Below are positions 1-64,000 of a stretch of 64,000 bases of DNA, piece by piece. A model generated the notes under the pieces. The model searched no databases. It saw nothing but the letters and a program-made list of their open reading frames with translations, and was not told where the DNA came from. Source of the stretch: Methanocorpusculum parvum (GTDB taxonomy: Archaea; Halobacteriota; Methanomicrobia; Methanomicrobiales; Methanocorpusculaceae); assembly GCA_015063085.1 (NCBI GenBank), contig SUTD01000005.1, positions 1 through 64,000 of the forward strand, in the 5' to 3' direction. The translations under genes were made by a program, and so were the position numbers. Position 1 is the first letter of the stretch. Every line of letters starts with the position of its first letter.

Positions 1-17
1 CAATAGATTAACATATC

Positions 18-2159
18 ATGAATGTCAGCGAAGGGCATCTCACACAGCAGTATCTCTTAGACTACCTAACCATCTTCGACAACATCGAAGAATCCTACGA
101 CCACCTCGTCTTACAGAATATGTTCCTCTACAGGATGAGTGTGGATGGAGGATTCCATGCACGTGTTGTCTCATCCATCTTAAACCACGAAGAAGACAGA
201 GGCTTGCTTCTCTCGCTTCTCAGTGACTGCGCAGAAGCAGACAACGCAAAATCATCCTTAAAGGAATGGCTTACCGCATCCTACGCGGCAGCAGACGGAA
301 AAAGAAAAGCAGTACTTGCCTGCCTCCTTCGCTCACATATCTCCGGAACAAACAAAACCGCAGAACTCTTCGCTGAATCAGAAACCAACATACCGGAATC
401 AATCTGGAGAAGCAAAAGCCGCGCAGCAGTAATTGACAAAATCAAAAACTCAGACATGTACTTTGGAGCCGGAAGACGCCCCTTCTGGCACGCCTTCCCG
501 CTTGACCTGGCAGCCGCACACTTAGCAGGCGTCAAAGATTTATCTGCCGACGTCATCTATGACGCAGTTGTCTGCGTTGCAGGCGCATGGTTCTCAACCC
601 TTTCCGAAGAGGAAATGATAATCTGGCTCAACATGCCGAGAGTAACTCCGGAAGAGTGGGAAAAAATCGTACGCCCTCTCTTAGACATCGCAGACCCGAC
701 GCCTGCGGTTTCTGCCGCCGACTGGCTCTATGCCTCAGGAAACTATGATGCAGCTCTCGACCTCTACGCAAACATCACCTTAGCATACGCCGGAAGTGAG
801 GCAGAAAAGCCCGCATTCGAAATGATGGGCGAAATCTTAACCGAGTTTGAAGACTTCGACAACGCATTCGAATCATACAAAAACGCCTTCCTCTTATGCA
901 GCAAGACCGACAAATATGCAATAGCTGAAGGTCTGAAGAATCTCTGCATCGCAGGAGAGGATTTAGGAGAGGGCATGCAGGAGTACTATGCAAGAATCAC
1001 AAGACTTGCAGAAGAACTTCCATCAGACAAACGCTGCATGCTGTACCTCTCATTCTCTGCTGCGATGCGCAAACGCAGAAACTATGCAAACGAGTACCGC
1101 TGGATAGAAGAAATCGTTGGAACAGCAGACTGCCCCGAAGAGATTTTCTCTGCCGCGATGAACAGGCTTTCCGAGATGAACATGCATCTCGACTACTCAG
1201 GAAATCCTGACACAGAAAAACTCTCGGCAGCAGATTCCGCAGTTGATGCAGCTCTTGCAGTCGAGAAGGGAGACTTTGCATACTTCGGATTCGATCCGGT
1301 CTGTGCTTTATTCTGGTACAACCGTGCAGCAAAAGCCGCGCCTGAGCTGAAGGACAGAATTCTTCCAAAGATGTTTTCCGCAGCCGTTGCCGCAGGGCTT
1401 GTCTCTGAGGCTGCAGGATATGCACGCGGCACTCCGGCATTGGAGGCGGTAGTTCACGCTCAGGATGCAGATGAGTTTGCACTCGCGGTAAATGCCGTAA
1501 ACAAGGCAGTCACCGCAAGTCTTTCCAGAGGCATTGAATCGGCAGCAGCTGTTATCTATCCGGCATTTCTTTTCCTCTCCGAAGAGAAGAGAAGGTCTGC
1601 CGCAGAGCAGATTTTATCCTCCCGCTCGACAAGAGACGATGAGCGCTCACGCGTGTCTCTTGCGCTTGGTTCGGTGTATCTCGATTTAGGTATGATTTCT
1701 GCTGCCCGCTCTATGCTGAGAGCAGCCCTTCGTGCAAATCCGGGAAGCGAGATTCGTTCCCGCATTTTAATCGAGCTTGCATGGATGGAAGCAGAAGAGG
1801 GAGAATACAAGCAGGCTGTCGAGACTTACCGCCTCGCATTAAAGCAGAACGAGCGTTTCCCGGCTGCATGGGCTGGTATTGCGAAGGCTTCGATTCGCAT
1901 GGGTGAGTTTGAGACAGCACTTGATGCTTCAAAGGAGGCTGTTTTGCTGAATCCGGCAGAGGATTCATACCGCCATATGAAAGAGGCTCTCGAAGTTGTC
2001 TGTGCTGAGCCGAAGTCTGAGACAGCAGACAAGCTCTTCTGTCTTCCGGGAGCAGAGAATACCGCATATGCGGCAGTTCTCTATGCGGAAGCATCCGGAA
2101 AGGATGCTGCTGCTGCATGGAGTGCTTCAGGCGTTTTAGACGTTCTGGCTTTCCGATAA
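18..2159 (+). CDS. TPR-repeat protein of unknown function
   Basis: A 713-residue soluble protein with no signal peptide or membrane segment. Alanine-rich helical pairs typical of tetratricopeptide repeats are visible around residues 225-330 and again near 560-655, where alternating W/Y-G-A-Y-A patterns and NPGS/NPAE turns between helices recur. TPR arrays usually act as protein-binding scaffolds. No catalytic motif is visible, so the partner and process are unknown. An in-frame TAA at 9-11 fixes the first possible ATG at 18. There is no clear Shine-Dalgarno, so translation may be leaderless. The gene lies 31 bases ahead of hpt in the same direction and may be co-transcribed with it. Being a real protein is very likely; its function is open. 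Confidence 0.8.
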   Translation: MNVSEGHLTQQYLLDYLTIFDNIEESYDHLVLQNMFLYRMSVDGGFHARVVSSILNHEEDRGLLLSLLSDCAEADNAKSSLKEWLTASYAAADGKRKAVLACLLRSHISGTNKTAELFAESETNIPESIWRSKSRAAVIDKIKNSDMYFGAGRRPFWHAFPLDLAAAHLAGVKDLSADVIYDAVVCVAGAWFSTLSEEEMIIWLNMPRVTPEEWEKIVRPLLDIADPTPAVSAADWLYASGNYDAALDLYANITLAYAGSEAEKPAFEMMGEILTEFEDFDNAFESYKNAFLLCSKTDKYAIAEGLKNLCIAGEDLGEGMQEYYARITRLAEELPSDKRCMLYLSFSAAMRKRRNYANEYRWIEEIVGTADCPEEIFSAAMNRLSEMNMHLDYSGNPDTEKLSAADSAVDAALAVEKGDFAYFGFDPVCALFWYNRAAKAAPELKDRILPKMFSAAVAAGLVSEAAGYARGTPALEAVVHAQDADEFALAVNAVNKAVTASLSRGIESAAAVIYPAFLFLSEEKRRSAAEQILSSRSTRDDERSRVSLALGSVYLDLGMISAARSMLRAALRANPGSEIRSRILIELAWMEAEEGEYKQAVETYRLALKQNERFPAAWAGIAKASIRMGEFETALDASKEAVLLNPAEDSYRHMKEALEVVCAEPKSETADKLFCLPGAENTAYAAVLYAEASGKDAAAAWSASGVLDVLAFR

Positions 2160-2190
2160 CAATATTTCTTTTTCCGTCGAATCAGTATCT

Positions 2191-2712
2191 ATGACGGATA
2201 CGATAGACGTTTTACTTTCCGAAGACGTCATTGATGCAAGAATCAGAGAGCTTGCGGCTCAGATTGACGCTGATTACGCAGGAAAGAGTGTAACTCTTCT
2301 CTGCACATTAAAAGGCGCGGTGTTTTTCGCCTGCGAGCTTGCAAAGCGGATTACCGTTCCGGTCTTTATGGAGTTTATCCAGACGGCAAGTTATGTCGGA
2401 ACAAAATCCACCGGCAGTGTGTCCATGAAGCTTGATGTCGATGATGACGCAGTAACGGACAAAAATATCATAATCATTGAGGATGTTATCGACACTGGAA
2501 GAACGCTTTCGATTGTAAAAGAGATGATTCAGGCGAAAAATCCGGCATCACTTAAGGTCTGCTCTCTTTTGGATAAACATGAGTGCCGTGTTGTCCCGTT
2601 TGAAGGGGACTATATCGGATTTACCATCGGAAACGAGTTTGTTGTTGGATACGGTCTTGATGTTGACCAGAAATACCGAAACCTTCCCTATATCGGGGTA
2701 GTACGGAATTAA
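2191..2712 (+). CDS. hpt: Hypoxanthine phosphoribosyltransferase (bacterial Hpt type)
   Basis: A 173-residue cytoplasmic enzyme of the type I phosphoribosyltransferase family. It salvages hypoxanthine (and probably guanine) with PRPP to give IMP/GMP. The PRPP-binding loop is clear near residues 93-106 (IIIIEDVIDTGRTL). The flexible-loop region contains SYVGTKSTG, and the VGYGLDVDQKYRNLPYIG tail is typical of bacterial-type HPRT. Length fits the family. The ATG at 2191 is the only sensible start. A convergent T/A tract separates it from secD. Substrate preference between hypoxanthine and guanine cannot be read from sequence. Confidence 0.88.
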   Translation: MTDTIDVLLSEDVIDARIRELAAQIDADYAGKSVTLLCTLKGAVFFACELAKRITVPVFMEFIQTASYVGTKSTGSVSMKLDVDDDAVTDKNIIIIEDVIDTGRTLSIVKEMIQAKNPASLKVCSLLDKHECRVVPFEGDYIGFTIGNEFVVGYGLDVDQKYRNLPYIGVVRN

Positions 2713-2713
2713 T

Positions 2714-2733
2714 ACTTTTTTTTAAAAAAAAGA
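2714..2733. terminator. Bidirectional T/A-rich terminator between convergent genes
   Basis: An eight-T run followed at once by an A run lies in the 24-base gap between the stops of hpt (plus) and secD (minus). It gives each transcript a U-rich 3' end, the usual archaeal termination signal. There is no GC-rich stem. Confidence 0.45.
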
Positions 2734-2736
2734 AGG

Positions 2737-4227
2737 TTAGTTCTTCTTCGAGAGAATCTCCATCACAATTCTGCCGTAGGCAGGCCGGGTGATGAGAACT
2801 CCGATTAAGATACCGAGGATATTGATGATGGCAAATCCTTTCAGCGTGGATAAGTCCATGATGATTAAGGGGAACATGGCGATAATTACTGTGGCTGCCG
2901 ACGTCATGATGATAAGAAGCGCTCTCTTTAAGCGTTTCAGGTAGAGAACCTTTGACGGAACGCGTCCTTCGTGCATCACCTCATCGGTGATAATGACTAA
3001 CTGGTCGATTCCGGTTCCAAGTACCGCAATCAACGCTGCGATTGCCGCTAAATCCAGCTGCTGGATGAAGACGGAGATTCCAAGCAGGATGACGATTTCT
3101 GCGACGTTTGTTAAGACCATCGGCAAAACAATGGCGGCAACTCTGTATCTGAGATATACTGATATGGAAACCGCGGCAAGGGCGGCAATTCCGGCAACGA
3201 TACAGATAATCTTGAAGTAGTCGCCAAGGGCGGCAGAGGTCGAGCCTGATCCGGCAATCTCCACTTCGACCGGCAGAGCGCCTGCCCGTAAGTGGACTTC
3301 CAGTTCCTGTGCCTTCTGCTTTCCTTCGTCTCCGGTTCCGGTCGATGCGGAGAGCTGATTTACCGGGTGCTTCGAGATTTCGGATGCGAGACCATAGGAG
3401 AGCGGAGCACTGTAGACGAGCTCTTCATCCAGATACATGTTGATGTTGTGAGATCCCGGATTTTTGGTAGCGCCTGTTTCGATACATGCCTGCTGCAGAG
3501 CACGCGCCCCTGCATCATCGAGTGTGAAACCGACTCCCCAGACACCGGTTCCCGGATCCATCATCGGAGTCTGAACAGAGATGACTGAATCTCCGTAGAG
3601 GACATGGTCAGTGTTTTCTCCGGTTGTCTGGATTCTGATTTCAAAGAGACCCTGCTTTCCGACAATTTCCTGAGCCTCCTGCATGTCAACACCGGCAAGC
3701 TCGACACGGACATACTGGGCAATGCCGTTGATGCCGGTTAAGACGTTCACTTTCACATCACTGGTTCCAAGACTGTTTACTTTGGATTCCAGAATGCGTT
3801 TTACTGAATCTGCAGTATCGCCCCCAACTCCTGCCTCGGAGCTGATGAAGACCGCACCTGCCTTTTCCACTGCGGCTTTGAGTTCTGCTTCGTTGAATTT
3901 CTTATCCACTTCGACTTTTCCGAGGTCTATGGGGATTACGGTACAGTCTAAGGTCTCAGCCATGGAGCGTGCAACTGCGCTGATATCGACCGGAGTCTGA
4001 ACCGTTACAACATCTGCCTGGAATTCGAGCTGAATCCATGAACCGCCTTCTAAGTCAAGACCGAACTGGAGGTTCGTGACCCCTTCCCGGTCTCCGACCG
4101 GTGCAAATATGGCGATTAAGGCCGCGAGAACCAGAACCGAGGCAATAATTACGTATGGGTCGCGGATAATTGCGGCAATTCCGTGGTATTCCTTCTTCTC
4201 GCGTTTCTGTACCGGCTGTTTCTTCAT
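2737..4227 (-). CDS. secD: Preprotein translocase subunit SecD
   Basis: A 496-residue membrane protein that assists Sec-dependent export, with SecF using the ion gradient to pull substrates across. One N-terminal membrane helix (about residues 27-45) is followed by the family motif FGLDLEGGSW near 57-66, a large extracytoplasmic region with the P1-like domain, and five C-terminal helices (about 340-490). The usual GTGIDQLVIITDE segment in the membrane core is present. Archaeal SecD commonly has this size. It overlaps the end of secF by four bases (ATGA-type coupling), so the two are translated as one operon, secF first. Confidence 0.93.
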   Translation of the reverse strand: MKKQPVQKREKKEYHGIAAIIRDPYVIIASVLVLAALIAIFAPVGDREGVTNLQFGLDLEGGSWIQLEFQADVVTVQTPVDISAVARSMAETLDCTVIPIDLGKVEVDKKFNEAELKAAVEKAGAVFISSEAGVGGDTADSVKRILESKVNSLGTSDVKVNVLTGINGIAQYVRVELAGVDMQEAQEIVGKQGLFEIRIQTTGENTDHVLYGDSVISVQTPMMDPGTGVWGVGFTLDDAGARALQQACIETGATKNPGSHNINMYLDEELVYSAPLSYGLASEISKHPVNQLSASTGTGDEGKQKAQELEVHLRAGALPVEVEIAGSGSTSAALGDYFKIICIVAGIAALAAVSISVYLRYRVAAIVLPMVLTNVAEIVILLGISVFIQQLDLAAIAALIAVLGTGIDQLVIITDEVMHEGRVPSKVLYLKRLKRALLIIMTSAATVIIAMFPLIIMDLSTLKGFAIINILGILIGVLITRPAYGRIVMEILSKKN

Positions 4228-5087
4228 CTTCTGACCTCCAGCATGTGTTTCTGTGCATACATCCGCAATATTCCTGCATTGAAGGCCCAGGTAAATATCA
4301 GATCAGATATAAGGCCGATTAAGAGTACGGCAGAGATGGTGTAGAGGGTCGGCACATTTCCGATTAACGAGACGATAAACATGGCAAGGATTGCACAGAA
4401 GGTGGTCGATGTCATGATGAATCCGGTGCGGAATGCTCCTTCCATTTTTTCTTCGAGTCTGCCCTGCCGTTTGAGGACTTTTGTTGTCAGCAGGATGTTG
4501 CTGTCAACCGAGTATCCGATGAGCATGAGAAGGGCTGCGGTTGTTGCAAGCGATAGCTCGATTCCGCAGATGTCCATCACTGCAGAGGTAATTGTGATGT
4601 CGGCAACGGCAGCAAAGACGACTGTTAATGCCGGAAGCAGTTTTCTAAAGGCGATAAAGACCACTGCAGCCATTCCGATGAATGCAAAAAGCAGTGCTAA
4701 GAATGCCTGTTTCTGGAGTGTTTCTCCAAAGTTTGCGCCAATCTGGTCGATTCCGGCATCCGGATATCCTGCGAGGATATAGTCGTTGAATGTCATCATC
4801 TCTTCGTTTGACATTGGTCCGAATTTGAGGTAATATCCACCGGAGATTCCTTCGTCAATGGATTTGAGGTCGTAACCTGCGAAGTAGGCTTCAATTTCCT
4901 CTTTGGTGTCATCAGTATGGAGGGTGACTGCGGTACCACCGGCAAAGTCAATGCCCGGAGTGACCGGCATCCCCGTTATGATGAAGGTAATGAGGACAAT
5001 AACTGCGGCAATCCCAAACAGTGCAGCAGGTATTGCTACCATCTTTTTGGTGTCGTAGCGGTTAATGTCGTATCTGAATTTCTTCAT
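4224..5087 (-). CDS. secF: Preprotein translocase subunit SecF
   Basis: A 287-residue partner of SecD with six predicted membrane helices. The hallmark GIDFAGGTAV motif follows the first helix (near residues 46-55). The C-terminal helices contain LMLIGYSVDSNILLTTKVLK, typical of SecF. It is first in the secFD operon and shares a four-base overlap with secD. The ATG at 5087 gives a normal N-terminus; the upstream region is AT-rich. Confidence 0.93.
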   Translation of the reverse strand: MKKFRYDINRYDTKKMVAIPAALFGIAAVIVLITFIITGMPVTPGIDFAGGTAVTLHTDDTKEEIEAYFAGYDLKSIDEGISGGYYLKFGPMSNEEMMTFNDYILAGYPDAGIDQIGANFGETLQKQAFLALLFAFIGMAAVVFIAFRKLLPALTVVFAAVADITITSAVMDICGIELSLATTAALLMLIGYSVDSNILLTTKVLKRQGRLEEKMEGAFRTGFIMTSTTFCAILAMFIVSLIGNVPTLYTISAVLLIGLISDLIFTWAFNAGILRMYAQKHMLEVRR

Positions 5088-5408
5088 ACGTATGTATAGT
5101 TTTGAAGTTCATAGAATAAATACAAATTCAAGACGCCTGCTGTCAACAAATCCGCGTGAGTTTTCGGTTTGCCATATTTTTGCCGTTAACTGTTTCGGAA
5201 ATTTCGGCATGCCCGAAATGTTTTGGGCGAGCGTTTATCACAACCGAACAACACATAGATGTAGTGAGGTGAGATAAAACGACCTGGATTCGCTAAGATT
5301 GGTAAGAAGGAAACATGGGTAAGACCTCTCAATACCATGATTATATCGACAATGTACCAGCAAACTTACAGTCACTTTTCCTTCTTTTGTTTTTCAAAAA
5401 AAGTTGTT
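5088..5408. other. Intergenic region between secF and the ABC-2 permease gene
   Basis: About 320 bases with no supported gene. The left part must hold the secFD promoter, reading leftward. A plus-oriented GAGGTGAG resembling a Shine-Dalgarno lies near 5266-5273 but no ATG/GTG/TTG at proper spacing opens a frame. A short reading frame from ATG 5315 runs into the convergent permease gene and has no recognisable sequence. The right end (near 5376-5405) is T/A-rich and could terminate transcripts. Confidence 0.4.
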
Positions 5409-6014
5409 TTAGAATTCTTTTTTCGCATATATTCTCTGGCTTACAAGATATGATGCCGCACAGCAGAGAATAGATACTGCAAGTATTCCAAATCCTGACG
5501 GCAGAAGTGCTGCCTTGCCTGTCACAAACAGCGCAATAGAGCCGAAGAGCACTCCCATCTGGATGAAGCCGAGAATGGTTAGCCCGATTTTTGCCGGTTT
5601 TGACATCCCGAAATCAAGCAGACAGCATACCGGAATGGACACTGAGCCGTAGATTATACTGAATGCAATAGATGGAATCAGCAGAGGGCGAAATCCTTCA
5701 AAGAACAGACAAAGAGCAGTCCCAATCAGGATTGTGACGGCAAACGATACCGCAAAGAGCAGATAGCGTGCCCGCACAACATCCTTTCTCGAAAAGCGGG
5801 TGGTGAGGAGGAAACCCTCAAAGTTCTCCGATACATTTCCTCCCGCAACCAACTCAACCACTTTCGGGGCAAAGCAGATGATTCCAAGAAAGGCAACAAT
5901 GTAAACTCCGGAAACCCCGAAACACACCATCAGGAAAACAAGTCCTGCGAGCAGAGCAAGTATGCGGTGTTTGTGCGTCAGGAAATCCGAGTAGAGCAGA
6001 TTTGCATACTTCAT
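5409..6014 (-). CDS. ABC-2 type transporter permease (YtrC/D-like)
   Basis: A 201-residue membrane protein with about six helices. It is homologous in layout to its upstream neighbour: both begin MKYANLLYSD/MIYKGLLYKD, contain a cytoplasmic SRKD/EIVRxxYLL segment after the second helix pair (about residues 70-90), and end SQ(R/K)IYAKxEF. The two permeases are therefore an ancient duplicate pair and probably form a heterodimer driven by the ATPase encoded upstream. Substrate is unknown; relatives linked to GntR/YtrA regulators often export peptides or act in cell-envelope stress. Last gene of a four-gene minus-strand operon, one base after its neighbour. Confidence 0.75.
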   Translation of the reverse strand: MKYANLLYSDFLTHKHRILALLAGLVFLMVCFGVSGVYIVAFLGIICFAPKVVELVAGGNVSENFEGFLLTTRFSRKDVVRARYLLFAVSFAVTILIGTALCLFFEGFRPLLIPSIAFSIIYGSVSIPVCCLLDFGMSKPAKIGLTILGFIQMGVLFGSIALFVTGKAALLPSGFGILAVSILCCAASYLVSQRIYAKKEF

Positions 6015-6015
6015 T

Positions 6016-6651
6016 TTAGAACTCTCTTTTCGCGTAGATTTTCTGGCTTATGGAATAAGACACTCCGTATGCGGCAAGACTTAACACGAGCACTCCAATC
6101 AGAAGCGGGATTGTTGATGCCGCAAATTCAAGGAACATCGTGAATCCAAATGTTGCTCCGTAAAGTCCTGCAACCACTATCAGAACGGCAAAGGCCACAT
6201 ATCTGGATGTGTGCTGCCCGAACTTCAGATAGATTGGAATCATAACAGCCCCGTAGACAAGAGCATAGCAGAATCCGACAACGAGCATCAGAAACAGCCA
6301 CTCCTCTCCGCTGAACACCGGGATAAGCGATATCAGCAGAAGAATCACTGCGGAAATCAGAAATGCTCCGGTAAGGAAGAGTATCTGTAAAAGATACTTC
6401 GAGCGGACAATCTCTTTTCTTGAAACAGGAGCTGTCAGGACAAATGAATCCCATCCGTCGGTTTCATCGTAGATAAGAGTTGACTCAACTACCTTTACTG
6501 CAAACACCATAAGCATGATGCAGAGTGCAAGAAACCCACCGGTAAATCCAAGCGTAATGCTGAAGAGCAGGAAGAGCACTGCTAAAGCTACGATCGGGAA
6601 GGATTCCTTTAAAAGAAACAAATCTTTGTAGAGAAGTCCTTTGTAAATCAT
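6016..6651 (-). CDS. ABC-2 type transporter permease (paralogue of the next gene)
   Basis: A 211-residue polytopic membrane protein with about six helices and the SRKEIVRSKYLL cytoplasmic segment (about residues 76-87) shared with the downstream permease. Its start overlaps the end of the ATPase gene by four bases (ATGA), indicating translational coupling. With the ATPase and second permease it would make a complete ABC exporter. The substrate cannot be deduced. Confidence 0.75.
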   Translation of the reverse strand: MIYKGLLYKDLFLLKESFPIVALAVLFLLFSITLGFTGGFLALCIMLMVFAVKVVESTLIYDETDGWDSFVLTAPVSRKEIVRSKYLLQILFLTGAFLISAVILLLISLIPVFSGEEWLFLMLVVGFCYALVYGAVMIPIYLKFGQHTSRYVAFAVLIVVAGLYGATFGFTMFLEFAASTIPLLIGVLVLSLAAYGVSYSISQKIYAKREF

Positions 6652-7508
6652 ACCTCATCACCTCTTGCATAGAACAGCATCAGTGCTTCAGTGGTTACCG
6701 AATCAATGACTGCATCAGGATTTCTCATGCGGAACTGTTCCTTATTCCGCACAAGAATCTCGCATCCGAACTGATTCTTTCTGATGCGAAGAAGTCCTTC
6801 GCGCTCTGCATCAAGGGCTTTTGCTTCCTCGACACTGCATTTCAGAATACCTGCTTCTCCTAAGAGTTCGTCGGTTGTAACCGAGAAGAGAATCTCTCCG
6901 TCGTGGATGAAGGTTAAGTAGTCTGCAATCTTGTCGATGTCGCTTGTGATGTGCGATGAGAAGAGGATTGCATGGTTTTCGTCCTGCATGAAATCCTGGA
7001 AAATCTCCAGGACCTCATCGCGTACAACGGGGTCAAGACCTGCAGTCGGCTCATCTAAGATTAAGAGCTCCGGGTGGTGAGAGAGTGCAATAGCTATTTC
7101 GAGCTTCATCCGCATTCCGCGGGATAAGTCTTTGATTTTCTTTTCTGCGTCGAGATTAAAGCGGTTTAAGTACTCTGCGAAAAGTTCTGCATCAAAGTCT
7201 TCAAAGATATGCGGGAAAATTTTTGCGGCTTGTCTTATTCGAAGGGTTTTATGCAGGTGTAAGTCATCGAATACAACACCAATCTTTGCCCGGACTGATG
7301 CGTCTTCTATGCTTCCGCCAAGAACGCTGATGTCTCCTGAATCTTTTCTGATGAGGCCTAATACAGCCTTAATCGTAGTTGTTTTTCCTGCGCCGTTTTC
7401 TCCGATGAAACCCATCACAGCTCCGCGCGGGAGAGTGAATGAGACATCTTTTAGAGCAAATCTGTCAAAAGATTTGTTTAAGCTGTGTACTTCTAAAGCA
7501 TTCTGCAT
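6648..7508 (-). CDS. ABC transporter ATP-binding protein
   Basis: A 286-residue ATPase. The Walker A GENGAGKTT is near residues 37-45, the signature is degenerate but recognisable (LSRGMRMKLEIA, about 123-134), Walker B is LLILDEPTAGLDP (about 144-156), and the switch histidine sits in LFSSHIT. The C-terminal 70 residues form an extra regulatory domain seen in ABC-2 exporters. It lies between the GntR regulator (5-base gap) and the two permeases and energises them. Confidence 0.9.
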   Translation of the reverse strand: MQNALEVHSLNKSFDRFALKDVSFTLPRGAVMGFIGENGAGKTTTIKAVLGLIRKDSGDISVLGGSIEDASVRAKIGVVFDDLHLHKTLRIRQAAKIFPHIFEDFDAELFAEYLNRFNLDAEKKIKDLSRGMRMKLEIAIALSHHPELLILDEPTAGLDPVVRDEVLEIFQDFMQDENHAILFSSHITSDIDKIADYLTFIHDGEILFSVTTDELLGEAGILKCSVEEAKALDAEREGLLRIRKNQFGCEILVRNKEQFRMRNPDAVIDSVTTEALMLFYARGDEV

Positions 7509-7513
7509 TGTTT

Positions 7514-7888
7514 TTACTCCAAATCGAAGAGTGCATCAAGCATCTCCTGTAATTCTTCTTTTGTAATTCCGTAGGTTTTTGCGGTGTCAACCGCTTTCTG
7601 CAGATGTTCTTCTGCATTTTTCAGCTGTTGTTCGCGGAGGATGTCTGGATTTTTCCTTGATACAAAGCTTCCTTTGCCGACAACGGTTTCGATAAATCCG
7701 TCACGTTCAAGGTCGGTGTATGCCCGCTTTGTTGTAATCACACTGATTCTAAGTTCTTTAGCCAGGAGACGCATGCTTGGAAGTGCAGCGCCGTCTTCTA
7801 ATTCGCCGGAGAGAATCATCCGCTTTATCTGAGCTGTTATCTGCTCGTAAATTGGTTTTCCGCTTGAGTTGCTTATGATGATGTTCAG
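7514..7888 (-). CDS. GntR-family transcriptional repressor, YtrA subfamily
   Basis: About 124 residues. The N-terminal winged helix carries the YtrA-type signature KPIYEQITAQIKRMILSGEL, followed by LPSMRLLAKELRISVITTKRAYTDLERDGFI and GKGSFV, and a short C-terminal dimerisation helix. It probably controls the downstream ABC exporter and itself. The start is unusual. Relatives begin MNIIISNSSGKPIYEQI, but here the matching first codon is CTG at 7888, five bases after a strong GGAGGTGG. A longer frame from ATG 7930 would add 14 residues unlike the family and would put the operator palindrome inside the gene. I prefer the CTG start. Confidence 0.8.
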   Translation of the reverse strand: MNIIISNSSGKPIYEQITAQIKRMILSGELEDGAALPSMRLLAKELRISVITTKRAYTDLERDGFIETVVGKGSFVSRKNPDILREQQLKNAEEHLQKAVDTAKTYGITKEELQEMLDALFDLE

Positions 7889-7908
7889 ATAACCACCTCC
7901 TGCAATAT

Positions 7909-7929
7909 TGTATATATTGATTATATACA
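7909..7929. promoter_or_regulatory. Operator palindrome for the GntR/YtrA regulator
   Basis: A perfect 8-bp inverted repeat, TGTATATA-N5-TATATACA, lies 20 bases upstream of the preferred CTG start of the regulator gene and overlaps the only AT-rich promoter-like stretch there. Size and symmetry suit a dimeric GntR protein. It suggests autorepression of the whole four-gene operon. Binding is inferred. Confidence 0.65.
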
Positions 7930-7975
7930 TTAATACTTTCGGTGCTCCGAAGCATTCCGGCAGACTGCAAAAAAA

Positions 7976-8803
7976 TTAGTAAAAGGAGAGATGCTCCTTG
8001 AGCTCGTCTAAAGAGTGAACCACAACGGAGTCCATCTCAAGCATAAGGTTCACGCATTCGTTTTTGCTGAAATGCCGAAAATCAGTTCGCAGAGCGATAA
8101 CACGCTTTCCGGATGCTGCAGCATATCCCATCTCCCATGCGGTACCGGAATCCGCGTCTGCTCCGTCAATTACGCCGACAACTATGTCTGCGGCCTTTAA
8201 GGCTTTTAAGTTTCCTTCGTAGATTGCCCGCTCGCGGTTTTCTCCTCTTGCTGTCTCGTCATCATCGAGTTCCTGCGGAAGGTGGACATGGAAGTGAAGC
8301 TCTTCTAAAATATCTGCTGCACGGCGGTTGAAACTGCGCTCAGCTTCAGAGAAGAGCGGAGCTGCAAAGTAGACATAATATTTTGCAAACTCCTTTACAT
8401 CAATCATGGGGTAGTCTGCAAACCGTTTGAGAAAAACTCCCGCACCGTCTGACTTTTCGTTTGTGTAGTATGTTTTGGTAACTCCGCAGGTAGGAGATGA
8501 GTTCACTCCCAAGATGAAAAGCGGAGCTTCCCCTCTCTCTTCGATACCTTTTCTGACCTCCTCTTCCAGGCGGTCAAGGAGCGCATGAAACTCCGGAACA
8601 TCCATCCTGTCCTTAAACGAGCCGGGAGCTCTTCCCTCTCCGAAGAAAATGGTTTCCGGACAGGGAAGCGGCATAATTTCTATTCCAGCCTCTGTGCACC
8701 GCTTGATACAGCGGGAAAATATCTCGATATCTTCTGCGGAAGTAATCCCTTCTGCCCGTAAGTTCGGGTGCAGAATACAGGGTGAGGCGAGGATGTAGGA
8801 CAT
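7976..8803 (-). CDS. TudS-like (DUF523) desulfidase fused to nucleoside 2-deoxyribosyltransferase
   Basis: A 275-residue two-domain protein. Residues 1-140 resemble the DUF523/TudS family: ASPCILHPNLRAEG, PLPCPE and SSPTCGVT give cysteines at 9, 48 and 106, matching the spacing of the three cysteines that hold the [4Fe-4S] cluster in thiouracil desulfidase. Residues about 142-275 resemble nucleoside 2-deoxyribosyltransferases: YVYFAAPLFSEAERSFNRR, then ADIVVGVIDGADADSGTAWEMGYA with the likely nucleophile Glu in AWEMG. Together they could remove sulfur from thiobases and exchange the base on deoxyribosides, a salvage or cleaning role. The frame extends upstream to 8869 but family homology starts at ATG 8803. 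It is divergent from tsr3. Confidence 0.7.
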   Translation of the reverse strand: MSYILASPCILHPNLRAEGITSAEDIEIFSRCIKRCTEAGIEIMPLPCPETIFFGEGRAPGSFKDRMDVPEFHALLDRLEEEVRKGIEERGEAPLFILGVNSSPTCGVTKTYYTNEKSDGAGVFLKRFADYPMIDVKEFAKYYVYFAAPLFSEAERSFNRRAADILEELHFHVHLPQELDDDETARGENRERAIYEGNLKALKAADIVVGVIDGADADSGTAWEMGYAAASGKRVIALRTDFRHFSKNECVNLMLEMDSVVVHSLDELKEHLSFY

Positions 8804-8882
8804 GTGTATTATGTTTGTTTCAGGCGGATAAATAAACGGGGTACATATCCTCATATCCTTGCACACCAAATATAATCCTCAG

Positions 8883-9380
8883 ATGTCCATCCCCTTAATC
8901 GCTTACCGCGACAACTCCTGCGATCCGAAAAAATGCACCATGAAAAAGCTCGAGCGCTTTGGAATGATGAGGATTGTAACACGCATTCCTCAGATTCCAA
9001 AGACCACTCTTCTGCTTGATCCGACAGCCGATGTTTTATCTCCCGCGGATAAAAAATGGGTTTCATCGATTACCGCGCTTGACTGTTCATGGGAAGTATT
9101 GGATACAGCAAATCTCGGGGCATGGAAAGGACGGCGTGCGCTTCCGTTTTTAGTTGCAGCAAATCCGGTGAACTTTGGAAAACCGTTCACCTTAACTTCT
9201 GTCGAGGCTATTGCAGCAACGCTTTTCATTTTAGGAGAAGAAGCACAGGCGGAAGCTGTACTTTCCAAATTCAACTGGGGACTGAACTTCTTAAAACTCA
9301 ACGCCGAACCGCTCTTGGAATATGCAGCTGCAAAGGACAGTGCTGAGGTTTTGAAGATTCAGTCTGAGTACCTGGAATAA
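8883..9380 (+). CDS. tsr3: Tsr3-type 16S rRNA aminocarboxypropyltransferase (DUF367)
   Basis: A 165-residue protein of the Tsr3/DUF367 family, which transfers the 3-amino-3-carboxypropyl group of S-adenosylmethionine to a modified uridine in small-subunit rRNA. Family signatures are DPKKCTMKKLERFG near the N-terminus, LDCSW in the middle, then RALPFLVAANPVNFGKP and LTSVEAIAATLFILG; the FNWGLNFLKLN tail is also typical. The frame is open from 8859, but ATG 8883 gives the normal MxIPLIAYRDNSCDPKKC beginning. Involved in ribosome maturation in the cytoplasm. Confidence 0.88.
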   Translation: MSIPLIAYRDNSCDPKKCTMKKLERFGMMRIVTRIPQIPKTTLLLDPTADVLSPADKKWVSSITALDCSWEVLDTANLGAWKGRRALPFLVAANPVNFGKPFTLTSVEAIAATLFILGEEAQAEAVLSKFNWGLNFLKLNAEPLLEYAAAKDSAEVLKIQSEYLE

Positions 9381-9426
9381 CTCAATCAAGACCTTTATCT
9401 CTTTTTAGCACTGACATGTAATTACC

Positions 9427-9888
9427 ATGGCAGAGGCTCTCATTTTTATCGGATGCCCGCAGATCCCCGTGCAGGCGCCCCTCGTGCTCTATATCGCTGA
9501 TTTCCTAAAGGATGCAGGGGTAACACCGGTTGTTGCGGCAAATCCGTCCGCAAAACAGCTTGTGAGAACCAGTGATCCAAAGGGACATTATGTTTCAGAG
9601 TTCCGCGATCTGGAGCGTACTGTAAATGACCTTGCCGAAGGGAAGGTCTCCTACCCTCTGATAATTTCATTAATACATAATGATGCAGGTCTTGCATTTA
9701 CCGCGACCGCTGCTGCTGTATCTCCTGCATCACAGATGATTTCCGTATTCTTCGGAGAACATGCATATGACTTAAGCGAGGAGGCTGAGTATGAGGGCGA
9801 GAAAATCGCAGCACCGATTACTCACAATGCCAGACCAATTCTCGCAAACCTGGATGAGGTGCTCGAATGGGCTGTCTTGAAAATTTAA
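9427..9888 (+). CDS. DUF1890 methanogen-specific protein
   Basis: A 153-residue soluble protein recognised as DUF1890, found essentially in methanogens. It starts MAEALIFIGCPQIPVQAP and has alternating hydrophobic strands suggesting a small Rossmann-like fold; no catalytic motif is assigned. Its end overlaps DUF1894 by 22 bases. The pair is kept together in methanogens, which suggests a shared, still unknown role. Confidence 0.75.
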   Translation: MAEALIFIGCPQIPVQAPLVLYIADFLKDAGVTPVVAANPSAKQLVRTSDPKGHYVSEFRDLERTVNDLAEGKVSYPLIISLIHNDAGLAFTATAAAVSPASQMISVFFGEHAYDLSEEAEYEGEKIAAPITHNARPILANLDEVLEWAVLKI

Positions 9889-10151
9889 ATTACGAAATTC
9901 TGGCTAAAAACTGCAGTTTCAAAGAAACCCGCGATATTGTAAAGCAGATGTGCAAAGAGCGCTACGAGATTCCGCCCGGATTTAAAATCATCGAAAAAGC
10001 GGTTATTGGAATTCCGCCGATTCATGTTGGAATCCGCGATGAGAAGTTGGTCTGCACATACACAAAACCGTGTCACGGCACTTTTGTGATTCTGGTGGAT
10101 TCGCCGGAAGACATTGAACTGGTCAGAAAGAACGGAAAGCCGGTAAAATGA
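9867..10151 (+). CDS. DUF1894 methanogen-specific protein
   Basis: A 94-residue protein recognised as DUF1894, usually next to DUF1890. It contains four cysteines (MGCLEN, KNCSF, QMCKE, LVCTY plus KPCHG near the end), so metal or cluster binding is conceivable but unproven. It overlaps DUF1890 upstream by 22 bases and mntP downstream by four bases, making a translationally coupled trio. Confidence 0.72.
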   Translation: MGCLENLNYEILAKNCSFKETRDIVKQMCKERYEIPPGFKIIEKAVIGIPPIHVGIRDEKLVCTYTKPCHGTFVILVDSPEDIELVRKNGKPVK

Positions 10152-10705
10152 TTCCGGCACTTTTTTCAACTTTTGCAATAGCTGTCGGTCTTGCTATGGA
10201 TGCCTTTTCCGTCTCTCTTGCCGGAGGGGCGTCTCTTAAAAAAGACATCGCAAAAACAGCTCTCCTCACAGCACTGATGTTTGGATTTTTCCAGTTTGCG
10301 ATGCCTGTTATCGGCTGGATTGTCGGAGCGCCCGTCTCTTCGATTATCAATCCGTACGGGTACTGGATTGTTGTAGCTCTCTTCTTCTTCATCGGGGGCA
10401 AGATGATTTACGATGCAGTAAAAGGTGATGAGGAAGGAGTTTCATTAATCGGATTCAAGGTCTTAACACTTCTTGCAGTGGCCACAAGTATCGATGCACT
10501 TGCGGTCGGCATCAGTTACGGTCTCATCGGCGAGGCAATTCTTCTGCCGTCAGTTATAATCGGAGTTGTCGCTTTTGCATTTTCTTTTGCCGGCGTTCTT
10601 GCCGGACACAAATTAAGCGGTGTCTTAGGCTCAAAGATGGAAATCTTCGGAGGTATTATCCTCATTATGATTGGATTAAAATTCCTTGTAGAGATTTTTC
10701 TCTAA
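10148..10705 (+). CDS. mntP: MntP-family manganese efflux pump (DUF204)
   Basis: A 185-residue membrane protein with six predicted helices in two repeats. Each repeat carries the family acidic signature in the membrane: GLAMDAFSVSLAGG near residues 13-26 and ATSIDALAVGISYG near 113-126. These fit MntP, which exports Mn2+. It is coupled by a four-base overlap to DUF1894. No Mn riboswitch is visible upstream because the gene begins inside the preceding one. Confidence 0.87.
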   Translation: MIPALFSTFAIAVGLAMDAFSVSLAGGASLKKDIAKTALLTALMFGFFQFAMPVIGWIVGAPVSSIINPYGYWIVVALFFFIGGKMIYDAVKGDEEGVSLIGFKVLTLLAVATSIDALAVGISYGLIGEAILLPSVIIGVVAFAFSFAGVLAGHKLSGVLGSKMEIFGGIILIMIGLKFLVEIFL

Positions 10706-10818
10706 TACTTTTTGTCTGAGATTCTCAGATTTTCTATTTTGCTTTGGATAAATTTCGCAGATGAAATTATGTCTGTTTGCTTGTGATGATGAAAATGATT
10801 AGCTGTAAAAAAAAAGAA

Positions 10819-12045
10819 TTAGAGTTTGAACTCTTTTCCTTCCGCCTTCATATCGTGGATTTCGGCGGCTGCAGTGAAGAGAGCGTCGGTAGAGGAGTTC
10901 AGACCGGTCTCACAGGAGTCCTGAATGACACCGATAACGAATCCGATTGCGACAACCTGCAGAGCAATGTCGGACGGAATGCCGAAGAGAGAGCATGCCA
11001 TCGGGATAAGGAGAAGAGAACCGCCTGCAACACCGGATGCTCCGCATGCTCCAAGGGCTGCGACGAAACTTAAGAGAATCTTCATCAGAAGCGGGACTTC
11101 GATTCCAAGAGTGTTGACACAGGCTAAGGTCATCACGGTGATGGTGATTGCTGCTCCTGCCATGTTGATGGTTGCACCAAGCGGGATGGAGGTAGAGTAG
11201 GTCTTCTCGTTTAATCCGAGGTTCTTACAGAGTTCCATGTTGACCGGAATGTTTGCAGCAGAGCTTCTGGTGAAGAATGCAGTAACAAAGGATTCCTTTA
11301 AACACTTGAAGACAAGCGGGTACGGGTTCTGACGAATCTGGGTGTAGACCATAATCGGGTTCATAACCAGAGCCACAAAAGCCATACATGCAACAAGGAT
11401 TAAGACAAGCAGACCGTAGTCGATGAAAATCTCCAGACCGTTCTGGGAGACTGCAGTGAAGACAAGACCTAAGACACCAAACGGTGCAAGGGAGATGACC
11501 CATCTGATAACTAAGGAGACTGCATCGGAGAGTTCGCCAAGGAAGCTCTTTGTGCTGTCAGAAGAGCGTCTAAGGGCAATACCAAAGACGATACCCCAGA
11601 CAAGGATTCCAAGGAAGTTACCGTTGACAACAGCACCGAGCGGGTTGGTGATAATCTTTGCGAGCATGCCTCCGAGAACATCGAAGATGCTGGTCTTGAC
11701 ATCGTAACCGCTTACTGCCTCGATTCCCTCAAGCGGGAGAGTCGGGCTGAAGACAGTACAGAGGAGAACCGCACAGACTGCTGCTGCAAAAGTTCCGATT
11801 AAATACAGTACAACAATACGTCCCATCGTCTTACCTCCGCCGGTAACGGTTCGGGCAAGAGAGGTGGTGACCAGAACAAAAATAAGAACTGGTGCGATAG
11901 CCATTAAGGCATTTACGAACAGCGTGCCTAAGGTACCAATAATTGTGACCTGCGGGATTATCAGTGCTAAAATAATACCGATAACCATACCGCAGAGGAT
12001 ACGTTTGATTAAGCTGATGCTGTTCCATTTCTGAATCAGATTCAT
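10819..12045 (-). CDS. sstT: Serine/threonine:sodium symporter SstT
   Basis: A 408-residue dicarboxylate/amino acid:cation symporter family protein with about nine membrane segments and two re-entrant loops. The hairpin motif FFTRSSAANIPVNMELC and the late VIQDSCETGLNSSTDALFTA are characteristic of SstT and contain the serine-rich and substrate-binding segments. It would import serine and threonine with Na+, fitting a sodium-cycling methanogen. It stands alone and is divergent from dph2; an AAGGA precedes the ATG. Confidence 0.88.
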   Translation of the reverse strand: MNLIQKWNSISLIKRILCGMVIGIILALIIPQVTIIGTLGTLFVNALMAIAPVLIFVLVTTSLARTVTGGGKTMGRIVVLYLIGTFAAAVCAVLLCTVFSPTLPLEGIEAVSGYDVKTSIFDVLGGMLAKIITNPLGAVVNGNFLGILVWGIVFGIALRRSSDSTKSFLGELSDAVSLVIRWVISLAPFGVLGLVFTAVSQNGLEIFIDYGLLVLILVACMAFVALVMNPIMVYTQIRQNPYPLVFKCLKESFVTAFFTRSSAANIPVNMELCKNLGLNEKTYSTSIPLGATINMAGAAITITVMTLACVNTLGIEVPLLMKILLSFVAALGACGASGVAGGSLLLIPMACSLFGIPSDIALQVVAIGFVIGVIQDSCETGLNSSTDALFTAAAEIHDMKAEGKEFKL

Positions 12046-12215
12046 GAAAAATCCTTATTATATCAGAGTCAAAGCACCATAAAGGTTTTGAAGTTCTGTA
12101 TTATTCCGCTCAAAAAATCAGATACCAAACATAACGAAATGCCGTTTCGGCATACTGCACACACATCCTCCTCTCCCAAGAAATTATCCCCTCACAAAAC
12201 CAACAACATACCACT

Positions 12216-13160
12216 TTGATTCCTGCAGACGAAATCTTATCCGAACTCACCTCCCGCGGAGTAAAAAAAGCCGCAATCCAGCTCCCCGAAGGACTGAAAC
12301 GGCATGCCCCTGAGTTATGCTCTCTCCTCTCCAAAAACGGCATTGAGGTCATCATCTCAGGTGATCCGTGCTGGGGTGCATGCGATTTGGCACTTGATGC
12401 CGCAGAAGATGCTGATGTTCTCGTACACGTGGGGCATACTCCTGTATCTCCTGAGGAAAATGTCATCTACATCCCATTCCGTCAGGACATCGACCTTGCA
12501 ATTCTCAAAGCCGCAGAGGAACTGAAGCGCTTTGAAACAGTCTCAGTTACAACAACCATTCAGCATGCTCACCAGACCGAAGAGATGGCAGAAGCTCTCC
12601 GCGCTCTTGGAGTAAACGCAGTTGTTGGAAGCGGATACGAGCGAACCCCGATGCCGGGACAGGTTCTTGGATGCACCTATGCTGCTGCCCGCAACGCAGA
12701 AGCAGATGCAAATCTCTTTGTTGGAACCGGAGTTTTCCATGCCATCGGAGTCTCGCTTGCGACCGGCAAACCAACTTTTGCTCTCGACCCGTATGCAGAC
12801 GGAATCCTGCAGGAAGTTTCAGCTGACCGTCTGCTTAGAAAGCGTTTCATCCAGATTGAAAAAGCAAAGCAGGCGAAAAACTTTGGAATCCTCCTATCCT
12901 CAAAGTCAGGACAGAAAAGAACAGAACTCGCACACCGTCTCGCATCCCTTCATGAAAATGCTGTTGTCATCCTCATTCGTGAAATTTCCGAGATGCAGCT
13001 TCGAAACCTTGGATTCGATGCATATGTAAACACAGCCTGTCCGCGTCTTGCATTGGATGACCAGAGCAGATTCCCTGTCCCTCTTCTCTCTCCTGCCGAG
13101 TTCGAAATTGCTCTTGGTCTTCGCGAATGGGAAGAGTATGAGATTGATGAGATAGTATGA
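12216..13160 (+). CDS. dph2: Diphthamide synthase Dph2 (radical-SAM type, non-canonical)
   Basis: A 314-residue enzyme for the first step of diphthamide formation on elongation factor 2. It transfers the 3-amino-3-carboxypropyl group from SAM through a [4Fe-4S] cluster. The three cluster cysteines, one per domain, are visible in GDPCWGACD (about residue 50), QVLGCTYAAA (about 150) and NTACPRLALDD (about 270). No ATG lies at the start; TTG at 12216 opens the frame just before the conserved IQLPEGLK region. Its stop overlaps the following methyltransferase by four bases. Confidence 0.88.
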   Translation: MIPADEILSELTSRGVKKAAIQLPEGLKRHAPELCSLLSKNGIEVIISGDPCWGACDLALDAAEDADVLVHVGHTPVSPEENVIYIPFRQDIDLAILKAAEELKRFETVSVTTTIQHAHQTEEMAEALRALGVNAVVGSGYERTPMPGQVLGCTYAAARNAEADANLFVGTGVFHAIGVSLATGKPTFALDPYADGILQEVSADRLLRKRFIQIEKAKQAKNFGILLSSKSGQKRTELAHRLASLHENAVVILIREISEMQLRNLGFDAYVNTACPRLALDDQSRFPVPLLSPAEFEIALGLREWEEYEIDEIV

Positions 13161-13762
13161 AGCTCAAAAATCTGGAAATTCATCTGCAGAAGGTACAGGG
13201 ATTCAAAAATCCGGTCGCAGGGCTTGAGCAGTACATGACGCCTGCTCCGCTTGCTGCACGCTTCCTTTTCGATGCATTCCTGCACGGAGATCTCGAAGAC
13301 CTGTCTGTACTCGATCTCGGATGCGGGACTGGCATGCTTTCTGTAGGCGCGGCACTTCTCGGTGCTGATGTTACCGGCATCGATGCGGATGCAGATGCCC
13401 TGCAGACCGCAGAAGCGAATGCAAAATCCGGGAAACTCGATATCATCTTCCGGCGGGAAGTAATCAGACCAGAGACAGCAGAAGCCGATTCCTATGATAC
13501 AGTTATCATGAATCCTCCCTTTGGAGCGCAGAATGAACATGCCGACCGGCCGTTTATCGAAGCTGCTCTTATCTCTGCTCCTGTTGTCTGGGGAATCTTC
13601 AATAAGGGAAGCATCCCATTTATTACCGCATATACAAAGGACCGCGCGGAAATCACGGACAAAGTTGCCGCAAAGTTATCGATTCCGCGTCAGTTCTTCT
13701 TCCACACCAAAGACATAATGGAAATTCCCGTTGAAATTGTGAGGCTTGAAAGATATGGCTAA
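13157..13762 (+). CDS. METTL5-like N6-adenine RNA methyltransferase
   Basis: A 201-residue class I SAM methyltransferase. Motif I is LDLGCGTGMLSVG (about residues 52-64) and the acidic motif is GIDADADAL. The catalytic NPPFG motif (about 119-123) belongs to amino-methyltransferases acting on adenine. The beginning, KNLEIHLQKVQGFKNP followed by LEQYMTP, is typical of the archaeal/eukaryotic METTL5 group, which modifies small-subunit rRNA. It sits between dph2 (four-base overlap) and an MFS gene (8-base overlap), so it is part of one transcription unit. Confidence 0.8.
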   Translation: MKLKNLEIHLQKVQGFKNPVAGLEQYMTPAPLAARFLFDAFLHGDLEDLSVLDLGCGTGMLSVGAALLGADVTGIDADADALQTAEANAKSGKLDIIFRREVIRPETAEADSYDTVIMNPPFGAQNEHADRPFIEAALISAPVVWGIFNKGSIPFITAYTKDRAEITDKVAAKLSIPRQFFFHTKDIMEIPVEIVRLERYG

Positions 13763-14930
13763 ACCGGGTTTGAGAATCGCAGGACTTGCCGCAGGACACG
13801 GAGCGGTTGACTTTTACGTTCCGATAATTCCGGCACTTCTGCCGTCGTTAATTCCGCTCTTTGCAGAGCAGGGTATCACCTCGTATGCAATGACCGGGCT
13901 GCTGTTTACCACAGTTACTGTCATGATGGTTATCTTCCAGCCGCTGACCGGATGGCTGATTGATAAAAACAAGTGGACACCTTCGACTTCGCTATGTATT
14001 ATTTTAACAGCGGCTGCTGTCGCGGCATTTGGAGTTACGCAGAACTACTGGCTGCTTTTGCTCTTTGCAGTAATTATCGGGGCTGGAAACTCCATGTATC
14101 ATCCGAATGCCTACCGCCAGATTCACCAGTTCACCACCAAAGACAATCGCGGACTGTTCATGTCTTTAATGTCTGTCGGAGGGACCTTCGGCTATGGCGC
14201 AGCCCCTCTGGCAACCGGTTTTCTCTATGCATGGGGAGGATTTCCGGCGCTTGTCTGTCTCTTAATTCCCGGACTGGCTGTTGCAGCCATTCTCTTAAAA
14301 CTCCCGCAGCATCCGCTCAAAGAAACCGAAGCTGAGGCTGCCGAGGCTGCTGTCACAAAACCGAACTACAAAGGCGCTGCCCTTATGCTTGGCATCAGCT
14401 CCATGCGCTCATGGGTGTTCTACGGATTTTTGGCATTCGGTGTTGAGTACTTATCAGTATATGCACATGTCGAGTATGTTTTGGCAACGGCTGTTATCAG
14501 CGGAATGATTTTTGCCGGCATGTTTGGAACACTTCTAATTGGCCCTCTCTCGGATAAAGTTGGAAGAAAAGAGGTCATGTTTATCTCATACATTGGAGGC
14601 GCTTTAGGCTATGCAGGAATCTTTGTCTTCTCAGGGATTGCTTCTGTCATCTCTCTTGTTATTGCCGGATTCTTCTTAATGGCGACCGCATCCGTGGAGA
14701 TTGCGACCGTTCAGGAACTTATGCCCGGAAGTGTCGGTCTTGCATCAGGAATTGTTATCGGCATTCCGCAGGGCGTGTCTGCTCTTTCGATGGTATTAAT
14801 CGGAGTTATGGCAGACTTTTTCGGCATGCCGTTTGCTCTTTCAACGCAGGTTCTGCTGATGGTTCTCGCGATAATTGCCTGCGCGGCGCTTCCTTATCCG
14901 CTGAAAACCCTGAAACGGCGGACGGCATAA
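13755..14930 (+). CDS. MFS transporter, fosmidomycin-resistance (Fsr)-like
   Basis: A 391-residue transporter with about twelve membrane helices. The N-terminal GHGAVDFYVPIIPALLPSL and the GNSMYHPNAYRQI segment resemble the Fsr-like branch of the major facilitator superfamily. LIGPLSDKVGRKEVM after helix 8 is the conserved MFS loop. Substrate is unknown. The frame is open from TTG 13746, but ATG 13755 is spaced 10 bases from GAGG and gives the better start. A T-rich run follows the stop. Confidence 0.75.
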   Translation: MAKPGLRIAGLAAGHGAVDFYVPIIPALLPSLIPLFAEQGITSYAMTGLLFTTVTVMMVIFQPLTGWLIDKNKWTPSTSLCIILTAAAVAAFGVTQNYWLLLLFAVIIGAGNSMYHPNAYRQIHQFTTKDNRGLFMSLMSVGGTFGYGAAPLATGFLYAWGGFPALVCLLIPGLAVAAILLKLPQHPLKETEAEAAEAAVTKPNYKGAALMLGISSMRSWVFYGFLAFGVEYLSVYAHVEYVLATAVISGMIFAGMFGTLLIGPLSDKVGRKEVMFISYIGGALGYAGIFVFSGIASVISLVIAGFFLMATASVEIATVQELMPGSVGLASGIVIGIPQGVSALSMVLIGVMADFFGMPFALSTQVLLMVLAIIACAALPYPLKTLKRRTA

Positions 14931-14982
14931 CCTCTCCTGTTTTTTTCCCATTCACTTCCTTTATCTTTTCTCACCGCAAATA

Positions 14983-15004
14983 GTTACACAAACAGTGGTG
15001 TAAC
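14983..15004 (+). promoter_or_regulatory. Inverted repeat overlapping the tfrA ribosome binding site
   Basis: GTTACAC-N8-GTGTAAC is a perfect 7-bp inverted repeat ending two bases before the tfrA ATG. The only Shine-Dalgarno-like bases (GGTG, about 14997-15000) lie inside its right arm. It could be an operator or an RNA hairpin that hides the ribosome site. Confidence 0.4.
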
Positions 15005-15006
15005 AG

Positions 15007-16635
15007 ATGGGATGGGAAAACAGATCTGACTGTCATGTGCTGGTAATTGGTTCCGGCGGTGCCGGAATCCGTGCCGCGGTAGAAGCGGAAAAGTACGGAA
15101 CGGTCTCTATTATTTCCAAAACAATTACCGGAAAAGGCGGCTGTACGGTGATGGCGGAAGGCGGATACAACGCTGTCTTAGCAGAAGAGGACGCTGTCTC
15201 CGTACACTACGAAGATACCGTAAAAGGCGGAGCATACTTAAACGATACAGAGCTTGTTGAGGCATTGGTCTCAGATGCTCCGTCCAGAATCCGCGATCTC
15301 TTCAACTGGGGCGCGGTTTTTGACCTGACCGAAGACAACACCATAGCCCAGCGTCCCTTTGGAGGACAGCGTTTCCCGCGGACCTGTTATGCGGGGGATC
15401 ACACCGGCCATGAAATGGTCATGACGCTCTTAGAACGCCTCCGCGGTTCCGGCGTTGAAATCCATGACGAAACAACTGTTCTGGAACTCTTAAAAGACGG
15501 AGACCGCGTAATCGGCGCGGTAACTGCGGATCGAAACGGGGAGCTTGGCGTAATCACTGCTGACGCCGTCATCCTTGCGACCGGAGGTGCTGGCCAGCTC
15601 TATGATGTAACAACCAATTCGACAGCAGGAACCGGAGACGGCTATGCCCTGGGATTTCGTGCCGGTGCAAAGCTTATCGATATGGAACAGGTACAGTTCC
15701 ACCCGACCGGCGCTGTCTATCCGGCAGATTCCCGCGGCCGCTTAATCACGGAAGCTGTCCGCGGCGAGGGCGGCATTCTCAAAAACGCGGCAGGCGAGCG
15801 CTTCATGGAAAAATATGATCCCGCACGCATGGAGCTTTCCACCCGTGACGTGGTTGCCCGGGGAATTGCGACAGAAATTCTGGAAGGCCGTGGCACCCCT
15901 TCCGGCGGCGTGTACTTAGACGTCACGCACCTCCCGCCCGAACAGATTGAAAAGCGCCTTCCAGTCATGCTTTCCCAGTTCCTTCAGTTCGGCGTTGATA
16001 TCCGCACCGAGCCGATGCAGGTAGCGCCTACCGCACACCACTTCATGGGCGGCCTTGCCATCACTAAAGATGCACAGACCACCGTCCCGCACCTTTTTGC
16101 CGCAGGAGAAGTCACTGGCGGCGTCCACGGTGCAAACCGTCTCGGCGGAAATGCCCTCGCCGACACACAGGTCTTCGGACGCCGTGCCGGAATTTCTGCC
16201 GGAAAATGCGGACGGTTCGCAAAATCGGCTGATGCTGCAGTCTTATCGGCGATTGAGGACAAAATCTCCCGCCTCTATGAAGGAGATACTTCTGTCTCAT
16301 CCGTTAGGAAGAACCTCAAAACCCTCATGTGGAACAATGTCGGCATCTACCGAAACGAGCTCGATTTAAAAGTCGCCGAGCGTGAAATTGGAAAACTGCG
16401 GGAAAAGCGCCTCAAAATCTCCTCCCCGCAGGAGATTGCCGGAGCATTCATCACTGAAAATATGCTCTGCACCGCAGGTCTTGTCGTCTCCGGAGCACTG
16501 CTTCGCCGCGAATCCCGCGGAGCGCACACCAGAACCGATATCAAACAGAAGTGGACTGCGGAAAACTCCCCGTTCGGGCACACCTGGTTTGTCGGGCAGA
16601 AGGCAGGAATCGACATTGTGGAGACGAACTTATGA
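15007..16635 (+). CDS. tfrA: Thiol:fumarate reductase subunit A (CoM/CoB fumarate reductase flavoprotein)
   Basis: A 542-residue FAD protein. It reduces fumarate to succinate using electrons from coenzyme M and coenzyme B thiols passed through TfrB. This feeds the reductive arm of biosynthetic metabolism in methanogens. Visible features: VIGSGGAGIRAAVEAEKYG dinucleotide fold at residues 10-28, VQFHPTG substrate/FAD motif near 236, TEAVRGEGGIL near 249, and the HHFMGG and GGVHGANRLGGNAL segments (about 345-385). No membrane anchor is present, consistent with a soluble enzyme. Its stop overlaps the tfrB start (ATGA). Confidence 0.9.
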   Translation: MGWENRSDCHVLVIGSGGAGIRAAVEAEKYGTVSIISKTITGKGGCTVMAEGGYNAVLAEEDAVSVHYEDTVKGGAYLNDTELVEALVSDAPSRIRDLFNWGAVFDLTEDNTIAQRPFGGQRFPRTCYAGDHTGHEMVMTLLERLRGSGVEIHDETTVLELLKDGDRVIGAVTADRNGELGVITADAVILATGGAGQLYDVTTNSTAGTGDGYALGFRAGAKLIDMEQVQFHPTGAVYPADSRGRLITEAVRGEGGILKNAAGERFMEKYDPARMELSTRDVVARGIATEILEGRGTPSGGVYLDVTHLPPEQIEKRLPVMLSQFLQFGVDIRTEPMQVAPTAHHFMGGLAITKDAQTTVPHLFAAGEVTGGVHGANRLGGNALADTQVFGRRAGISAGKCGRFAKSADAAVLSAIEDKISRLYEGDTSVSSVRKNLKTLMWNNVGIYRNELDLKVAEREIGKLREKRLKISSPQEIAGAFITENMLCTAGLVVSGALLRRESRGAHTRTDIKQKWTAENSPFGHTWFVGQKAGIDIVETNL

Positions 16636-18077
16636 AGGTTACCATCTCCCGCTTCAACCCGGATACCGATGCCGTACCGCACCTCGAGACCTATGCGGTG
16701 ACGGTGCGCGAGGGTGCCCGCGTCTTAAACGTCCTTGATGCGGTTTGCGATGAAATCGACTCGTCGCTTTCCTACCGGCACTGCTGCCGCGGCGGCCAGT
16801 GCGGTTCGTGTGCGGTCAGAGTCAACGGTGAGCCAGTTCTTGCCTGTATGCAGGAGGCAAAGGATGGAGATATCATCGAACCGCTCAATCTTCCGCGGAT
16901 TCGCGATCTCGTCACCGACATCGCCCCGGCCATTGCCCAGATGGCATGGCTCAATTCTGGAACCTGCCGGGACTGCACGCATGTCGCAGCAGAAGACATT
17001 GAAGCGGTCGCCCCGTTTCGGGAGTGTATCGAGTGCTTCTCCTGCCTCTCCTCATGTCCGGCGGTTGGTGCCTCCACCTATGCAGGTCCGACAGCCATTC
17101 GCCAGCAGCAGCGGTTAAACCTCGACCCGCGTGACAAAGCAGACCGGGTAGAAGAGGCCGTTGCAAAAGGCCTTTTCTCCTGCACCACCTGCCACAAATG
17201 CGTTGAAGTCTGTCCGAAGGGAATCGAGACTCCGAGAAAAGCCGTCGAAAAGCTCCGGGCACTCGCAGTTTCCCGCGGGTTGTCACTTCCGGCACACAAA
17301 TCCTTAGCCGCTCTCATCGAATCAACCGGTCGGTCGGTCGAGCGAAAAGAGCCGACCTTTTTAGAGCAGGTTTCTGATGTCATTGAGCCGGAAGGAGAGG
17401 TCAGAGCCACGGTCGGATTTTTTGTCGGCTGCATGTTCAACGCCCGTGTGGTACAGCCGGCTCTTGATGCCATGGCTGTCTTACAGCGAAACGGCATCCG
17501 GGTAATCATCCCGAAGACGCAGGTCTGCTGCGGTTCTCCGCTGATTCGAACCGGCTTTACCGGATTTATTCCCGAACTGCAGGAAAGAAACATCAAAGCC
17601 TTCGTTGATGCCGGCGTTGATACGGTTCTTACCATGTGTGCAGGATGCGGTTCAACGCTCAAAAACGATTACAGCACTCCGTTCAGGGTTGCAGACATCA
17701 CTGAGTTCTTAGTCGAATGCGGCTTTGAAGAGCCGGCAAAGGTTCCAGGGATTTACACCTACCACGATCCGTGTCACCTGCTTCGCGGCCAGCATATTTC
17801 AGAACAGCCGCGGGTTCTGCTGCGCTCAACAGCAGAAGAGTTCGCTGACCTTGCACCCCGCTGCTGCGGGGCAGGAGGCGGTGTCAAATCCGGCAAGCCT
17901 GAAGAGGCAGCTCTGATTGGTGCTGTCCGCGCCGAGATGGTAAAAGACACCGGAGCAGACTATATTGTCACCGTCTGCCCATTCTGTGAATTCCATCTCC
18001 ATCAGGTAACCGGCCTTCCGGTCAAAAATATCGCAAGCCTCATGCTCGAAGGCTATCAGCGAAAAGACCGGCCCTGA
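16632..18077 (+). CDS. tfrB: Thiol:fumarate reductase subunit B (Fe-S / CCG-domain subunit)
   Basis: A 481-residue subunit that oxidises CoM-SH and CoB-SH to the heterodisulfide and passes electrons to TfrA. In order: a [2Fe-2S] plant-type site (HCCRGGQCGSC with a later AC, about residues 50-80), two [4Fe-4S] motifs (CIECFSCLSSCP and CTTCHKCVEVCPKG, about 130-200), then two CCG domains like HdrB (VCCGSPL and CCGAGGG, about 295-425). The overlapping ATG at 16632 is chosen over an upstream start at 16551, which lies inside tfrA and has no homology. Short T-rich DNA follows the stop. Confidence 0.92.
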   Translation: MKVTISRFNPDTDAVPHLETYAVTVREGARVLNVLDAVCDEIDSSLSYRHCCRGGQCGSCAVRVNGEPVLACMQEAKDGDIIEPLNLPRIRDLVTDIAPAIAQMAWLNSGTCRDCTHVAAEDIEAVAPFRECIECFSCLSSCPAVGASTYAGPTAIRQQQRLNLDPRDKADRVEEAVAKGLFSCTTCHKCVEVCPKGIETPRKAVEKLRALAVSRGLSLPAHKSLAALIESTGRSVERKEPTFLEQVSDVIEPEGEVRATVGFFVGCMFNARVVQPALDAMAVLQRNGIRVIIPKTQVCCGSPLIRTGFTGFIPELQERNIKAFVDAGVDTVLTMCAGCGSTLKNDYSTPFRVADITEFLVECGFEEPAKVPGIYTYHDPCHLLRGQHISEQPRVLLRSTAEEFADLAPRCCGAGGGVKSGKPEEAALIGAVRAEMVKDTGADYIVTVCPFCEFHLHQVTGLPVKNIASLMLEGYQRKDRP

Positions 18078-18222
18078 ATTGAAAAATAACCTGCTATCCA
18101 TCTTATTTTTCTAATCTGCATGATGCTTTGCGACGGTTTCTCAAACCGCCTCCTATACGCTAGTCTTATCTCATACAACATCCCATATTTTAAGCAATAA
18201 TTATTGGCAGGTGCAGATAAAC

Positions 18223-19617
18223 ATGCGAGTCGTAATGAAGTTTGGCGGAACATCCGTCGGCGACGTTGATGCCATCCGTAAGGTTGTTGCAATTATTAAG
18301 GAATCACACGACAAGGGGAACGAAGTAGCGGTAGTGGTTTCTGCGATGACCAGGGTCACTGATCAGATTATCGCAGAGGCTGAGCGTATTGTAACCTGTA
18401 CAGACAGGAAAGTGCTCGATACCTTCATGGCTGATTTACGCACCCGTCATATCACCACCCTTGAGGCTGTAGCTCCGGATTATGTCGATGAGGTTACCAA
18501 ACACATTGACATCCGCTTAGACCGCCTGAAAAATATCTTAGTTGCAGTCCACAATCTCCGCGAGCTTACCCCGCGCTCCAGAGATTACATCATCTCCTTT
18601 GGTGAGAAACTCTCTGCACCAATCGTTTCTGCCGCACTTCGTCAGGTTGGAATCCCCTCCTTCCAGATTAGCGGCTGTGACGCTGGAATTTTAACAGACG
18701 GTGTTCACGGAAACGCAACTGCACTCCACGAGAGTTACGCAAGAATCGCCGAGCGTATCGGAAGCCGGTTAGCAGAAGAGATTCCGGTCATTCAGGGATT
18801 TGCCGGCTGCTCCAAAGAAGGCGCGGTCACCACTCTTGGCAGAAGCGGTTCGGACTACTCCGGAGCAATTATCGGCGCCGGTGTTGATGCAGATGAGATT
18901 ATCATCTGGACCGATGTCGACGGAGTTATGACCACTGATCCGAGAATGATTGCGGAAGCACGTGTGATTGACTCCATCTCCTTCATTGAGATGATGGAGA
19001 TGTCCTACTTCGGTGCAAAGGTTATTCACTCCAGAGCCTTAATCCCGGCAATGGAAAAGGACATTCCGGTATATGTCAGAAACACCTTCAATGCAGCACA
19101 TCCCGGAACCCTTGTCAGCCGCCAGACGCACACTGACGAGCGCATTGTAAAAGCAGTTTCCTTAATCAAGAACAGCTGCCTTATCTCTGTCTCCGGATTT
19201 ACCACCGGAAGACCGGGTGTTGCAGGCGAAATTTTCTCCGCACTTGCAGAAGCAGGCGTCAATGTTATGCTTATCAGTCAGGGCTCATCTGAACTCAACA
19301 TCTCGATGATTATCACAGAAGATCAGATGACTCAGGCTGAGCAGGCACTTGCTGCAATCAGTGAACGCGGTCTGATTAAGAGATACAGCTTTACGACCAA
19401 CGTGCAGGTCGTCTCCGTTGTCGGTGCCGGAATGCGCGGAACTCCGGGAACCATTGCCCGCATCTTCAGAAGCCTTGGCGAGAAGCACATCAATGTCTTA
19501 ATGCTCTCTCAGGGTTCGTCTGAACTCAACATCTCCTTTGTGGTAAACGAAGAAGACGGTATCAAAGCAGTTCGTGCAATCCACGAAGAATATCACCTTG
19601 ACAAAGAGAGTGAGTAA
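18223..19617 (+). CDS. lysC: Aspartate kinase
   Basis: A 464-residue enzyme phosphorylating aspartate in lysine, threonine and methionine synthesis. The amino acid kinase domain begins VVMKFGGTSVGD at the N-terminus and continues with TTLGRSGSDYSGAIIGA and IWTDVDGVMTTDPR. Two ACT domains occupy about residues 305-464, each with an SQGSSELNIS motif that usually binds inhibitory amino acids, so feedback control is likely. The frame opens at GTG 18211, but AGGTG lies 9 bases before ATG 18223, so the ATG is chosen. purM starts two bases after the stop. Confidence 0.93.
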   Translation: MRVVMKFGGTSVGDVDAIRKVVAIIKESHDKGNEVAVVVSAMTRVTDQIIAEAERIVTCTDRKVLDTFMADLRTRHITTLEAVAPDYVDEVTKHIDIRLDRLKNILVAVHNLRELTPRSRDYIISFGEKLSAPIVSAALRQVGIPSFQISGCDAGILTDGVHGNATALHESYARIAERIGSRLAEEIPVIQGFAGCSKEGAVTTLGRSGSDYSGAIIGAGVDADEIIIWTDVDGVMTTDPRMIAEARVIDSISFIEMMEMSYFGAKVIHSRALIPAMEKDIPVYVRNTFNAAHPGTLVSRQTHTDERIVKAVSLIKNSCLISVSGFTTGRPGVAGEIFSALAEAGVNVMLISQGSSELNISMIITEDQMTQAEQALAAISERGLIKRYSFTTNVQVVSVVGAGMRGTPGTIARIFRSLGEKHINVLMLSQGSSELNISFVVNEEDGIKAVRAIHEEYHLDKESE

Positions 19618-19619
19618 AC

Positions 19620-20615
19620 ATGACTGAGAAATATTCCTACAAAGAAGCCGGTGTCGATATTGATTTAGAGGCAGACGGTGTAAAGACACTGATTAACATG
19701 CTCTCCTACAAGCGTACGGGAGAGCACGGCATGCTTGGCGGCGTCGGCCACTTCGCAGGTCTCATCGATTTCGGAGACAAGGTTTTATCCATGTGTACCG
19801 ATGGTGTCGGAACCAAGATGCGTGTTGCAGATGACCTGCAGGACTGGTCCACCGTTGGTATCGACTGTATGGCTATGAATGTGAATGACATGTATGTCAT
19901 GAACATCGAGCCGATTGCATTCGTTGATTACATCGCAACCGAAGGCATCAACAAGGAACAGATGGTTCAGATTGGTGTCGGTTTAAACGAGGGTGCTCGC
20001 CTTGCAAACTTAAACATTGTCGGCGGAGAGACTGCAACCCTTAAAGGAATGGTTAACGGTCTTGACTTAGCAGGTACTTGTCTTGGTGTTCAGAACCGTG
20101 ATGCAGTTGTTACCGGAGAGAAGGTTGCTGTCGGAGATGTTATTGTTGGTGTTCCAAGCACTGGCGTTCACTCGAACGGTTACACTTTAGCACGCAAGGT
20201 TGCTGAAGAAAACGGCGGTTACGCAACTGTTCTTCCATCCGGCAGAACTGTTGGAGAAGCGCTTCTGACGCCAACCCGCATCTACTCTGAAGTCCTGGAT
20301 GTCTGCCGTCAGGTTGAGGTTCACGGAATGTGTCACGTTACCGGCGGAGGTCTGTTAAACTTCCTGCGTATCTCTGACCTCGGTTTCTCCATCGAAGACC
20401 CGCTTGAGGTTCCGGAGATTCTCCAGTGGATTGCTGAGAAAGGTCAGCTTTCCGAGAACGAACTCTACCGCACCTTCAACATGGGAATGGGCTTTGCCTT
20501 TATCGTAGCTCCGGAGAATGCAGAAAAACTCATCTCCTTAATTCCGGGCGCAAAGGCTGTCGGTCATGTTATCGAAGAGCACAAGGTTCTCCTGCGCGGT
20601 CAGGAGATTAACTAA
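19620..20615 (+). CDS. purM: Phosphoribosylformylglycinamidine cyclo-ligase
   Basis: A 331-residue ATP-dependent enzyme (AIR synthetase) of purine synthesis closing the imidazole ring. Family landmarks: YKEAGVDIDLEADGVK at the start, GHFAGLIDFGD, the nucleotide motif CTDGVGTKMRVA (about residues 58-69), MNVNDMYVMNIEPIAFVDY, GGETATLKGM, and GVHSNGYTLAR. Length matches the family. It follows lysC by two bases and is probably co-transcribed although the pathways differ. Confidence 0.94.
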   Translation: MTEKYSYKEAGVDIDLEADGVKTLINMLSYKRTGEHGMLGGVGHFAGLIDFGDKVLSMCTDGVGTKMRVADDLQDWSTVGIDCMAMNVNDMYVMNIEPIAFVDYIATEGINKEQMVQIGVGLNEGARLANLNIVGGETATLKGMVNGLDLAGTCLGVQNRDAVVTGEKVAVGDVIVGVPSTGVHSNGYTLARKVAEENGGYATVLPSGRTVGEALLTPTRIYSEVLDVCRQVEVHGMCHVTGGGLLNFLRISDLGFSIEDPLEVPEILQWIAEKGQLSENELYRTFNMGMGFAFIVAPENAEKLISLIPGAKAVGHVIEEHKVLLRGQEIN

Positions 20616-20667
20616 TCTTTTTTCTCAGATAGAAACTATTTATGTTATAAACCGCATACGTAGGTTT

Positions 20668-21546
20668 ATGGCTATTTCTTTTGGAGATAATCTGGACAAA
20701 TCGTTTGCCTATACAAACGGTGCGTTCAAAAAATTCTCGGGATGGTTTATCTTAATCATCCTCTCGATGCTTGTCTATGGCTCAACCTTCGCGATGGTTT
20801 TTGCCATGATTGCGCTCCTTGTTGGAATCTTCATGGCATTCCCACCAATGGATTCACAATTGATAACCACTGTGGATTCTGTGACTGGTGTGTCTTATGT
20901 TGAGACGATGTCTTATACTGCTGGTACAGACATGATGCTTTCAGGTCTCTTTATCGGTGGCATGCTTGCAGTTATTCTTGTAAGCAGTTTGGTTATGCTT
21001 ATTGCATCTTTCTTCATGTCCGGATTTATTCTGCGTGTCTACCGCGGTGAAGAAGAACTGAACTTCAAGAATCTTGGAAAAATGTTCTGGCAGGGTGTCG
21101 TTTACTTTGTCATAATGTTCATCTACTTTATACCATACAGCATTGTCTCAGAGCTTTTAATGTATGGTCCAATCTGGAATACAGGATACCTCATTATCAT
21201 CAGCTGTATCAATATCTTCCTCTGTATCTTCAGTACAGTACTTGCAATTAATGCAGGAATTCGCTATGCAAAGGAAGGAAGATTCGGCGCTGCATTCCAC
21301 TTAGGGAAAATCTGCTCCATTGTTGGAAACATTGGATGGCTTCGCTACTTAGGACACATCATTTTGTTCATGATTATCATCGGAGCAGTAGAACTCATCT
21401 TCATGCTGGTCCCATTTGTCGGAATCCTGCTCTTAATTGTTGCTCTGCCGTTCGTTATGATTTTCCAGGCAAAGTTCCTGACAAATCTCTATGAGTCCGG
21501 CGAAGCATTAGAAGAGCCAGCTGAAGTTCCGGCAGTGGTTGAATAA
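20668..21546 (+). CDS. DUF4013-like integral membrane protein
   Basis: A 292-residue protein with about six to seven predicted membrane helices and an acidic, proline-rich tail (EALEEPAEVPAVVE). The repeated LGKI/GNIGWLRYLGHI and F-MI-AKFLTNLYESG pattern near the end resembles DUF4013 proteins of methanogens; function unknown. The frame is open from 20566 inside purM, but a TATA-like stretch at about 20640-20650 lies 20-25 bases before ATG 20668, so the transcript is probably near-leaderless. Confidence 0.65.
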   Translation: MAISFGDNLDKSFAYTNGAFKKFSGWFILIILSMLVYGSTFAMVFAMIALLVGIFMAFPPMDSQLITTVDSVTGVSYVETMSYTAGTDMMLSGLFIGGMLAVILVSSLVMLIASFFMSGFILRVYRGEEELNFKNLGKMFWQGVVYFVIMFIYFIPYSIVSELLMYGPIWNTGYLIIISCINIFLCIFSTVLAINAGIRYAKEGRFGAAFHLGKICSIVGNIGWLRYLGHIILFMIIIGAVELIFMLVPFVGILLLIVALPFVMIFQAKFLTNLYESGEALEEPAEVPAVVE

Positions 21547-21591
21547 ATTCAACAATCTTTTTTTTATATTTTCTGTTATTTGAATAATCAT

Positions 21592-21609
21592 ACAGAGATG
21601 AATCTCTGT
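21592..21609. terminator. Hairpin between convergent genes
   Basis: ACAGAGAT-GA-ATCTCTGT is a perfect inverted repeat between the membrane-protein gene and the convergent ppsA gene. A long T run lies at 21558-21565. Either or both may end transcription. Confidence 0.4.
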
Positions 21610-21659
21610 ATCCAAAGCGTATGCTATCAAAACTGAAAAAAAGAAATTATTGGGGTGGC

Positions 21660-23927
21660 TTACTGCTTTAATGCGAGAGACAGAATCATCTGCTTCTCGG
21701 TCTTTGCAACAGTCTCTCTGATCTTTGGAATTGCATCAATGTTGGACGAAACACTGGTGATGCCCTGCTTGACCAGCCACTTGACAAACTTCGGATCAGA
21801 ACCTGCCTGACCGCAGATGGAACACTCAACATCTGCTTCGCGGCACTGCTTGATACAGTTTGCAATAAGGCGCATGACTGCTGGGTGCTCCGGTTCGTAC
21901 ATGTCTCCAATGATACCATTGTTTCTGTCGACTGCAAGCGTGTACTGGATTAAGTCGTTGGTTCCAAAGGAACAGAACTTGATTCCTGCCTTGATGAACT
22001 CATCGATGATAACTGCGGATGCCGGAATCTCGACCATGATACCAAGATCCATCTGGTCGACCGGAAGTCCCCACTCGCGGAATGCTTCCTTTGCAGCGAT
22101 GAACTCACGCGGGTGCTGGACTAACGGGAACATAATTCCGAGGTTGTCGTATCCTGCTTCCCAGAGGCGCTTGAATGCTTCTGCCTGCATTCTGAACTGC
22201 TCCTTCTGGCGCAGATCGCGGCGAAGTCCGCGGAATCCGAGCATCGGGTTGTGCTCGTGCGGCTCGTCTTCTCCGCCTTCCATGTTTAAGAACTCGTCAG
22301 TCGGAGAGTCAATGGTTCTCACCCAGACAGGCTTTCCGCGGAATGCATCGAGAACGGTTCTGATGCCTGCTTCAAGTTCGGTGATGAACTCTTCCTGCTT
22401 GTTGTTCTTGATGTACCAGGACGGAGTCTTGTTGAGACCAATGATTAAGTGCTCGATACGAAGGAGACCGACACCGTCTGCTCCGGTTGCAGCTGCTCTT
22501 GCTGCTGCTTCCGGCATGGAGACATTGACCTTCACCGAGGTTGCAGTGATGATTGGTGCTGCTGCGGCTGTGACAACCTGAACTGCCTTCTCTTCCTTTG
22601 CGGCAGAGACTGCGCCGTCATAGATGAGACCTTTTTCTCCGTCGATTGTGACAATCTGTCCTTCTTTGAGGAGTGCGGTTGCCTGCTTGGTTCCAACAAC
22701 AGCCGGAGTGCCGAGCTCACGGGAAACGATTGCTGCGTGGCAGGTCATTCCTCCTTCATCAGTGATGATGCCTGCGACCTTCTTCATGGCTGGAACCATG
22801 TCCGGGTTGGTCATGGTGGAAACCATAATGTCTCCCTCCTGAACCTTGGAGGTCTCGCGGGCATCGTTTACGATAACAACCTTACCGGTTGCAATACCCG
22901 GGGATGCTCCGTATCCCTGGAGGATGTGCTTTGCATCAGCGGCTGCGGATGCGGCAGATCCGGTCTTGCCCTTCTGAATCGTGGTAATCGGTCTGGACTG
23001 TAAGATGTAAATCTTGCCGCCGACCATTCCCCACTCCATATCCTGCGGGTTCTCGTAGTGCTCTTCGGACTTGACCGCGAACTCGGCGAGTGCTGCAATC
23101 TCCTCATCGGATAAAACCTGTGCGGTCTGGCGGTCTGCCGGAATCTCGGAGATCTTGGTTCCCTTGTTTCCGTCCGGGATAATCTCAACAGACTTGATTG
23201 CCACAGTCTTGTTTACGACCTTCTTGGTCTGGCGGTCATAGACGTAGTTGTCCGGGGAAACTGTTCCGGAGACAATTGCCTCTCCCAGTCCCCAGGAACC
23301 CTCAATGATGACGGTCTTTGCGCCGGAAACCGGGTGGGAGGAGAACATGACACCTGCCTTCTCGGAGAAGACAAGCTGCTGAACAACGACAGCGATATTG
23401 ACAGAGCGGTCGTCGAATCCGTTCTTTGCGCGGTAGTAGATTGCACGGGCAGTGTATAAGGAAGCCCAGCAGCGCTGTACTGCATCAATGACATCCTCTT
23501 CACCTAAGATGTTTAAGTAGGTGTCCTGCTGTCCTGCAAAGGATGCATCCGGTAAGTCTTCTGCGGTTGCAGAGGAACGGACTGCAACAACCGTGTCGCC
23601 GCCCATCTTCTGGTATGCCTCGACAATCTCCTTTCTGATGACATCCGGCATGTCGGCTGTCTCAACCATGACCTTTACCTTATCGGAGGTTGCGTTTAAG
23701 ACATCATTGTCATCAACATCAATTGCTTCAAGGATGGAGAAGATTGCATCTTCCAAGTTGGTTAACTGGAGGAAGCGGCGGAATGCCTGTGCGGTGACGA
23801 CAAAAGCCTGCGGGACAGGCAGACCGACGTGCGTCATTTCACCTAAGGATGCGCCTTTTCCGCCGACAGACGGGATGTCTGTGTTGCGGATTTCAGTAAG
23901 CCAGAGAATATTTGGTGTTTCGTCCAT
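21660..23927 (-). CDS. ppsA: Phosphoenolpyruvate synthase
   Basis: A 755-residue enzyme converting pyruvate, ATP and water to PEP, AMP and phosphate, the entry to gluconeogenesis in methanogens growing on CO2 or acetate. Domains: N-terminal nucleotide-binding part (VGGKGASLGEM at about residues 17-27; VRSSATAEDLPDASFAGQQDTYLN), the swivelling phosphohistidine domain (GGMTCHAAIVSRELGTPAVVG, about 393-413), and the C-terminal PEP/pyruvate barrel ending with the catalytic cysteine region CSICGQAG. The frame runs upstream to 24062, but homology begins at ATG 23927 (MDETPNILWLTEI). Divergent from rio2. Confidence 0.94.
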   Translation of the reverse strand: MDETPNILWLTEIRNTDIPSVGGKGASLGEMTHVGLPVPQAFVVTAQAFRRFLQLTNLEDAIFSILEAIDVDDNDVLNATSDKVKVMVETADMPDVIRKEIVEAYQKMGGDTVVAVRSSATAEDLPDASFAGQQDTYLNILGEEDVIDAVQRCWASLYTARAIYYRAKNGFDDRSVNIAVVVQQLVFSEKAGVMFSSHPVSGAKTVIIEGSWGLGEAIVSGTVSPDNYVYDRQTKKVVNKTVAIKSVEIIPDGNKGTKISEIPADRQTAQVLSDEEIAALAEFAVKSEEHYENPQDMEWGMVGGKIYILQSRPITTIQKGKTGSAASAAADAKHILQGYGASPGIATGKVVIVNDARETSKVQEGDIMVSTMTNPDMVPAMKKVAGIITDEGGMTCHAAIVSRELGTPAVVGTKQATALLKEGQIVTIDGEKGLIYDGAVSAAKEEKAVQVVTAAAAPIITATSVKVNVSMPEAAARAAATGADGVGLLRIEHLIIGLNKTPSWYIKNNKQEEFITELEAGIRTVLDAFRGKPVWVRTIDSPTDEFLNMEGGEDEPHEHNPMLGFRGLRRDLRQKEQFRMQAEAFKRLWEAGYDNLGIMFPLVQHPREFIAAKEAFREWGLPVDQMDLGIMVEIPASAVIIDEFIKAGIKFCSFGTNDLIQYTLAVDRNNGIIGDMYEPEHPAVMRLIANCIKQCREADVECSICGQAGSDPKFVKWLVKQGITSVSSNIDAIPKIRETVAKTEKQMILSLALKQ

Positions 23928-24036
23928 AATCTCACAAGTATATTGTCTCTGAGTGGATAAATAGCCTGCGTCCCTGGTGCGGAGCAGGGGTTCCCGCAAG
24001 CTCTTTCCCCTCGCAGAATCAAACATATATTCACCA

Positions 24037-24897
24037 ATGACAATCTCCGCCGAAGATATCAAAAATCTCCATAAATACGAAATCCGTATCTTAAAAGCTC
24101 TGGAGCGGATGATGAGAAGATACCGCTGGGTTCCGGAAGACGACCTGCGCTCGGCTGTTCACTTATCCGAGCAGGAACTGAAGTTCCGCTTGGGAAATCT
24201 CATCCACAAAGACCTGGTTCGCTCCGACTCTGTCCCCTACAAAGGATATGCCTTGGTGTTTGCCGGATACGATGCCTTGGCGCTTGCCGGTCTCGCTGAT
24301 AAAGGTAGCATCACCGCTCTTGGAGCACACATCGGTGTCGGCAAAGAGTCCGAAATCTACGAGGCGTTGGGGTTCGGTGTTGTGGTCTTAAAGCTCCACA
24401 AAATCGGCCAGCGCTCGTTCAATACAGTCAGAACCAATCGCGAATACATGCCCGAAGGCGGTCACTGCCCGTGGATTTTCGCCTCTGCCAAATCCGCAGA
24501 ACGCGAGTTTGAAGCACTTCAGGCATTAAACGGTAGAGTCAGCGTCCCGGTTCCGATAGATATAAACCGGCACACCATCGTGATGTCCTTTGTTCCGGGC
24601 GTCAACTTAAACCGCTGTACGCTGGAAAACCCGAAAGCAACGTGGGAAGAGATTCTCGCTCAGGTCAAAGCCGCCTACGGCCTTGGCTATATCCACGGCG
24701 ACTTATCCGAGTACAACATCATGATCTCCGATGACTCGCTCTGGATTATTGACTGGCCGCAGTGGGTGACGCCCGACCACAAAAATGCCGAGGCAACCCT
24801 TCTCCACGACTTAGAGACGGTCGCCGAGTTCTTCCGCAAAAAATACCAGTTTGAGCCGGACATTGATGCAGCCGTCTCGTACGTTAAATCCGCATGA
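24037..24897 (+). CDS. rio2: RIO2-type serine/threonine protein kinase
   Basis: A 286-residue atypical kinase/ATPase needed for late small-ribosomal-subunit maturation in archaea and eukaryotes. An N-terminal winged helix (about residues 5-90) is followed by the RIO kinase domain: P-loop region GVGKESEIYEA, catalytic loop YIHGDLSEYNIM, and metal-binding IIDWPQW. The frame is open from 23977, but ATG 24037 gives the standard N-terminus. Its stop overlaps the DUF460 start by four bases. Confidence 0.93.
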   Translation: MTISAEDIKNLHKYEIRILKALERMMRRYRWVPEDDLRSAVHLSEQELKFRLGNLIHKDLVRSDSVPYKGYALVFAGYDALALAGLADKGSITALGAHIGVGKESEIYEALGFGVVVLKLHKIGQRSFNTVRTNREYMPEGGHCPWIFASAKSAEREFEALQALNGRVSVPVPIDINRHTIVMSFVPGVNLNRCTLENPKATWEEILAQVKAAYGLGYIHGDLSEYNIMISDDSLWIIDWPQWVTPDHKNAEATLLHDLETVAEFFRKKYQFEPDIDAAVSYVKSA

Positions 24898-27116
24898 CAA
24901 CCGTTTTCGGCATTGACATCCAGAAGGGAAACATCAGAAGCCAGAGTGCGGCACCTCGCTTCTGCCTTGTTCGTGTTGCAGACGGCACCGTCATCTCTGA
25001 AGAAAAAGGAGTTTCCATCCCGAAACTCTTCCGCCTCCTGCACGGAGAACGCCCGGATATTCTGGCAGTCGATTCCGTGCAGGAGATTGCGCCTTCCGAT
25101 AAAGAACTGTTTTCCTTCCTGTCTGCAATGCCGCCTTCGACAAAGCTGGTACAGGTCACCGGCGACGGCGTAAAAATGGAGTCTTTGCCGGCGGTTGCCG
25201 CACGGTACAACCTCCGCTTCGACAAAACCAATCCGGCAGAGGAGGCGCAGGCTTCAGCTCTCGTTGCCGCATTCGGCGGAGGGTATGAAGTGGTTGCCTT
25301 TGAAGGGGTGACGACTGTTACTGTTTCCCGCGGCCGCTCTCTTGGACGCGGAGGCTGGAGTCAGAACCGGTACGTCCGAAAGGTTCACGGAGGAGTCAAA
25401 ACCCGCGCCCGCGAGATTGAGGCAAAGCTTGCGGAAGCAGGGCTTTCCTACACCGTTGAATCCCGCCGGGCATTCGGCGGAGAGAGCCGCACGATTATCT
25501 CGGTTCGTGCACCGCGTGCTGAAGTACCGGTCGCTTCCATGAAGTCCGGGGATATTCAGGTGCACGTCATCCCGAAGCGCCGCGACAAAATCAGCTATCT
25601 CCCGCTGACCAGAAAAACCGCGTACGTGATTGTCGGCCTCGATCCGGGAACAACAGTCGGCCTCTCTGTTCTGGACTTAAACGGAAACCTGCTTCACACT
25701 GCAAGTGTTCGGGCGCAGTCTCCGGCAGAGGTCATTGCCGAAATTTCCCGGATTGGAAAGCCGGTTGTTGTTGCAACCGACAAAGCCGAGATGCCGGCAG
25801 GAGTGGAAAAAATCCGCCGCGCTTTTGCTGCTGTTCCCTGGACGCCGAAAAAGGACATCCTCATTAAGGAAAAGTACGCGGCAGCGGAGGGATATGCGTT
25901 TGCAGACGACCATCAGCGCGATTCACTTGCCGCGGCAGTGCTTGCCTTCCGCAGTTTCCAGCCGAAGTTCGAGAATCTCAAAAAACGGCTGCCGGCAGGA
26001 ACGGACATCGACTTTGTCAGGGCAGGCATCATCCGCGGAAAGACGCTCGACCAGATCTTATCTGCACCGGTAATCCCAACAGAGCAGGATATAGCACTGC
26101 CGGTCGAACCGAAGCTTCCGGTTGATGAAAAAGATCTGGAGATTGCCCGCCTCGAAGCCGAAGTGCAGAAACTGCGTAAACTTATCCGTGGTTTATCAGA
26201 AGATCTGGAGGCCAGAGACAAAGCCGTAAAAACCCTGCAGAGAAGGCTTTCTGCCGAGAGAAATGAGCGAACCGCCGATGTTCTGCTCTCCGATGAGATA
26301 TCTTCCCGCGACAAAGAGCTCGCACAGACCAAAAAGGCACTCCGAAAAGAGGAGCGGAGATGCAAGACACTTCGCACCCGCCTTGACCGGATGAAGAACT
26401 ATGTTGCTCTTCAGGCCGGAGACGGCTGTCTTGCGATAAAGGTCATGCAGCTTTTATCCCGCGATGCCGTAAAGAGTGTTGACGAGGAGATGGGCGTAAG
26501 CGATGGAGACATACTCTATGTTCTCAAAATCGACGGCTGGGGAAAATCCGTTCTTCGCGATCTTTCAGACGCGAAAATCAAGGCCGTCATCTTCCCAATG
26601 CTCACCTACGACCGTGCCCGCGAGCAGTACTTAATCGAAGAGTTCCGCAGGCTCAATCTCCCTGCCCTTTCCGGTGCCAGCTTATCGCCCCGCGTTAAGG
26701 GCAAAATCGGCGTAGTAAATGAAGCGGCGTTCCTGCGGGCGCTTTCCGAATGGGACACGGCAGAGGAGGTCTTTCTTAAAGAACGCCGGCAGGAGGAGTT
26801 CTCCGGCATGGTTGAGGAGTACCAGGTACAGCGCCGCCGTGAGGTCAATGTCTTAGGCATCGACCCTGCAACCCTGCCGTATAATCAGACTGCAGAACCA
26901 CTCTCCCCGCCAAAGCCGAAACCGGCGCCGTCGGTAAAGCCTGCAGCCGCGGCAGCAAAGCCGAAGCCTGCGCCGCAGAAGATTATTGTGCCGGAAAAAC
27001 CGGTAAAACCGCAGCCGAAGCCGGCTGAACCGAAGACAGAAGACGTCTTCACCGCGGTTCTTTCCGCCTACCGGAAGGAGCGGAAAAAGGAGATGGGGAA
27101 ATACGAAAATGGATGA
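24894..27116 (+). CDS. DUF460 (COG2433) protein with RNase H-like nuclease domain
   Basis: A 740-residue archaeal protein of the DUF460/COG2433 family. The N-terminus (MTTVFGIDIQKGN) and a second block near residue 244 (VIVGLDPGTTVGLSVLD) look like RNase H/Holliday-resolvase-like folds. A coiled coil covers about 405-500 (rich in E, R, K, L heptads), followed by a Toprim-like alpha/beta region (about 510-620) and a proline/lysine-rich low-complexity tail (about 665-725). Function is uncharacterised. Tight coupling to rio2 and overlap with thiL (8 bases) place it in a conserved-looking operon, possibly ribosome or nucleic-acid related. Confidence 0.82.
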   Translation: MTTVFGIDIQKGNIRSQSAAPRFCLVRVADGTVISEEKGVSIPKLFRLLHGERPDILAVDSVQEIAPSDKELFSFLSAMPPSTKLVQVTGDGVKMESLPAVAARYNLRFDKTNPAEEAQASALVAAFGGGYEVVAFEGVTTVTVSRGRSLGRGGWSQNRYVRKVHGGVKTRAREIEAKLAEAGLSYTVESRRAFGGESRTIISVRAPRAEVPVASMKSGDIQVHVIPKRRDKISYLPLTRKTAYVIVGLDPGTTVGLSVLDLNGNLLHTASVRAQSPAEVIAEISRIGKPVVVATDKAEMPAGVEKIRRAFAAVPWTPKKDILIKEKYAAAEGYAFADDHQRDSLAAAVLAFRSFQPKFENLKKRLPAGTDIDFVRAGIIRGKTLDQILSAPVIPTEQDIALPVEPKLPVDEKDLEIARLEAEVQKLRKLIRGLSEDLEARDKAVKTLQRRLSAERNERTADVLLSDEISSRDKELAQTKKALRKEERRCKTLRTRLDRMKNYVALQAGDGCLAIKVMQLLSRDAVKSVDEEMGVSDGDILYVLKIDGWGKSVLRDLSDAKIKAVIFPMLTYDRAREQYLIEEFRRLNLPALSGASLSPRVKGKIGVVNEAAFLRALSEWDTAEEVFLKERRQEEFSGMVEEYQVQRRREVNVLGIDPATLPYNQTAEPLSPPKPKPAPSVKPAAAAAKPKPAPQKIIVPEKPVKPQPKPAEPKTEDVFTAVLSAYRKERKKEMGKYENG

Positions 27117-27972
27117 CCGGAAACTGCTCGAAACTATCCGCCCGCTAATCGGGACTGCAGAGACTGCTGACGACTGCTCGATGTACAAACTGCCAAATGG
27201 GCAGATTCTTGTCGCAAGCACCGATATGCTCCATGAAACAACCGACTTCCCGGACGGCATGACTGAGTTTGAGATGGGGTGGATGAGCGTTGCAGTAACC
27301 CTTTCCGACATCGCCTCTACCGGTGCTTCTCCCGCTCAGGTCTTTGTCGCCGTCGGTCTCGACCGCCCGGAGCGGCTTGTCCCCTTCATGGAAGGAGCGG
27401 TCTGCTGTGCAGAAACCTATGGAGCAGTGGTTGCCGGCGGAGATATCGACTCGCATCAGGAACTGACCGCGGTCACGACCGCGTTTGGCATCGTGGACTC
27501 TGCAGTACACTGCCGGAGATGCGGAGCTACGGTTGGGGATTTGGTCTGCATCACCGGCATCCCCGGACGCGCCCAGGCAGCACTTGACGGAAGAGCCGAG
27601 TATCGCCAATTCCTTCTCACCCCGAAGCCGCAGGTCGAAGCAGGGATAAAGATTGCAAAAGCCGGCGCATCCTCGATGATGGATGTCTCAGACGGGGTTG
27701 TTATCTCGCTCTACGATATCGCAGACGCCTCTTCTGTCGGTATCATCCTCGACGAGGCCTCCTTCCCGCTCTTCGAGGAAAGTGCGTATGCAAAGACCTG
27801 TTTCCTCTTCGGAGGCGGCGACTTTGGTCTGCTGTTTACCGCATCTGATGCAGCGCTTGAGAAGCTCGAGACCGAATACACCGTCATTGGCCGCGTGGTC
27901 TGCGGCAACTCGGTGCGGATGGGAGAAGAGGTTCTTCCGCGCAAAGGCTATGCCCATGTGTGGGAATGTTAA
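27109..27972 (+). CDS. thiL: Thiamine-monophosphate kinase
   Basis: A 287-residue member of the PurM/ThiL fold, phosphorylating thiamine monophosphate to the active diphosphate. Seen: AETADDCSMYKL (the metal-binding DD), STDMLHETTDFP, SDIASTGASP, GGDIDSH, SMMDVSDGV and the late FGGGDFGLLFT. Slightly short for the family. It overlaps the DUF460 gene by eight bases and is convergent with the secretion gene (stops overlap by four bases). Confidence 0.87.
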   Translation: MDDRKLLETIRPLIGTAETADDCSMYKLPNGQILVASTDMLHETTDFPDGMTEFEMGWMSVAVTLSDIASTGASPAQVFVAVGLDRPERLVPFMEGAVCCAETYGAVVAGGDIDSHQELTAVTTAFGIVDSAVHCRRCGATVGDLVCITGIPGRAQAALDGRAEYRQFLLTPKPQVEAGIKIAKAGASSMMDVSDGVVISLYDIADASSVGIILDEASFPLFEESAYAKTCFLFGGGDFGLLFTASDAALEKLETEYTVIGRVVCGNSVRMGEEVLPRKGYAHVWEC

Positions 27973-29375
27973 ATTATCCCGCAGACGGCAAACGTCACAA
28001 CCCCTGCTGCAAACATCACGCAGGCATGCATAACTCCGGCTGAGGTCTTTCCCCCGCCCATTTTTCCCGCGGCAAATCCGGAACAGATTCCCTGGATTAC
28101 AACTGTATTTACCAGATAGGTACTGTATTCTGCAATATCTCCCGGAAATATCAGCAGCAGAATTACCATCACGAACAGGAACACCAGATACGCCAGATAG
28201 ATGACTGCGGTATAGGGAGCCATGCCGGTTCGTCTGGCTTCCGCTGCTTCTGCTGCCTCCTGCTGTTCGTCTGCCATGCGAAAGAGTGCGTTTGATACAT
28301 TTGATTCGAATCTGCAGCATTCGCCAAGCAGAATTACCATCCGGGTGACCGCAGGATTTTTCACCCGCGAGGCGAAATGGAAAAACGCGGTCTGTACCGG
28401 TGTCTGAAAGCGGATTTCGTCTGCAATCTGCTGTATGTCTTCTTTGATTCTGCTCTTCTCCGGGACTGTCAGAAGGACCGCCTCCGAGAGCGAAATCCCC
28501 TGATTTACTGCTCTTCCAAGACTGCGCAGATACTCTGGCAGTGCCTGTTCAATCTCCCGCTGCCGCTTTTCCTGCCGCAGGGAAAAAACGGCGTACGGAA
28601 CGCCTGATACGAGCACCAGAACGGCAGTGCACAGATACGGGTTTTCGCGGACGGGAATGCTTAGCAGGAGGGCTGCCGGGATGCTTCCAATGAGAACCGC
28701 CTTTGGATTTTCTGTCAGATATCGTATCGGATTTTTGAGTGCTGCAATCTGCCGCATGTGTCTGTCGTGCCGTTTCAGCCATGCGGGAATGGCTATTTCC
28801 GGTTCTGCAGGCGGTCTTTTTGCAGTTTTCGGCAGGTACTCCATGCGGTCGATTCCAATAAGGAATACGGCTGTCAGAAGCGGCAGGGCTATGCAGAGGG
28901 TGTTTATCAGTTCCGGTCGTGCCGTGTCTGATATCATCAGCATTGCAGACCAGGCAACGGTAAAGAAGAGCGGGGCTGCTGCGAAAAGTGTCAGATATAT
29001 TTCGGCAAATATGGTAAGCGAGTCGAGATACTGTTTCTGTGCGGTTTTTCGTTTTGCAAGGAATGTATCTGCCGCTCCTCTGAGGTACGGGACTGCGGTA
29101 CCGGTAGTTTTGACTGATGATACGTATCCAAGGAGAAATGCAGCGAGTTTTTCCGAGGGAGTGGTTTTTGCGGTATTTTCGAGTGCGTTAAATATCGGGA
29201 CGCCGAGTCTGGTTTCGTCTGCTGCTGTTTTGAGCTCTTCTGCTGCAGCGCCGAAGTATGCGGCGTGTTCTGCAAGAGAGGCTGCTGCATCTGCTGTTCC
29301 TGCTCCGCTTTCGCTGAGAATGCAGAGGTATGCTGCTGTTTCGCAAAGTGATTTTTCGATCTCTGCTTTTTTCAT
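27969..29375 (-). CDS. Type II/IV secretion system F-family membrane protein (TadC/ArlJ-like)
   Basis: A 468-residue polytopic protein, the membrane platform of an archaeal type IV pilus or secretion machine. Two T2SF-like halves can be seen: residues about 40-110 (AAEELKTAADETRLGVPIFNALENTA...SVKTTGTAVPYLRG) and about 270-365 (EQALPEYLRSLGRAVNQGISLSEAVLLT...), each followed by membrane helices (two near 130-200, more near 395-465). It is coupled by a four-base overlap to the ATPase upstream. No pilin or prepilin peptidase is nearby, so what it assembles is unknown. Confidence 0.8.
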   Translation of the reverse strand: MKKAEIEKSLCETAAYLCILSESGAGTADAAASLAEHAAYFGAAAEELKTAADETRLGVPIFNALENTAKTTPSEKLAAFLLGYVSSVKTTGTAVPYLRGAADTFLAKRKTAQKQYLDSLTIFAEIYLTLFAAAPLFFTVAWSAMLMISDTARPELINTLCIALPLLTAVFLIGIDRMEYLPKTAKRPPAEPEIAIPAWLKRHDRHMRQIAALKNPIRYLTENPKAVLIGSIPAALLLSIPVRENPYLCTAVLVLVSGVPYAVFSLRQEKRQREIEQALPEYLRSLGRAVNQGISLSEAVLLTVPEKSRIKEDIQQIADEIRFQTPVQTAFFHFASRVKNPAVTRMVILLGECCRFESNVSNALFRMADEQQEAAEAAEARRTGMAPYTAVIYLAYLVFLFVMVILLLIFPGDIAEYSTYLVNTVVIQGICSGFAAGKMGGGKTSAGVMHACVMFAAGVVTFAVCGII

Positions 29376-30688
29376 GGGTTCAATGCTTCTGTTACGGCAC
29401 GAAAGCCGCTGATTTCGGCATCAAGCAGTTGTTTGAGGAGGTGCCTTCTTCGATTTTTTTCGGCGGCAAATGCTTCCCGGCTGAGTCCGCTTTCTTCGCG
29501 GATTTCGTTTTCGAGTATTGATTTTTTTGTTTCGGCATCATCGGTTTCTTTTCTGTAGGTGAAGACTTCGTGATTTCTGCCGCCGCAAACTTCGAGAATC
29601 GCGCTGCACCGGCGAACGGGTGTTCCGTTTTTTGCGGTTCGTTTTTGTACGATTACGATGTCAAGCGAGTCAATCATTGCTTTTGAGATGGACAGCGGCG
29701 GGCTTTCCAGGCGGTTTACAGCACTTTGGAGGTTTCCGGCATGGAATGTGGATAATGATGTGTGTCCGGTGTTTATTGCCTGAAACATTGCGGCGGTTTC
29801 TTTTCCGCGGACTTCTCCGACGATTAGGTACTCGGGTCTCTGGCGCATGGCAGCAGTTACGAGGTCGAAGAGGGTGATGGTGTTTTTTCCGTTTTCCGGG
29901 GGGACTACGGATGCCTGCCAGTTTCCTCTGTCGAGCATGAGTTCGCGGGTGTCTTCTATGGTGACGATTTTGGCGAGTTCCGGGATGAACTGGGTTAGGG
30001 CGTTTAGGGTGGTTGTTTTTCCGGAGGCTGTTTCTCCGATGATGAGGATTGAGCGGTTGTATTCGATGGCGAACCAGAGGTAGACCATTTCGTCGATGGT
30101 GAATGTGCGGTTTTTTATGAGATCGATTACTGAGTAGGGGGTGTTTTTGAATTTGCGGATGGTAAATCCGGAACCGTTTGGGGAGACTGTTCTGCCGTAG
30201 GTGAGCTGAATCCGGCTTCCGTCTTCCAAGGAGGCGTCGATAATGGGGTTTGCGTTGGAAATCTGTTTTCCGGCTCTTTGTGCGAAGAGGGTGACAAAGG
30301 TGTCGAGTTCAGTTTCGCTTTCGAAGCGGATGTCGGTTTCGCAGTCGCGGTGTTTTCGGTGGTAGATGTAGACCGGGTGTTCCCATCCGGTACAGGAGAT
30401 GTCTTCAATGTCTGTGTCGAGACGGAGGGGTTCGAGTTTTCCCCAGCCGAATATGTGGTTGATGAGAGTGTTTTGTATGAGGTCTGTTCTGACTGCGGGT
30501 TTTTTGGTGTAGGGTTTGAGGAGTTCTTCTGCGGCTTTTGTTATCTGGTCTTTTGTGTGTTTGGTTCGTTTGGTTTTTCTGCAGTATGCGGGGAGGGCTT
30601 TGTGGATTCTGCGGGCGATTTCCTGTTCGAGGGGGGTGAGCGGGGGCGGCCTGCAGGAGATTTTTTGCCGGGCTGTCTGGGTTGGCAT
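29372..30688 (-). CDS. Type II/IV secretion system ATPase (TadA/VirB11-like)
   Basis: A roughly 438-residue ATPase powering the adjacent TadC-like platform. Walker A is GETASGKTTT, the aspartate box is TIEDTREL, Walker B is YLIVGEVRGKE, and the histidine box is GHTSLSTFHAG. The N-terminal domain contains ISNANPIIDASLEDGSRIQLTYG, typical of archaeal pilus ATPases. The frame is open to ATG 30796. I prefer ATG 30688 because a TATA-like ATACATATA lies about 27 bases before it, fitting a leaderless transcript, and the extra 36 residues look non-coding (K/Q/T-rich). The start remains uncertain. Confidence 0.82.
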   Translation of the reverse strand: MPTQTARQKISCRPPPLTPLEQEIARRIHKALPAYCRKTKRTKHTKDQITKAAEELLKPYTKKPAVRTDLIQNTLINHIFGWGKLEPLRLDTDIEDISCTGWEHPVYIYHRKHRDCETDIRFESETELDTFVTLFAQRAGKQISNANPIIDASLEDGSRIQLTYGRTVSPNGSGFTIRKFKNTPYSVIDLIKNRTFTIDEMVYLWFAIEYNRSILIIGETASGKTTTLNALTQFIPELAKIVTIEDTRELMLDRGNWQASVVPPENGKNTITLFDLVTAAMRQRPEYLIVGEVRGKETAAMFQAINTGHTSLSTFHAGNLQSAVNRLESPPLSISKAMIDSLDIVIVQKRTAKNGTPVRRCSAILEVCGGRNHEVFTYRKETDDAETKKSILENEIREESGLSREAFAAEKNRRRHLLKQLLDAEISGFRAVTEALNP

Positions 30689-30810
30689 AGTTGGAGGTTT
30701 TTCCTGCAGGTATATGTATTTTTGCCTTTTTTGGATTTTGTGTACAATTTGGGTGTATTTTGTGGATAATTTCCAGGGTGTTTCTGGTGTTTCCATTGCC
30801 TGCCCGCTAT

Positions 30811-30882
30811 GTGTCTGCTGGTCGCTCTACTGCCTGTCTCGTAATCGAAGAGTGTCTGATTCGGATATTACTGGAAGAATAA
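30811..30882 (+). CDS. Candidate small protein, copy A (C-terminus CLVIEECLIRILLEE)
   Basis: A short plus-strand frame between the secretion ATPase and the addA-like gene. Its last 16 codons (30832-30882) encode ACLVIEECLIRILLEE and a TAA. A second copy at 55054-55104 encodes ACLVIEECLIRLLIEE and a stop. The DNA differs mostly at silent sites, as expected only if both derive from a translated sequence. The start is unknown: GTG 30811 gives 23 residues, and GTG 30787, GTG 30778 or TTG 30796 are alternatives. It may be a small gene or the decayed end of a larger one. Confidence 0.35.
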   Translation: MSAGRSTACLVIEECLIRILLEE

Positions 30883-30892
30883 AAACCCGGAA

Positions 30893-33800
30893 TCACCGAA
30901 TAGGGATTATCCGCTCCCCTTCCTTCTCATCTGCAAAATACAGCCACCCGGAAACCACCCCTCCTGTCATCTCTTGCATCATCCCTGCATACACTGACAC
31001 CTGCTCCACATACTGCTCAAACAACCCCTGCTTTTTCGCCGCGGCAAGACTTCCCGTCTTATAATCAATCACTGCATACGTCCCGTCCGCATACTGCACA
31101 AACCGATCAATTACCCGCCGCTTTGTACCGCAGACAACCGGCATCTCACAACATTCAAACACCACATTCTGCATAAGCTCTGAATCTAAAAACGCCTGAT
31201 ACTGCCCGGAAAACTCCGCATCAACACTATCACCCGCAAACACCGCATGCAGTCTGCTTCCCCGCTGCATCGCAGATGCCGCTTCCCGGGAAACCGTCAC
31301 AACCGGCTCTCCCGCACAGTCCGGCACAACACAGACCGCATCTGACACATACGAAACTCCCCTGTCCGCCCCTCGCGGAAGACAGCAGAGCGTATCTAAC
31401 ACCGCCGGATTCTGAGAAAGCTCCTTCTTTTCCGACTCATACAGATACAGAAACGACTTCTTCGAATGCCCTTCCTTCGTCTGCTGCGTACCGCAGAGAA
31501 CCAGATGATCGCGGGCACGGGTAAGCGCCACATAGAACAGCCGCTTCCGCTCTGCTGCCTGCTTCTCATCCCGCACCTGCTTTCGCACATTCCGTACCGG
31601 ATTTACCCCCGTATCCAAACCCGGCAGTCTGACACGCACACCGGCGCCAAGCAGATCATCGAATACCAGAGAATCCTTATCATCTTCTTCTGACGGATTT
31701 CCGGCAAAACAGAGACAGACAACCGGATATTCAAGCCCTTTGGATGCATGCACTGTCAGTATCCGCACTCTTCCCCCGCGCTCTTCAAGCGGCTCACCCT
31801 CGGCAGTCTCGACACCAAACTCCATACTCTGCTCCAGAAACTCCGCAAACTCATAGAGCGAATACGGACGGGATGTTGATTTTTCCCGGGCAATATCTGC
31901 CAGTTTCATCAGATTTCCTTCCATCCGGTCTCCTGCCGGGTGTCCCGCATAGACCGCTAAAATCTCTGACTCGGAAATTATAGACTCCAGAACCGCAGAA
32001 GGCGTCAGATGCTTTGCATACTCCTGCCACCGGGCAAGAGTTCTGAGCGCATCTGCAGTCCTGCTCCGCTCATCTGCAAACTGCTGCAGCCGGCTGAAAA
32101 GTGTGCCTGTCTTCCCAAACGCAGCTTTTTCCAGTTCCGCATCCGGGACTGCGAAGTAGGGAGATCGAAGCGCTCCGTAGAGCGGGATATCATCTTCAGG
32201 ATAGAGAACTGCGCAGAGCAGATTGTAGAGATCTTTCGTTTCCTGTCTGGCATAGAGGCTCTTTCCCCCTTCCTCAGTGAAGGGGATATGATACTTTTCA
32301 AGCGCTGCGCAAAGATGCGGCAGATTCTTTCTGCTCCGCAGAAGGATAGCCACATCCGCGTACTCTGCAGCCCGGCTTGTTCCGTCATCTCCGACGATTG
32401 GAAGCTTCTGGTTTTCGATGCGGTCGAAAATCCACGAGGCAAGCGTTTCTACCTCCGTCTCAACGCCGGTTTCCTGATTATTGGGAAGATTGATGACCTC
32501 TATACTGCCTTTTGCGGTCATCCGGTTTGCTTTGATCTCATCATACACAGGATCATATCCGCTGCCGGTAAAGATTTTGGAAAAGAGTTCGTTGACGAAC
32601 TGAATAATCTCCGGAGCGGAGCGGAAGCTGGTGTCCAGAGCGGTACGGTTTTCGCCGAAATCGTTTTGGAAATCCTGATACACGGTTGAATCTGCGCCGC
32701 GGAAGAGGTAAATCGACTGTTTGGCATCGCCGACAATAAAGAGCCGGTCATTTTCTTTAATGTTTCCGCAGAGTTTCCGCAGCAGCCCGACTAATGTCGG
32801 ATCATTGTCCTGCACCTCATCGACCAGGACATAACGGCAGCGCCTGGAAACCGTCTCGAGGATTTCGGGATGCTTTTCTGATACGAGCTCATCGGTCATT
32901 TGGATGAGGTCGTTGAAGTCGAGCAGGCCTCTTTTCTGTTTTTTGTATCTGATTTTCTGTTCGCAGACCGCTGCAGTGTCGAAGAGGTCCAAGAGGAGCT
33001 TTCGGCTTTGGGAAAAGAGGAAACTGTCCTTTCCGGGAATGAAGGGGAGCACTTTGAAGAGATTGATAAACTCTGCAGTCCGCGTTTTTTCTTCCAAAGA
33101 AACCGGAAAATCCTTTTTCTCGTCAACGGATGAAGTTCCGTAATCCGCGCCGGCAATCCGGATCTCATCAGGGGTTTTCGCCTCTTTGAGCCGGTTTCTC
33201 AGTTTCCAGTAGGATTTTCTTCCCTGCGTCTGGTGCTTGGGATTTTGTTCAAGGCGGTTTAAGAGTCCGCTGTTTACCGGGTCGTTTAGGAAGAGCTGTT
33301 TTAGGGCAAAGAGATACTCTGACTCCGGCGCATTTTCGATGCATTCAACGAACTCATCGCTGAGTTCAAAATGATCTCTGCAGGCAGCAAGCCAGCTCTG
33401 CCTCACCGTCTCCGGATCGGTTCTGAGCATCTCAAACCATGCTGCATCGCCGGTTTCGATGATGCGTTTTACGGCTTTTGTAATCTCCTGCGGATTCATG
33501 TACAGATGCAGGCGCACAACGGTTTCGAAGAGTTCGTCTCCCGGATTTTTCAGGACGTCCTTGATGCTGTTTTCGATGAGCTCTGTCTTGTCGAGGTCAT
33601 CCATAATGGAAAATCCGGGCTCGAGCCCTGCTTCGTAGGCGAACTCTTTGAGGATTGAGAGGCAGAATCCGTGGAAGGTACTGATTGATGCCTGCGAAAA
33701 CGTGTCGAGGGCTTCCTGCATTTGCGGGTTTGTCTTCGCCTGCATTTTTATCTCGCGGGCGATTTTGGTCTGCATCTCGGCTGCCGCCTTTTCCGTGTAG

Positions 33801-33958
33801 GTGAGGGCTGTGATGTCCTTCGGCCGGGCTCCGGACTCTAAGAGGCGGATGTAGCGCTGCGTTAACAGGAAGGTCTTGCCGGTTCCAGCTCCTGCAGTGA
33901 CACTGATGCTTTTTCCAATGTCGAGTGCTTTTCTTTGTGCCTCTGTGTATTTATGCAT
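30893..33958 (-). CDS. AddA-like UvrD-family helicase-nuclease
   Basis: A 1021-residue superfamily 1 helicase with a C-terminal nuclease, resembling AddA of the AddAB double-strand-break resection enzyme. Motif I is SVTAGAGTGKT (about residues 19-29), motif Ia TYTEKAAAEM, the DExx box VLVDEVQDNDPTL (about 385), GDAKQSIYLFRGAD, and RVRILTVHASKGLEYPVV. The PD-(D/E)XK nuclease core is DGTYAVIDYKTG near residue 980. The frame opens at 33994, but an excellent AAGGAGGAGACG precedes ATG 33958, which overlaps the addB-like stop by eight bases. Works with the next gene. Confidence 0.88.
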   Translation of the reverse strand: MHKYTEAQRKALDIGKSISVTAGAGTGKTFLLTQRYIRLLESGARPKDITALTYTEKAAAEMQTKIAREIKMQAKTNPQMQEALDTFSQASISTFHGFCLSILKEFAYEAGLEPGFSIMDDLDKTELIENSIKDVLKNPGDELFETVVRLHLYMNPQEITKAVKRIIETGDAAWFEMLRTDPETVRQSWLAACRDHFELSDEFVECIENAPESEYLFALKQLFLNDPVNSGLLNRLEQNPKHQTQGRKSYWKLRNRLKEAKTPDEIRIAGADYGTSSVDEKKDFPVSLEEKTRTAEFINLFKVLPFIPGKDSFLFSQSRKLLLDLFDTAAVCEQKIRYKKQKRGLLDFNDLIQMTDELVSEKHPEILETVSRRCRYVLVDEVQDNDPTLVGLLRKLCGNIKENDRLFIVGDAKQSIYLFRGADSTVYQDFQNDFGENRTALDTSFRSAPEIIQFVNELFSKIFTGSGYDPVYDEIKANRMTAKGSIEVINLPNNQETGVETEVETLASWIFDRIENQKLPIVGDDGTSRAAEYADVAILLRSRKNLPHLCAALEKYHIPFTEEGGKSLYARQETKDLYNLLCAVLYPEDDIPLYGALRSPYFAVPDAELEKAAFGKTGTLFSRLQQFADERSRTADALRTLARWQEYAKHLTPSAVLESIISESEILAVYAGHPAGDRMEGNLMKLADIAREKSTSRPYSLYEFAEFLEQSMEFGVETAEGEPLEERGGRVRILTVHASKGLEYPVVCLCFAGNPSEEDDKDSLVFDDLLGAGVRVRLPGLDTGVNPVRNVRKQVRDEKQAAERKRLFYVALTRARDHLVLCGTQQTKEGHSKKSFLYLYESEKKELSQNPAVLDTLCCLPRGADRGVSYVSDAVCVVPDCAGEPVVTVSREAASAMQRGSRLHAVFAGDSVDAEFSGQYQAFLDSELMQNVVFECCEMPVVCGTKRRVIDRFVQYADGTYAVIDYKTGSLAAAKKQGLFEQYVEQVSVYAGMMQEMTGGVVSGWLYFADEKEGERIIPIR

Positions 33959-36563
33959 CGTCTCCTCCTTCTGCTCTGCGGCAGATGTGTTCAAAGGGGC
34001 AGTAATCTTTGCAGTTTTTTGGATATGTACAGCTTCCGGATTTTATTTTCTCAAGGATGCTCTGCACGGTTTCTTCTGCCTGTTTGATGTGTTCCTCTCC
34101 TGTTTTCAGGAAGTCGTTGTACTCTTCCTGCTTTTTTACGCCGATTGGGAGATACCGTCCAACAGTTGGTGTTTTTCCCGTCATCTGCTGCACAGCCCGG
34201 GAATAGATTGGAAGCTGCAGGGGGGTTCCAGTTTTCTTTTTGATGGTTCCGGTTTTGTAGTCGAGGACTTTGAAACATCCGTCTTCTTTCTGCAGCACGC
34301 GGTCTGCCCGGCCGGCAATGCAGACTCCTGCCATCTCTCCCTCGACTTCGCGCTCAATCCACTCGGGGCTTGTCCGGTATCCTTCCCGTGCGTAGGCGGT
34401 CTCTTCGGCAATTATGCGGGAGAGTGCACTTTGCACTCCTCCGCATCCAAGATAGCCAAGTTCCAGCGCTTTCCATGCCGGAGTTTTGATGCCGGTCTTT
34501 TCCATCTCTTCGCAGGTCAGGCGGGCAAGTTCTTCGTATGCGGCATCTGCTGTCTCTTCGGTGATGCAGTCATGGACGGTGAAGAACCGTTCGAAGACCT
34601 TGTGCATGACGGTTCCGATTTTTATCCGTTCTGCGGAGAAGTCTTCCGGATTTTCGAGGCGGAGGTGGTACTTGAAGTACCAGGAGACTGGGCACTCTGC
34701 ATACTCTTCGAGAAATGACGGGGAGAAGGTTTTCTTTTCTTCGTAGACCGCAGAGAACCGTTCTTTTTCAAAGACAGGTTTTGGTTCTGCGGCAGTGATT
34801 CTGTATGCGGTGTCGTTGATGTTGCGTATGCCAAAGACGCTGTCAGTTTTTGTCTGTTCTGCGATGGCTTTTCCTGCGGATTTCTGGCATCCGGTAATGG
34901 AGTGTTTCGGGTTTTCTGTTTTTGCCGCTTCTGGTTCTCCGATGCGGGTTAAAAAGGGAGACGGGGCGTGGCTGTTTGTTCCGTCCGATTCTGCGTATGA
35001 TACCGTAAGCTGTTTTTCTGCGGATGAACACGCCGCTTTGAAGAAGTATGCGATGTTTTCCGCGGCTTTTCTGTAGCGGTCAGGCAGCAGGGTTTTTGTT
35101 TCCTGTATGGTTAGAAGCGGGAGGGTTGCGGAGATTTTCGGGATGTTTTTGGCGTTGAGTCCGATGATGAATACGTATTGGGTTTTGATGCCTGCAGCGC
35201 TGCGCAGTTTTCCCAGGCGGAATGCGGTTTCGTTTTCCGGGTAGCGGATGCCGGCATTTTTCCGGCATCCCCGGGAAAGAATTGCAGAAAAGTCCGAAGG
35301 AGAGCACCGGCTGTCTGCAGCTGCGGATGATTCGAGCCGTTCAAGGAGACCGAAGAATGCTTTTCGTGCGGCATTTTCGGTTTCTGTCATGTCTGCGTAC
35401 GTCCAGCCGAGCTCGTCTAAGTCAGCCCGCAGGGCTTCGATTTTTTCCCGTAGAGTGCGGGCGTTTTTTTGTCTGCCTTCTGCCCGGTCGAGGATGTCGT
35501 TGAGTACTGTCTGCAGTTTTTCGTCTTCTGCTTTCTGCCAGTCACGGGTTCGAAGCGGAATGAGTTTGTCCTGCAGTGTGCGCCAGTTGGTGCTGCCGGT
35601 CATTTTGACCGCTTTTCGCAGAGTTCCTGCGGTTATTCTGCGGCGGTTTAGGGAAAATGCAGGACACTCGAGGATTGCGGCAATGTCTGTTTCTTCTGCT
35701 TTGTATGCGGCAGAGACGAAGGCGAGGACGGAGCGGACTGCAGGAATTGTCTGGATGCTTTTGCGCTCGGCGGTTTTGAAGGTGAGTTTTGTTGTGCGGT
35801 TGACGAAAAATCCGGCAGCGATTTCTTCGATGAGGGGAAGTGTTGACGGAAGAGCCGGGGAGAGTACGAGGATGTCTGAACCCGGGATTCCGTTTTCTTC
35901 TAAGGTACAGACAGCCTCTAATGTTTGTGCAATTTCGTCGCGGGTGTTTTTGTAGACGAGGATTTTGCTTTCTTCCGGTTCGGTGAGTTCTGCTTCAAGG
36001 CGGATTGGTTCTTTTTTGAATGCGTAAAGGAGGCTTTCTGCAGCAGGGGTGGTGCTTTTGAGTCCGAAGCAGATGACGGTATCCGGGTTCATGTGCTCTG
36101 CGTATCCGGCAGCGATTTTTACGGCAGTGTCTGCGTCTGCTGCATGGTGTTCTTCGCACCAGTTTTGGTATCGGGAAAATACTTCGGCAGCTTTTTTTCC
36201 TTTTTCCGTGTCAGTTGGACATTCCACGGCGTTTTGCGTCAGCATGACGTAGAGGTCGATTGTGGTTTCGGTGAGGTTTTTGGCGGTTTCGGTTTTGCCG
36301 AAGGCGTCTTTTGTAAGAGTGCTGAAGAGGAGATACTGTTCTTCTTCGGGGATGATTCTGATGTTGGTGTTTTGTTCTTTGAGGATGGTCTGCGCCAGAG
36401 TCCGGATGGTGGTGATTCGGGTTTGCAGAACCGGTGTATTGAGTATTTCAAATGCTCTGCGGCGTACCTCTTCGGTTTCAACGATGAGCCAGGTATTGAA
36501 GGGATCCGTTTTTGCGCAGTCCAGGAAGAGGGAGCAGGCGGTTTTGAGGGTTTCGGGTTTCAT
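33951..36563 (-). CDS. AddB-like nuclease with Fe-S cluster motif
   Basis: An 870-residue partner of the AddA-like helicase. The N-terminal helicase-like part has lost a clear Walker A, as in AddB relatives. The C-terminal RecB-type nuclease contains FSPSFLEEYAECPVSWYF (about residue 640) and FKVLDYKTG. The end has CTYPKNCKDYCPFEHIC. One upstream cysteine plus C-x3-C-x5-C at the end is the AddB [4Fe-4S] pattern. Divergence from bacterial AddB is high, so the assignment rests on the motifs, the size and the neighbour. ATG 36563 follows a TATA-like AAATATAC by only about 10-18 bases. Confidence 0.82.
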   Translation of the reverse strand: MKPETLKTACSLFLDCAKTDPFNTWLIVETEEVRRRAFEILNTPVLQTRITTIRTLAQTILKEQNTNIRIIPEEEQYLLFSTLTKDAFGKTETAKNLTETTIDLYVMLTQNAVECPTDTEKGKKAAEVFSRYQNWCEEHHAADADTAVKIAAGYAEHMNPDTVICFGLKSTTPAAESLLYAFKKEPIRLEAELTEPEESKILVYKNTRDEIAQTLEAVCTLEENGIPGSDILVLSPALPSTLPLIEEIAAGFFVNRTTKLTFKTAERKSIQTIPAVRSVLAFVSAAYKAEETDIAAILECPAFSLNRRRITAGTLRKAVKMTGSTNWRTLQDKLIPLRTRDWQKAEDEKLQTVLNDILDRAEGRQKNARTLREKIEALRADLDELGWTYADMTETENAARKAFFGLLERLESSAAADSRCSPSDFSAILSRGCRKNAGIRYPENETAFRLGKLRSAAGIKTQYVFIIGLNAKNIPKISATLPLLTIQETKTLLPDRYRKAAENIAYFFKAACSSAEKQLTVSYAESDGTNSHAPSPFLTRIGEPEAAKTENPKHSITGCQKSAGKAIAEQTKTDSVFGIRNINDTAYRITAAEPKPVFEKERFSAVYEEKKTFSPSFLEEYAECPVSWYFKYHLRLENPEDFSAERIKIGTVMHKVFERFFTVHDCITEETADAAYEELARLTCEEMEKTGIKTPAWKALELGYLGCGGVQSALSRIIAEETAYAREGYRTSPEWIEREVEGEMAGVCIAGRADRVLQKEDGCFKVLDYKTGTIKKKTGTPLQLPIYSRAVQQMTGKTPTVGRYLPIGVKKQEEYNDFLKTGEEHIKQAEETVQSILEKIKSGSCTYPKNCKDYCPFEHICRRAEGGDDA

Positions 36564-36704
36564 GGGTTTCGTATATTTCTAATAGGCGTTTGCGGGGGAA
36601 ATATTCTCTGCTGTGTTTGGCGCTGCCCGGAAATACGGTTCTGCTTCAAAACCCGGGGACTTTTTATCCAAACGGTATGCTGCAGTAAACAGAAAAAAAA
36701 AGAA

Positions 36705-38174
36705 TTAGAGGTTTGCCCGGTAGTTCGGGGCTTCATCAGTGATGACGATGTCGTGCGGGTGGGATTCTTTGAGACCTGCTGCGGTAATCTTGACGAATCT
36801 TGCGTTGGTTCTCATGGTTGGAATGTCTCCGCATCCTGCATATCCCATGGCAGACTTTAAGCCGCCGATGGTCTGGTAGATTACATCAGTTACAGATCCG
36901 ATGTACGGGGTTGCACCTTCAACTCCCTCCGGGACATACTTGTTTGCGCCGATTCCCTTTTTCTGGAAGTAGCGGTCAGAGGAGTTTCCGGAGGTCATAA
37001 CACCAAGGGAACCCATTCCTCTGTACTGCTTGTAGCGTCTGCCTTTGACGATGATGGTCTTACCCGGAGCTTCGTCAGTTCCTGCAAACATGCTTCCCAT
37101 CATGACAGAGGATGCTCCGGCAACGAATGCCTTTGCAACATCTCCGGAGTACTTGATACCTCCGTCTGCGATGACCGGAACTCCGCACGGAGTTGCAACA
37201 TCTGCAACGTTTGCGATAGCGGAGATCTGCGGAACACCGACACCGGCAACGATACGGGTAGTACAGATGGAACCTGGACCGATTCCGACCTTGATACCGT
37301 CTGCGAAGTCTGCTAAGACCTCTCCTGCCTTTGCGGTTGCAATATTTCCAACGACAACATCACAGGATAAGGTCTCTTTCATGACCTTTGCGCCGTTTAC
37401 AACGTTCATGTTGTGTCCGTGTGCACAGTCGACGATGATTGCATCAGCACCTGCATCGGCGAGCATCTCTGCACGGCGGAGGTCGAACGGGCTGACAGAT
37501 GCTGCGACACGAAGCTTTCCGTTCTTGTCACGGTTTGCCTGCGGGAACTGCTGCTTTTCGAGCAGGTCCTGCATGGTGATGATTCCAACGAGCTTCTTCT
37601 TCTCGTCAACGACCGGAAGTCTCTCGACCTTCTTGGTGTACATGACGTTGATTGCTTCATCAGCAGTGATATCTTCGCGGACAGCAATCGGGCGTCTGGT
37701 CATGATTGCCTCAACCGGCTCTGCTCCCATCTTGTTGATGACACCGCGTACATCACGGCGGGAGACGATACCAACGAGTTTGCCTTTTGCACCAACGACC
37801 GGCACTCCTCCAATGGAGTATCTCTCCATTAAGTTTGCAACAAAGGAGATGGTGGTGTCAGGGGATACATAGCGTACATCCGGCTCGATGACGTTGTCTG
37901 CGGCTTTGACCTGGCGGACGAACTCGACTTCCTGCTCTGCGGAACAGTTTCTGTGGAGAACTCCGATACCGCCTGCTCTGGCCATTGCGATAGCCATCTC
38001 AGCCTCGGTCACGGTATCCATAGCCGCACTGACGAGCGGAGTGACTAACGGGATGTTCTTAGTGAAGACGGATTTTACGTCTACAGTGTTTGGTTCGACC
38101 CAGGACTCTGCCGGTTCGATGAGGACATCGTCAAAGGTGTAGGAGGTTTCAACTTTGAATTTGTCTGCGAACAT
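36705..38174 (-). CDS. guaB: Inosine-5'-monophosphate dehydrogenase
   Basis: A 489-residue enzyme oxidising IMP to XMP, the committed step to GMP. It begins FKVETSYTFDDVLIEPAES. Two CBS domains occupy about residues 95-210 (DTTISFVANLMERYSIGGVPVV; EDITADEAINVMYTKKVERLPVV). The catalytic cysteine is in GIGPGSICTTRIVAGVG, and the flap contains YKQYRGMGSLGVM. The frame runs to 38279 but homology begins at ATG 38174, one base after the mfnB stop. A run of nine T (minus strand) follows the gene. Confidence 0.95.
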   Translation of the reverse strand: MFADKFKVETSYTFDDVLIEPAESWVEPNTVDVKSVFTKNIPLVTPLVSAAMDTVTEAEMAIAMARAGGIGVLHRNCSAEQEVEFVRQVKAADNVIEPDVRYVSPDTTISFVANLMERYSIGGVPVVGAKGKLVGIVSRRDVRGVINKMGAEPVEAIMTRRPIAVREDITADEAINVMYTKKVERLPVVDEKKKLVGIITMQDLLEKQQFPQANRDKNGKLRVAASVSPFDLRRAEMLADAGADAIIVDCAHGHNMNVVNGAKVMKETLSCDVVVGNIATAKAGEVLADFADGIKVGIGPGSICTTRIVAGVGVPQISAIANVADVATPCGVPVIADGGIKYSGDVAKAFVAGASSVMMGSMFAGTDEAPGKTIIVKGRRYKQYRGMGSLGVMTSGNSSDRYFQKKGIGANKYVPEGVEGATPYIGSVTDVIYQTIGGLKSAMGYAGCGDIPTMRTNARFVKITAAGLKESHPHDIVITDEAPNYRANL

Positions 38175-38175
38175 G

Positions 38176-38865
38176 TTACTGTACCAATTCGATTGCTTTT
38201 CTGACAAGCTCTTCTTTGACCATGGTGGTTCTGTCGCCTCCGCAGACCATGCCGCGGACGCCGATGATATCCGGATCAATCTGCTTTAAGACCGGAACAT
38301 CCTCGAATTTAAGAGATCCTGCAAGAGCTGTGCCAAGTCCTAAGGAGCGGTTTAATTCGGTGAACTTGGTTAAGGTTTCTGCATCCATGAACTCGAAGGT
38401 GCTCTTTCCGTCCTTCATACCGGTATCAATCATGGAAAAGTCTGCTCCGGCTGCGGCTGCAAGCGGGGAAATGTCAAACGGACTAATGGAACCTAAGCGC
38501 TCGTAATCGGAATAGCCTGCGATAACCACAGTTTTTTCCGGGAACGGCTCTTTGACAGCGCGGACAACTGCTTCGATGACTTCCTTTGCGGCTTCTTTGT
38601 CGTTGAACATGAGTCCGATTTTGACAAAATCAGCACCGGCACAGGCTGCACCGTATGCGGCAAGTGCGGCGTTTCCCGGAGTCGGTCCATAGTCTCCGAT
38701 TGCGGCGGAAACCGGTTTTTCTCCTGCCATCTTCTTAATTTCGCGAATTACCCACGGAAAATTAGCTCCAAGCGACCCTTCGGCCGGGCGCTTGACGTCG
38801 ATAATGTCAGCATCGAGGCAGAATTTTGCCTCTTCTATAGAGCTTGGGCTGACTAATAATTTCAT
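38176..38865 (-). CDS. mfnB: (5-formylfuran-3-yl)methyl phosphate synthase
   Basis: A 229-residue TIM-barrel enzyme (formerly DUF556). It makes the furan precursor of methanofuran from glyceraldehyde-3-phosphate. Family signatures: MKLLVSPSSIEEA at the start, DIIDVKRPAEGSLGANFPWVI with a probable Schiff-base lysine, ADFVKIGLMF, SMIDTGMKDGKSTFEFM and GVRGMVCGGDRTT at the end. Length fits. It is the first gene of a two-gene unit with guaB. Methanofuran is the first C1 carrier of methanogenesis, so this gene serves the same pathway as mcr and mtr. Confidence 0.92.
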   Translation of the reverse strand: MKLLVSPSSIEEAKFCLDADIIDVKRPAEGSLGANFPWVIREIKKMAGEKPVSAAIGDYGPTPGNAALAAYGAACAGADFVKIGLMFNDKEAAKEVIEAVVRAVKEPFPEKTVVIAGYSDYERLGSISPFDISPLAAAAGADFSMIDTGMKDGKSTFEFMDAETLTKFTELNRSLGLGTALAGSLKFEDVPVLKQIDPDIIGVRGMVCGGDRTTMVKEELVRKAIELVQ

Positions 38866-38922
38866 GTATATTATGTGGTGTTTGTTCTTAATATGTATTG
38901 CCTATGATGGGGCGAAAAAAGA

Positions 38923-39906
38923 TCAGGGGTAAAGGACAGCGCCGTGGTTCTGTCCTTTGGTTAAGAGGATGTCTGCCGAGTCTCCAAGGATGTCGTGCAT
39001 CTCTTTTACTGCTGTTGTGTCGTGTACATCGTAGACACCGAAGAGCGTTGGTCCAAGAGAGCTTAAGCCGACGCCGGGGATTCCTGCTTCCTTCATGAGG
39101 TTCATGGTCTGTGTGACCTCAGGAGGCTGGAGCTGGAACTCGCATTTGTTGAATGCAATCTCCTGAATGCGGTTGATGCATGCGGAAAATCCTTCGAGGT
39201 CATGTTCGATTAAGAACGGCACGAGGTTCATGAAGATGATGTGCGAGAGGAGTTTTACTTCGTCTTTTGGAAGCGGGCAGCAGGTCTGGAAGATGTTAAT
39301 CTCTTCTCTTCCGCAGAAGTAAGTGCCGATTTTCGGTCTGACCAGAGCAATGCCCCATTCTTCGGGGAAGTCGTATCTGCCGATTAATACCGGCGGAATC
39401 GGTTCGGAGGCAGAAGAGGGCATGAAGTCTTTCTTCTGTTTTTTGCTGTGTCCGCCGTCTACGATAAATCCTCCAAGGTCGAAGCCGTGCGCTCCAATAC
39501 CCGAGGTTCCGGCTCTTCCGACGATTTTTGCCAGTTCAACGCTTGGCAGGTGGATTCCTGCGTGCTCGGTCATGAGTTTGGCTGTCGCCAGAGCAATCTG
39601 GGTGCCTGAGCCGAGCCCGGAGTGAGACGGGTAGGTTTTGTTTACAGTAAATGCAAACGGGTCTTCAATTCCAAGCTCTGCTCTGACGCGGTCTGCGGCA
39701 CGGTTAATCTTGAGTGTGTACTCATCGATTACCGCCTGCGGGAGATTCTTTTCGGCAAACTCAATGGAGTTCCTGTCGCTTTCCGCTAAGTTCATTGAGT
39801 ACCCGGGTTTTTCGATAGTAAGGCCGATTCCTCCATCGACTCTTCCGTATGATCCGTTTAAGTCGATTAAGGCGATGTGTATTCGAGATGGTGTGTCTAT
39901 ACGCAT
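38923..39906 (-). CDS. mptG: Beta-ribofuranosylaminobenzene 5'-phosphate synthase
   Basis: A 327-residue GHMP-kinase-fold enzyme. It condenses 4-hydroxybenzoate or p-aminobenzoate with PRPP in tetrahydromethanopterin synthesis. Landmarks: TPSRIHIALIDLNGSYGRVDGGIG, the glycine-rich loop YPSHSGLGSGTQIALA (about residues 92-107), GRAGTSGIGAHGFDLGGFIVDGGH, and the C-terminal GVGLSSLGPTLFG. The frame opens at 39930; ATG 39906 gives the standard start. A TATA-like stretch at about 39943-39953 fits. It shares the upstream region with the divergent mcr operon. Confidence 0.9.
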   Translation of the reverse strand: MRIDTPSRIHIALIDLNGSYGRVDGGIGLTIEKPGYSMNLAESDRNSIEFAEKNLPQAVIDEYTLKINRAADRVRAELGIEDPFAFTVNKTYPSHSGLGSGTQIALATAKLMTEHAGIHLPSVELAKIVGRAGTSGIGAHGFDLGGFIVDGGHSKKQKKDFMPSSASEPIPPVLIGRYDFPEEWGIALVRPKIGTYFCGREEINIFQTCCPLPKDEVKLLSHIIFMNLVPFLIEHDLEGFSACINRIQEIAFNKCEFQLQPPEVTQTMNLMKEAGIPGVGLSSLGPTLFGVYDVHDTTAVKEMHDILGDSADILLTKGQNHGAVLYP

Positions 39907-40180
39907 GGTATCGGTATTTCTGTTATTCACGTGTTACCGCTGAGATAATATAGATTTCCCCGGGTCTTGCGCTTTCATCTGCGGGGCGCATGTAATTCGG
40001 GATTTTCTGTAACACTGATATTTTGTTTCGTAGCACTGAGGGTTTTTGCCTTGCCGAAATTTTGTATTTGCGATATATATTCTTCGAAATTGTTCCGGAT
40101 TTTTCTGTTACGGGGTGGAAATCGCTCTAACTCCTGAAAAGGGAATCCTTATATTGACACAATTTCATACTATTTAATGT
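39907..40180. promoter_or_regulatory. Divergent regulatory region between mptG and mcrBDCGA
   Basis: No gene is supported here. The left end holds the mptG promoter (minus). On the plus strand TTATATTG at 40149-40156 is the best TATA box for mcr and would start transcription near 40178-40182. A second AT-rich TATTTAAT at 40171-40178 is an alternative. The stretch in between is AT-rich with no obvious palindrome. Confidence 0.5.
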
Positions 40181-40366
40181 CCCGAGAGGGGGCGGACTCT
40201 ATCTCCCCGGATGGGTTCGCCTGACCCGCCTGAAAAGGCTGGTTGTGGACGTGTAGAGAAACCCGTCACTGACCGCCAGTAATTACTAAAAGTAACGACA
40301 GCAAATTTCAGGGAAAGTAACGGAAAACAGCCTAAAGAAAAATTACCTTAATTAAGAGGCAAAATT
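40181..40366 (+). ncRNA. Structured 5' leader of the mcr operon
   Basis: About 185 transcribed but untranslated bases. The segment 40181-40280 is much more GC-rich than its surroundings. GGCGG (40191-40195) can pair with CCGCC (40273-40277). Inside, CTCTA (40197-40201) can pair with TAGAG (40254-40258), GGGT (40213-40216) with ACCC (40224-40227), and GCC (40228-40230) with GGC (40237-40239). GGTT/AACC offers an alternative pairing. This looks like a multibranch fold, possibly a riboswitch, protein-binding leader or mRNA stabiliser. The mcrB site AAGAGG lies at the end. Confidence 0.45.
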
Positions 40367-41677
40367 ATGGCAAAATACGCAGATGTAATTGACCTTTACG
40401 ACGACAACGGAAAGCTCTTAAAGAGCAACGTTGCACTCGAAAAGATCAGCCCACTCGTCAACCCGGCAATCAAGTCCCTTGTTGACAACGCAAAGAGAAC
40501 CGTCGCAGTCAACCTCGGTGGTGTAGAGGCAGCATTAAAGAACGGTAAGATCGGAAAGCACCAGCAGATCCTCGGCCGTGAACTCGACCTTGACATCGCA
40601 GGCAACATCGACGCAATCGAAGCAAAGATCAAGCAGTACGTCTCCGTTGAGGAAGGCGACGACACCGAGATCAAGCGCTTCAACGATGGTAAGCTTCTCT
40701 TAGTCAAAGTCCCGAAGGCACGTATCGAGGCAGCAGCAACCTACGATGCATCCCTTCTCTCTGTTGCAGCAGCAACCACCTACGCACTTGTCGAGGAGTT
40801 CAACGTCGACATGTTCGACGCAAACACCGTCAAGGCAGCAGTCTTTGGTTCCTACCCGGTCTCCCAGGCACTCGACGGCGGAGCATGTTCCATGATCATG
40901 TCCATCCCGCAGAACAACGAGTCCCTTGGTTACGCACTCCGTAACATTCCGGCAAACCAGACCGTTATGATGACCCACCGCAATGCAATGCAGGGTGCAG
41001 CACTCGCAGCAACCTTCGAGCAGGCAGGTCAGTTCGAAATGGCAAACGCAGTTGGTCCATTCGAGCGTGCACAGCTCTTAATCTACGCATACCAGGGTCT
41101 TAACGCAAACAACATCGTCTACGACCTCGTCAAGGAGAACGGTCAGACTGGTACTGTCGGTACTGTCATGCAGTCCCTTGTTGAGCGCGCAGTCGAAGAC
41201 GGCGTCATCACCCAGACTGCAGGCAACGGCGGATACTTCAAGCCATACGAGACCAAGGACCCAATGCTCTGGAATGCATACGCATCCGCAGGTACCCTTG
41301 CAGCAACTATGGTCAACGCTGGTGCAGGACGTTTCGCACAGGCAGTTTCCTCCACTCTGCTTTACTTCAACGACATTCTTGAGCACGAAACCGGTCTCCC
41401 AGGTGCAGACTACGGTCGTGTCATGGGTGCAGCAGTTGGATTCTCCTTCTTCTCTCACTCTATCTATGGTGGAGGAGGACCGGGTATCTTCAACGGAAAC
41501 CACGTCGTTACCCGTCACGCAGCAGGAAACGGTATCCCATGTATCGTTGCAGCATGTGCACTTGATGCAGGAACCCAGATGTTCTCCCCAGAAGGAACCG
41601 CAAAGATTTACGGTGAGACCTTCGGCAGCATCGAAGAGTTCGCAAACCCGCTTCAGGCAATTGCAAAGGCTGTATAA
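40367..41677 (+). CDS. mcrB: Methyl-coenzyme M reductase beta subunit
   Basis: A 436-residue beta subunit of the (alpha-beta-gamma)2 enzyme that makes methane and the CoM-CoB heterodisulfide. It starts MAKYADVIDLYDDNGKLLKSNVALEKISP and carries the typical helical domain with FSFFSHSIYGGGGPGIFNGNHVVTRH near residues 365-390, part of the coenzyme B/F430 surroundings. Length is normal. Codon use is strongly biased (GCA for alanine, C-ending codons), as in the whole mcr/mtr block, in line with very high expression. First gene of mcrBDCGA. Confidence 0.97.
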   Translation: MAKYADVIDLYDDNGKLLKSNVALEKISPLVNPAIKSLVDNAKRTVAVNLGGVEAALKNGKIGKHQQILGRELDLDIAGNIDAIEAKIKQYVSVEEGDDTEIKRFNDGKLLLVKVPKARIEAAATYDASLLSVAAATTYALVEEFNVDMFDANTVKAAVFGSYPVSQALDGGACSMIMSIPQNNESLGYALRNIPANQTVMMTHRNAMQGAALAATFEQAGQFEMANAVGPFERAQLLIYAYQGLNANNIVYDLVKENGQTGTVGTVMQSLVERAVEDGVITQTAGNGGYFKPYETKDPMLWNAYASAGTLAATMVNAGAGRFAQAVSSTLLYFNDILEHETGLPGADYGRVMGAAVGFSFFSHSIYGGGGPGIFNGNHVVTRHAAGNGIPCIVAACALDAGTQMFSPEGTAKIYGETFGSIEEFANPLQAIAKAV

Positions 41678-41716
41678 GCCGGCTAAGATTTCTGCGTAAG
41701 CAGATTAGGAGATTGA

Positions 41717-42190
41717 ATGACAGAAGCAAATTATCCACAGGTAAGAATCACTCCAACCAGATTCCTGAATCCGGAAACCACCGAGGATTTACTCGACAAG
41801 ATTTTCGCTGTAGGCGGCATCCGCCGTATGGTGTTAAACGGTCCGAATCTTCCGGCAACGGTACCGTATGGTCCGGCCAGAGGAGCTCCGAACCCGCACT
41901 CTTACAGACGTACTATCAAGGTTTGCGGAGAAGACTTTGAACTTCGCGTTCATGTCGGAGACATCCTTCTTGAACTTGAGGACGAGTCAGTAATTCCGGC
42001 TGTCAAGGAGGCATGCGATGCAGTCTTCGCCGATAAGTTCCCGTATGGATTCGGTAAGGGCAGATTTATGCGGTCCAACTTTACGTTGTCTGACTATGCC
42101 AAATACGGCGTTGTCGAAGATGATCGTATTCTTGGAATGAGCGATCCGAAAAGCAAACAGCGACCTACTATCATTCAAGGTACGAAATAA
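41717..42190 (+). CDS. mcrD: Methyl-coenzyme M reductase operon protein D
   Basis: A 157-residue accessory protein that associates with McrA and helps mature or load the enzyme with F430. Recognisable segments: ITPTRFLNPETTEDLLDKI, GGIRRMVLNGPNLPATVPYGPARG, and FADKFPYGFGKGRFMRSNFTLSDYAKYG. GGAG lies a few bases before the ATG. Its stop overlaps the mcrC ATG by one base. Less GC-biased codons than mcrB/G/A suggest lower expression. Confidence 0.94.
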   Translation: MTEANYPQVRITPTRFLNPETTEDLLDKIFAVGGIRRMVLNGPNLPATVPYGPARGAPNPHSYRRTIKVCGEDFELRVHVGDILLELEDESVIPAVKEACDAVFADKFPYGFGKGRFMRSNFTLSDYAKYGVVEDDRILGMSDPKSKQRPTIIQGTK

Positions 42191-42807
42191 TGCCTCTCGG
42201 ACGTGTTACTCAACTTGTAGACTGCAGACACAGTATGGGAATGGGTAAAGGGGGCTCCCTTGCCCAGAGGGGAACCATCTCTGAATGCAAAAATCCTGAC
42301 GTCATTATCGTGGGTATGTCCCCCGGCCGGAGACATATTACAAAACCCGTCTGCGACATTACGTCAGCACTGCGGCAGCAGGGGATTGAATACAGCGTAA
42401 GTACCCTGGTGCTGAACGCCGGCAGCGGAGTTCCACCTGACGCAGAGATTGGGGGAGTATCACTTGGCTCAAACTTCGGTATTACCGACCGCGAAATCGA
42501 GCAGATAGAACGCCACAAAGTGGCTGTTCTTCACCACGGAAACATTCGATCACACGTAGTTCACAAGTGCCGTAAAATTCTGCAGCAGTGCAGCGTTGAT
42601 GCTGTTGTTGTCTGCCAGGCTCCGACGGACTACGAGGACTTTGCACGTGCGGGCGTAAAGACTGCATATGTTATGCCGAAACCTGACGATGTCAAAACAA
42701 AAGGCATTGTCAAAGGAATCGTCACAGGAATTACGAGAGGACAGACTCCGAGCCGTGTATCAATGTCGAATGTCATTCATGAAGTATTACGAATAATGAA
42801 AACTTAA
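42190..42807 (+). CDS. mcrC: Methyl-coenzyme M reductase operon protein C
   Basis: A 205-residue protein of the McrC family, implicated in ATP-dependent reductive activation of methyl-CoM reductase. Motifs include GRVTQLVDCRHSMGMGKGGSLAQRGTISEC, DVIIVGMSPGRRHITKPVC and NAGSGVPPDAEIGGVSLGSNFGITDREI. The N-terminal glycine/arginine-rich block is the most conserved part of the family. It starts on the last base of mcrD and is followed by mcrG after 22 bases with an AGGTG site. Confidence 0.94.
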   Translation: MPLGRVTQLVDCRHSMGMGKGGSLAQRGTISECKNPDVIIVGMSPGRRHITKPVCDITSALRQQGIEYSVSTLVLNAGSGVPPDAEIGGVSLGSNFGITDREIEQIERHKVAVLHHGNIRSHVVHKCRKILQQCSVDAVVVCQAPTDYEDFARAGVKTAYVMPKPDDVKTKGIVKGIVTGITRGQTPSRVSMSNVIHEVLRIMKT

Positions 42808-42829
42808 CCAAAAATTAGGTGAAAAAACT

Positions 42830-43594
42830 ATGGCATACACACCACAGTATGGACCAGGAACATCCCGCGTTGCAGAAGTTCGCCGCAACCAGATGAACCC
42901 AAACGTTAAGCTCCAGAAAATGCGTTCCATCACCGATGAAGACCTTGTTCTCATCATGGGACACCACGCACCAGGAGCAGCATACGGATCTGCACACCCG
43001 CCACTCGCAGAGCAGGGTGAACCAGACTGCCCGATCAGAAAGCTTGTTGCACCAACCGAGGGAGCAAAAGCCGGTGACCGTGTCAGATACATCCAGTTCG
43101 CAGACTCTATGCTGAACGCACCATGTCAGCCATACCAGAGATCCTACCTCGAGATGTACCGCTACCGCGGTATCGACCCGGGAACACTCTCTGGACGTCA
43201 GATTATCGAGTGCCGTGAGCGTGACCTTGAACAGTACGCACGCGAACTCGTCGAGTCCGAACTCTTCGACCCAGCAACTGTTGGTATCCGTGGTGCAACT
43301 GTTCACGGACACTCCCTCCGTCTCGCAGAGAACGGAATGATGTTCGATGCAGTACAGCGCTGTATCCTCGACGACGACGGAATCGTCAAGTACGTCAAGG
43401 ACCAGGTCGGAAACCCGCTCGACCGCAAGGTCGCAGTCGGCAAGCCGATGGACGCAGCATGGCTCAAAGAGAACACCCCGATGTTCCACTCCCTTGTTGG
43501 AACTGCACTCCGTGAAGATGCAGAGTACGTTGCATACGTCCAGCGCATCCACGCACTCCGTACCAAATACGGATTCATGCCAAAGGAGGACTAA
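42830..43594 (+). CDS. mcrG: Methyl-coenzyme M reductase gamma subunit
   Basis: A 254-residue gamma subunit. It begins [32 protein letters not shown] and contains the conserved [22 protein letters not shown] and [23 protein letters not shown] blocks that contribute to the F430 pocket and subunit contacts. Size is normal. Three bases (including GGAGG at the end of its own coding sequence) separate it from mcrA, so translation is coupled. Confidence 0.97.
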
Positions 43595-43596
43595 AC

Positions 43597-45303
43597 ATGG
43601 CTAAAGTAGAAAAGACCCAGAAACTTTTCCTTGACGCACTCAAGCAGAAGTTCCCACAGCAGGATGTTGCATCCACCACCACCGAGTTCTACAAGTTCAA
43701 CGGTGTCCACCAGTCTGCACGTAAGACCGAGTTCATTAAAGAGAACGAGGCAATCGTTGCAAAGCGCGGTATCTCCATGTACGACCCGGACCACTGCCAC
43801 TTAGCAGGTGTCCCAATGGGTCAGCGTCAGCTCATGACCTACGAAGTCTCCGGAACCGGAACCTTCGTTGAGGGTGATGATCTCCACTTCGTCAACAACG
43901 CAGCAATGCAGCAGATGTGGGACGACATCCGCAGAACTGTAATCGTTTCCATGGACATGGCACACCAGACTCTCCAGAAGCGTCTCGGTAAGGAAGTTAC
44001 TCCGGAAACCATCAACGAATACCTCCACATTGTCAACCACGCAATGCCAGGAGGAGCAGTCGTTCAGGAACACATGGTCGAAACCCACCCGGCATTAACC
44101 GACGACTGTTACGTCCGTGTCTTCACTGGTGACCAGGAACTCGCAGACTCTCTCGAGTCCCAGTACGTCATCGATATCGAGAAGCTCTTCCCGAAGAAGC
44201 AGGCAGAAGCACTCCAGGCAGCAGTCGGCAAGTCCCTCTGGCAGTGTGTTCACATGCCAACCATCGTCGGAAGAACCTGTGATGGTGGAACTACCTCCCG
44301 CTGGTCCGCAATGCAGATCGGTATGTCCTTCATTGCAGCATACCGCATGTGCGCAGGAGAAGCAGCAGTCGCAGACCTTTCCTTCGCAGCAAAGCACGCT
44401 GGTGTCATCAACATGGCATCCTCCCTGCCGGCCCGCCGTGCACGCGGTCCGAACGAGCCAGGAGGAATTCTCTTCGGTAACTTCGCAGATATGATCCAGG
44501 CAGACCGTGTCAACCCGTACGACCCGGCAAAGGCAACCCTTGAAGTTGTCGGTGCAGGAGCAGTCCTCTTTGACCAGATCTGGCTCGGTTCCTACATGTC
44601 TGGTGGTGTCGGATTCACTCAGTACGCAACTGCAGCATACACTGATAACATCCTCGACGACTTCGTCTACCACGGTATGGACTACATCCACGACAAGTAC
44701 AACGTTGATGTCACCAACCCGAACCCGAACGACAAAGTCAAGCCAACCCAGGAAGTTGTCAACGACATCGGTACTGAAGTCAACCTCTACGGTATGGAGC
44801 AGTACGAACAGTTCCCGACCATGATGGAAGACCACTTCGGTGGATCCCAGCGTGCAGCAGTTCTTGCAGCAGCATGTGGTACTACCACTTCTATCGCAAC
44901 CGGTAACTCCAACGCAGGTCTCAACGCATGGTACCTGTCCCAGCTCATGCACAAGGACGGATGGTCCAGACTTGGTTTCTTCGGTTACGACCTTCAGGAC
45001 CAGTGCGGTTCCGCAAACTCTCTCTCCATCAGACCAGACGAGGGATGTATCGGAGAATTCCGTGGACCGAACTACCCGAACTACGCAATGAACGTCGGTC
45101 ACCAGGGAGAATACGCAGCAATCGTCGGCGCAGCACACATTGGCCGCGGTGACGCATGGGCACTCTCCCCGCTTATCAAGATCTGTTTCGCAGACCCGGC
45201 ACTCAAGTTCGACTTCGCAAACCCGCGTGCAGAATTCGCAAAGGGAGCAATCCGCGAGTTCATGCCAGCAGGAGAGCGCGGACTTATCATCCCGGCACAG
45301 TAA
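43597..45303 (+). CDS. mcrA: Methyl-coenzyme M reductase alpha subunit
   Basis: A 568-residue catalytic subunit. The marker block [19 protein letters not shown] (about residues 333-351) is intact. Sites of known post-translational modification are present in recognisable context: AKHAGVINM (N-methylhistidine), [12 protein letters not shown] (methylarginine), and [12 protein letters not shown], which holds the thioglycine, the didehydroaspartate position and the S-methylcysteine. A normal methanogenic (not alkane-oxidising) type I enzyme by these motifs. Last gene of the operon; a hairpin and T run follow at once. Confidence 0.98.
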
Positions 45304-45305
45304 GA

Positions 45306-45330
45306 GGATTATTTATAATCCCCTTATTTT
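45306..45330 (+). terminator. Terminator after mcrA
   Basis: GGATTAT-TT-ATAATCC, a perfect 7-bp inverted repeat starting three bases after the mcrA stop, followed by CTTATTTT. It probably separates mcr from mtr transcription. Confidence 0.6.
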
Positions 45331-45577
45331 CTCATTTCGTCAGATTCCAAAACGCGCATTTTTTCTTTTCATTTATATACTCACCACAGTCTCTCTGAGG
45401 AGAAGGATTTTAAAGGACTTTTAGCACAATTTTATTTTAGATGAAATAAAGTGCAGTTTATTATAAAAATAATATTTTAGTTAGTAAAAATAATGTTGTT
45501 TAATTTTCGACATTTTCCGTATCTGTCGATGAGATTTTAGAAATTGACGAAATTTTTCATCGGATTTTTCGCATAGA
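45331..45577. other. AT-rich spacer between mcr and mtr operons
   Basis: About 250 bases without a supported gene, markedly AT-rich (especially 45420-45560). No tRNA or long inverted repeat is visible. It probably contains upstream elements of the mtr promoter. Confidence 0.5.
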
Positions 45578-45764
45578 TTATATACCCATCAACGACAAAC
45601 ATTTTAGTGTCCACACTTTGTACTCCATTCTTAAGAGTGGTAACGTTTTACGAACACTTGAGACGCATCCTTCGTTTCTTTCGGCATATCTATGCCGGGA
45701 AACAACTTAGGTTCCGGAAACTTATCCACAAATCCGGAAACAAAAACTCAAGGGAGAATCTTAC
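45578..45764 (+). promoter_or_regulatory. mtr promoter and hairpin-containing leader
   Basis: TTATATAC at 45578-45585 is a strong archaeal TATA box; transcription would begin near 45610, giving a leader of about 155 bases. The leader holds two perfect hairpins: CGGCATA-TC-TATGCCG (45682-45697) and TTCCGGA-N14-TCCGGAA (45712-45739). The second ends about 25 bases before mtrE ATG. A short frame in this stretch (from 45607) shows no protein-like composition and is not called. Confidence 0.55.
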
Positions 45765-46649
45765 ATGCAAGAAATTATTATCGGCATTGGAGTAACTGCC
45801 CTTGCGGGAGCTCTCGCAGCGGTTGCAGGTGCAGCCGAAGATACTGAGTCCAACATCGGATCACAGGGTGACCCGAACTCTCAGGTTCAGCTCGCACCGC
45901 AGATGGGATACACTCACCGTATCTACAACAAAGCAGTGAGTGGAGAACCACCGGCATACACCCTGTGGGTGACCCTTGCTTGTGGTGTTGCATGGGCATT
46001 CCTTATGATGGGAATGAATGCAATCCTCGCAATTGTCTTAGGAACAGTTCTCGCAACTATCGTGCAGGGAGTTTACGCAACTACTGCATACCTTGGAAGA
46101 ACCGCAAGTCTTTCCAAGTTCGGACAGCCGGTCTTTACTGATGTTCTGAAGTCAGTAACCACCGTGACCATGGGTCATGCATTTGTAGCAATCTTTACCA
46201 CCGTGGTAATTTGTTACCTTCTCGCAACTGTCATTGGCCACCCGTTCAGCCTTCCGCTCCTCGGTATCGTATGGGGTCTTGCACTTGGTGCAGCAGGTTC
46301 CGCAACCGGAAACCCGTACTATGGTAAGGAGCGTCAGTACCAGAACCAGAAGTTCGGTGCTGGTGTCCCGATTTCTGCATCCGGAAACATCGTCCGCTAC
46401 GCAGAAGCAGGTCAGAGAAGCTCTATCGACAACGGTTTCTTCACCGCAAAGTTCGGAGGACCAGCATCTGGTCTCTGTTTCGGTTTAATCGTCTTCTTCG
46501 AGCTGTGGCGTACCGTCCTCTTCGAGCACTACCTCGCAGGATGGGGAGCAGTCATCGCAGGTGCAGTCATCATTATCATCTTCATGGTAATTGACCGCTA
46601 TGTCGAGAAATGGGCACGTGAGAACTACGGTCCATACACGGAGGCATAA
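45765..46649 (+). CDS. mtrE: Tetrahydromethanopterin S-methyltransferase subunit E
   Basis: A 294-residue membrane subunit of the Mtr complex, which moves the methyl group from methyl-tetrahydromethanopterin to coenzyme M while pumping Na+ out. About six to seven membrane helices; the conserved cytoplasmic loop DTESNIGSQGDPNSQVQLAPQMGYTHRIYNKAVSGEPPAY near the N-terminus and GNPYYGKERQYQNQKFGAGVPI identify the family. MtrC, D and E form the sodium-translocating part. Begins the mtrEDCBAF(A/G)H operon; GGGAGA precedes the ATG. Confidence 0.96.
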   Translation: MQEIIIGIGVTALAGALAAVAGAAEDTESNIGSQGDPNSQVQLAPQMGYTHRIYNKAVSGEPPAYTLWVTLACGVAWAFLMMGMNAILAIVLGTVLATIVQGVYATTAYLGRTASLSKFGQPVFTDVLKSVTTVTMGHAFVAIFTTVVICYLLATVIGHPFSLPLLGIVWGLALGAAGSATGNPYYGKERQYQNQKFGAGVPISASGNIVRYAEAGQRSSIDNGFFTAKFGGPASGLCFGLIVFFELWRTVLFEHYLAGWGAVIAGAVIIIIFMVIDRYVEKWARENYGPYTEA

Positions 46650-46651
46650 AT

Positions 46652-47449
46652 ATGAGCGCAATTGCAGCAAAAGCAGGAGCTGACGCTGGCGCATTCCAGC
46701 CGGTTCCGTCAATCATCGCCCTCGTCCTCGCAATCATTGTTATTGCAGTCGGATTCGTCCTTGGCGTTGGGCAGACTCTTTGCTTAATCGTTCTCGGCGC
46801 AGCCTTAATCGCCTTTGGTGTCCACTTCGTCCCGGTCGGAGGAGCTCCGGCAGCAATGGGTCAGGCACCAGGTATCGCAACCGGTGTCCCGATGCTTGCA
46901 GCTGGTGCAGGTCTCGCAGGACTTTTCGGTGGTGCATGGGCAGCAGAGTTAGGTTTAGCAGTCGCACTCGCTGGTGGAGCAATCGGCGGTGCATTAATGA
47001 TGGCAATCACCTGTTTAATGGTGAACATGTCCTACGTCTTTGGTATGGGTATCCCGCCGGCATCTGGTAAGATCGAGAAAGATCCGCTTACCGGCTACTC
47101 TCAGCCAGAGTTCAAGTCCCAGGGTACTGAGGGTCACGGCCTTCCGTTCATCTCCTACGTTGGAGGTGTCATCGGTGGTCTCCTTGGTGGTCTTGGTGGA
47201 ACACTCATCTACATTGAACTTCTCGAATTCTACGAGGCAGCAGGATTAGACTTTGCAGTCGGTCTCGCAGGTATCCTCGCAGTTGCAATGTTCCTCGTTA
47301 TTGCAGTGCTTGCTGCATACAACATTACCGGAACCATCGAAGGTCCGCACGATCCGAAGTTCAAGAGATTCCCACGTGCAATTATCGCCGCACTCCTTGC
47401 ATCCGCACTCTGTGGTATTCTTGCACTCTTACTTGTGGTGTTAGTCTGA
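46652..47449 (+). CDS. mtrD: Tetrahydromethanopterin S-methyltransferase subunit D
   Basis: A 265-residue membrane subunit with about six helices. Typical segments: FVPVGGAPAAMGQAPGIATGVPMLAAGAGLAGLFGGAWAAE, VNMSYVFGMGIPPASGKIEKDPLTGY and EGHGLPFISYVGGVIGG. Part of the Na+ channel with MtrC and MtrE. Two bases separate it from mtrE. Confidence 0.96.
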   Translation: MSAIAAKAGADAGAFQPVPSIIALVLAIIVIAVGFVLGVGQTLCLIVLGAALIAFGVHFVPVGGAPAAMGQAPGIATGVPMLAAGAGLAGLFGGAWAAELGLAVALAGGAIGGALMMAITCLMVNMSYVFGMGIPPASGKIEKDPLTGYSQPEFKSQGTEGHGLPFISYVGGVIGGLLGGLGGTLIYIELLEFYEAAGLDFAVGLAGILAVAMFLVIAVLAAYNITGTIEGPHDPKFKRFPRAIIAALLASALCGILALLLVVLV

Positions 47450-47459
47450 GGTGTAAAAA

Positions 47460-48275
47460 ATGTCAGTAAAAGTTGAAGCATCCCACGGTGGAATCCCGCA
47501 CGGCAAGATTGCCGCAGCAGGTATCATCATTGCACTGGTATCTCTTTACATCGCCGTCATCGGACACGAGGTCCTTGGCTTCGATTACCTTGCCTTCTTC
47601 GGCGGTATCGCAGCAATTGGTGCCTTAATCTGGGGTAACAGCGCAATTAAAAGACTTTGCAGCTACGGTATCGGAGCAGGTGTTCCGTCCGCAGGTATGC
47701 TCGCATTCGGTTCCGGTCTCTTTGGAATGTTCCTTGGAGTCATTATCGGCGGCATCGTATCTGTCTGGATTATCCCGGTTGCAGTCTTAGTTATCGCACT
47801 CATCACTGGTCTCATTCTTGGATGGATCGCAAACACCGTCCTTAACATGAAGATTCCGGTCATGATTCAGTCTCTCGCAGAACTCGCAGCAGTTGGTGCA
47901 CTGACCACCCTTGGTCTCCGCACTGTTGCAACCGGATGCCTTGAAATGGGCGACGGTGTCTTCGTTGCAGTTGGATTCATCGCAGTCGCATTCATGCTCG
48001 GTGCAATCGCACTCCAGCACCCGTTCAACGCCTGCCTTGGTCCAGGAGAGACTCAGGACAGAACCAACATGCTCGTTATCGAGTGTGGTTTCCTTTCCAT
48101 GATCATCATGGCAGTCATCTCCTTCGTTGCAGTCTCTGCAATCGCAGGCTGGATTTCCTTAGTCATTGCAGTCATTGGATGGGCAGTGTCCTACAAGAAA
48201 TACATCGCATTATCCAAGCGCGATGCAGCAGCATGGCTCGACGCAAAGCCGTTCGTCGATGCGGAGGAAGAGTAA
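47460..48275 (+). CDS. mtrC: Tetrahydromethanopterin S-methyltransferase subunit C
   Basis: A 271-residue membrane subunit with about seven helices. Conserved parts include GGIPHGKIAAAGI near the start, GAGVPSAGMLAFGSGLFGMFLG and HPFNACLGPGETQDRTNMLVIECGFLSM, the most conserved block of the family. The acidic end VDAEEE is followed by GGAGG for mtrB. Confidence 0.96.
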   Translation: MSVKVEASHGGIPHGKIAAAGIIIALVSLYIAVIGHEVLGFDYLAFFGGIAAIGALIWGNSAIKRLCSYGIGAGVPSAGMLAFGSGLFGMFLGVIIGGIVSVWIIPVAVLVIALITGLILGWIANTVLNMKIPVMIQSLAELAAVGALTTLGLRTVATGCLEMGDGVFVAVGFIAVAFMLGAIALQHPFNACLGPGETQDRTNMLVIECGFLSMIIMAVISFVAVSAIAGWISLVIAVIGWAVSYKKYIALSKRDAAAWLDAKPFVDAEEE

Positions 48276-48288
48276 GGAGGAAACAAAA

Positions 48289-48585
48289 ATGGGATATGTA
48301 CTTGTATTACCTGAATTTGGCCTCGTCGCAGACCCAGTAGCTGGTGTCGTTACGACTGCAGGTGTCTCCTACCAGCCGGTCATCGACCAGGTTGCAGAAC
48401 TCGAAAAGATTGCAGATGACTTAGTCAACATGCTTTCCGGCGAGGGCAACTACTTAAACAGCTTCCCAGGCCGTGAAAAGACCTTAACCAAAGCAGGAGC
48501 AATCACTGCACTCTGGTACGGTCTCGGCGTTGGACTTGCAGTTGCATTTGTCTTAGCATTCGCACTTGCACTTGGAGGTATCTAA
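48289..48585 (+). CDS. mtrB: Tetrahydromethanopterin S-methyltransferase subunit B
   Basis: A 98-residue subunit with one C-terminal membrane helix (about residues 70-97). The N-terminal [21 protein letters not shown] is characteristic. MtrB helps connect the MtrA anchor to the CDE channel. A frame is open further upstream inside mtrC, but AAGGAGGA lies eight bases before ATG 48289, which gives the family length. mtrA begins one base after its stop. Confidence 0.94.
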
Positions 48586-48586
48586 A

Positions 48587-49321
48587 ATGGCTGACAAGAA
48601 ATCCCCGGCAGGCGGATGGCCAATCATCCAGGGTGACTACCACACCGGTGACGCAAACAGCCCGGTTGCTGTTATCACTATGGGTTCCCACCTTGATGAG
48701 ACCGCAATCTGTGCAGCAGGTGCAGCACTTGCAGGATCTTGTAAGACCGAAAACCTCGGTATTGAAAAGGTCGTTGCAAACATTATCTCCAACCCGAACA
48801 TCCGCTTCGTTCTTCTCTGCGGTACTGAAGTTAAGGGTCACTTAACCGGTCAGTCCTGGACTGCAATGCACGCAAACGGTGTTGAGGGTGGAAAGATTGT
48901 CGGTTCCAAGGGAGCAATTCCGTTCCTCGAGAACCTGACTGAAGAGCACATCAAGCGCTTCCAGGAGCAGGTTGAGCTCGTCAACCTTATGGAGACCGAA
49001 GACCTTGGTCAGATCTCCGCAAAGATTGCAGAGTTAACCGCACGCGACCCAGGAGCATTTGGTGCAGACCCAATCGTAGTTCAGATTTCTGATGACGAGG
49101 GTGGAAGCGAAGAAGTCGTCGCTGGTGAGGAAGAACCATTAACCGGCGAGATGGCACTCATCACCTCCCGTATCAAGGCAATCCAGATGATGGTTACCGA
49201 CATTGGTTACCGCAACAGATTTGCATCTGGTGTCTATGGTGGTAAGATTGAGGGTGTCATGATTGGTTTAATCATTTCCTTAATCGTCTTCGGAGCACTC
49301 GTTGGAGTACAGGTGATTTAA
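48587..49321 (+). CDS. mtrA: Tetrahydromethanopterin S-methyltransferase subunit A (canonical, own membrane anchor)
   Basis: A 244-residue corrinoid protein. The cytoplasmic domain (residues 1-168) carries the cobamide-ligand histidine at 85 in [13 protein letters not shown], matching the axial histidine known in this family. A short acidic linker (169-185) leads to a MtrF-like amphipathic region and a membrane helix (about 222-243). It accepts the methyl group from methyl-H4MPT with MtrH and gives it to coenzyme M. The first 168 residues are nearly identical to the second mtrA-like gene at 49525, with substitutions only at 9 and 119. The ATG at 48587 is chosen over a TTG inside mtrB. Confidence 0.95.
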
Positions 49322-49322
49322 A

Positions 49323-49523
49323 ATGGCAGGATCTACTATTAGAATGGCCGCCATTGACAAAATGGTGGATGACATCAGATACAAAGGACAGATTCTCGCC
49401 AGAACCAACAAGGTCGAGTCCGCAATCAGCGGAAACGCACTCCTTGGATTCGGTGTTGGTGTTGCACTCTCCCTCGTTCTGATTCTCGGTCCAGTCCTTG
49501 CTATGTTCCTTGGAGGTCTCTAA
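49323..49523 (+). CDS. mtrF: Tetrahydromethanopterin S-methyltransferase subunit F
   Basis: A 66-residue protein: a charged amphipathic N-terminal part ([30 protein letters not shown]) and one membrane helix. It resembles the C-terminal part of MtrA ([15 protein letters not shown]), a known relation between MtrF and MtrA. It lies one base after mtrA and one before the mtrA-mtrG fusion, whose Shine-Dalgarno GGAGG is at its own C-terminal codons. Confidence 0.9.
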
Positions 49524-49524
49524 A

Positions 49525-50265
49525 ATGGCTGACAAGAAATCCCCAGCAGCAGGATGGCCAATCATCCAGGGTGACTACCACACCGGTGACGCAAACAGCC
49601 CAGTCGCTGTCATCACCATGGGTTCCCACCTTGATGAGACCGCAATCTGTGCAGCAGGCGCAGCACTTGCAGGATCTTGTAAGACCGAAAACCTCGGTAT
49701 TGAAAAGGTCGTTGCAAACATCATCTCAAACCCGAACATCCGTTTCGTCCTTCTCTGTGGTACTGAAGTTAAGGGTCACCTTACCGGTCAGTCCTGGACC
49801 GCAATGCACGCAAACGGTGTCGAAGGCGGTAAAATCGTTGGCTCTAAGGGAGCAATTCCGTTCCTTGAGAACCTTACCGCTGAGCACATCAAGCGCTTCC
49901 AGGAGCAGGTTGAACTCGTCAACCTTATGGAGACCGAAGACCTTGGTCAGATCTCCGCAAAGATTGCAGAGTTAACTGCCCGCGATCCGGGAGCATTCGG
50001 TGCAGACCCAATCGTCGTTCAGATCTCTGAGGGCGATGGTGAATCCGGAGGAGCTGCAACTGTTGCATCCGCAAACCCGCAGTTCCTTGAAATCGAGAAG
50101 CGCCTTAACGCTATCGAGAAGAAAATTGAGTTCACGGACGCAGAAATTGCAATGCGTACCGGAAGAAAGATTGGTCGTGACATCGGTATCCTCTACGGTC
50201 TCGTAGCAGGTACTATCGCATTCCTTGTAGTTATGTTCTGGATGTCCGGCTTATTATTCATCTAA
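49525..50265 (+). CDS. MtrA-MtrG fusion: second corrinoid domain joined to subunit G
   Basis: A 246-residue fusion. Residues 1-168 repeat the corrinoid-binding domain of MtrA with only two changes (A for G at 9, A for E at 119), including His85. After a short Gly/Ala/Ser linker, residues about 185-246 are Mtr[22 protein letters not shown], then [17 protein letters not shown] and a terminal membrane helix. It sits where mtrG normally lies, between mtrF and mtrH, and no separate mtrG exists. It could therefore act as both the G subunit and a second methyl carrier. The reading frame is intact and translation signals are good. Confidence 0.93.
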
Positions 50266-50278
50266 TTGAGGTGCCAAC

Positions 50279-51301
50279 ATGTTCAAGTTTGAAAAAGAAC
50301 AGCAGGTCTTTGACTTTAACGGAACTAAGATCGGAGGACAGCCGGGAGAATACCCGCGTGTCATGTCCCCGTCGATCTTCTACAACAAACACGAGATCGT
50401 CTTAAACGATCACACTGGTGAGATTGACAAAGCAAAAGCAGAAGCACTCTGGAACCGCTGTGAAGAGTTAACCGACATTACCGGTAACAAATTCTTCCTC
50501 CAGATCCTTGCAGAGCACGGAGAAGCTTTCGAGTCCTACTTCAACTGGTTCGACAGCATCGACAGCAAGACTGCATTCCTCATGGACTCTTCCGCACCGG
50601 AAGCACTGGTTCACGCAACCAAGTACGTCACTGAGGTTGGTCTCGCAGACCGCGCTATCTACAACTCCATCAACGGATCCATCCTTCCGGAGAACATCCA
50701 GGCACTCAAAGAGTCCGATGTCAACTCCGCAATTGTCCTCGCATTCAACCCAGGAGACCCAAGCGTCCCAGGACGTGAAAAGGCTCTTGTCGAGGGTGGC
50801 GTTGCAGGTCAGGAGAAGGGTATGCTTCAGATCGCAGAAGAGTGCGGTATCACCCGCCCGATCCTCGACTCTGCAGCAACTCCGCTCGGACTTGGTGCAT
50901 TCGGATCCATGCGCGAAATTCTCGCATGCAAAGCAATCCACGGTCTCCCGACCGGTGGTGCATACCACAACATGACTGTTTCCTGGACCTGGCTCAAGCG
51001 CTGGAGAAAGAACGTCTTAGCAGATGGATACAAGGGTAAGGACCTTCTCCTCGAACAGATGGCACACCACCACTTCGGAGGAATGGAGGGTATCCGCCAG
51101 GCAGCATGGTCTTCCGCAGATATCGGATGTAACATCATGGCAATGACCCTTGGTGCAGACTTAATCATGTACGGTCCAATCGAGAACATGGAAGGAGCAG
51201 CAACTGCATCCGCATTCTGTGATATCGTTCTCGCAGAGGCCTTCAAGGACTTCGGAGGAACTCCGGGAGTCACTGACGGTCCAATCGACAGACTCGTCTA
51301 A
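50279..51301 (+). CDS. mtrH: Tetrahydromethanopterin S-methyltransferase subunit H
   Basis: A 340-residue TIM-barrel methyltransferase that moves the methyl group from methyl-H4MPT to the corrinoid of MtrA. Family segments: MFKFEKEQQVFDFNGTKIGGQPGEYP, VLAFNPGDPSVPGREKAL, PILDSAATPLGLGAFGSMREI, and GLPTGGAYHNMTVSW. No membrane helix, as expected for the peripheral subunit. With two MtrA-type domains in the operon it would have two acceptors. Preceded by GAGGTG. Confidence 0.96.
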   Translation: MFKFEKEQQVFDFNGTKIGGQPGEYPRVMSPSIFYNKHEIVLNDHTGEIDKAKAEALWNRCEELTDITGNKFFLQILAEHGEAFESYFNWFDSIDSKTAFLMDSSAPEALVHATKYVTEVGLADRAIYNSINGSILPENIQALKESDVNSAIVLAFNPGDPSVPGREKALVEGGVAGQEKGMLQIAEECGITRPILDSAATPLGLGAFGSMREILACKAIHGLPTGGAYHNMTVSWTWLKRWRKNVLADGYKGKDLLLEQMAHHHFGGMEGIRQAAWSSADIGCNIMAMTLGADLIMYGPIENMEGAATASAFCDIVLAEAFKDFGGTPGVTDGPIDRLV

Positions 51302-51313
51302 GTTTGTTCCCCC

Positions 51314-51340
51314 AAAAAGGGGACTTCCCCTTTTTGTTTC
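51314..51340 (+). terminator. Terminator after the mtr operon
   Basis: A perfect stem, AAAAAGGGG (51314-51322) with CCCCTTTTT (51327-51335) around an ACTT loop, followed by GTTTC. A strong hairpin with a U-rich right arm 12 bases after mtrH. Confidence 0.75.
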
Positions 51341-51391
51341 GCACGCTCTTTTCCGAAACTTCCCTATACTTTCAGACCAAATAGTTAGTTA

Positions 51392-51925
51392 ATGGTCAGG
51401 GCTTTTATCGCAGTCGAACCGTCTGCAGAAATCCGGAATCAAATCGCTGCCGCAGGTCAGGAGCTCCGCGGTGCAGGACGTCTCTCTTTTGTCTCACCAA
51501 ATCTAATGCATATCACCCTCAAATTCTTAGGCGAGGTCTCTGATTCGCAAATCCAAAAAATCACTGCATCTTTAGACGGCATTGAAAGCCGTCCGTATAG
51601 TCTTTCTTCCTTCGGCATCAGCACCTTCGGCCGCCCGCCGCGGGTAATCAAAGCTGAAGTCCATGACGGAGGAGCAACCGCTGCTCTTGCTGCAGATGTT
51701 GAGTCACGCATGGCAAAGCTCGGACTTCCCCGTGAGGACAAACCGTTTTCCCCGCACATCACCATCGCACGGGTAAAGGAATACTCGCCTGCACTTCTTC
51801 CAAAAATCGCCGGTATCAAAGACCGCAGCTTTGGCGAGTGCGAAATCTCTGCTGTCCTCCTGAAAAAAAGCGTCCTGACGCCAACCGGCCCCCTCTACTC
51901 AACCCTTCACCGGGTTGAATTGTAA
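51392..51925 (+). CDS. thpR: RNA 2',3'-cyclic phosphodiesterase (2'-5' RNA ligase family)
   Basis: A 177-residue 2H-phosphoesterase. The two HxTx motifs are HITLKFLGE (near residue 37) and HITIARVKE (near 125), each in the expected half of the fold. The family hydrolyses 2',3'-cyclic phosphates at RNA ends and can catalyse 2'-5' ligation. Stands alone after the mtr terminator. Confidence 0.88.
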   Translation: MVRAFIAVEPSAEIRNQIAAAGQELRGAGRLSFVSPNLMHITLKFLGEVSDSQIQKITASLDGIESRPYSLSSFGISTFGRPPRVIKAEVHDGGATAALAADVESRMAKLGLPREDKPFSPHITIARVKEYSPALLPKIAGIKDRSFGECEISAVLLKKSVLTPTGPLYSTLHRVEL

Positions 51926-52012
51926 CTCTCTTTTACACCCGTTTTGTGCACAAAAAATCAACAAAATCGCGTTTTCAGATAGCAATAAATAGCCTTACGC
52001 CGAAGAAAAATT

Positions 52013-52660
52013 ATGAATCTGAAAGAGACGCCGGACATCGACCGTCCGCGGGAAAAACTCATCTCCCGCGGCGCCTCTTCTTTGGAACTGGAAGAACTGA
52101 TTGCGGCGATTATCGGGCGCGGGACTGCCAGATATGATGCCGTTCAGATGGGAAAAATGATTGGCAAGGTACTCATGGTTTATGCCTATGAGACCAATGT
52201 CCGCGATTTATTAGCAATCCCAGGCATGGGGGAAGCAAAAGCCTGTCAGATACTTGCCTCACTGGAACTTGCCAGGCGTTTTCCTCCGCCGCGGATGCGA
52301 AAAGCGGTTATCCGGACACCGCAGGATGTTTTGCCCTTCGTAACCCAGTACCGCTACGATTCGCAGGAAAACTTCCTTACTGTAACCCTAACCGGAGCAC
52401 ATGAAGTAATCAACGTACGCCACATCACCAAAGGAATTCTGGATACCTGTCAGGTACATCCGCGTGAGGTCTTCGCCGGTGCGATAGAAGACCGTGCTTC
52501 ATCTGTCATCCTCGTTCACAATCACCCGTCCGGAAATCTCGATCCAAGCAGACACGATCTCCTCATGACTGAAGAGCTGAAAAAATGCGGGGAGATTTTA
52601 GGCATCCCCATCCTTGACCACATCATCGTAGGGCCAATCGATGATTATCAGTGCATCTGA
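52013..52660 (+). CDS. radC: RadC-family JAB/MPN protein
   Basis: A 215-residue protein. An N-terminal helix-hairpin-helix region (ELIAAIIGRGTARYDAVQMG; LLAIPGMGEAKACQILASLELARR) precedes the JAMM metal motif VILVHNHPSGNLDPSRHD with the upstream glutamate in REVFAGAIEDRASS. Named for DNA repair but of uncertain function. RadC is mainly bacterial, so its presence in an archaeon suggests past transfer. TATA-like AATAAATAG lies upstream. Its 3' end overlaps the convergent membrane gene by 13 bases. Confidence 0.88.
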   Translation: MNLKETPDIDRPREKLISRGASSLELEELIAAIIGRGTARYDAVQMGKMIGKVLMVYAYETNVRDLLAIPGMGEAKACQILASLELARRFPPPRMRKAVIRTPQDVLPFVTQYRYDSQENFLTVTLTGAHEVINVRHITKGILDTCQVHPREVFAGAIEDRASSVILVHNHPSGNLDPSRHDLLMTEELKKCGEILGIPILDHIIVGPIDDYQCI

Positions 52661-53286
52661 GTTTTCTGCAGGAACGAGAGCTTTGAAGCAACTGTCCGCG
52701 CAATCAGACCGACTGTGAGCGCAGCAATCAGCGAACCTTCCCTGATGCCTACGATTTCGTGCAGGAAGATCAGTGAAGTAATTGCTGCGATACAGACCAG
52801 CGTTAAATCAAAGGTCACCTTCACTTTCCCGAAATCTTTTTTCAGCACCACAAAGGCGAGGATTCTGACCAGATAGTCTGCCGGCATCATCACATAATCT
52901 GCCAGGAGCAGAAGACCGATACCGGTTCCAAGAATCAGACATCCAAGAAGCATCCAGAGAACCTGAAGCAGATAGATGTCTCCCGGAAGCCATGAGAACA
53001 GCAGGATATTCATGTCAATGCAGACCGAGAACACCAGAAGTGCCGGAAGCTGTAAGATCTGCCAGGGCTTGAAGTCCTTTTTCAGAATTGCAATCTGGGC
53101 AAGAAGGAATATGAAGTTCATGATAAACGTCACAGTGCCGACAGATACGGGCGCTATTTCGCTTACCACATACGGGAAGCAGGAAATCGGCGATGTTCCA
53201 AGCGCTGCAATCACCGAGAGTGCAACACCAAGTCCCATACAATAGAGACCGGCAATGAAAATCAGGATACGTTTTATCGGGAGCAT
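52648..53286 (-). CDS. YczE-like integral membrane protein
   Basis: A 212-residue protein with five to six membrane helices. The beginning, RILIFIAGLYCMGLGVALSVIAALGTSPISCFPYVVS, and the later GCLILGTGIGLLLLADYVMMPADYLVRIL match the YczE/YyaS/YitT-like group. Function unknown; members are often next to transport or signalling genes. It lies ten bases downstream of thyA on the minus strand and may be in its operon. Confidence 0.75.
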   Translation of the reverse strand: MLPIKRILIFIAGLYCMGLGVALSVIAALGTSPISCFPYVVSEIAPVSVGTVTFIMNFIFLLAQIAILKKDFKPWQILQLPALLVFSVCIDMNILLFSWLPGDIYLLQVLWMLLGCLILGTGIGLLLLADYVMMPADYLVRILAFVVLKKDFGKVKVTFDLTLVCIAAITSLIFLHEIVGIREGSLIAALTVGLIARTVASKLSFLQKTQMH

Positions 53287-53296
53287 AAAAAAAAGG

Positions 53297-54016
53297 TTAG
53301 CGCCTGGATTTGGCGCACATGCCGCAGACTCTGCAGACCTCTATCTGGGGGGTGAACTCTGCACCTTTTGCGCAGAACGGCGGGATATCTGCTGCATCAC
53401 GTTTAAAGTATACGTGCGGGATGAGGGAGATGTGCGTGTATTTTCCAACCTCGACACCTACAGCGTCAGCAATGAACTTCTGCAGATATACCAGCGCATA
53501 CATATTCGAGCCGGCTGCAGAGAGCATGTCGTTGCTTCTGAAGACAATCTTCATGTCGAGTTTGCCGTTTCGAACCGCGCACTGCACAAGCTGCAGACAC
53601 GGGCAGTCCGCAAGCTTTGCGTCAACCGGCGGGCACCAGGTGACTGCGACCGCCCGGCGCGATTCCGGATTTTCCTTCAGCTTGTCGATGATGTACTGAA
53701 TCTGATTCTGGTGAATTTCTCCGCCGAACTCAAGACCGCAGCCCCAGTCAAAGAGGCGGCCGTGATAATCATATTCAAAGACTGCATCCGAGCCGTTGAT
53801 GAGGTTGTTTGCGTACTCTTTGAGGAATGCTTCTTTGAAGCGGGAGGCAGGAGATACCATCGGTGCTTCGAACGGGTGGTCGACGGAGATGCAGATTTCA
53901 TCTGTTTCCATGGTCTCTTCGCCGTTTTCGGTTTTCAGGTAGTATCCTTTCTCTAAGATGTAGCGGACAACCAATTCGTGGGCACGGGATAAGGTCGGGG
54001 CGCGAATCAGTTTCAT
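53297..54016 (-). CDS. thyA: Archaeal-type thymidylate synthase
   Basis: A 239-residue enzyme of the archaeal ThyA branch, making dTMP from dUMP with a methanopterin-type C1 donor (inferred for methanogens). The catalytic cysteine lies in LADCPCLQLVQCAVRNGKL, followed by VFRSNDMLSAAGSNMYALVYLQ, the nucleotide-binding block, and GKYTHISLIPHVYF. A cysteine cluster ends the protein (CRVCGMCAKSRR), resembling a metal site. ATG 54016 is chosen over 54043 because homology begins MKLIRAPTLSRAHE. Confidence 0.88.
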   Translation of the reverse strand: MKLIRAPTLSRAHELVVRYILEKGYYLKTENGEETMETDEICISVDHPFEAPMVSPASRFKEAFLKEYANNLINGSDAVFEYDYHGRLFDWGCGLEFGGEIHQNQIQYIIDKLKENPESRRAVAVTWCPPVDAKLADCPCLQLVQCAVRNGKLDMKIVFRSNDMLSAAGSNMYALVYLQKFIADAVGVEVGKYTHISLIPHVYFKRDAADIPPFCAKGAEFTPQIEVCRVCGMCAKSRR

Positions 54017-54090
54017 AGTAAAAGAGTATTGGGCTTCAGACAATATAATTGATAGCCTTTGCTCTTGGATAAGAATTCAGAAAAAGAAGT

Positions 54091-54162
54091 AGCCCGTAGC
54101 AGATTCGAACTGCTGTCGAGGGATCCAGAGTCCCCCATGATTGACCACTACACTAACGGGCT
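54091..54162 (-). tRNA. tRNA-Gln (anticodon CTG)
   Basis: On the minus strand the 72 bases fold as a cloverleaf. The acceptor AGCCCGT pairs with ACGGGCT, the anticodon stem GGGGA/TCCCT encloses loop CTCTGGA with anticodon CTG (reads CAG), and the T arm AGCAG-TTCGAAT-CTGCT is perfect. No intron and no encoded CCA. An AT-rich promoter (CATTTATTTAG) lies upstream and a T-rich run (CTTCTTTTTC) downstream. Confidence 0.92.
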
Positions 54163-54254
54163 ATGTTACCTAAATAAATGGGACTTAAATTGATATTAAT
54201 GTTTCGCTTCATCTTACCAGAGAAACTATAATCTCTTAAAATAGATAGATATCT

Positions 54255-55019
54255 GTGTCACGAATACTGTACAGCCCGGTTTCACCATGGGTGCTGATTC
54301 TGTTAATCCTTCTGGTGATTATCGGGATTCCGCTCCTTTTCTTCGGACTGATTGGTGCGGCTCTGGCGAATCTCGGATTTGGATTCTGGGGCATTGTCTT
54401 TTTGATTATCGCAATTATTGTGGGCAGTTTCATCAATCTGCCGGTTACAACATTATATCCAAAAAAGACGGCAGAGCCTGTGCGCGAGACGAGAAGACCG
54501 CGCGGACAGTATGCACCGTCTATGTACGATAAGATGTATCGTACGGAGCGCTTCGAAGTAGAGGAGCAGAAGGAAGGCGCAGGCATGCAGATTTGCATCA
54601 ATGTCGGCGGAGCGTTAATTCCTCTGCTGATTGCAGTGTATCTTGTGTTTTCGGCACTGACAGGCAGCATCACTTCCGATCCCTGGTACTTTGCAAAGAT
54701 GGTTGTTTCGGTCGCGGTTGTTTCTGCTGTCTCTTACTTCATCGCCCGCCCGGTGAAAGGGATCGGTATTGCGGCTCCGTTCTTTACCGCGCCGCTTGTC
54801 GCTCTTTGTCTGGGACTGGTTTTTGCCGGCGGCTTCGGGCTTCCTGCGGCTGGAATCGCTTTCGTTTCCGGAACGCTTGGTACGGTGATTGGTGCAGATA
54901 TTCTGCATCTGCGCGATATCGCGTCTCACGGCGCAAAGATGATTTCGATTGGGGGTGCAGGGACCTTTGACGGAATCTTCCTGACGGGGATTGTAACGGC
55001 ACTGCTTGCGTCGTTCTGA
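54255..55019 (+). CDS. DUF1614-like membrane protein
   Basis: A 254-residue protein. Two N-terminal helices (about residues 12-60) are followed by a basic cytoplasmic segment (PKKTAEPVRETRRPRGQY), then about five helices. The C-terminal GADILHLRDIASHGAKMISIGGAGTFDGIFLTGIVTALLA is the family hallmark of DUF1614. The role is unknown. The start is a GTG at 54255; no ATG is available near it. A strong terminator follows. Confidence 0.75.
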   Translation: MSRILYSPVSPWVLILLILLVIIGIPLLFFGLIGAALANLGFGFWGIVFLIIAIIVGSFINLPVTTLYPKKTAEPVRETRRPRGQYAPSMYDKMYRTERFEVEEQKEGAGMQICINVGGALIPLLIAVYLVFSALTGSITSDPWYFAKMVVSVAVVSAVSYFIARPVKGIGIAAPFFTAPLVALCLGLVFAGGFGLPAAGIAFVSGTLGTVIGADILHLRDIASHGAKMISIGGAGTFDGIFLTGIVTALLASF

Positions 55020-55024
55020 ACTTT

Positions 55025-55056
55025 GGGGCTTAGTCTTCTTAAGCCCCGTTTTTTTA
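55025..55056 (+). terminator. Terminator after the DUF1614 gene
   Basis: GGGGCTTA (55025-55032) pairs with TAAGCCCC (55040-55047) around a seven-base loop; GTTTTTTT follows. The T run also overlaps the stop region of the minus-strand small reading frame described next. Confidence 0.75.
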
Positions 55057-55224
55057 TTCTTCAATGAGCAGCCTGATCAGGCACTCCTCGATTACGAGGC
55101 ATGCCCAAAGCAGGCAGCAGAGTGCTTTCCTGATAAGCGGTTCGCAAAGAAAATCCCGTATTCTGTCGCGCAGTTTATGCTGCAGTTCCGCCGAGCGCAG
55201 TCTGCGTATCAGCCCATGCTTCAA
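55054..55224 (-). CDS. Candidate small protein, copy B (C-terminus CLVIEECLIRLLIEE)
   Basis: A minus-strand frame overlapping and following the end of the 162-residue hypothetical gene in another frame. The last 16 codons plus stop (55054-55104) encode ACLVIEECLIRLLIEE. They match copy A at 30832-30882 with differences mostly at silent positions (TGT/TGC, GAA/GAG, ATT/ATC, CGG/AGG, TTA/CTC). Upstream the two copies diverge. TTG 55224 would give 56 residues rich in Arg, Leu and Cys. The start is a guess; the frame may be the remnant of a larger gene. Confidence 0.35.
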   Translation of the reverse strand: MKHGLIRRLRSAELQHKLRDRIRDFLCEPLIRKALCCLLWACLVIEECLIRLLIEE

Positions 55225-55663
55225 CTGCGGCAAGGGTTTCGTCTTTGGCGAATCCGGAGATGAGCATGTACTCTCTGGTGATGGTGACATTGAAGGTGTC
55301 GTCTCCAATCGCACAGGAGTATCTGACACTCCATGCATCCTCGTCTTCGTCGCGGGAAGCGGAAGCGCCGATTCCAGCGGCAGTTTCTGCGGTTTCGTTT
55401 CCGGCAAGGTACGGGGTGAAGGATTCGAACTGGTCTTTGTCTGCTGCGGTGAAGGTGAGGTATCCCTTGTCGTTTGCGTCAGCGTCAAAGTAGTCGATTC
55501 TTGCTTTGTAGGTCTCATTGCTGCGTTCCCGCTTGGTAAGTCCCATGGTCTGGTCTGCGGCAAATGCGGCAAGAGTTTCTTCGAAGGTTTCGAGGTCTGC
55601 GATTTTGTCGTAGGTTCTTTTTGCGTTTCTGGAGACAGAGGTCTCCTCAAAGTTGCTCGTCAT
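55175..55663 (-). CDS. Hypothetical acidic protein
   Basis: A 162-residue soluble, acidic, alanine- and threonine-rich protein of unrecognised family. No signal peptide or membrane helix. It starts MTSNFEETSVSRNAKRTYDKIADLETFEETLAAFAADQ and ends in a beta-rich part (DTFNVTITREYMLISGF). Composition looks genuinely coding, with balanced charge and few rare residues, unlike the two overlapping frames. It lies at the edge of the accessory region. Confidence 0.6.
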   Translation of the reverse strand: MTSNFEETSVSRNAKRTYDKIADLETFEETLAAFAADQTMGLTKRERSNETYKARIDYFDADANDKGYLTFTAADKDQFESFTPYLAGNETAETAAGIGASASRDEDEDAWSVRYSCAIGDDTFNVTITREYMLISGFAKDETLAAVEAWADTQTALGGTAA

Positions 55664-55923
55664 TTTTTAATTCACTTCCAGTAGGTTTTTTTGGGTTCGA
55701 AAAGGGAGACGCAGACAAAAAAAGCGGAAATGAGAGAGCGGATGCTTTTTTTTGTCTGCTCTCTCTTCTCTGATTATAGTATTGGTTCTGTGAGGAGATA
55801 AAAAGAGAAGGGACTGGTTTGGTTTGTTTGGTTTAAGTGTCTGCAATATCTCCGGATTGATTCAGAAAGAACGCAGAATCGCCAGTCCTTCGGACTTGCT
55901 CATGGCTCGAGCACGCTCTCGCC
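55664..55923. other. Non-coding spacer upstream of the hypothetical gene
   Basis: About 260 bases with no supported gene. It is expected to contain the promoter of the minus-strand hypothetical gene; several T- and A-rich tracts occur near 55700-55830. Confidence 0.4.
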
Positions 55924-56120
55924 CCACGCAGACGCAGCCTCCGGCTGCAGCGACCAGTCGCTCTCGCCTGACGGCGAGCTGCTGCCGCAGCCGCTTTGTG
56001 GTCGCTTTAGAAAAGATTGTGGAGTTATCTTTGGCAACGCCAAAGCGGCTGCGGGAGCAGCTCGCGAGTGAAGCGAGCGAGAGCGACGCGTTGCTGCAGC
56101 CGAAGGCTGCGTCTGCGTGG
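55924..56120. repeat. Large imperfect palindrome (arms about 78-80 bp)
   Basis: 55924-56001 and 56040-56120 are long imperfect inverted repeats around a loop of about 39 bases. Both arms carry CCACGCAGACGCAGCC (C/T variants follow), GTCGCTCTCGC, CGAGCTGCT and CCGCAGCCGCTTTG in inverted order. GC content is far above the flanks. It could be a structured RNA, a MITE-like insertion or a cruciform-forming site. The two mirrored reading frames across it are by-products of the symmetry. Confidence 0.75.
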
Positions 56121-56189
56121 TCTGCGGTTTTTCCAAAGGAATCCAAAGCCTAAGAGAAACCCTCCACCAAATAAAAAAAGAAGAGAGAA

Positions 56190-56381
56190 TTACTCCCCTC
56201 TAAGATATTTCGGCACAACAAAGTACGGACTTCTAACCCCGTGCGCCTTTGCCGCATGGCGAACAGACATCCTGTCGCACGAGAGCCGCTTTGCCACTCG
56301 TTCGAATGAACCCTCCTCTTTTAGAATCCTTCTGAATGTGTCAGCATCCGCGAGTTCTGGATAATCACTCCACGTCCTCAC
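56190..56381 (-). CDS. Small helix-turn-helix protein
   Basis: A 63-residue protein; residues about 13-50 (ADTFRRILKEEGSFERVAKRLSCDRMSVRHAAKAHGV) look like a helix-turn-helix of the kind found in phage and mobile-element proteins. Last gene of a six-gene overlapping minus-strand operon, with its ATG overlapping the previous stop by four bases. DNA binding is inferred from the pattern only. Confidence 0.6.
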   Translation of the reverse strand: MRTWSDYPELADADTFRRILKEEGSFERVAKRLSCDRMSVRHAAKAHGVRSPYFVVPKYLRGE

Positions 56382-56863
56382 TGTACCGCCACCTCGAAGA
56401 AGTCATGGCTTTTCTGAACCGTAAGATACGGTGCGGCGTACTCGACGCCTAACGCATCTTCCAAATCCTTTACGGTAATCACTGCTTTCTCCAACACAGC
56501 CGCTTCGCCTGCTTTTTCCACGCACTGGGAGAAGAGCATGGAAGCTCCTAAGATGTTCTGGGCTGTTCTTCCGTCTACGTGGATTAAATCTGCATAGACA
56601 TCCGGATAATCCTCGCGCACTCTCTCTAACCGCACGCGGCGTGTTTCGCGGAAGTGCTCGACAATCGTGTAACGCTTGGAGGTGAGCCCGTTTTTCTGAA
56701 TCAGATAGACCGCATCGCGGAATGCATCAGCATAGACCTTCGAAAGGCCGGAAAGGGCGTCTGCCATCTGCGAGTAGTACAGTGCCGGGACATATGCATC
56801 TGCATCATCCGGCTCCGGAAATGCTGCGGCAAGAGCCTGCCAGACTTCATTATATGTGGGCAT
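56378..56863 (-). CDS. Hypothetical protein of an accessory operon
   Basis: A 161-residue mostly helical soluble protein that I do not recognise (MPTYNEVWQALAAAFPEPDDADAYVPALYYSQMADALSGL at the start, with two tyrosines in VPALYYSQM). It begins on the base after the HNH gene stop and overlaps the HTH gene by four bases, so it is made together with them. No enzymatic motif is visible. Confidence 0.6.
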   Translation of the reverse strand: MPTYNEVWQALAAAFPEPDDADAYVPALYYSQMADALSGLSKVYADAFRDAVYLIQKNGLTSKRYTIVEHFRETRRVRLERVREDYPDVYADLIHVDGRTAQNILGASMLFSQCVEKAGEAAVLEKAVITVKDLEDALGVEYAAPYLTVQKSHDFFEVAVQ

Positions 56864-57379
56864 CTAAAGCCTCCCGGACTGCATAACCTTTGGCGGGTGT
56901 TTGTAGGTTTCGCGGCGAACAATTTCTCCGATTGATGTTTTTGATACTCCGTATGCTTTTGCGAGTGTTTTCTGCGTTTCACCTTCTGCATATCGTCTGC
57001 GGATTTCTTCTGCATCTGCGAATTTGAGTTTTCTGCATCGGTTTTCGTCTTTGTAGACAAGCCGGAGATTCTCTAATCTGTTGTTCTGGCGGTTTTTGTC
57101 TATGTGATCTACTTCTGCATCAAGTGAGGTTGGTATTCCACGGCAGAGAATCCACATTGCGCGGTGGAAGCAGACTTTGCTTTCATATTCTGTGTCGCTC
57201 TGGTTGAGTTTTACTGGCAATGCCTGATATCCGTTGCTGTGGTTGTGAGGCTTTAGGAAGTCTCCAATGCTGTTGGAGTAGATTCTGCCTGTGTCCGGAT
57301 GTGCGATCCAGTCTCCTCTGATACCTTTGAGAAAGACTGCGAAGTCTGATGCCCGGATGAGGTTGTCAGTTTTTGCCAT
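56864..57379 (-). CDS. HNH endonuclease with C-terminal helix-turn-helix
   Basis: A 171-residue phage-type HNH protein. An N-terminal NUMOD-like part (RGDWIAHPDTGRIYSNSIGDFLKPHNHSNGYQALPV) is followed by the HNH core FHRAMWILCRGIPTSLDAEVDHIDKNRQNNRLENLRLV, then ADAEEIRRRYAEGETQKTLAKAYGVSKTSIGEIVRRETYKH, a resolvase-like HTH. Such proteins are homing or free-standing nucleases. A very strong AGGAGG lies six bases before ATG 57379, and the start overlaps the previous gene by 14 bases. Confidence 0.82.
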   Translation of the reverse strand: MAKTDNLIRASDFAVFLKGIRGDWIAHPDTGRIYSNSIGDFLKPHNHSNGYQALPVKLNQSDTEYESKVCFHRAMWILCRGIPTSLDAEVDHIDKNRQNNRLENLRLVYKDENRCRKLKFADAEEIRRRYAEGETQKTLAKAYGVSKTSIGEIVRRETYKHPPKVMQSGRL

Positions 57380-57821
57380 TGTCTTCCTCCTGTTTTATGG
57401 TTATGTTGATTGAGTTTGGTTCTGCAAAGCGGATGTGAAGTTCCAGGAATGCGTTAATGAAGGCATCAGATTTCCATCCGGTTCTGTCTGCGGCATGGAG
57501 CAGGATACGTCTGACTGCACCGGTTGCTGTTTCGATTATCATTGCGAGTTCGCCTCGCAGACCTGCTTTGTCTAAGAGGTAAGGGATGATGTCATCAGCA
57601 AATACCCGGCAGTCGATGTCAAGTCTGTTTTTGTCGTCTTCGAGCCGTTCTCTTTTTTGTTCTTCTTCGGCTTCGGTTATCTTTTTGTGGTTTGCGGGCG
57701 AATCTGTATGAGAAGAGCGGGACATCTGCATTGATTTGGTCGTCATGTGCGCCCCCTCTTCTTTTTTCTGTGATTCGGTTCGATTTTCCGATTGGTTTAG
57801 GTTTTTTGTTTGCTTTGTCAT
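57366..57821 (-). CDS. Hypothetical protein, charged N-terminus
   Basis: A 151-residue protein I do not recognise. The first 60 residues are polar and low-complexity (Q, K, E, S, N), then a more ordered part from LDIDCRVFADDIIPYLLDKAGL to the end. Two starts are possible: ATG 57821, overlapping the previous gene by four bases, and ATG 57746, which has AGAGGGGG six bases upstream. The longer form fits operon coupling. Possibly a small-terminase-like or DNA-binding partner of the HNH protein, but there is no motif to prove it. Confidence 0.55.
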   Translation of the reverse strand: MTKQTKNLNQSENRTESQKKEEGAHMTTKSMQMSRSSHTDSPANHKKITEAEEEQKRERLEDDKNRLDIDCRVFADDIIPYLLDKAGLRGELAMIIETATGAVRRILLHAADRTGWKSDAFINAFLELHIRFAEPNSINITIKQEEDNGKN

Positions 57822-58171
57822 AGTTCTTCTGTGAGTTTTGCGTATGCCGGGTAGCGTTTTCTGAATTGGTCTTTGAGCTGTTCGAACTCTTTCGGGTGTG
57901 CCCGTTTGAGTTCTGCGAGACGGTTTTTCAGTGCGGGCTTTGCGGCATCTTTTGTTTCGAATACGTTTCTGATGTCGGCTTCGGTCTGGAAGTCTGCAAA
58001 TTTTCTGTCGAAGATCTTCTGCGGATTTGTGTGTGCCTCCTGTTTTGGTTCTCTGAGCCGTTTTCTGAGTGCGTCTTTGAAGAATGCACTTAAGTTTTCG
58101 ATTTCGGCTTTGCCTCTTTCGAGGAGTTCTTCTTCGCCTTCTGCGAAGTAGAGGTTAAAGCGTGTTGGCAT
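57818..58171 (-). CDS. RHH/CopG-like protein with helical C-terminus
   Basis: A 117-residue protein starting MPTRFNLYFAEGEEELLERGKAEIENLSAFFKDALRKRL, a strand followed by two helices as in ribbon-helix-helix DNA-binding proteins. The remainder is charged and helical. The frame is open further upstream (to 58258) but ATG 58171 matches the RHH pattern and lies inside the end of the preceding gene (17-base overlap). Its stop overlaps the next gene by four bases. Confidence 0.6.
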   Translation of the reverse strand: MPTRFNLYFAEGEEELLERGKAEIENLSAFFKDALRKRLREPKQEAHTNPQKIFDRKFADFQTEADIRNVFETKDAAKPALKNRLAELKRAHPKEFEQLKDQFRKRYPAYAKLTEEL

Positions 58172-58448
58172 GTTCGTGCAGGTCACGCCGGATGAGCCGC
58201 ATGACGGCGGCTGAGGTGTTTGTGTTTTCCGGGCGTTTTTTCCAGGCAGTCCATGCACCTTTGTTTTTGTCTGAGATGCTCAGGGTGATGTTTGTTCTCG
58301 TTGTATCACCGAAAAATAGATGCGGGAGAGGATTATTTAATGGTGTGTAAGACGTTTTTGGGTTTTGTCTTACGTTTTTTTGTATTGAGATGGGATTTGG
58401 ACGGATGTAAGATGAGTTATGGGTTGTTGTTTGTGCTGTTCTCTGCAA
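58155..58448 (-). CDS. Ribbon-helix-helix-like small protein, uncertain start
   Basis: The coding-looking part is residues about 50-97: TRTNITLSISDKNKGAWTAWKKRPENTNTSAAVMRLIRRDLHEHANTL, a beta strand and two helices like an RHH protein. The N-terminal half from ATG 58448 is rich in N/P/T and spans the likely promoter (TATTTAAT region near 58332-58340), so the true start is probably internal. No ATG, GTG or TTG exists between that promoter and the conserved strand. The gene may use an unusual start or be decayed. Confidence 0.45.
   Translation of the reverse strand: MQRTAQTTTHNSSYIRPNPISIQKNVRQNPKTSYTPLNNPLPHLFFGDTTRTNITLSISDKNKGAWTAWKKRPENTNTSAAVMRLIRRDLHEHANTL
58347..58373. promoter_or_regulatory. 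Inverted repeat upstream of the RHH/HNH operon
   Basis: GTAAGAC (58347-58353) and GTCTTAC (58367-58373) form a perfect 7-bp inverted repeat with a 13-base spacer. It lies directly upstream (minus sense) of a TATA-like ATTAAATAAT at about 58331-58340. RHH proteins often bind such sites for autoregulation. Inference. Confidence 0.4.
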
Positions 58449-58492
58449 ATCCTCATATGGGACAACGACCTATATTCTGCATAAGAATTTGC

Positions 58493-59971
58493 ATGCCTCT
58501 GTCACCATATTTACATGCGGAAACCACGCGGGTTGAGTTTAAAGAGAATCTTGAATCTCCAAAACCTGTTAGCTGGCTGAAAACTGTTTCAGCATTTGCT
58601 AATTCAAAAAGCGGAACTATAGTTGTTGGTATCAGAGATGGTGATAAGGAAAAAATTGGTGTTTCTAATATTTCTGCGGCAATTGAAAGAGCACGCATGC
58701 TAATTAATTCACGTATAGAACCATCTCCTCCGTATGAAATTGAAACGGTTGAGGAAGATGATAAGGTGTTTTTCCTGATTCATGTGGAGAAGGGGGATTT
58801 TCCCCCATATTATTATTCACATGAGGAGCGGAAGTCAGCTTACGTGCGAAAAGGTGATGAGTCAGTTAAGGCACCGTCACATCTTTTGAATGAATTAATT
58901 CTGCAGGGTCAGCATAAGCGGTATGATGAGTTGGAAAGTCCTTATAAGATTCAGGATGTGAGTTTTAGCAGACTTATTGCAACATATAAGTATGAAACTG
59001 GTAAGGATTTTGTTCCGGAACGTGATTTGCAGTCGTTTGGGCTGGTCACTCCTGCGGAACGTGTGACATATGCTGGTTTGCTTCTTGCGGATCAGCCGTA
59101 TCTTTTGCAGTCCCGTGTTATTTGTACGCGGTGGAAGGGGGTTTCCAAGGGGCTGATTAATACGCACACTCTTGATGATAAGGAGTTTTCTGGAAACATT
59201 ATTCACTTGCTTTCCGAAGCGGAAAATTTTGTGCGACAGAATAGTAGAAATCAGTGGAAAGTTGTAGGGATGAGGCGTGAGGAGCGTTCTGATTATCCTA
59301 TGGAGGCTGTTCGCGAGGCGTTGGTTAATGCAATTATCCACCGTGATTATTATATCAACGGTTCAGAGATTCATGTTGATATGTATGACGATCACATGGA
59401 GATTGTGTCTCCAGGTGGTATGCGTGACGGCAGGCAGATTCAGAATCTTGATGTGTCGCACGTGTCATCAAACCGCAGAAATCCTGTGATTGCTGATATT
59501 TTTTCGAGGCTGGGTTATGCCGAGCGTAGGGGCAGTGGTTTGTCTCGGATTCGTGACAGTTTTGAGGATGCTTTGGATGTGCGTTTTTCTTCAGATGATG
59601 CTGTGTTTGTTGTCTGTATGAGGAATTTGAATTATGATACGGCACTGTCTGGAGTAGAAGAGGCACTTTCACAGGGAGATACGGCACTGTCTGGAGCAGA
59701 AGAGGCACTTTCACAGGGAGATACGGCACATCTCATGAAAGAACGCGTGTATGAACAGTTCTCATCTGTATATCCGAATCTCTCCAGGAAAACCTATGAT
59801 GGGGTTTTGGAGTTGTTTTCAGGATTCGGTTATACTGCATCGTTTGGAAGGGATGATGTTGCAAAGGTATTTGGTGTGCAGCGCAGACGTGTGGGTGTTA
59901 TCCTTCAATATATGGTTTCAGCGGGTGTTGTTGTACGGGATAAGCGTGATACTTATCGGTTTGTCAGGTAG
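58493..59971 (+). CDS. Schlafen AlbA_2 / HATPase_c_4 transcriptional-regulator-like protein
   Basis: A 492-residue protein common in archaeal and bacterial accessory DNA. The N-terminal AlbA_2 domain (about residues 5-125) holds ETTRVEFKENLESPKPVSWLKTVSAFANSKSGTIVVGI and YVRKGDESVKAP. The HATPase_c_4-like domain is about 265-370 (PMEAVREALVNAIIHRDYYINGSEIHVDMYDDHMEIVSPGGM). A 14-residue repeat (DTALSGVEEALSQG) occupies about 382-412, followed by a winged helix (415-492). The frame is open from 58292, but a TATA box (CCTATATT) lies about 24 bases before ATG 58493, so it is probably leaderless. Role: regulation or defence, unproven. Confidence 0.78.
   Translation: MPLSPYLHAETTRVEFKENLESPKPVSWLKTVSAFANSKSGTIVVGIRDGDKEKIGVSNISAAIERARMLINSRIEPSPPYEIETVEEDDKVFFLIHVEKGDFPPYYYSHEERKSAYVRKGDESVKAPSHLLNELILQGQHKRYDELESPYKIQDVSFSRLIATYKYETGKDFVPERDLQSFGLVTPAERVTYAGLLLADQPYLLQSRVICTRWKGVSKGLINTHTLDDKEFSGNIIHLLSEAENFVRQNSRNQWKVVGMRREERSDYPMEAVREALVNAIIHRDYYINGSEIHVDMYDDHMEIVSPGGMRDGRQIQNLDVSHVSSNRRNPVIADIFSRLGYAERRGSGLSRIRDSFEDALDVRFSSDDAVFVVCMRNLNYDTALSGVEEALSQGDTALSGAEEALSQGDTAHLMKERVYEQFSSVYPNLSRKTYDGVLELFSGFGYTASFGRDDVAKVFGVQRRRVGVILQYMVSAGVVVRDKRDTYRFVR
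59636..59729 (+). repeat. 42-bp tandem repeat inside the AlbA_2 gene
   Basis: Two consecutive 42-base units (59636-59677, 59678-59719) differ at one base (GTA/GCA), and a third partial unit of 10 bases follows. They encode DTALSGVEEALSQG, DTALSGAEEALSQG, DTA. The unit length is a multiple of three, so copy number can change without frameshift. Confidence 0.92.
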
Positions 59972-60478
59972 TATTTACATTCGGTACTTTTCGGTAAAGG
60001 TAATTACCTGTTGAGACCTATTATTTATCTAATGTGAATGCTCTTGTGCATCACATACTTGATAGAACTCGAGCCAATCGATTTGTTCTATATTTCTATA
60101 TCATGTGTGCCCGAGCAGTGTGGTTGCTGTGTTGACGGCACATTTTCCTTTTGATGTGTTTTTTGTGGTATTTTTGTGCAGGTGTCTCTGGTGGTTTTGC
60201 TGTTGCTGTTTTTTGTTTTTGAGTTCTGCACGCACGTGCAGTTTTAAGAAGTGTGTCTGGGAAAATCTCTGCGCATATGCGCATGGATTGCACGTGCAAA
60301 ATGTGAAATATTTTCTCTTTTTTCAGATAAAATCTTTCAAAATAGTTTTTCTCTTGTTGTTATTTTTTGTGTTTAATAGTATTTATAGTTTGAGTGAAAA
60401 ACGGCGCGGCGCACATGCGCATGGTTTTGTTTTGGGGCAGTTTTCTTTTCTGCACGTGCGTGCAGGGCGGTGTTTTTG
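59972..60478. other. Non-coding region with paired palindromes
   Basis: About 500 T-rich bases without a supported gene; the 125-codon open frame here has Cys/Phe/Leu composition unlike a protein. CTGCACG-CA-CGTGCAG (60226-60241) and CTGCACG-TG-CGTGCAG (60450-60465) are palindromes and inverted copies of each other. TTGCACGTGCAA (60288-60299) is a third. GCGCAYATGCGCATGG occurs twice in direct orientation (60271-60286, 60409-60424). They may be binding sites or element ends. Confidence 0.55.
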
Positions 60479-60799
60479 TTAGTTGTTTCGTTTTGAAAAG
60501 AGGTTGAGTTCGATGTGAATTTCAGATGTTTTTGGTTCGTTTGTGTTTTTGTGTTCTTTTATCCATTCTGTGCAGTAGGTGATGTCTGTTTTTATTTTTT
60601 TCAGTTCTTCGTTTGTGATGCGGTCTGTTTCTTTGCTGAGGCAGATGAGGCGGAGGTATTCGCTTTCGGTTCTGCATCCGGTGTTTTGTGCGTTTCTGCG
60701 GATGATTGTCTGTTCTTCTTCTGTGACGCGGAAGGTGATGCTGATGGTTTTTCTGGGTTTTGGTTTTGCGGTTTTGTATGTGCGGCGTGTGTTTGTCAT
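60479..60799 (-). CDS. MobC-like ribbon-helix-helix protein
   Basis: A 106-residue basic protein. Residues about 17-55 (KTISITFRVTEEEQTIIRRNAQNTGCRTESEYLRLICLS) match the strand-helix-helix pattern of plasmid mobilisation (MobC) and related RHH proteins; the tail is helical and charged (TNEELKKIKTDITYCTEWIKEHKN). A TATA-like ATTCATATACAC lies about 30 bases upstream. It is flanked by palindromes on both sides, fitting a mobile-element remnant or an accessory DNA-binding protein. No relaxase is in the window. Confidence 0.62.
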   Translation of the reverse strand: MTNTRRTYKTAKPKPRKTISITFRVTEEEQTIIRRNAQNTGCRTESEYLRLICLSKETDRITNEELKKIKTDITYCTEWIKEHKNTNEPKTSEIHIELNLFSKRNN

Positions 60800-61063
60800 G
60801 GGTGTGTTTCTGTGGTTGTTTTGATGTGTATATGAATGTTTTTGCGGGTGTTTTGTTTTTGATTTTTGTATTTTATGGTTGTTTTATGGAATTTCCTGGT
60901 GATTGATTTTTAGAAAAGTGTATGCTGTATTAGAGATGTGATAGAAAGGTGTTTTGATGTGAGAAAAGTGTTAGGAGAGGATTCATTTTCGGGTTTTGTG
61001 CGCGGTCTGTTGGGTATTTTGGGGCAGACGCGCGTGTGGTTTTGAGAGGTCTTGGAGGGTTTT
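60800..61063. other. Non-coding spacer upstream of the MobC-like gene
   Basis: About 260 bases holding the promoter of the MobC-like gene and T/G-rich sequence of no recognisable kind. The open frame on the minus strand from 61317 to 60910 mainly crosses the inverted-repeat element and is not called. Confidence 0.4.
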
Positions 61064-61591
61064 AATCCTATCTTAGAAGGAATATATGTTTCAATGTATG
61101 ATAAATGTCTCTGAGACACAGACTTCTTGTGTATTTCAGACACAGTGCCAACCAGATATTTGGAACACGAATCCGCACGAATCAAAACGAATCGCATCCT
61201 CTTCGGCGCCGGCTTTTTCTGCTTATCGCAGAGCCGGCGCACGGATGCTTGCGCCCTCGCAGTCGGCTCGGGCGGTGAAAATAAGCTCAAATTTGCCCGA
61301 GCCGACTGCGAGGGCACTAGCGTGCCGCGGCTTCCGGCGATAAGCCGGAAAAGAAGCCGTGTATAGGCACGCGATTCGTTTTGATTCGTGCGGATTCGTG
61401 TTCCCTGAATAAGGATGGAGAGGGGAAAATACTGTTCGAAAAATCCGGGTGGTGAAATTCTATTTTTTTAGGGCTGTAATGTATTTTCAGATATCAAAAT
61501 ACCATCTCCATTTTTCAATCAAAATGTCGGCAAAATACTTATTTTTACAATCAAACCCATTTTTGGATTCAATTCCTTCTAAGATAGGATT
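61064..61591. mobile_element. Nested inverted-repeat element (MITE-like) of about 528 bp
   Basis: Three perfect inverted-repeat pairs are nested. Outer 20-bp ends: AATCCTATCTTAGAAGGAAT (61064-61083) with its complement at 61572-61591. Middle 34-bp arms: 61162-61195 with 61371-61404. Inner 21-bp arms: 61253-61273 with 61295-61315. Between middle and inner arms further imperfect symmetry is present (for example GCGCCGGCT/AGCCGGCGC near 61206-61240). The middle arms contain CGAATC three times at 10-base steps. No transposase frame is inside. It lies 79 bases from the surface-protein start. Non-autonomous element or large regulatory palindrome. Confidence 0.7.
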
Positions 61592-61669
61592 GCAATTGCC
61601 TATCTGTCCACAATGAAACATCGCGATGCGTTGTGGATTCTTAAATTGCGAAACGTAACGAGGTCAAAA

Positions 61670-64000
61670 ATGACAATGAAAACAAAGAAAACACTGCATC
61701 GTTTTGCAGCGGTGGCGGCTGTTCTTCTGGCGTTCTGTCTGGTGTTTGCAACACCGGTTGGGGCGGCTGAAGTAACCGGTGGAACCGGTGAAGCGTTGGC
61801 TAATGCTATCTCATCTGCAGGTGCAGGTGAGACAGTTACGCTGACTGAAGATGTTACTGTTTCACAGGGTATTATTCTTACTAAGGATGTTACCATTAAT
61901 CTTGAGGATCATAAGATAACCTACGATGGAGATGACGTTCTCTTCACAGTAAATGCAGGAAATCTCACCATCAATGCAGGTAAATCTGGTGAAATTATCA
62001 GTTCTGGTAAGCGTATTATTGAATTGGACACTAAGGAACCTGCAAGTTTAACCGTGATTGGTGGTACATATTCTCAGGAGGGTGATTCCTCAAATGCAGT
62101 ATTTGTTATTTCACTTGATAGTTACTGTGAGAAGAAAAGTACTATAACTGATGCAACAATTTTATGTAATTATAATTGTTTTGAGGTTAGTGGATATGCT
62201 GATGTAACCCTTGAGGATTGTGTTATCAGCACAACTAAAGAGGTCCCTTCCACATCAGGTTATTTGCATGCTATTATCGCAAGTTATGGAGGAACAGTAC
62301 ATGTCAAGGGCGGTTCTGTAACAAGTGAAGGAATTGCACTTGCCTCTTTCCATACCAATGGTAAAATTACTGTAGAGGATGCTACTATCACTGGCAGTGC
62401 GGCTGCATTACAGGCAATGCCTGCAGATTCTACAACAGATGAATATCCATATAAGACAGGTAAATCATCTATTGTTGTATCTTCTGGAACTGTAAATGGA
62501 CCAATTACAACTAAAGAAGTTAAGATTGATGAGTCTACTTTAGCATACGATGCAGGTTCAGGCGGTACTACTACTATTGCAATCAAGGGCGGTACTTTCA
62601 CCGTATCTGACGCTGATTCTCTGAAGACCATCATCAACGCTCTTGCAGACGATGGTGACGGCAAACCAGAGACCAGACCTGTTATTCAGATTGCCGGTCC
62701 CATCACCGTCGAAGAACAGCTTGAGATTAGAGCCCCGGTGAAGATTGTTGGTGATGGAGATACCAAGCCGACTATCACTTGCTCTGTAAAGAAACTTTTC
62801 GAAGTTCATGCAAATGCAGACTTTAAGAACCTGGATCTGGTAAACAATGCATATGATGGACGCTGTATTGACACCCGTGTTGGCGGCATTACTGTCAACA
62901 TTAACGACTGTGAGCTGACGGCAACAAACAAGGGTTCATATTATACTCAGCCTTTAACCATTGGTGGAAGCGGAATAGATGCTTCTGGAAATAAAGCTGC
63001 TAACATTGTCGTTAATCTCAACAAGGTTAACATTGAAGCAAAGCATTATGGTATTATCACATACAATCCAGTAGATTTAACAATTACTGATTCATCGATT
63101 ACTGGTTATGCTGCACTCTATTTCAAAGGACCTGATAGTTCTGTTGGTTCTAGTGGGTCTATAGTAAAAATCAATGGTAAATCTACAATCAAAGGTATTA
63201 ATTCTGCCTCCTTAGATCCAAGTAATGCATTTGGTACATTTGTTTTCGAAAGCGGCGGTGTTGAAGTTACATTAAATGATGCTGATGTTGCTCATGCCAT
63301 CTCTAATACAGGCAATTCACAGCATATTTTCTCATTCTATCGTTCAACAGGAAACACAGTTACCATTAATTCTGGAGTAACTATGTCTGCAACAGGTGGC
63401 AGTGACTACTTTGTTAGACCATATCAGGACATTGCTGGAGATAATCAGAATACAGTTATCACCAATGCAGGTGTAACCTCTAACTTCCCGATTGACTCCA
63501 AGTACCTCGCAGATGGATGTGAATGTGTTGGTTCTGGAAATTCCTGGACTGTTCAGATTCAGACATTCTCCGTTCAGTTTGATTCCAAAGAAGGAACAAC
63601 TGTTGGTAGTAAGAGTATTGAGTATGGAAATCCAGTTGTGAGACCTGCTGACCCGACCAAAGAAGGATACACCTTTGCAGGGTGGTATCTTGATGAGATG
63701 TTATACGACTTTACCACTCCGGTAACTGACGACATCACGCTTACAGCAAAGTGGAATAAGAATGGAGAAGCTGTCACCGTCACTCCAACAATTTCGGTTG
63801 AAATTACGGTTGACCAGAACAGTCAGACCACTATTTGTGTCCCTGCTGAAGATGCAGCCACCACTGTAGAATTCAGTGATCCTGAAAATGCTGCTCCGGT
63901 CGCAGTAATCACTGACAAGACCACTGGTGTTCAGATGGAGGTCACCTTTGCTGAGGGTGCAGAGGAAATGACCGATGGTAGTGTTAGCGGAACTGTCACC
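61670..64000 (+). CDS. Large secreted surface protein, adhesin-like (partial, runs off the window)
   Basis: At least 777 residues, no stop before the window end. An N-terminal signal peptide (MKTKKTLHRF, then a hydrophobic stretch to TPVGA-A) fits Sec export. It is followed by repeated short beta strands rich in T, G, V, N and D (VTLTEDVTVSQGIILTKDVTINL; LTIND-like patterns), suggesting a parallel beta-helix. An InlB/Listeria-Bacteroides repeat spans about residues 632-695 (GYTFAGWYLDEMLYDFTTPVTDDITLTAKWN). Such proteins decorate the cell surface and may bind hosts or partners. GAGGTC precedes ATG 61670 by about five bases; ATG 61676 is an alternative. A TATA-like AATACTTATT lies near 61524-61533. 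Confidence 0.85.
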   Translation, partial: MTMKTKKTLHRFAAVAAVLLAFCLVFATPVGAAEVTGGTGEALANAISSAGAGETVTLTEDVTVSQGIILTKDVTINLEDHKITYDGDDVLFTVNAGNLTINAGKSGEIISSGKRIIELDTKEPASLTVIGGTYSQEGDSSNAVFVISLDSYCEKKSTITDATILCNYNCFEVSGYADVTLEDCVISTTKEVPSTSGYLHAIIASYGGTVHVKGGSVTSEGIALASFHTNGKITVEDATITGSAAALQAMPADSTTDEYPYKTGKSSIVVSSGTVNGPITTKEVKIDESTLAYDAGSGGTTTIAIKGGTFTVSDADSLKTIINALADDGDGKPETRPVIQIAGPITVEEQLEIRAPVKIVGDGDTKPTITCSVKKLFEVHANADFKNLDLVNNAYDGRCIDTRVGGITVNINDCELTATNKGSYYTQPLTIGGSGIDASGNKAANIVVNLNKVNIEAKHYGIITYNPVDLTITDSSITGYAALYFKGPDSSVGSSGSIVKINGKSTIKGINSASLDPSNAFGTFVFESGGVEVTLNDADVAHAISNTGNSQHIFSFYRSTGNTVTINSGVTMSATGGSDYFVRPYQDIAGDNQNTVITNAGVTSNFPIDSKYLADGCECVGSGNSWTVQIQTFSVQFDSKEGTTVGSKSIEYGNPVVRPADPTKEGYTFAGWYLDEMLYDFTTPVTDDITLTAKWNKNGEAVTVTPTISVEITVDQNSQTTICVPAEDAATTVEFSDPENAAPVAVITDKTTGVQMEVTFAEGAEEMTDGSVSGTVT

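Follow-up and report, generated by a model that had tools for sequence, protein, structure and literature searches.

The 64,000-nucleotide stretch of DNA analysed here (positions 1 to 64,000 of contig SUTD01000005.1 from Methanocorpusculum parvum), hereafter called the window, ends within a gene for a secreted, adhesin-like surface protein with a signal peptide and a List_Bact_rpt/Flg_new repeat (61670-64000, plus strand, running past the window end). Upstream of this gene lie three nested inverted repeats: an outer 20-bp pair (AATCCTATCTTAGAAGGAAT; 61064-61083 and 61572-61591), a middle 34-bp pair (GGAACACGAATCCGCACGAATCAAAACGAATCGC; 61162-61195 and 61371-61404) and an inner 21-bp pair (GCCCTCGCAGTCGGCTCGGGC; 61253-61273 and 61295-61315). 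When checked base by base, all three were perfect, as a preliminary description of this DNA had stated, and none could be extended by a single base in either direction. Its description of a single 528-bp palindrome held for the nesting of the repeats but not for the whole, since symmetry is strong within 61162-61404 and there is little of it between the outer 20-bp arms and this core.

In 64 kb, chance alone would produce about 3e-5 perfect 20-bp repeats within 600 bp. Moreover, the DNA fold of the 243-nt middle part has a predicted energy of -111.4 kcal/mol, compared with -47.4 +/- 3.7 kcal/mol for shuffled sequences (z = -17.3). The predicted fold, a 37-bp stem bearing three hairpins, amounts to a four-way junction, and it is in this modelled form, for the 243-nt core, that the cruciform suggested in the preliminary description survives. 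Although the source genome (G000; 1.40 Mb) is a draft assembly of 36 contigs, about 80% complete, these values leave an origin by chance, as a plain terminator or as an assembly artefact scarcely conceivable, and the recurrence of the feature in several genomes, described below, already refutes it. An Rfam search of the window element matched no family. Taken together, the analyses make it probable that the 528-bp feature consists of two nested elements: a segment bounded by inversion sites, with a mobile palindrome inside. Of the three readings initially offered for it (MITE, invertible segment and cruciform), every one suits a single layer of this arrangement, and none suits the whole 528 bp.

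The inner element (61162-61404, 243 bp) is a gene-less, GxxExxY-associated palindrome of the ACGAATC-repeat family. Read from left to right, it is made up of the left 34-bp arm, which contains three direct repeats of (A)CGAATC (plus strand), a hairpin module X with a GCTTATCGC loop that is swappable among copies (61196-61248, plus strand), the left and right 21-bp central arms (plus and minus strand, respectively), a hairpin module Y with a GCGATAAGC loop (61320-61370, minus strand) and the right 34-bp arm (minus strand). When the 528-bp sequence was used to query its own genome, it yielded 30 matches, nearly all onto 61155-61415. The inner palindrome is dispersed: its own Methanocorpusculum genome has about ten relatives, and four sister genomes also contain matches, so that the possibility, raised at the outset, of arms absent from any other locus proved false. 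Examination of the stretches around each copy showed that the aligned copies agree in their GGAACACG ends, in the three CGAATC direct repeats per 34-bp arm and in their GCCCTCGCAGTCGGCTCGGGC central arms; the two hairpin modules (loop GCTTATCGC) vary by exchange from one copy to another. Terminal inverted repeats common to dispersed, gene-less copies, as in a MITE, are therefore found in the inner palindrome with its GGAACACG ends; the 20-bp ends, to which the MITE reading had originally been attached, behave as inversion sites. A second gene-less palindrome, from another family, is present in the window at 55924-56134. It matches at 78% over 234 bp the palindrome inside the putative switch at G018:C5, and its family has GxxExxY-bearing relatives (L105 and L106) in G002.

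In the case of one full-length relative (G000:C19:179577-180327), the same arms (147 bp, 92.5%) lie 500 bp apart with an open reading frame between them. This is a GxxExxY gene, seated between the two central arms, whose product matched TIGR04256 (2.8e-37, 127.6 bits; cut-off 35) and PF13366, a PD-(D/E)XK family (8.7e-37, 126.5 bits; cut-off 22), making it a clear member of the GxxExxY family with its catalytic residues intact. The GxxExxY residues and the catalytic D, E and K of the nuclease motif were invariant in 14 sequences, and PF13366 matches number 15 in the window's own genome and up to 18 in relatives. The full-length relative encodes only this protein: in the place where a MITE would have an autonomous relative with a DDE-type transposase, and a REPIN a RAYT (Y1 HUH) partner, the gene between the arms belongs to PF13366, and no transposase was found inside any palindrome copy examined. 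A sequence search found no solved structure of a GxxExxY relative. In the literature searched, the name GxxExxY appears in two papers, both times only incidentally, with no element or function described, and a search for GxxExxY elements or Methanocorpusculum MITEs returned nothing relevant.

The association of the gene with arms extends well beyond this copy. The loci examined contain 44 distinct GxxExxY sequences, and 25 of them are flanked by inverted arms that lie no more than 350 bp away on either side. Solitary GxxExxY genes of the genus are flanked by arms of 38-242 bp in 25 of 28 cases, a class that was defined after convergent pairs without arms of their own had been seen and that leaves out 16 genes which are members of such pairs, belong to the same subfamilies or lie at contig edges. 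Arms were found around 2 of 172 control open reading frames, one of them itself a GxxExxY gene, which reduces the count to 1 of 171. Protein identity correlated with the number of shared arm 8-mers (Mantel r = 0.75, p = 1e-4, n = 23), although the inclusion of orthologous loci inflates this correlation. Among 23 GxxExxY loci sampled outside the genus, from several archaeal families, 11 had inverted arms, and many of these arms consist of brief direct repeats (CACAAAG, CACAGAT or CGCGGAGA, for example). The arms and the gene-less copies together suggest a job for the GxxExxY nuclease family.

The convergent pairs, in which two GxxExxY genes from two subfamilies flank 1.4-9 kb of cargo, were seen at six loci: L091, L092, L093, L095 and L096 (contigs C31, C13, C14, C5 and C25 of G000, respectively) and L103 (G018:C7). 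Their cargo includes DpnI, a type IIG restriction enzyme-methyltransferase, a cytosine methyltransferase with two unknown genes, an HSDR_N protein, a lipoprotein and zinc-ribbon/TPR genes. Such pairs look like a composite, defence-carrying form.

Comparisons of occupied and empty sites bear on the mobility of these palindromes. In the single-contig genome G014 (1,804,962 bp), which we take to be M. labreanum Z, one family comprises three copies with GxxExxY and numerous gene-less ones some 150 bp long. For one GxxExxY-bearing element there, the matching intergenic site is empty in G016, G011, G003 and G013, with ragged junctions. In the window's own family, the site is occupied at G018:C8, which reads TTACTTGAG-AAACACG...CGTGTTC-CTCGAGTAAGGAC, and empty at G007:C24, which reads TTCCTCGAGTAAGGAC. 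TCGA/CTCGAG at both G018:C8 junctions gives a putative duplication of 4-6 bp, ambiguous in length; it comes from one cross-species comparison, and an excision scar would resemble it. Older insertions have ragged junctions, and clean target duplications in M. labreanum-type copies were rejected because the junctions there are ragged. Two further arrangements were observed. At L143 (11349-14140, in G014), a 2.8-kb insertion consists of two palindromes around a gene for a 593-aa DUF4062 protein, and the site is empty in G016. At L164 (G000:C19 210682-210741), the left flank of the GxxExxY copy recurs elsewhere in the genome. The repeated part stops precisely where the element begins and is followed there by the right flank of a different copy, which looks like either a target used by both or an empty site produced by recombination.

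We propose that the 243-bp palindrome belongs to a mobile palindromic element as one of its non-autonomous copies. The complete element would run from one arm through the GxxExxY nuclease gene to the inverted arm, with each arm composed of three short direct repeats, a hairpin module and a GC-rich central arm. Most likely, the PD-(D/E)XK nuclease would recognise the arms, perhaps when extruded as a four-way cruciform, and cut to start movement, while gene-less copies would move in trans. The inner element would then behave as MITEs and REPINs do, except that a nuclease takes the place of the expected transposase. Alternatively, the inner palindrome might be an ordinary MITE or REPIN moved by an unrelated transposase, with GxxExxY as a mere passenger; the MITE-like terminal inverted repeats, the gene-less copies and the putative 4-6 bp duplication would all suit this, as would the other genes found between palindromes (DUF4062 in G014 and the restriction-modification genes of the paired form). 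We consider it unlikely, since no examined copy contains a transposase and GxxExxY lies between arms at 25 loci whose arm sequences are unrelated, with arm similarity tracking the protein; arms surround it in other archaeal families as well. As to the nuclease reading in its general form, we put forward, tentatively and at somewhat less than even odds, that GxxExxY defines a class of mobile DNA in which the nuclease would act on its own palindromic, direct-repeat arms, possibly as a cruciform, and would spread gene-less copies in trans, with a paired, two-nuclease form carrying restriction-modification or other cargo.

Among described systems, REPIN/RAYT (TnpA-REP) provides the nearest analogue of palindromes moved in trans (PMC3116915, PMC8266576). 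In both, a genome contains many short palindromes that are non-autonomous, and a related partner with a gene is proposed to act on them in trans, but the inner element here is 243 bp long with a three-hairpin fold, as opposed to paired REPs, and its partner, encoded between the arms, is a GxxExxY protein of the PD-(D/E)XK type rather than a Y1 HUH transposase. MITEs likewise have gene-less copies with terminal inverted repeats and longer gene-bearing relatives, and the putative 4-6 bp duplication would match their short target duplication; here, however, the longer relatives are without a transposase, and the element is palindromic over most of its length. A small selfish element with one short open reading frame is also known from 23S rRNA intervening sequences, as in Coxiella, although that frame encodes an S23 protein and sits in rRNA (PMC4990558), whereas the copies described here are intergenic and associated with a nuclease.

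Turning to the outer layer, the two 20-bp sites have the form TCCT-N8-AGGA and lie just upstream of the adhesin-like gene, which we propose they control: the left, gene-distal site is on the plus strand and the right, gene-proximal site on the minus strand, and G002 and G018 have a matching pair at the orthologous locus. There, in G002:C23 and G018:C5, the segment precedes the same adhesin-like gene in the orientation seen in the window and holds a different inner palindrome, of the CACAGACCACACAGACGC type. Orthologous conservation as part of a known gene leader had been named in the preliminary description as a sign against its reading; the segment is kept at the orthologous locus in two relatives, but these loci carry a different inner palindrome, so the segment is not a fixed leader structure.

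Paralogous segments were identified at G000:C19:80944-81536 and G000:C19:262227-262765, together with segments that have similar paired sites at G018:C6:111071-111293, which has no inner palindrome, and at G002:C63:3121-3372. When the N8 cores of these four loci and of the window segment (61064-61591) were compared, they matched at both ends in all five loci (40 of 40 bases) but differed among loci; other pairings of the cores reached at most 36 of 40 (1 of 120 permutations). Such within-locus matching would be maintained by site-to-site recombination, or by pairing, and would not result from the independent decay of transposon ends. The five loci have the inverted repeats with an identical crossover core at both ends that characterise invertons, and they have the intergenic position upstream of genes of phase-variable type (adhesin-like, with signal peptides); the paired or flipped segments described are upstream of signal-peptide surface proteins. 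The perfection of the 20-bp ends and the occurrence of related segments at several loci might lead one to read the whole 528 bp as one MITE with 20-bp terminal repeats. This is very improbable, and the candidate was rejected, because the cores covary within loci while differing between them, unlike independently diverging transposon ends, and homology runs on beyond the sites. In addition, inner palindromes occur without 20-bp ends and the G018:C6 segment without an inner palindrome, and no empty site with a target duplicated precisely outside the 20-bp ends was seen at the loci examined.

A TATA-like ATATAT lies just inside the left site, at the ‘A end’ of the segment (61083-61088, minus strand), and reads outward. 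An outward ATATA(T/G) just inside one site is found in six segments (the window, C19_262, C19_81, C35_32, G018:C5 and G018:C6) and may be the segment promoter. Comparison of two paralogs bears on the orientation of the segment. In C19_81 the gene-side flank abuts a segment end without ATATA, whereas in C35_32 a homologous gene-side flank (100 of 134 positions identical to that of C19_81) abuts the ATATAGG end, and this end is closer to the far end of C19_81 (88 of 124) than to its gene-side end (64 of 120). Because homologous flanks abut opposite segment ends, the segment appears flipped between the two paralogs, although C35_32 is without a far site and may be a decayed or rearranged copy, which weakens the case. 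Opposite orientations were seen only between these paralogs, the orientation in G002 and G018 being that of the window. We propose that the approximately 530-bp segment ahead of the adhesin-like gene is, or was at one time, inverted by a site-specific recombinase, and that, with a TATA-like sequence at one end, the segment would switch expression on in one orientation and off in the other; in the window as assembled, this end faces away from the gene, so that the predicted state is OFF. On sequence evidence, the outer sites fit an invertible segment, or inverton, rather than transposon ends, and the earlier suggestion of an invertible segment applies to these sites, through core identity within pairs, differences between loci and the flipped paralog, and not to the element as a whole.

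Pairing, as noted, would likewise keep the two ends matched, and the adhesin gene could instead be regulated without any inversion, with the sites serving as operators for a protein or as the paired arms of a stem in RNA or DNA. Such a role would be in keeping with the resemblance of the motif to a dyad that is conserved at the ribosome-binding site of S-layer genes, but we hold it to be rather doubtful in view of the flipped paralog, and a stem spanning 500 bp with a variable, replaceable interior makes an unlikely leader. The dyad in question (AATCCTAATTTAGGAGGAAT), which resembles the outer 20-bp sites, is conserved genus-wide over the ribosome-binding site of S-layer-type genes (L024 3709, L205 2141, L206, L214-L222, L048 and L049); given this similar single motif, the outer site might be a leader element. 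As for a recombinase that could invert the segment, the window's own genome has three tyrosine recombinase (PF00589) genes, one of which adjoins a similar, possibly related S-layer site. This candidate was set aside as the invertase, since it adjoins such a site only in G000 and, at 51% identity, in G004, and no tyrosine recombinase was found there at seven other loci examined.

The proposed inverton resembles those of gut bacteria, such as fimS and the Bacteroides switches, in that inverted repeats enclose an intergenic stretch the size of a promoter beside a gene for a surface protein (PMC11892184, PMC4747536). It differs from them in its archaeal host, in being itself invaded by palindromic elements and in having a recombinase that is only a candidate. 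A genome-wide inversion survey found no inversions in six archaeal data sets (PMC5903667). There is hardly any record of invertible switches ahead of surface genes in archaea, and the five loci with matched cores provide named sites in Methanocorpusculum. For GxxExxY, a widespread nuclease family with no function found described in the literature searched, the link to palindromic arms and gene-less copies, to sites that are empty in other genomes and to restriction-modification cargo makes a role directly testable. The window superimposes the two layers, with mobile palindromes landing in a putative surface-gene switch, and the same putative switch holds different palindromes in different species.
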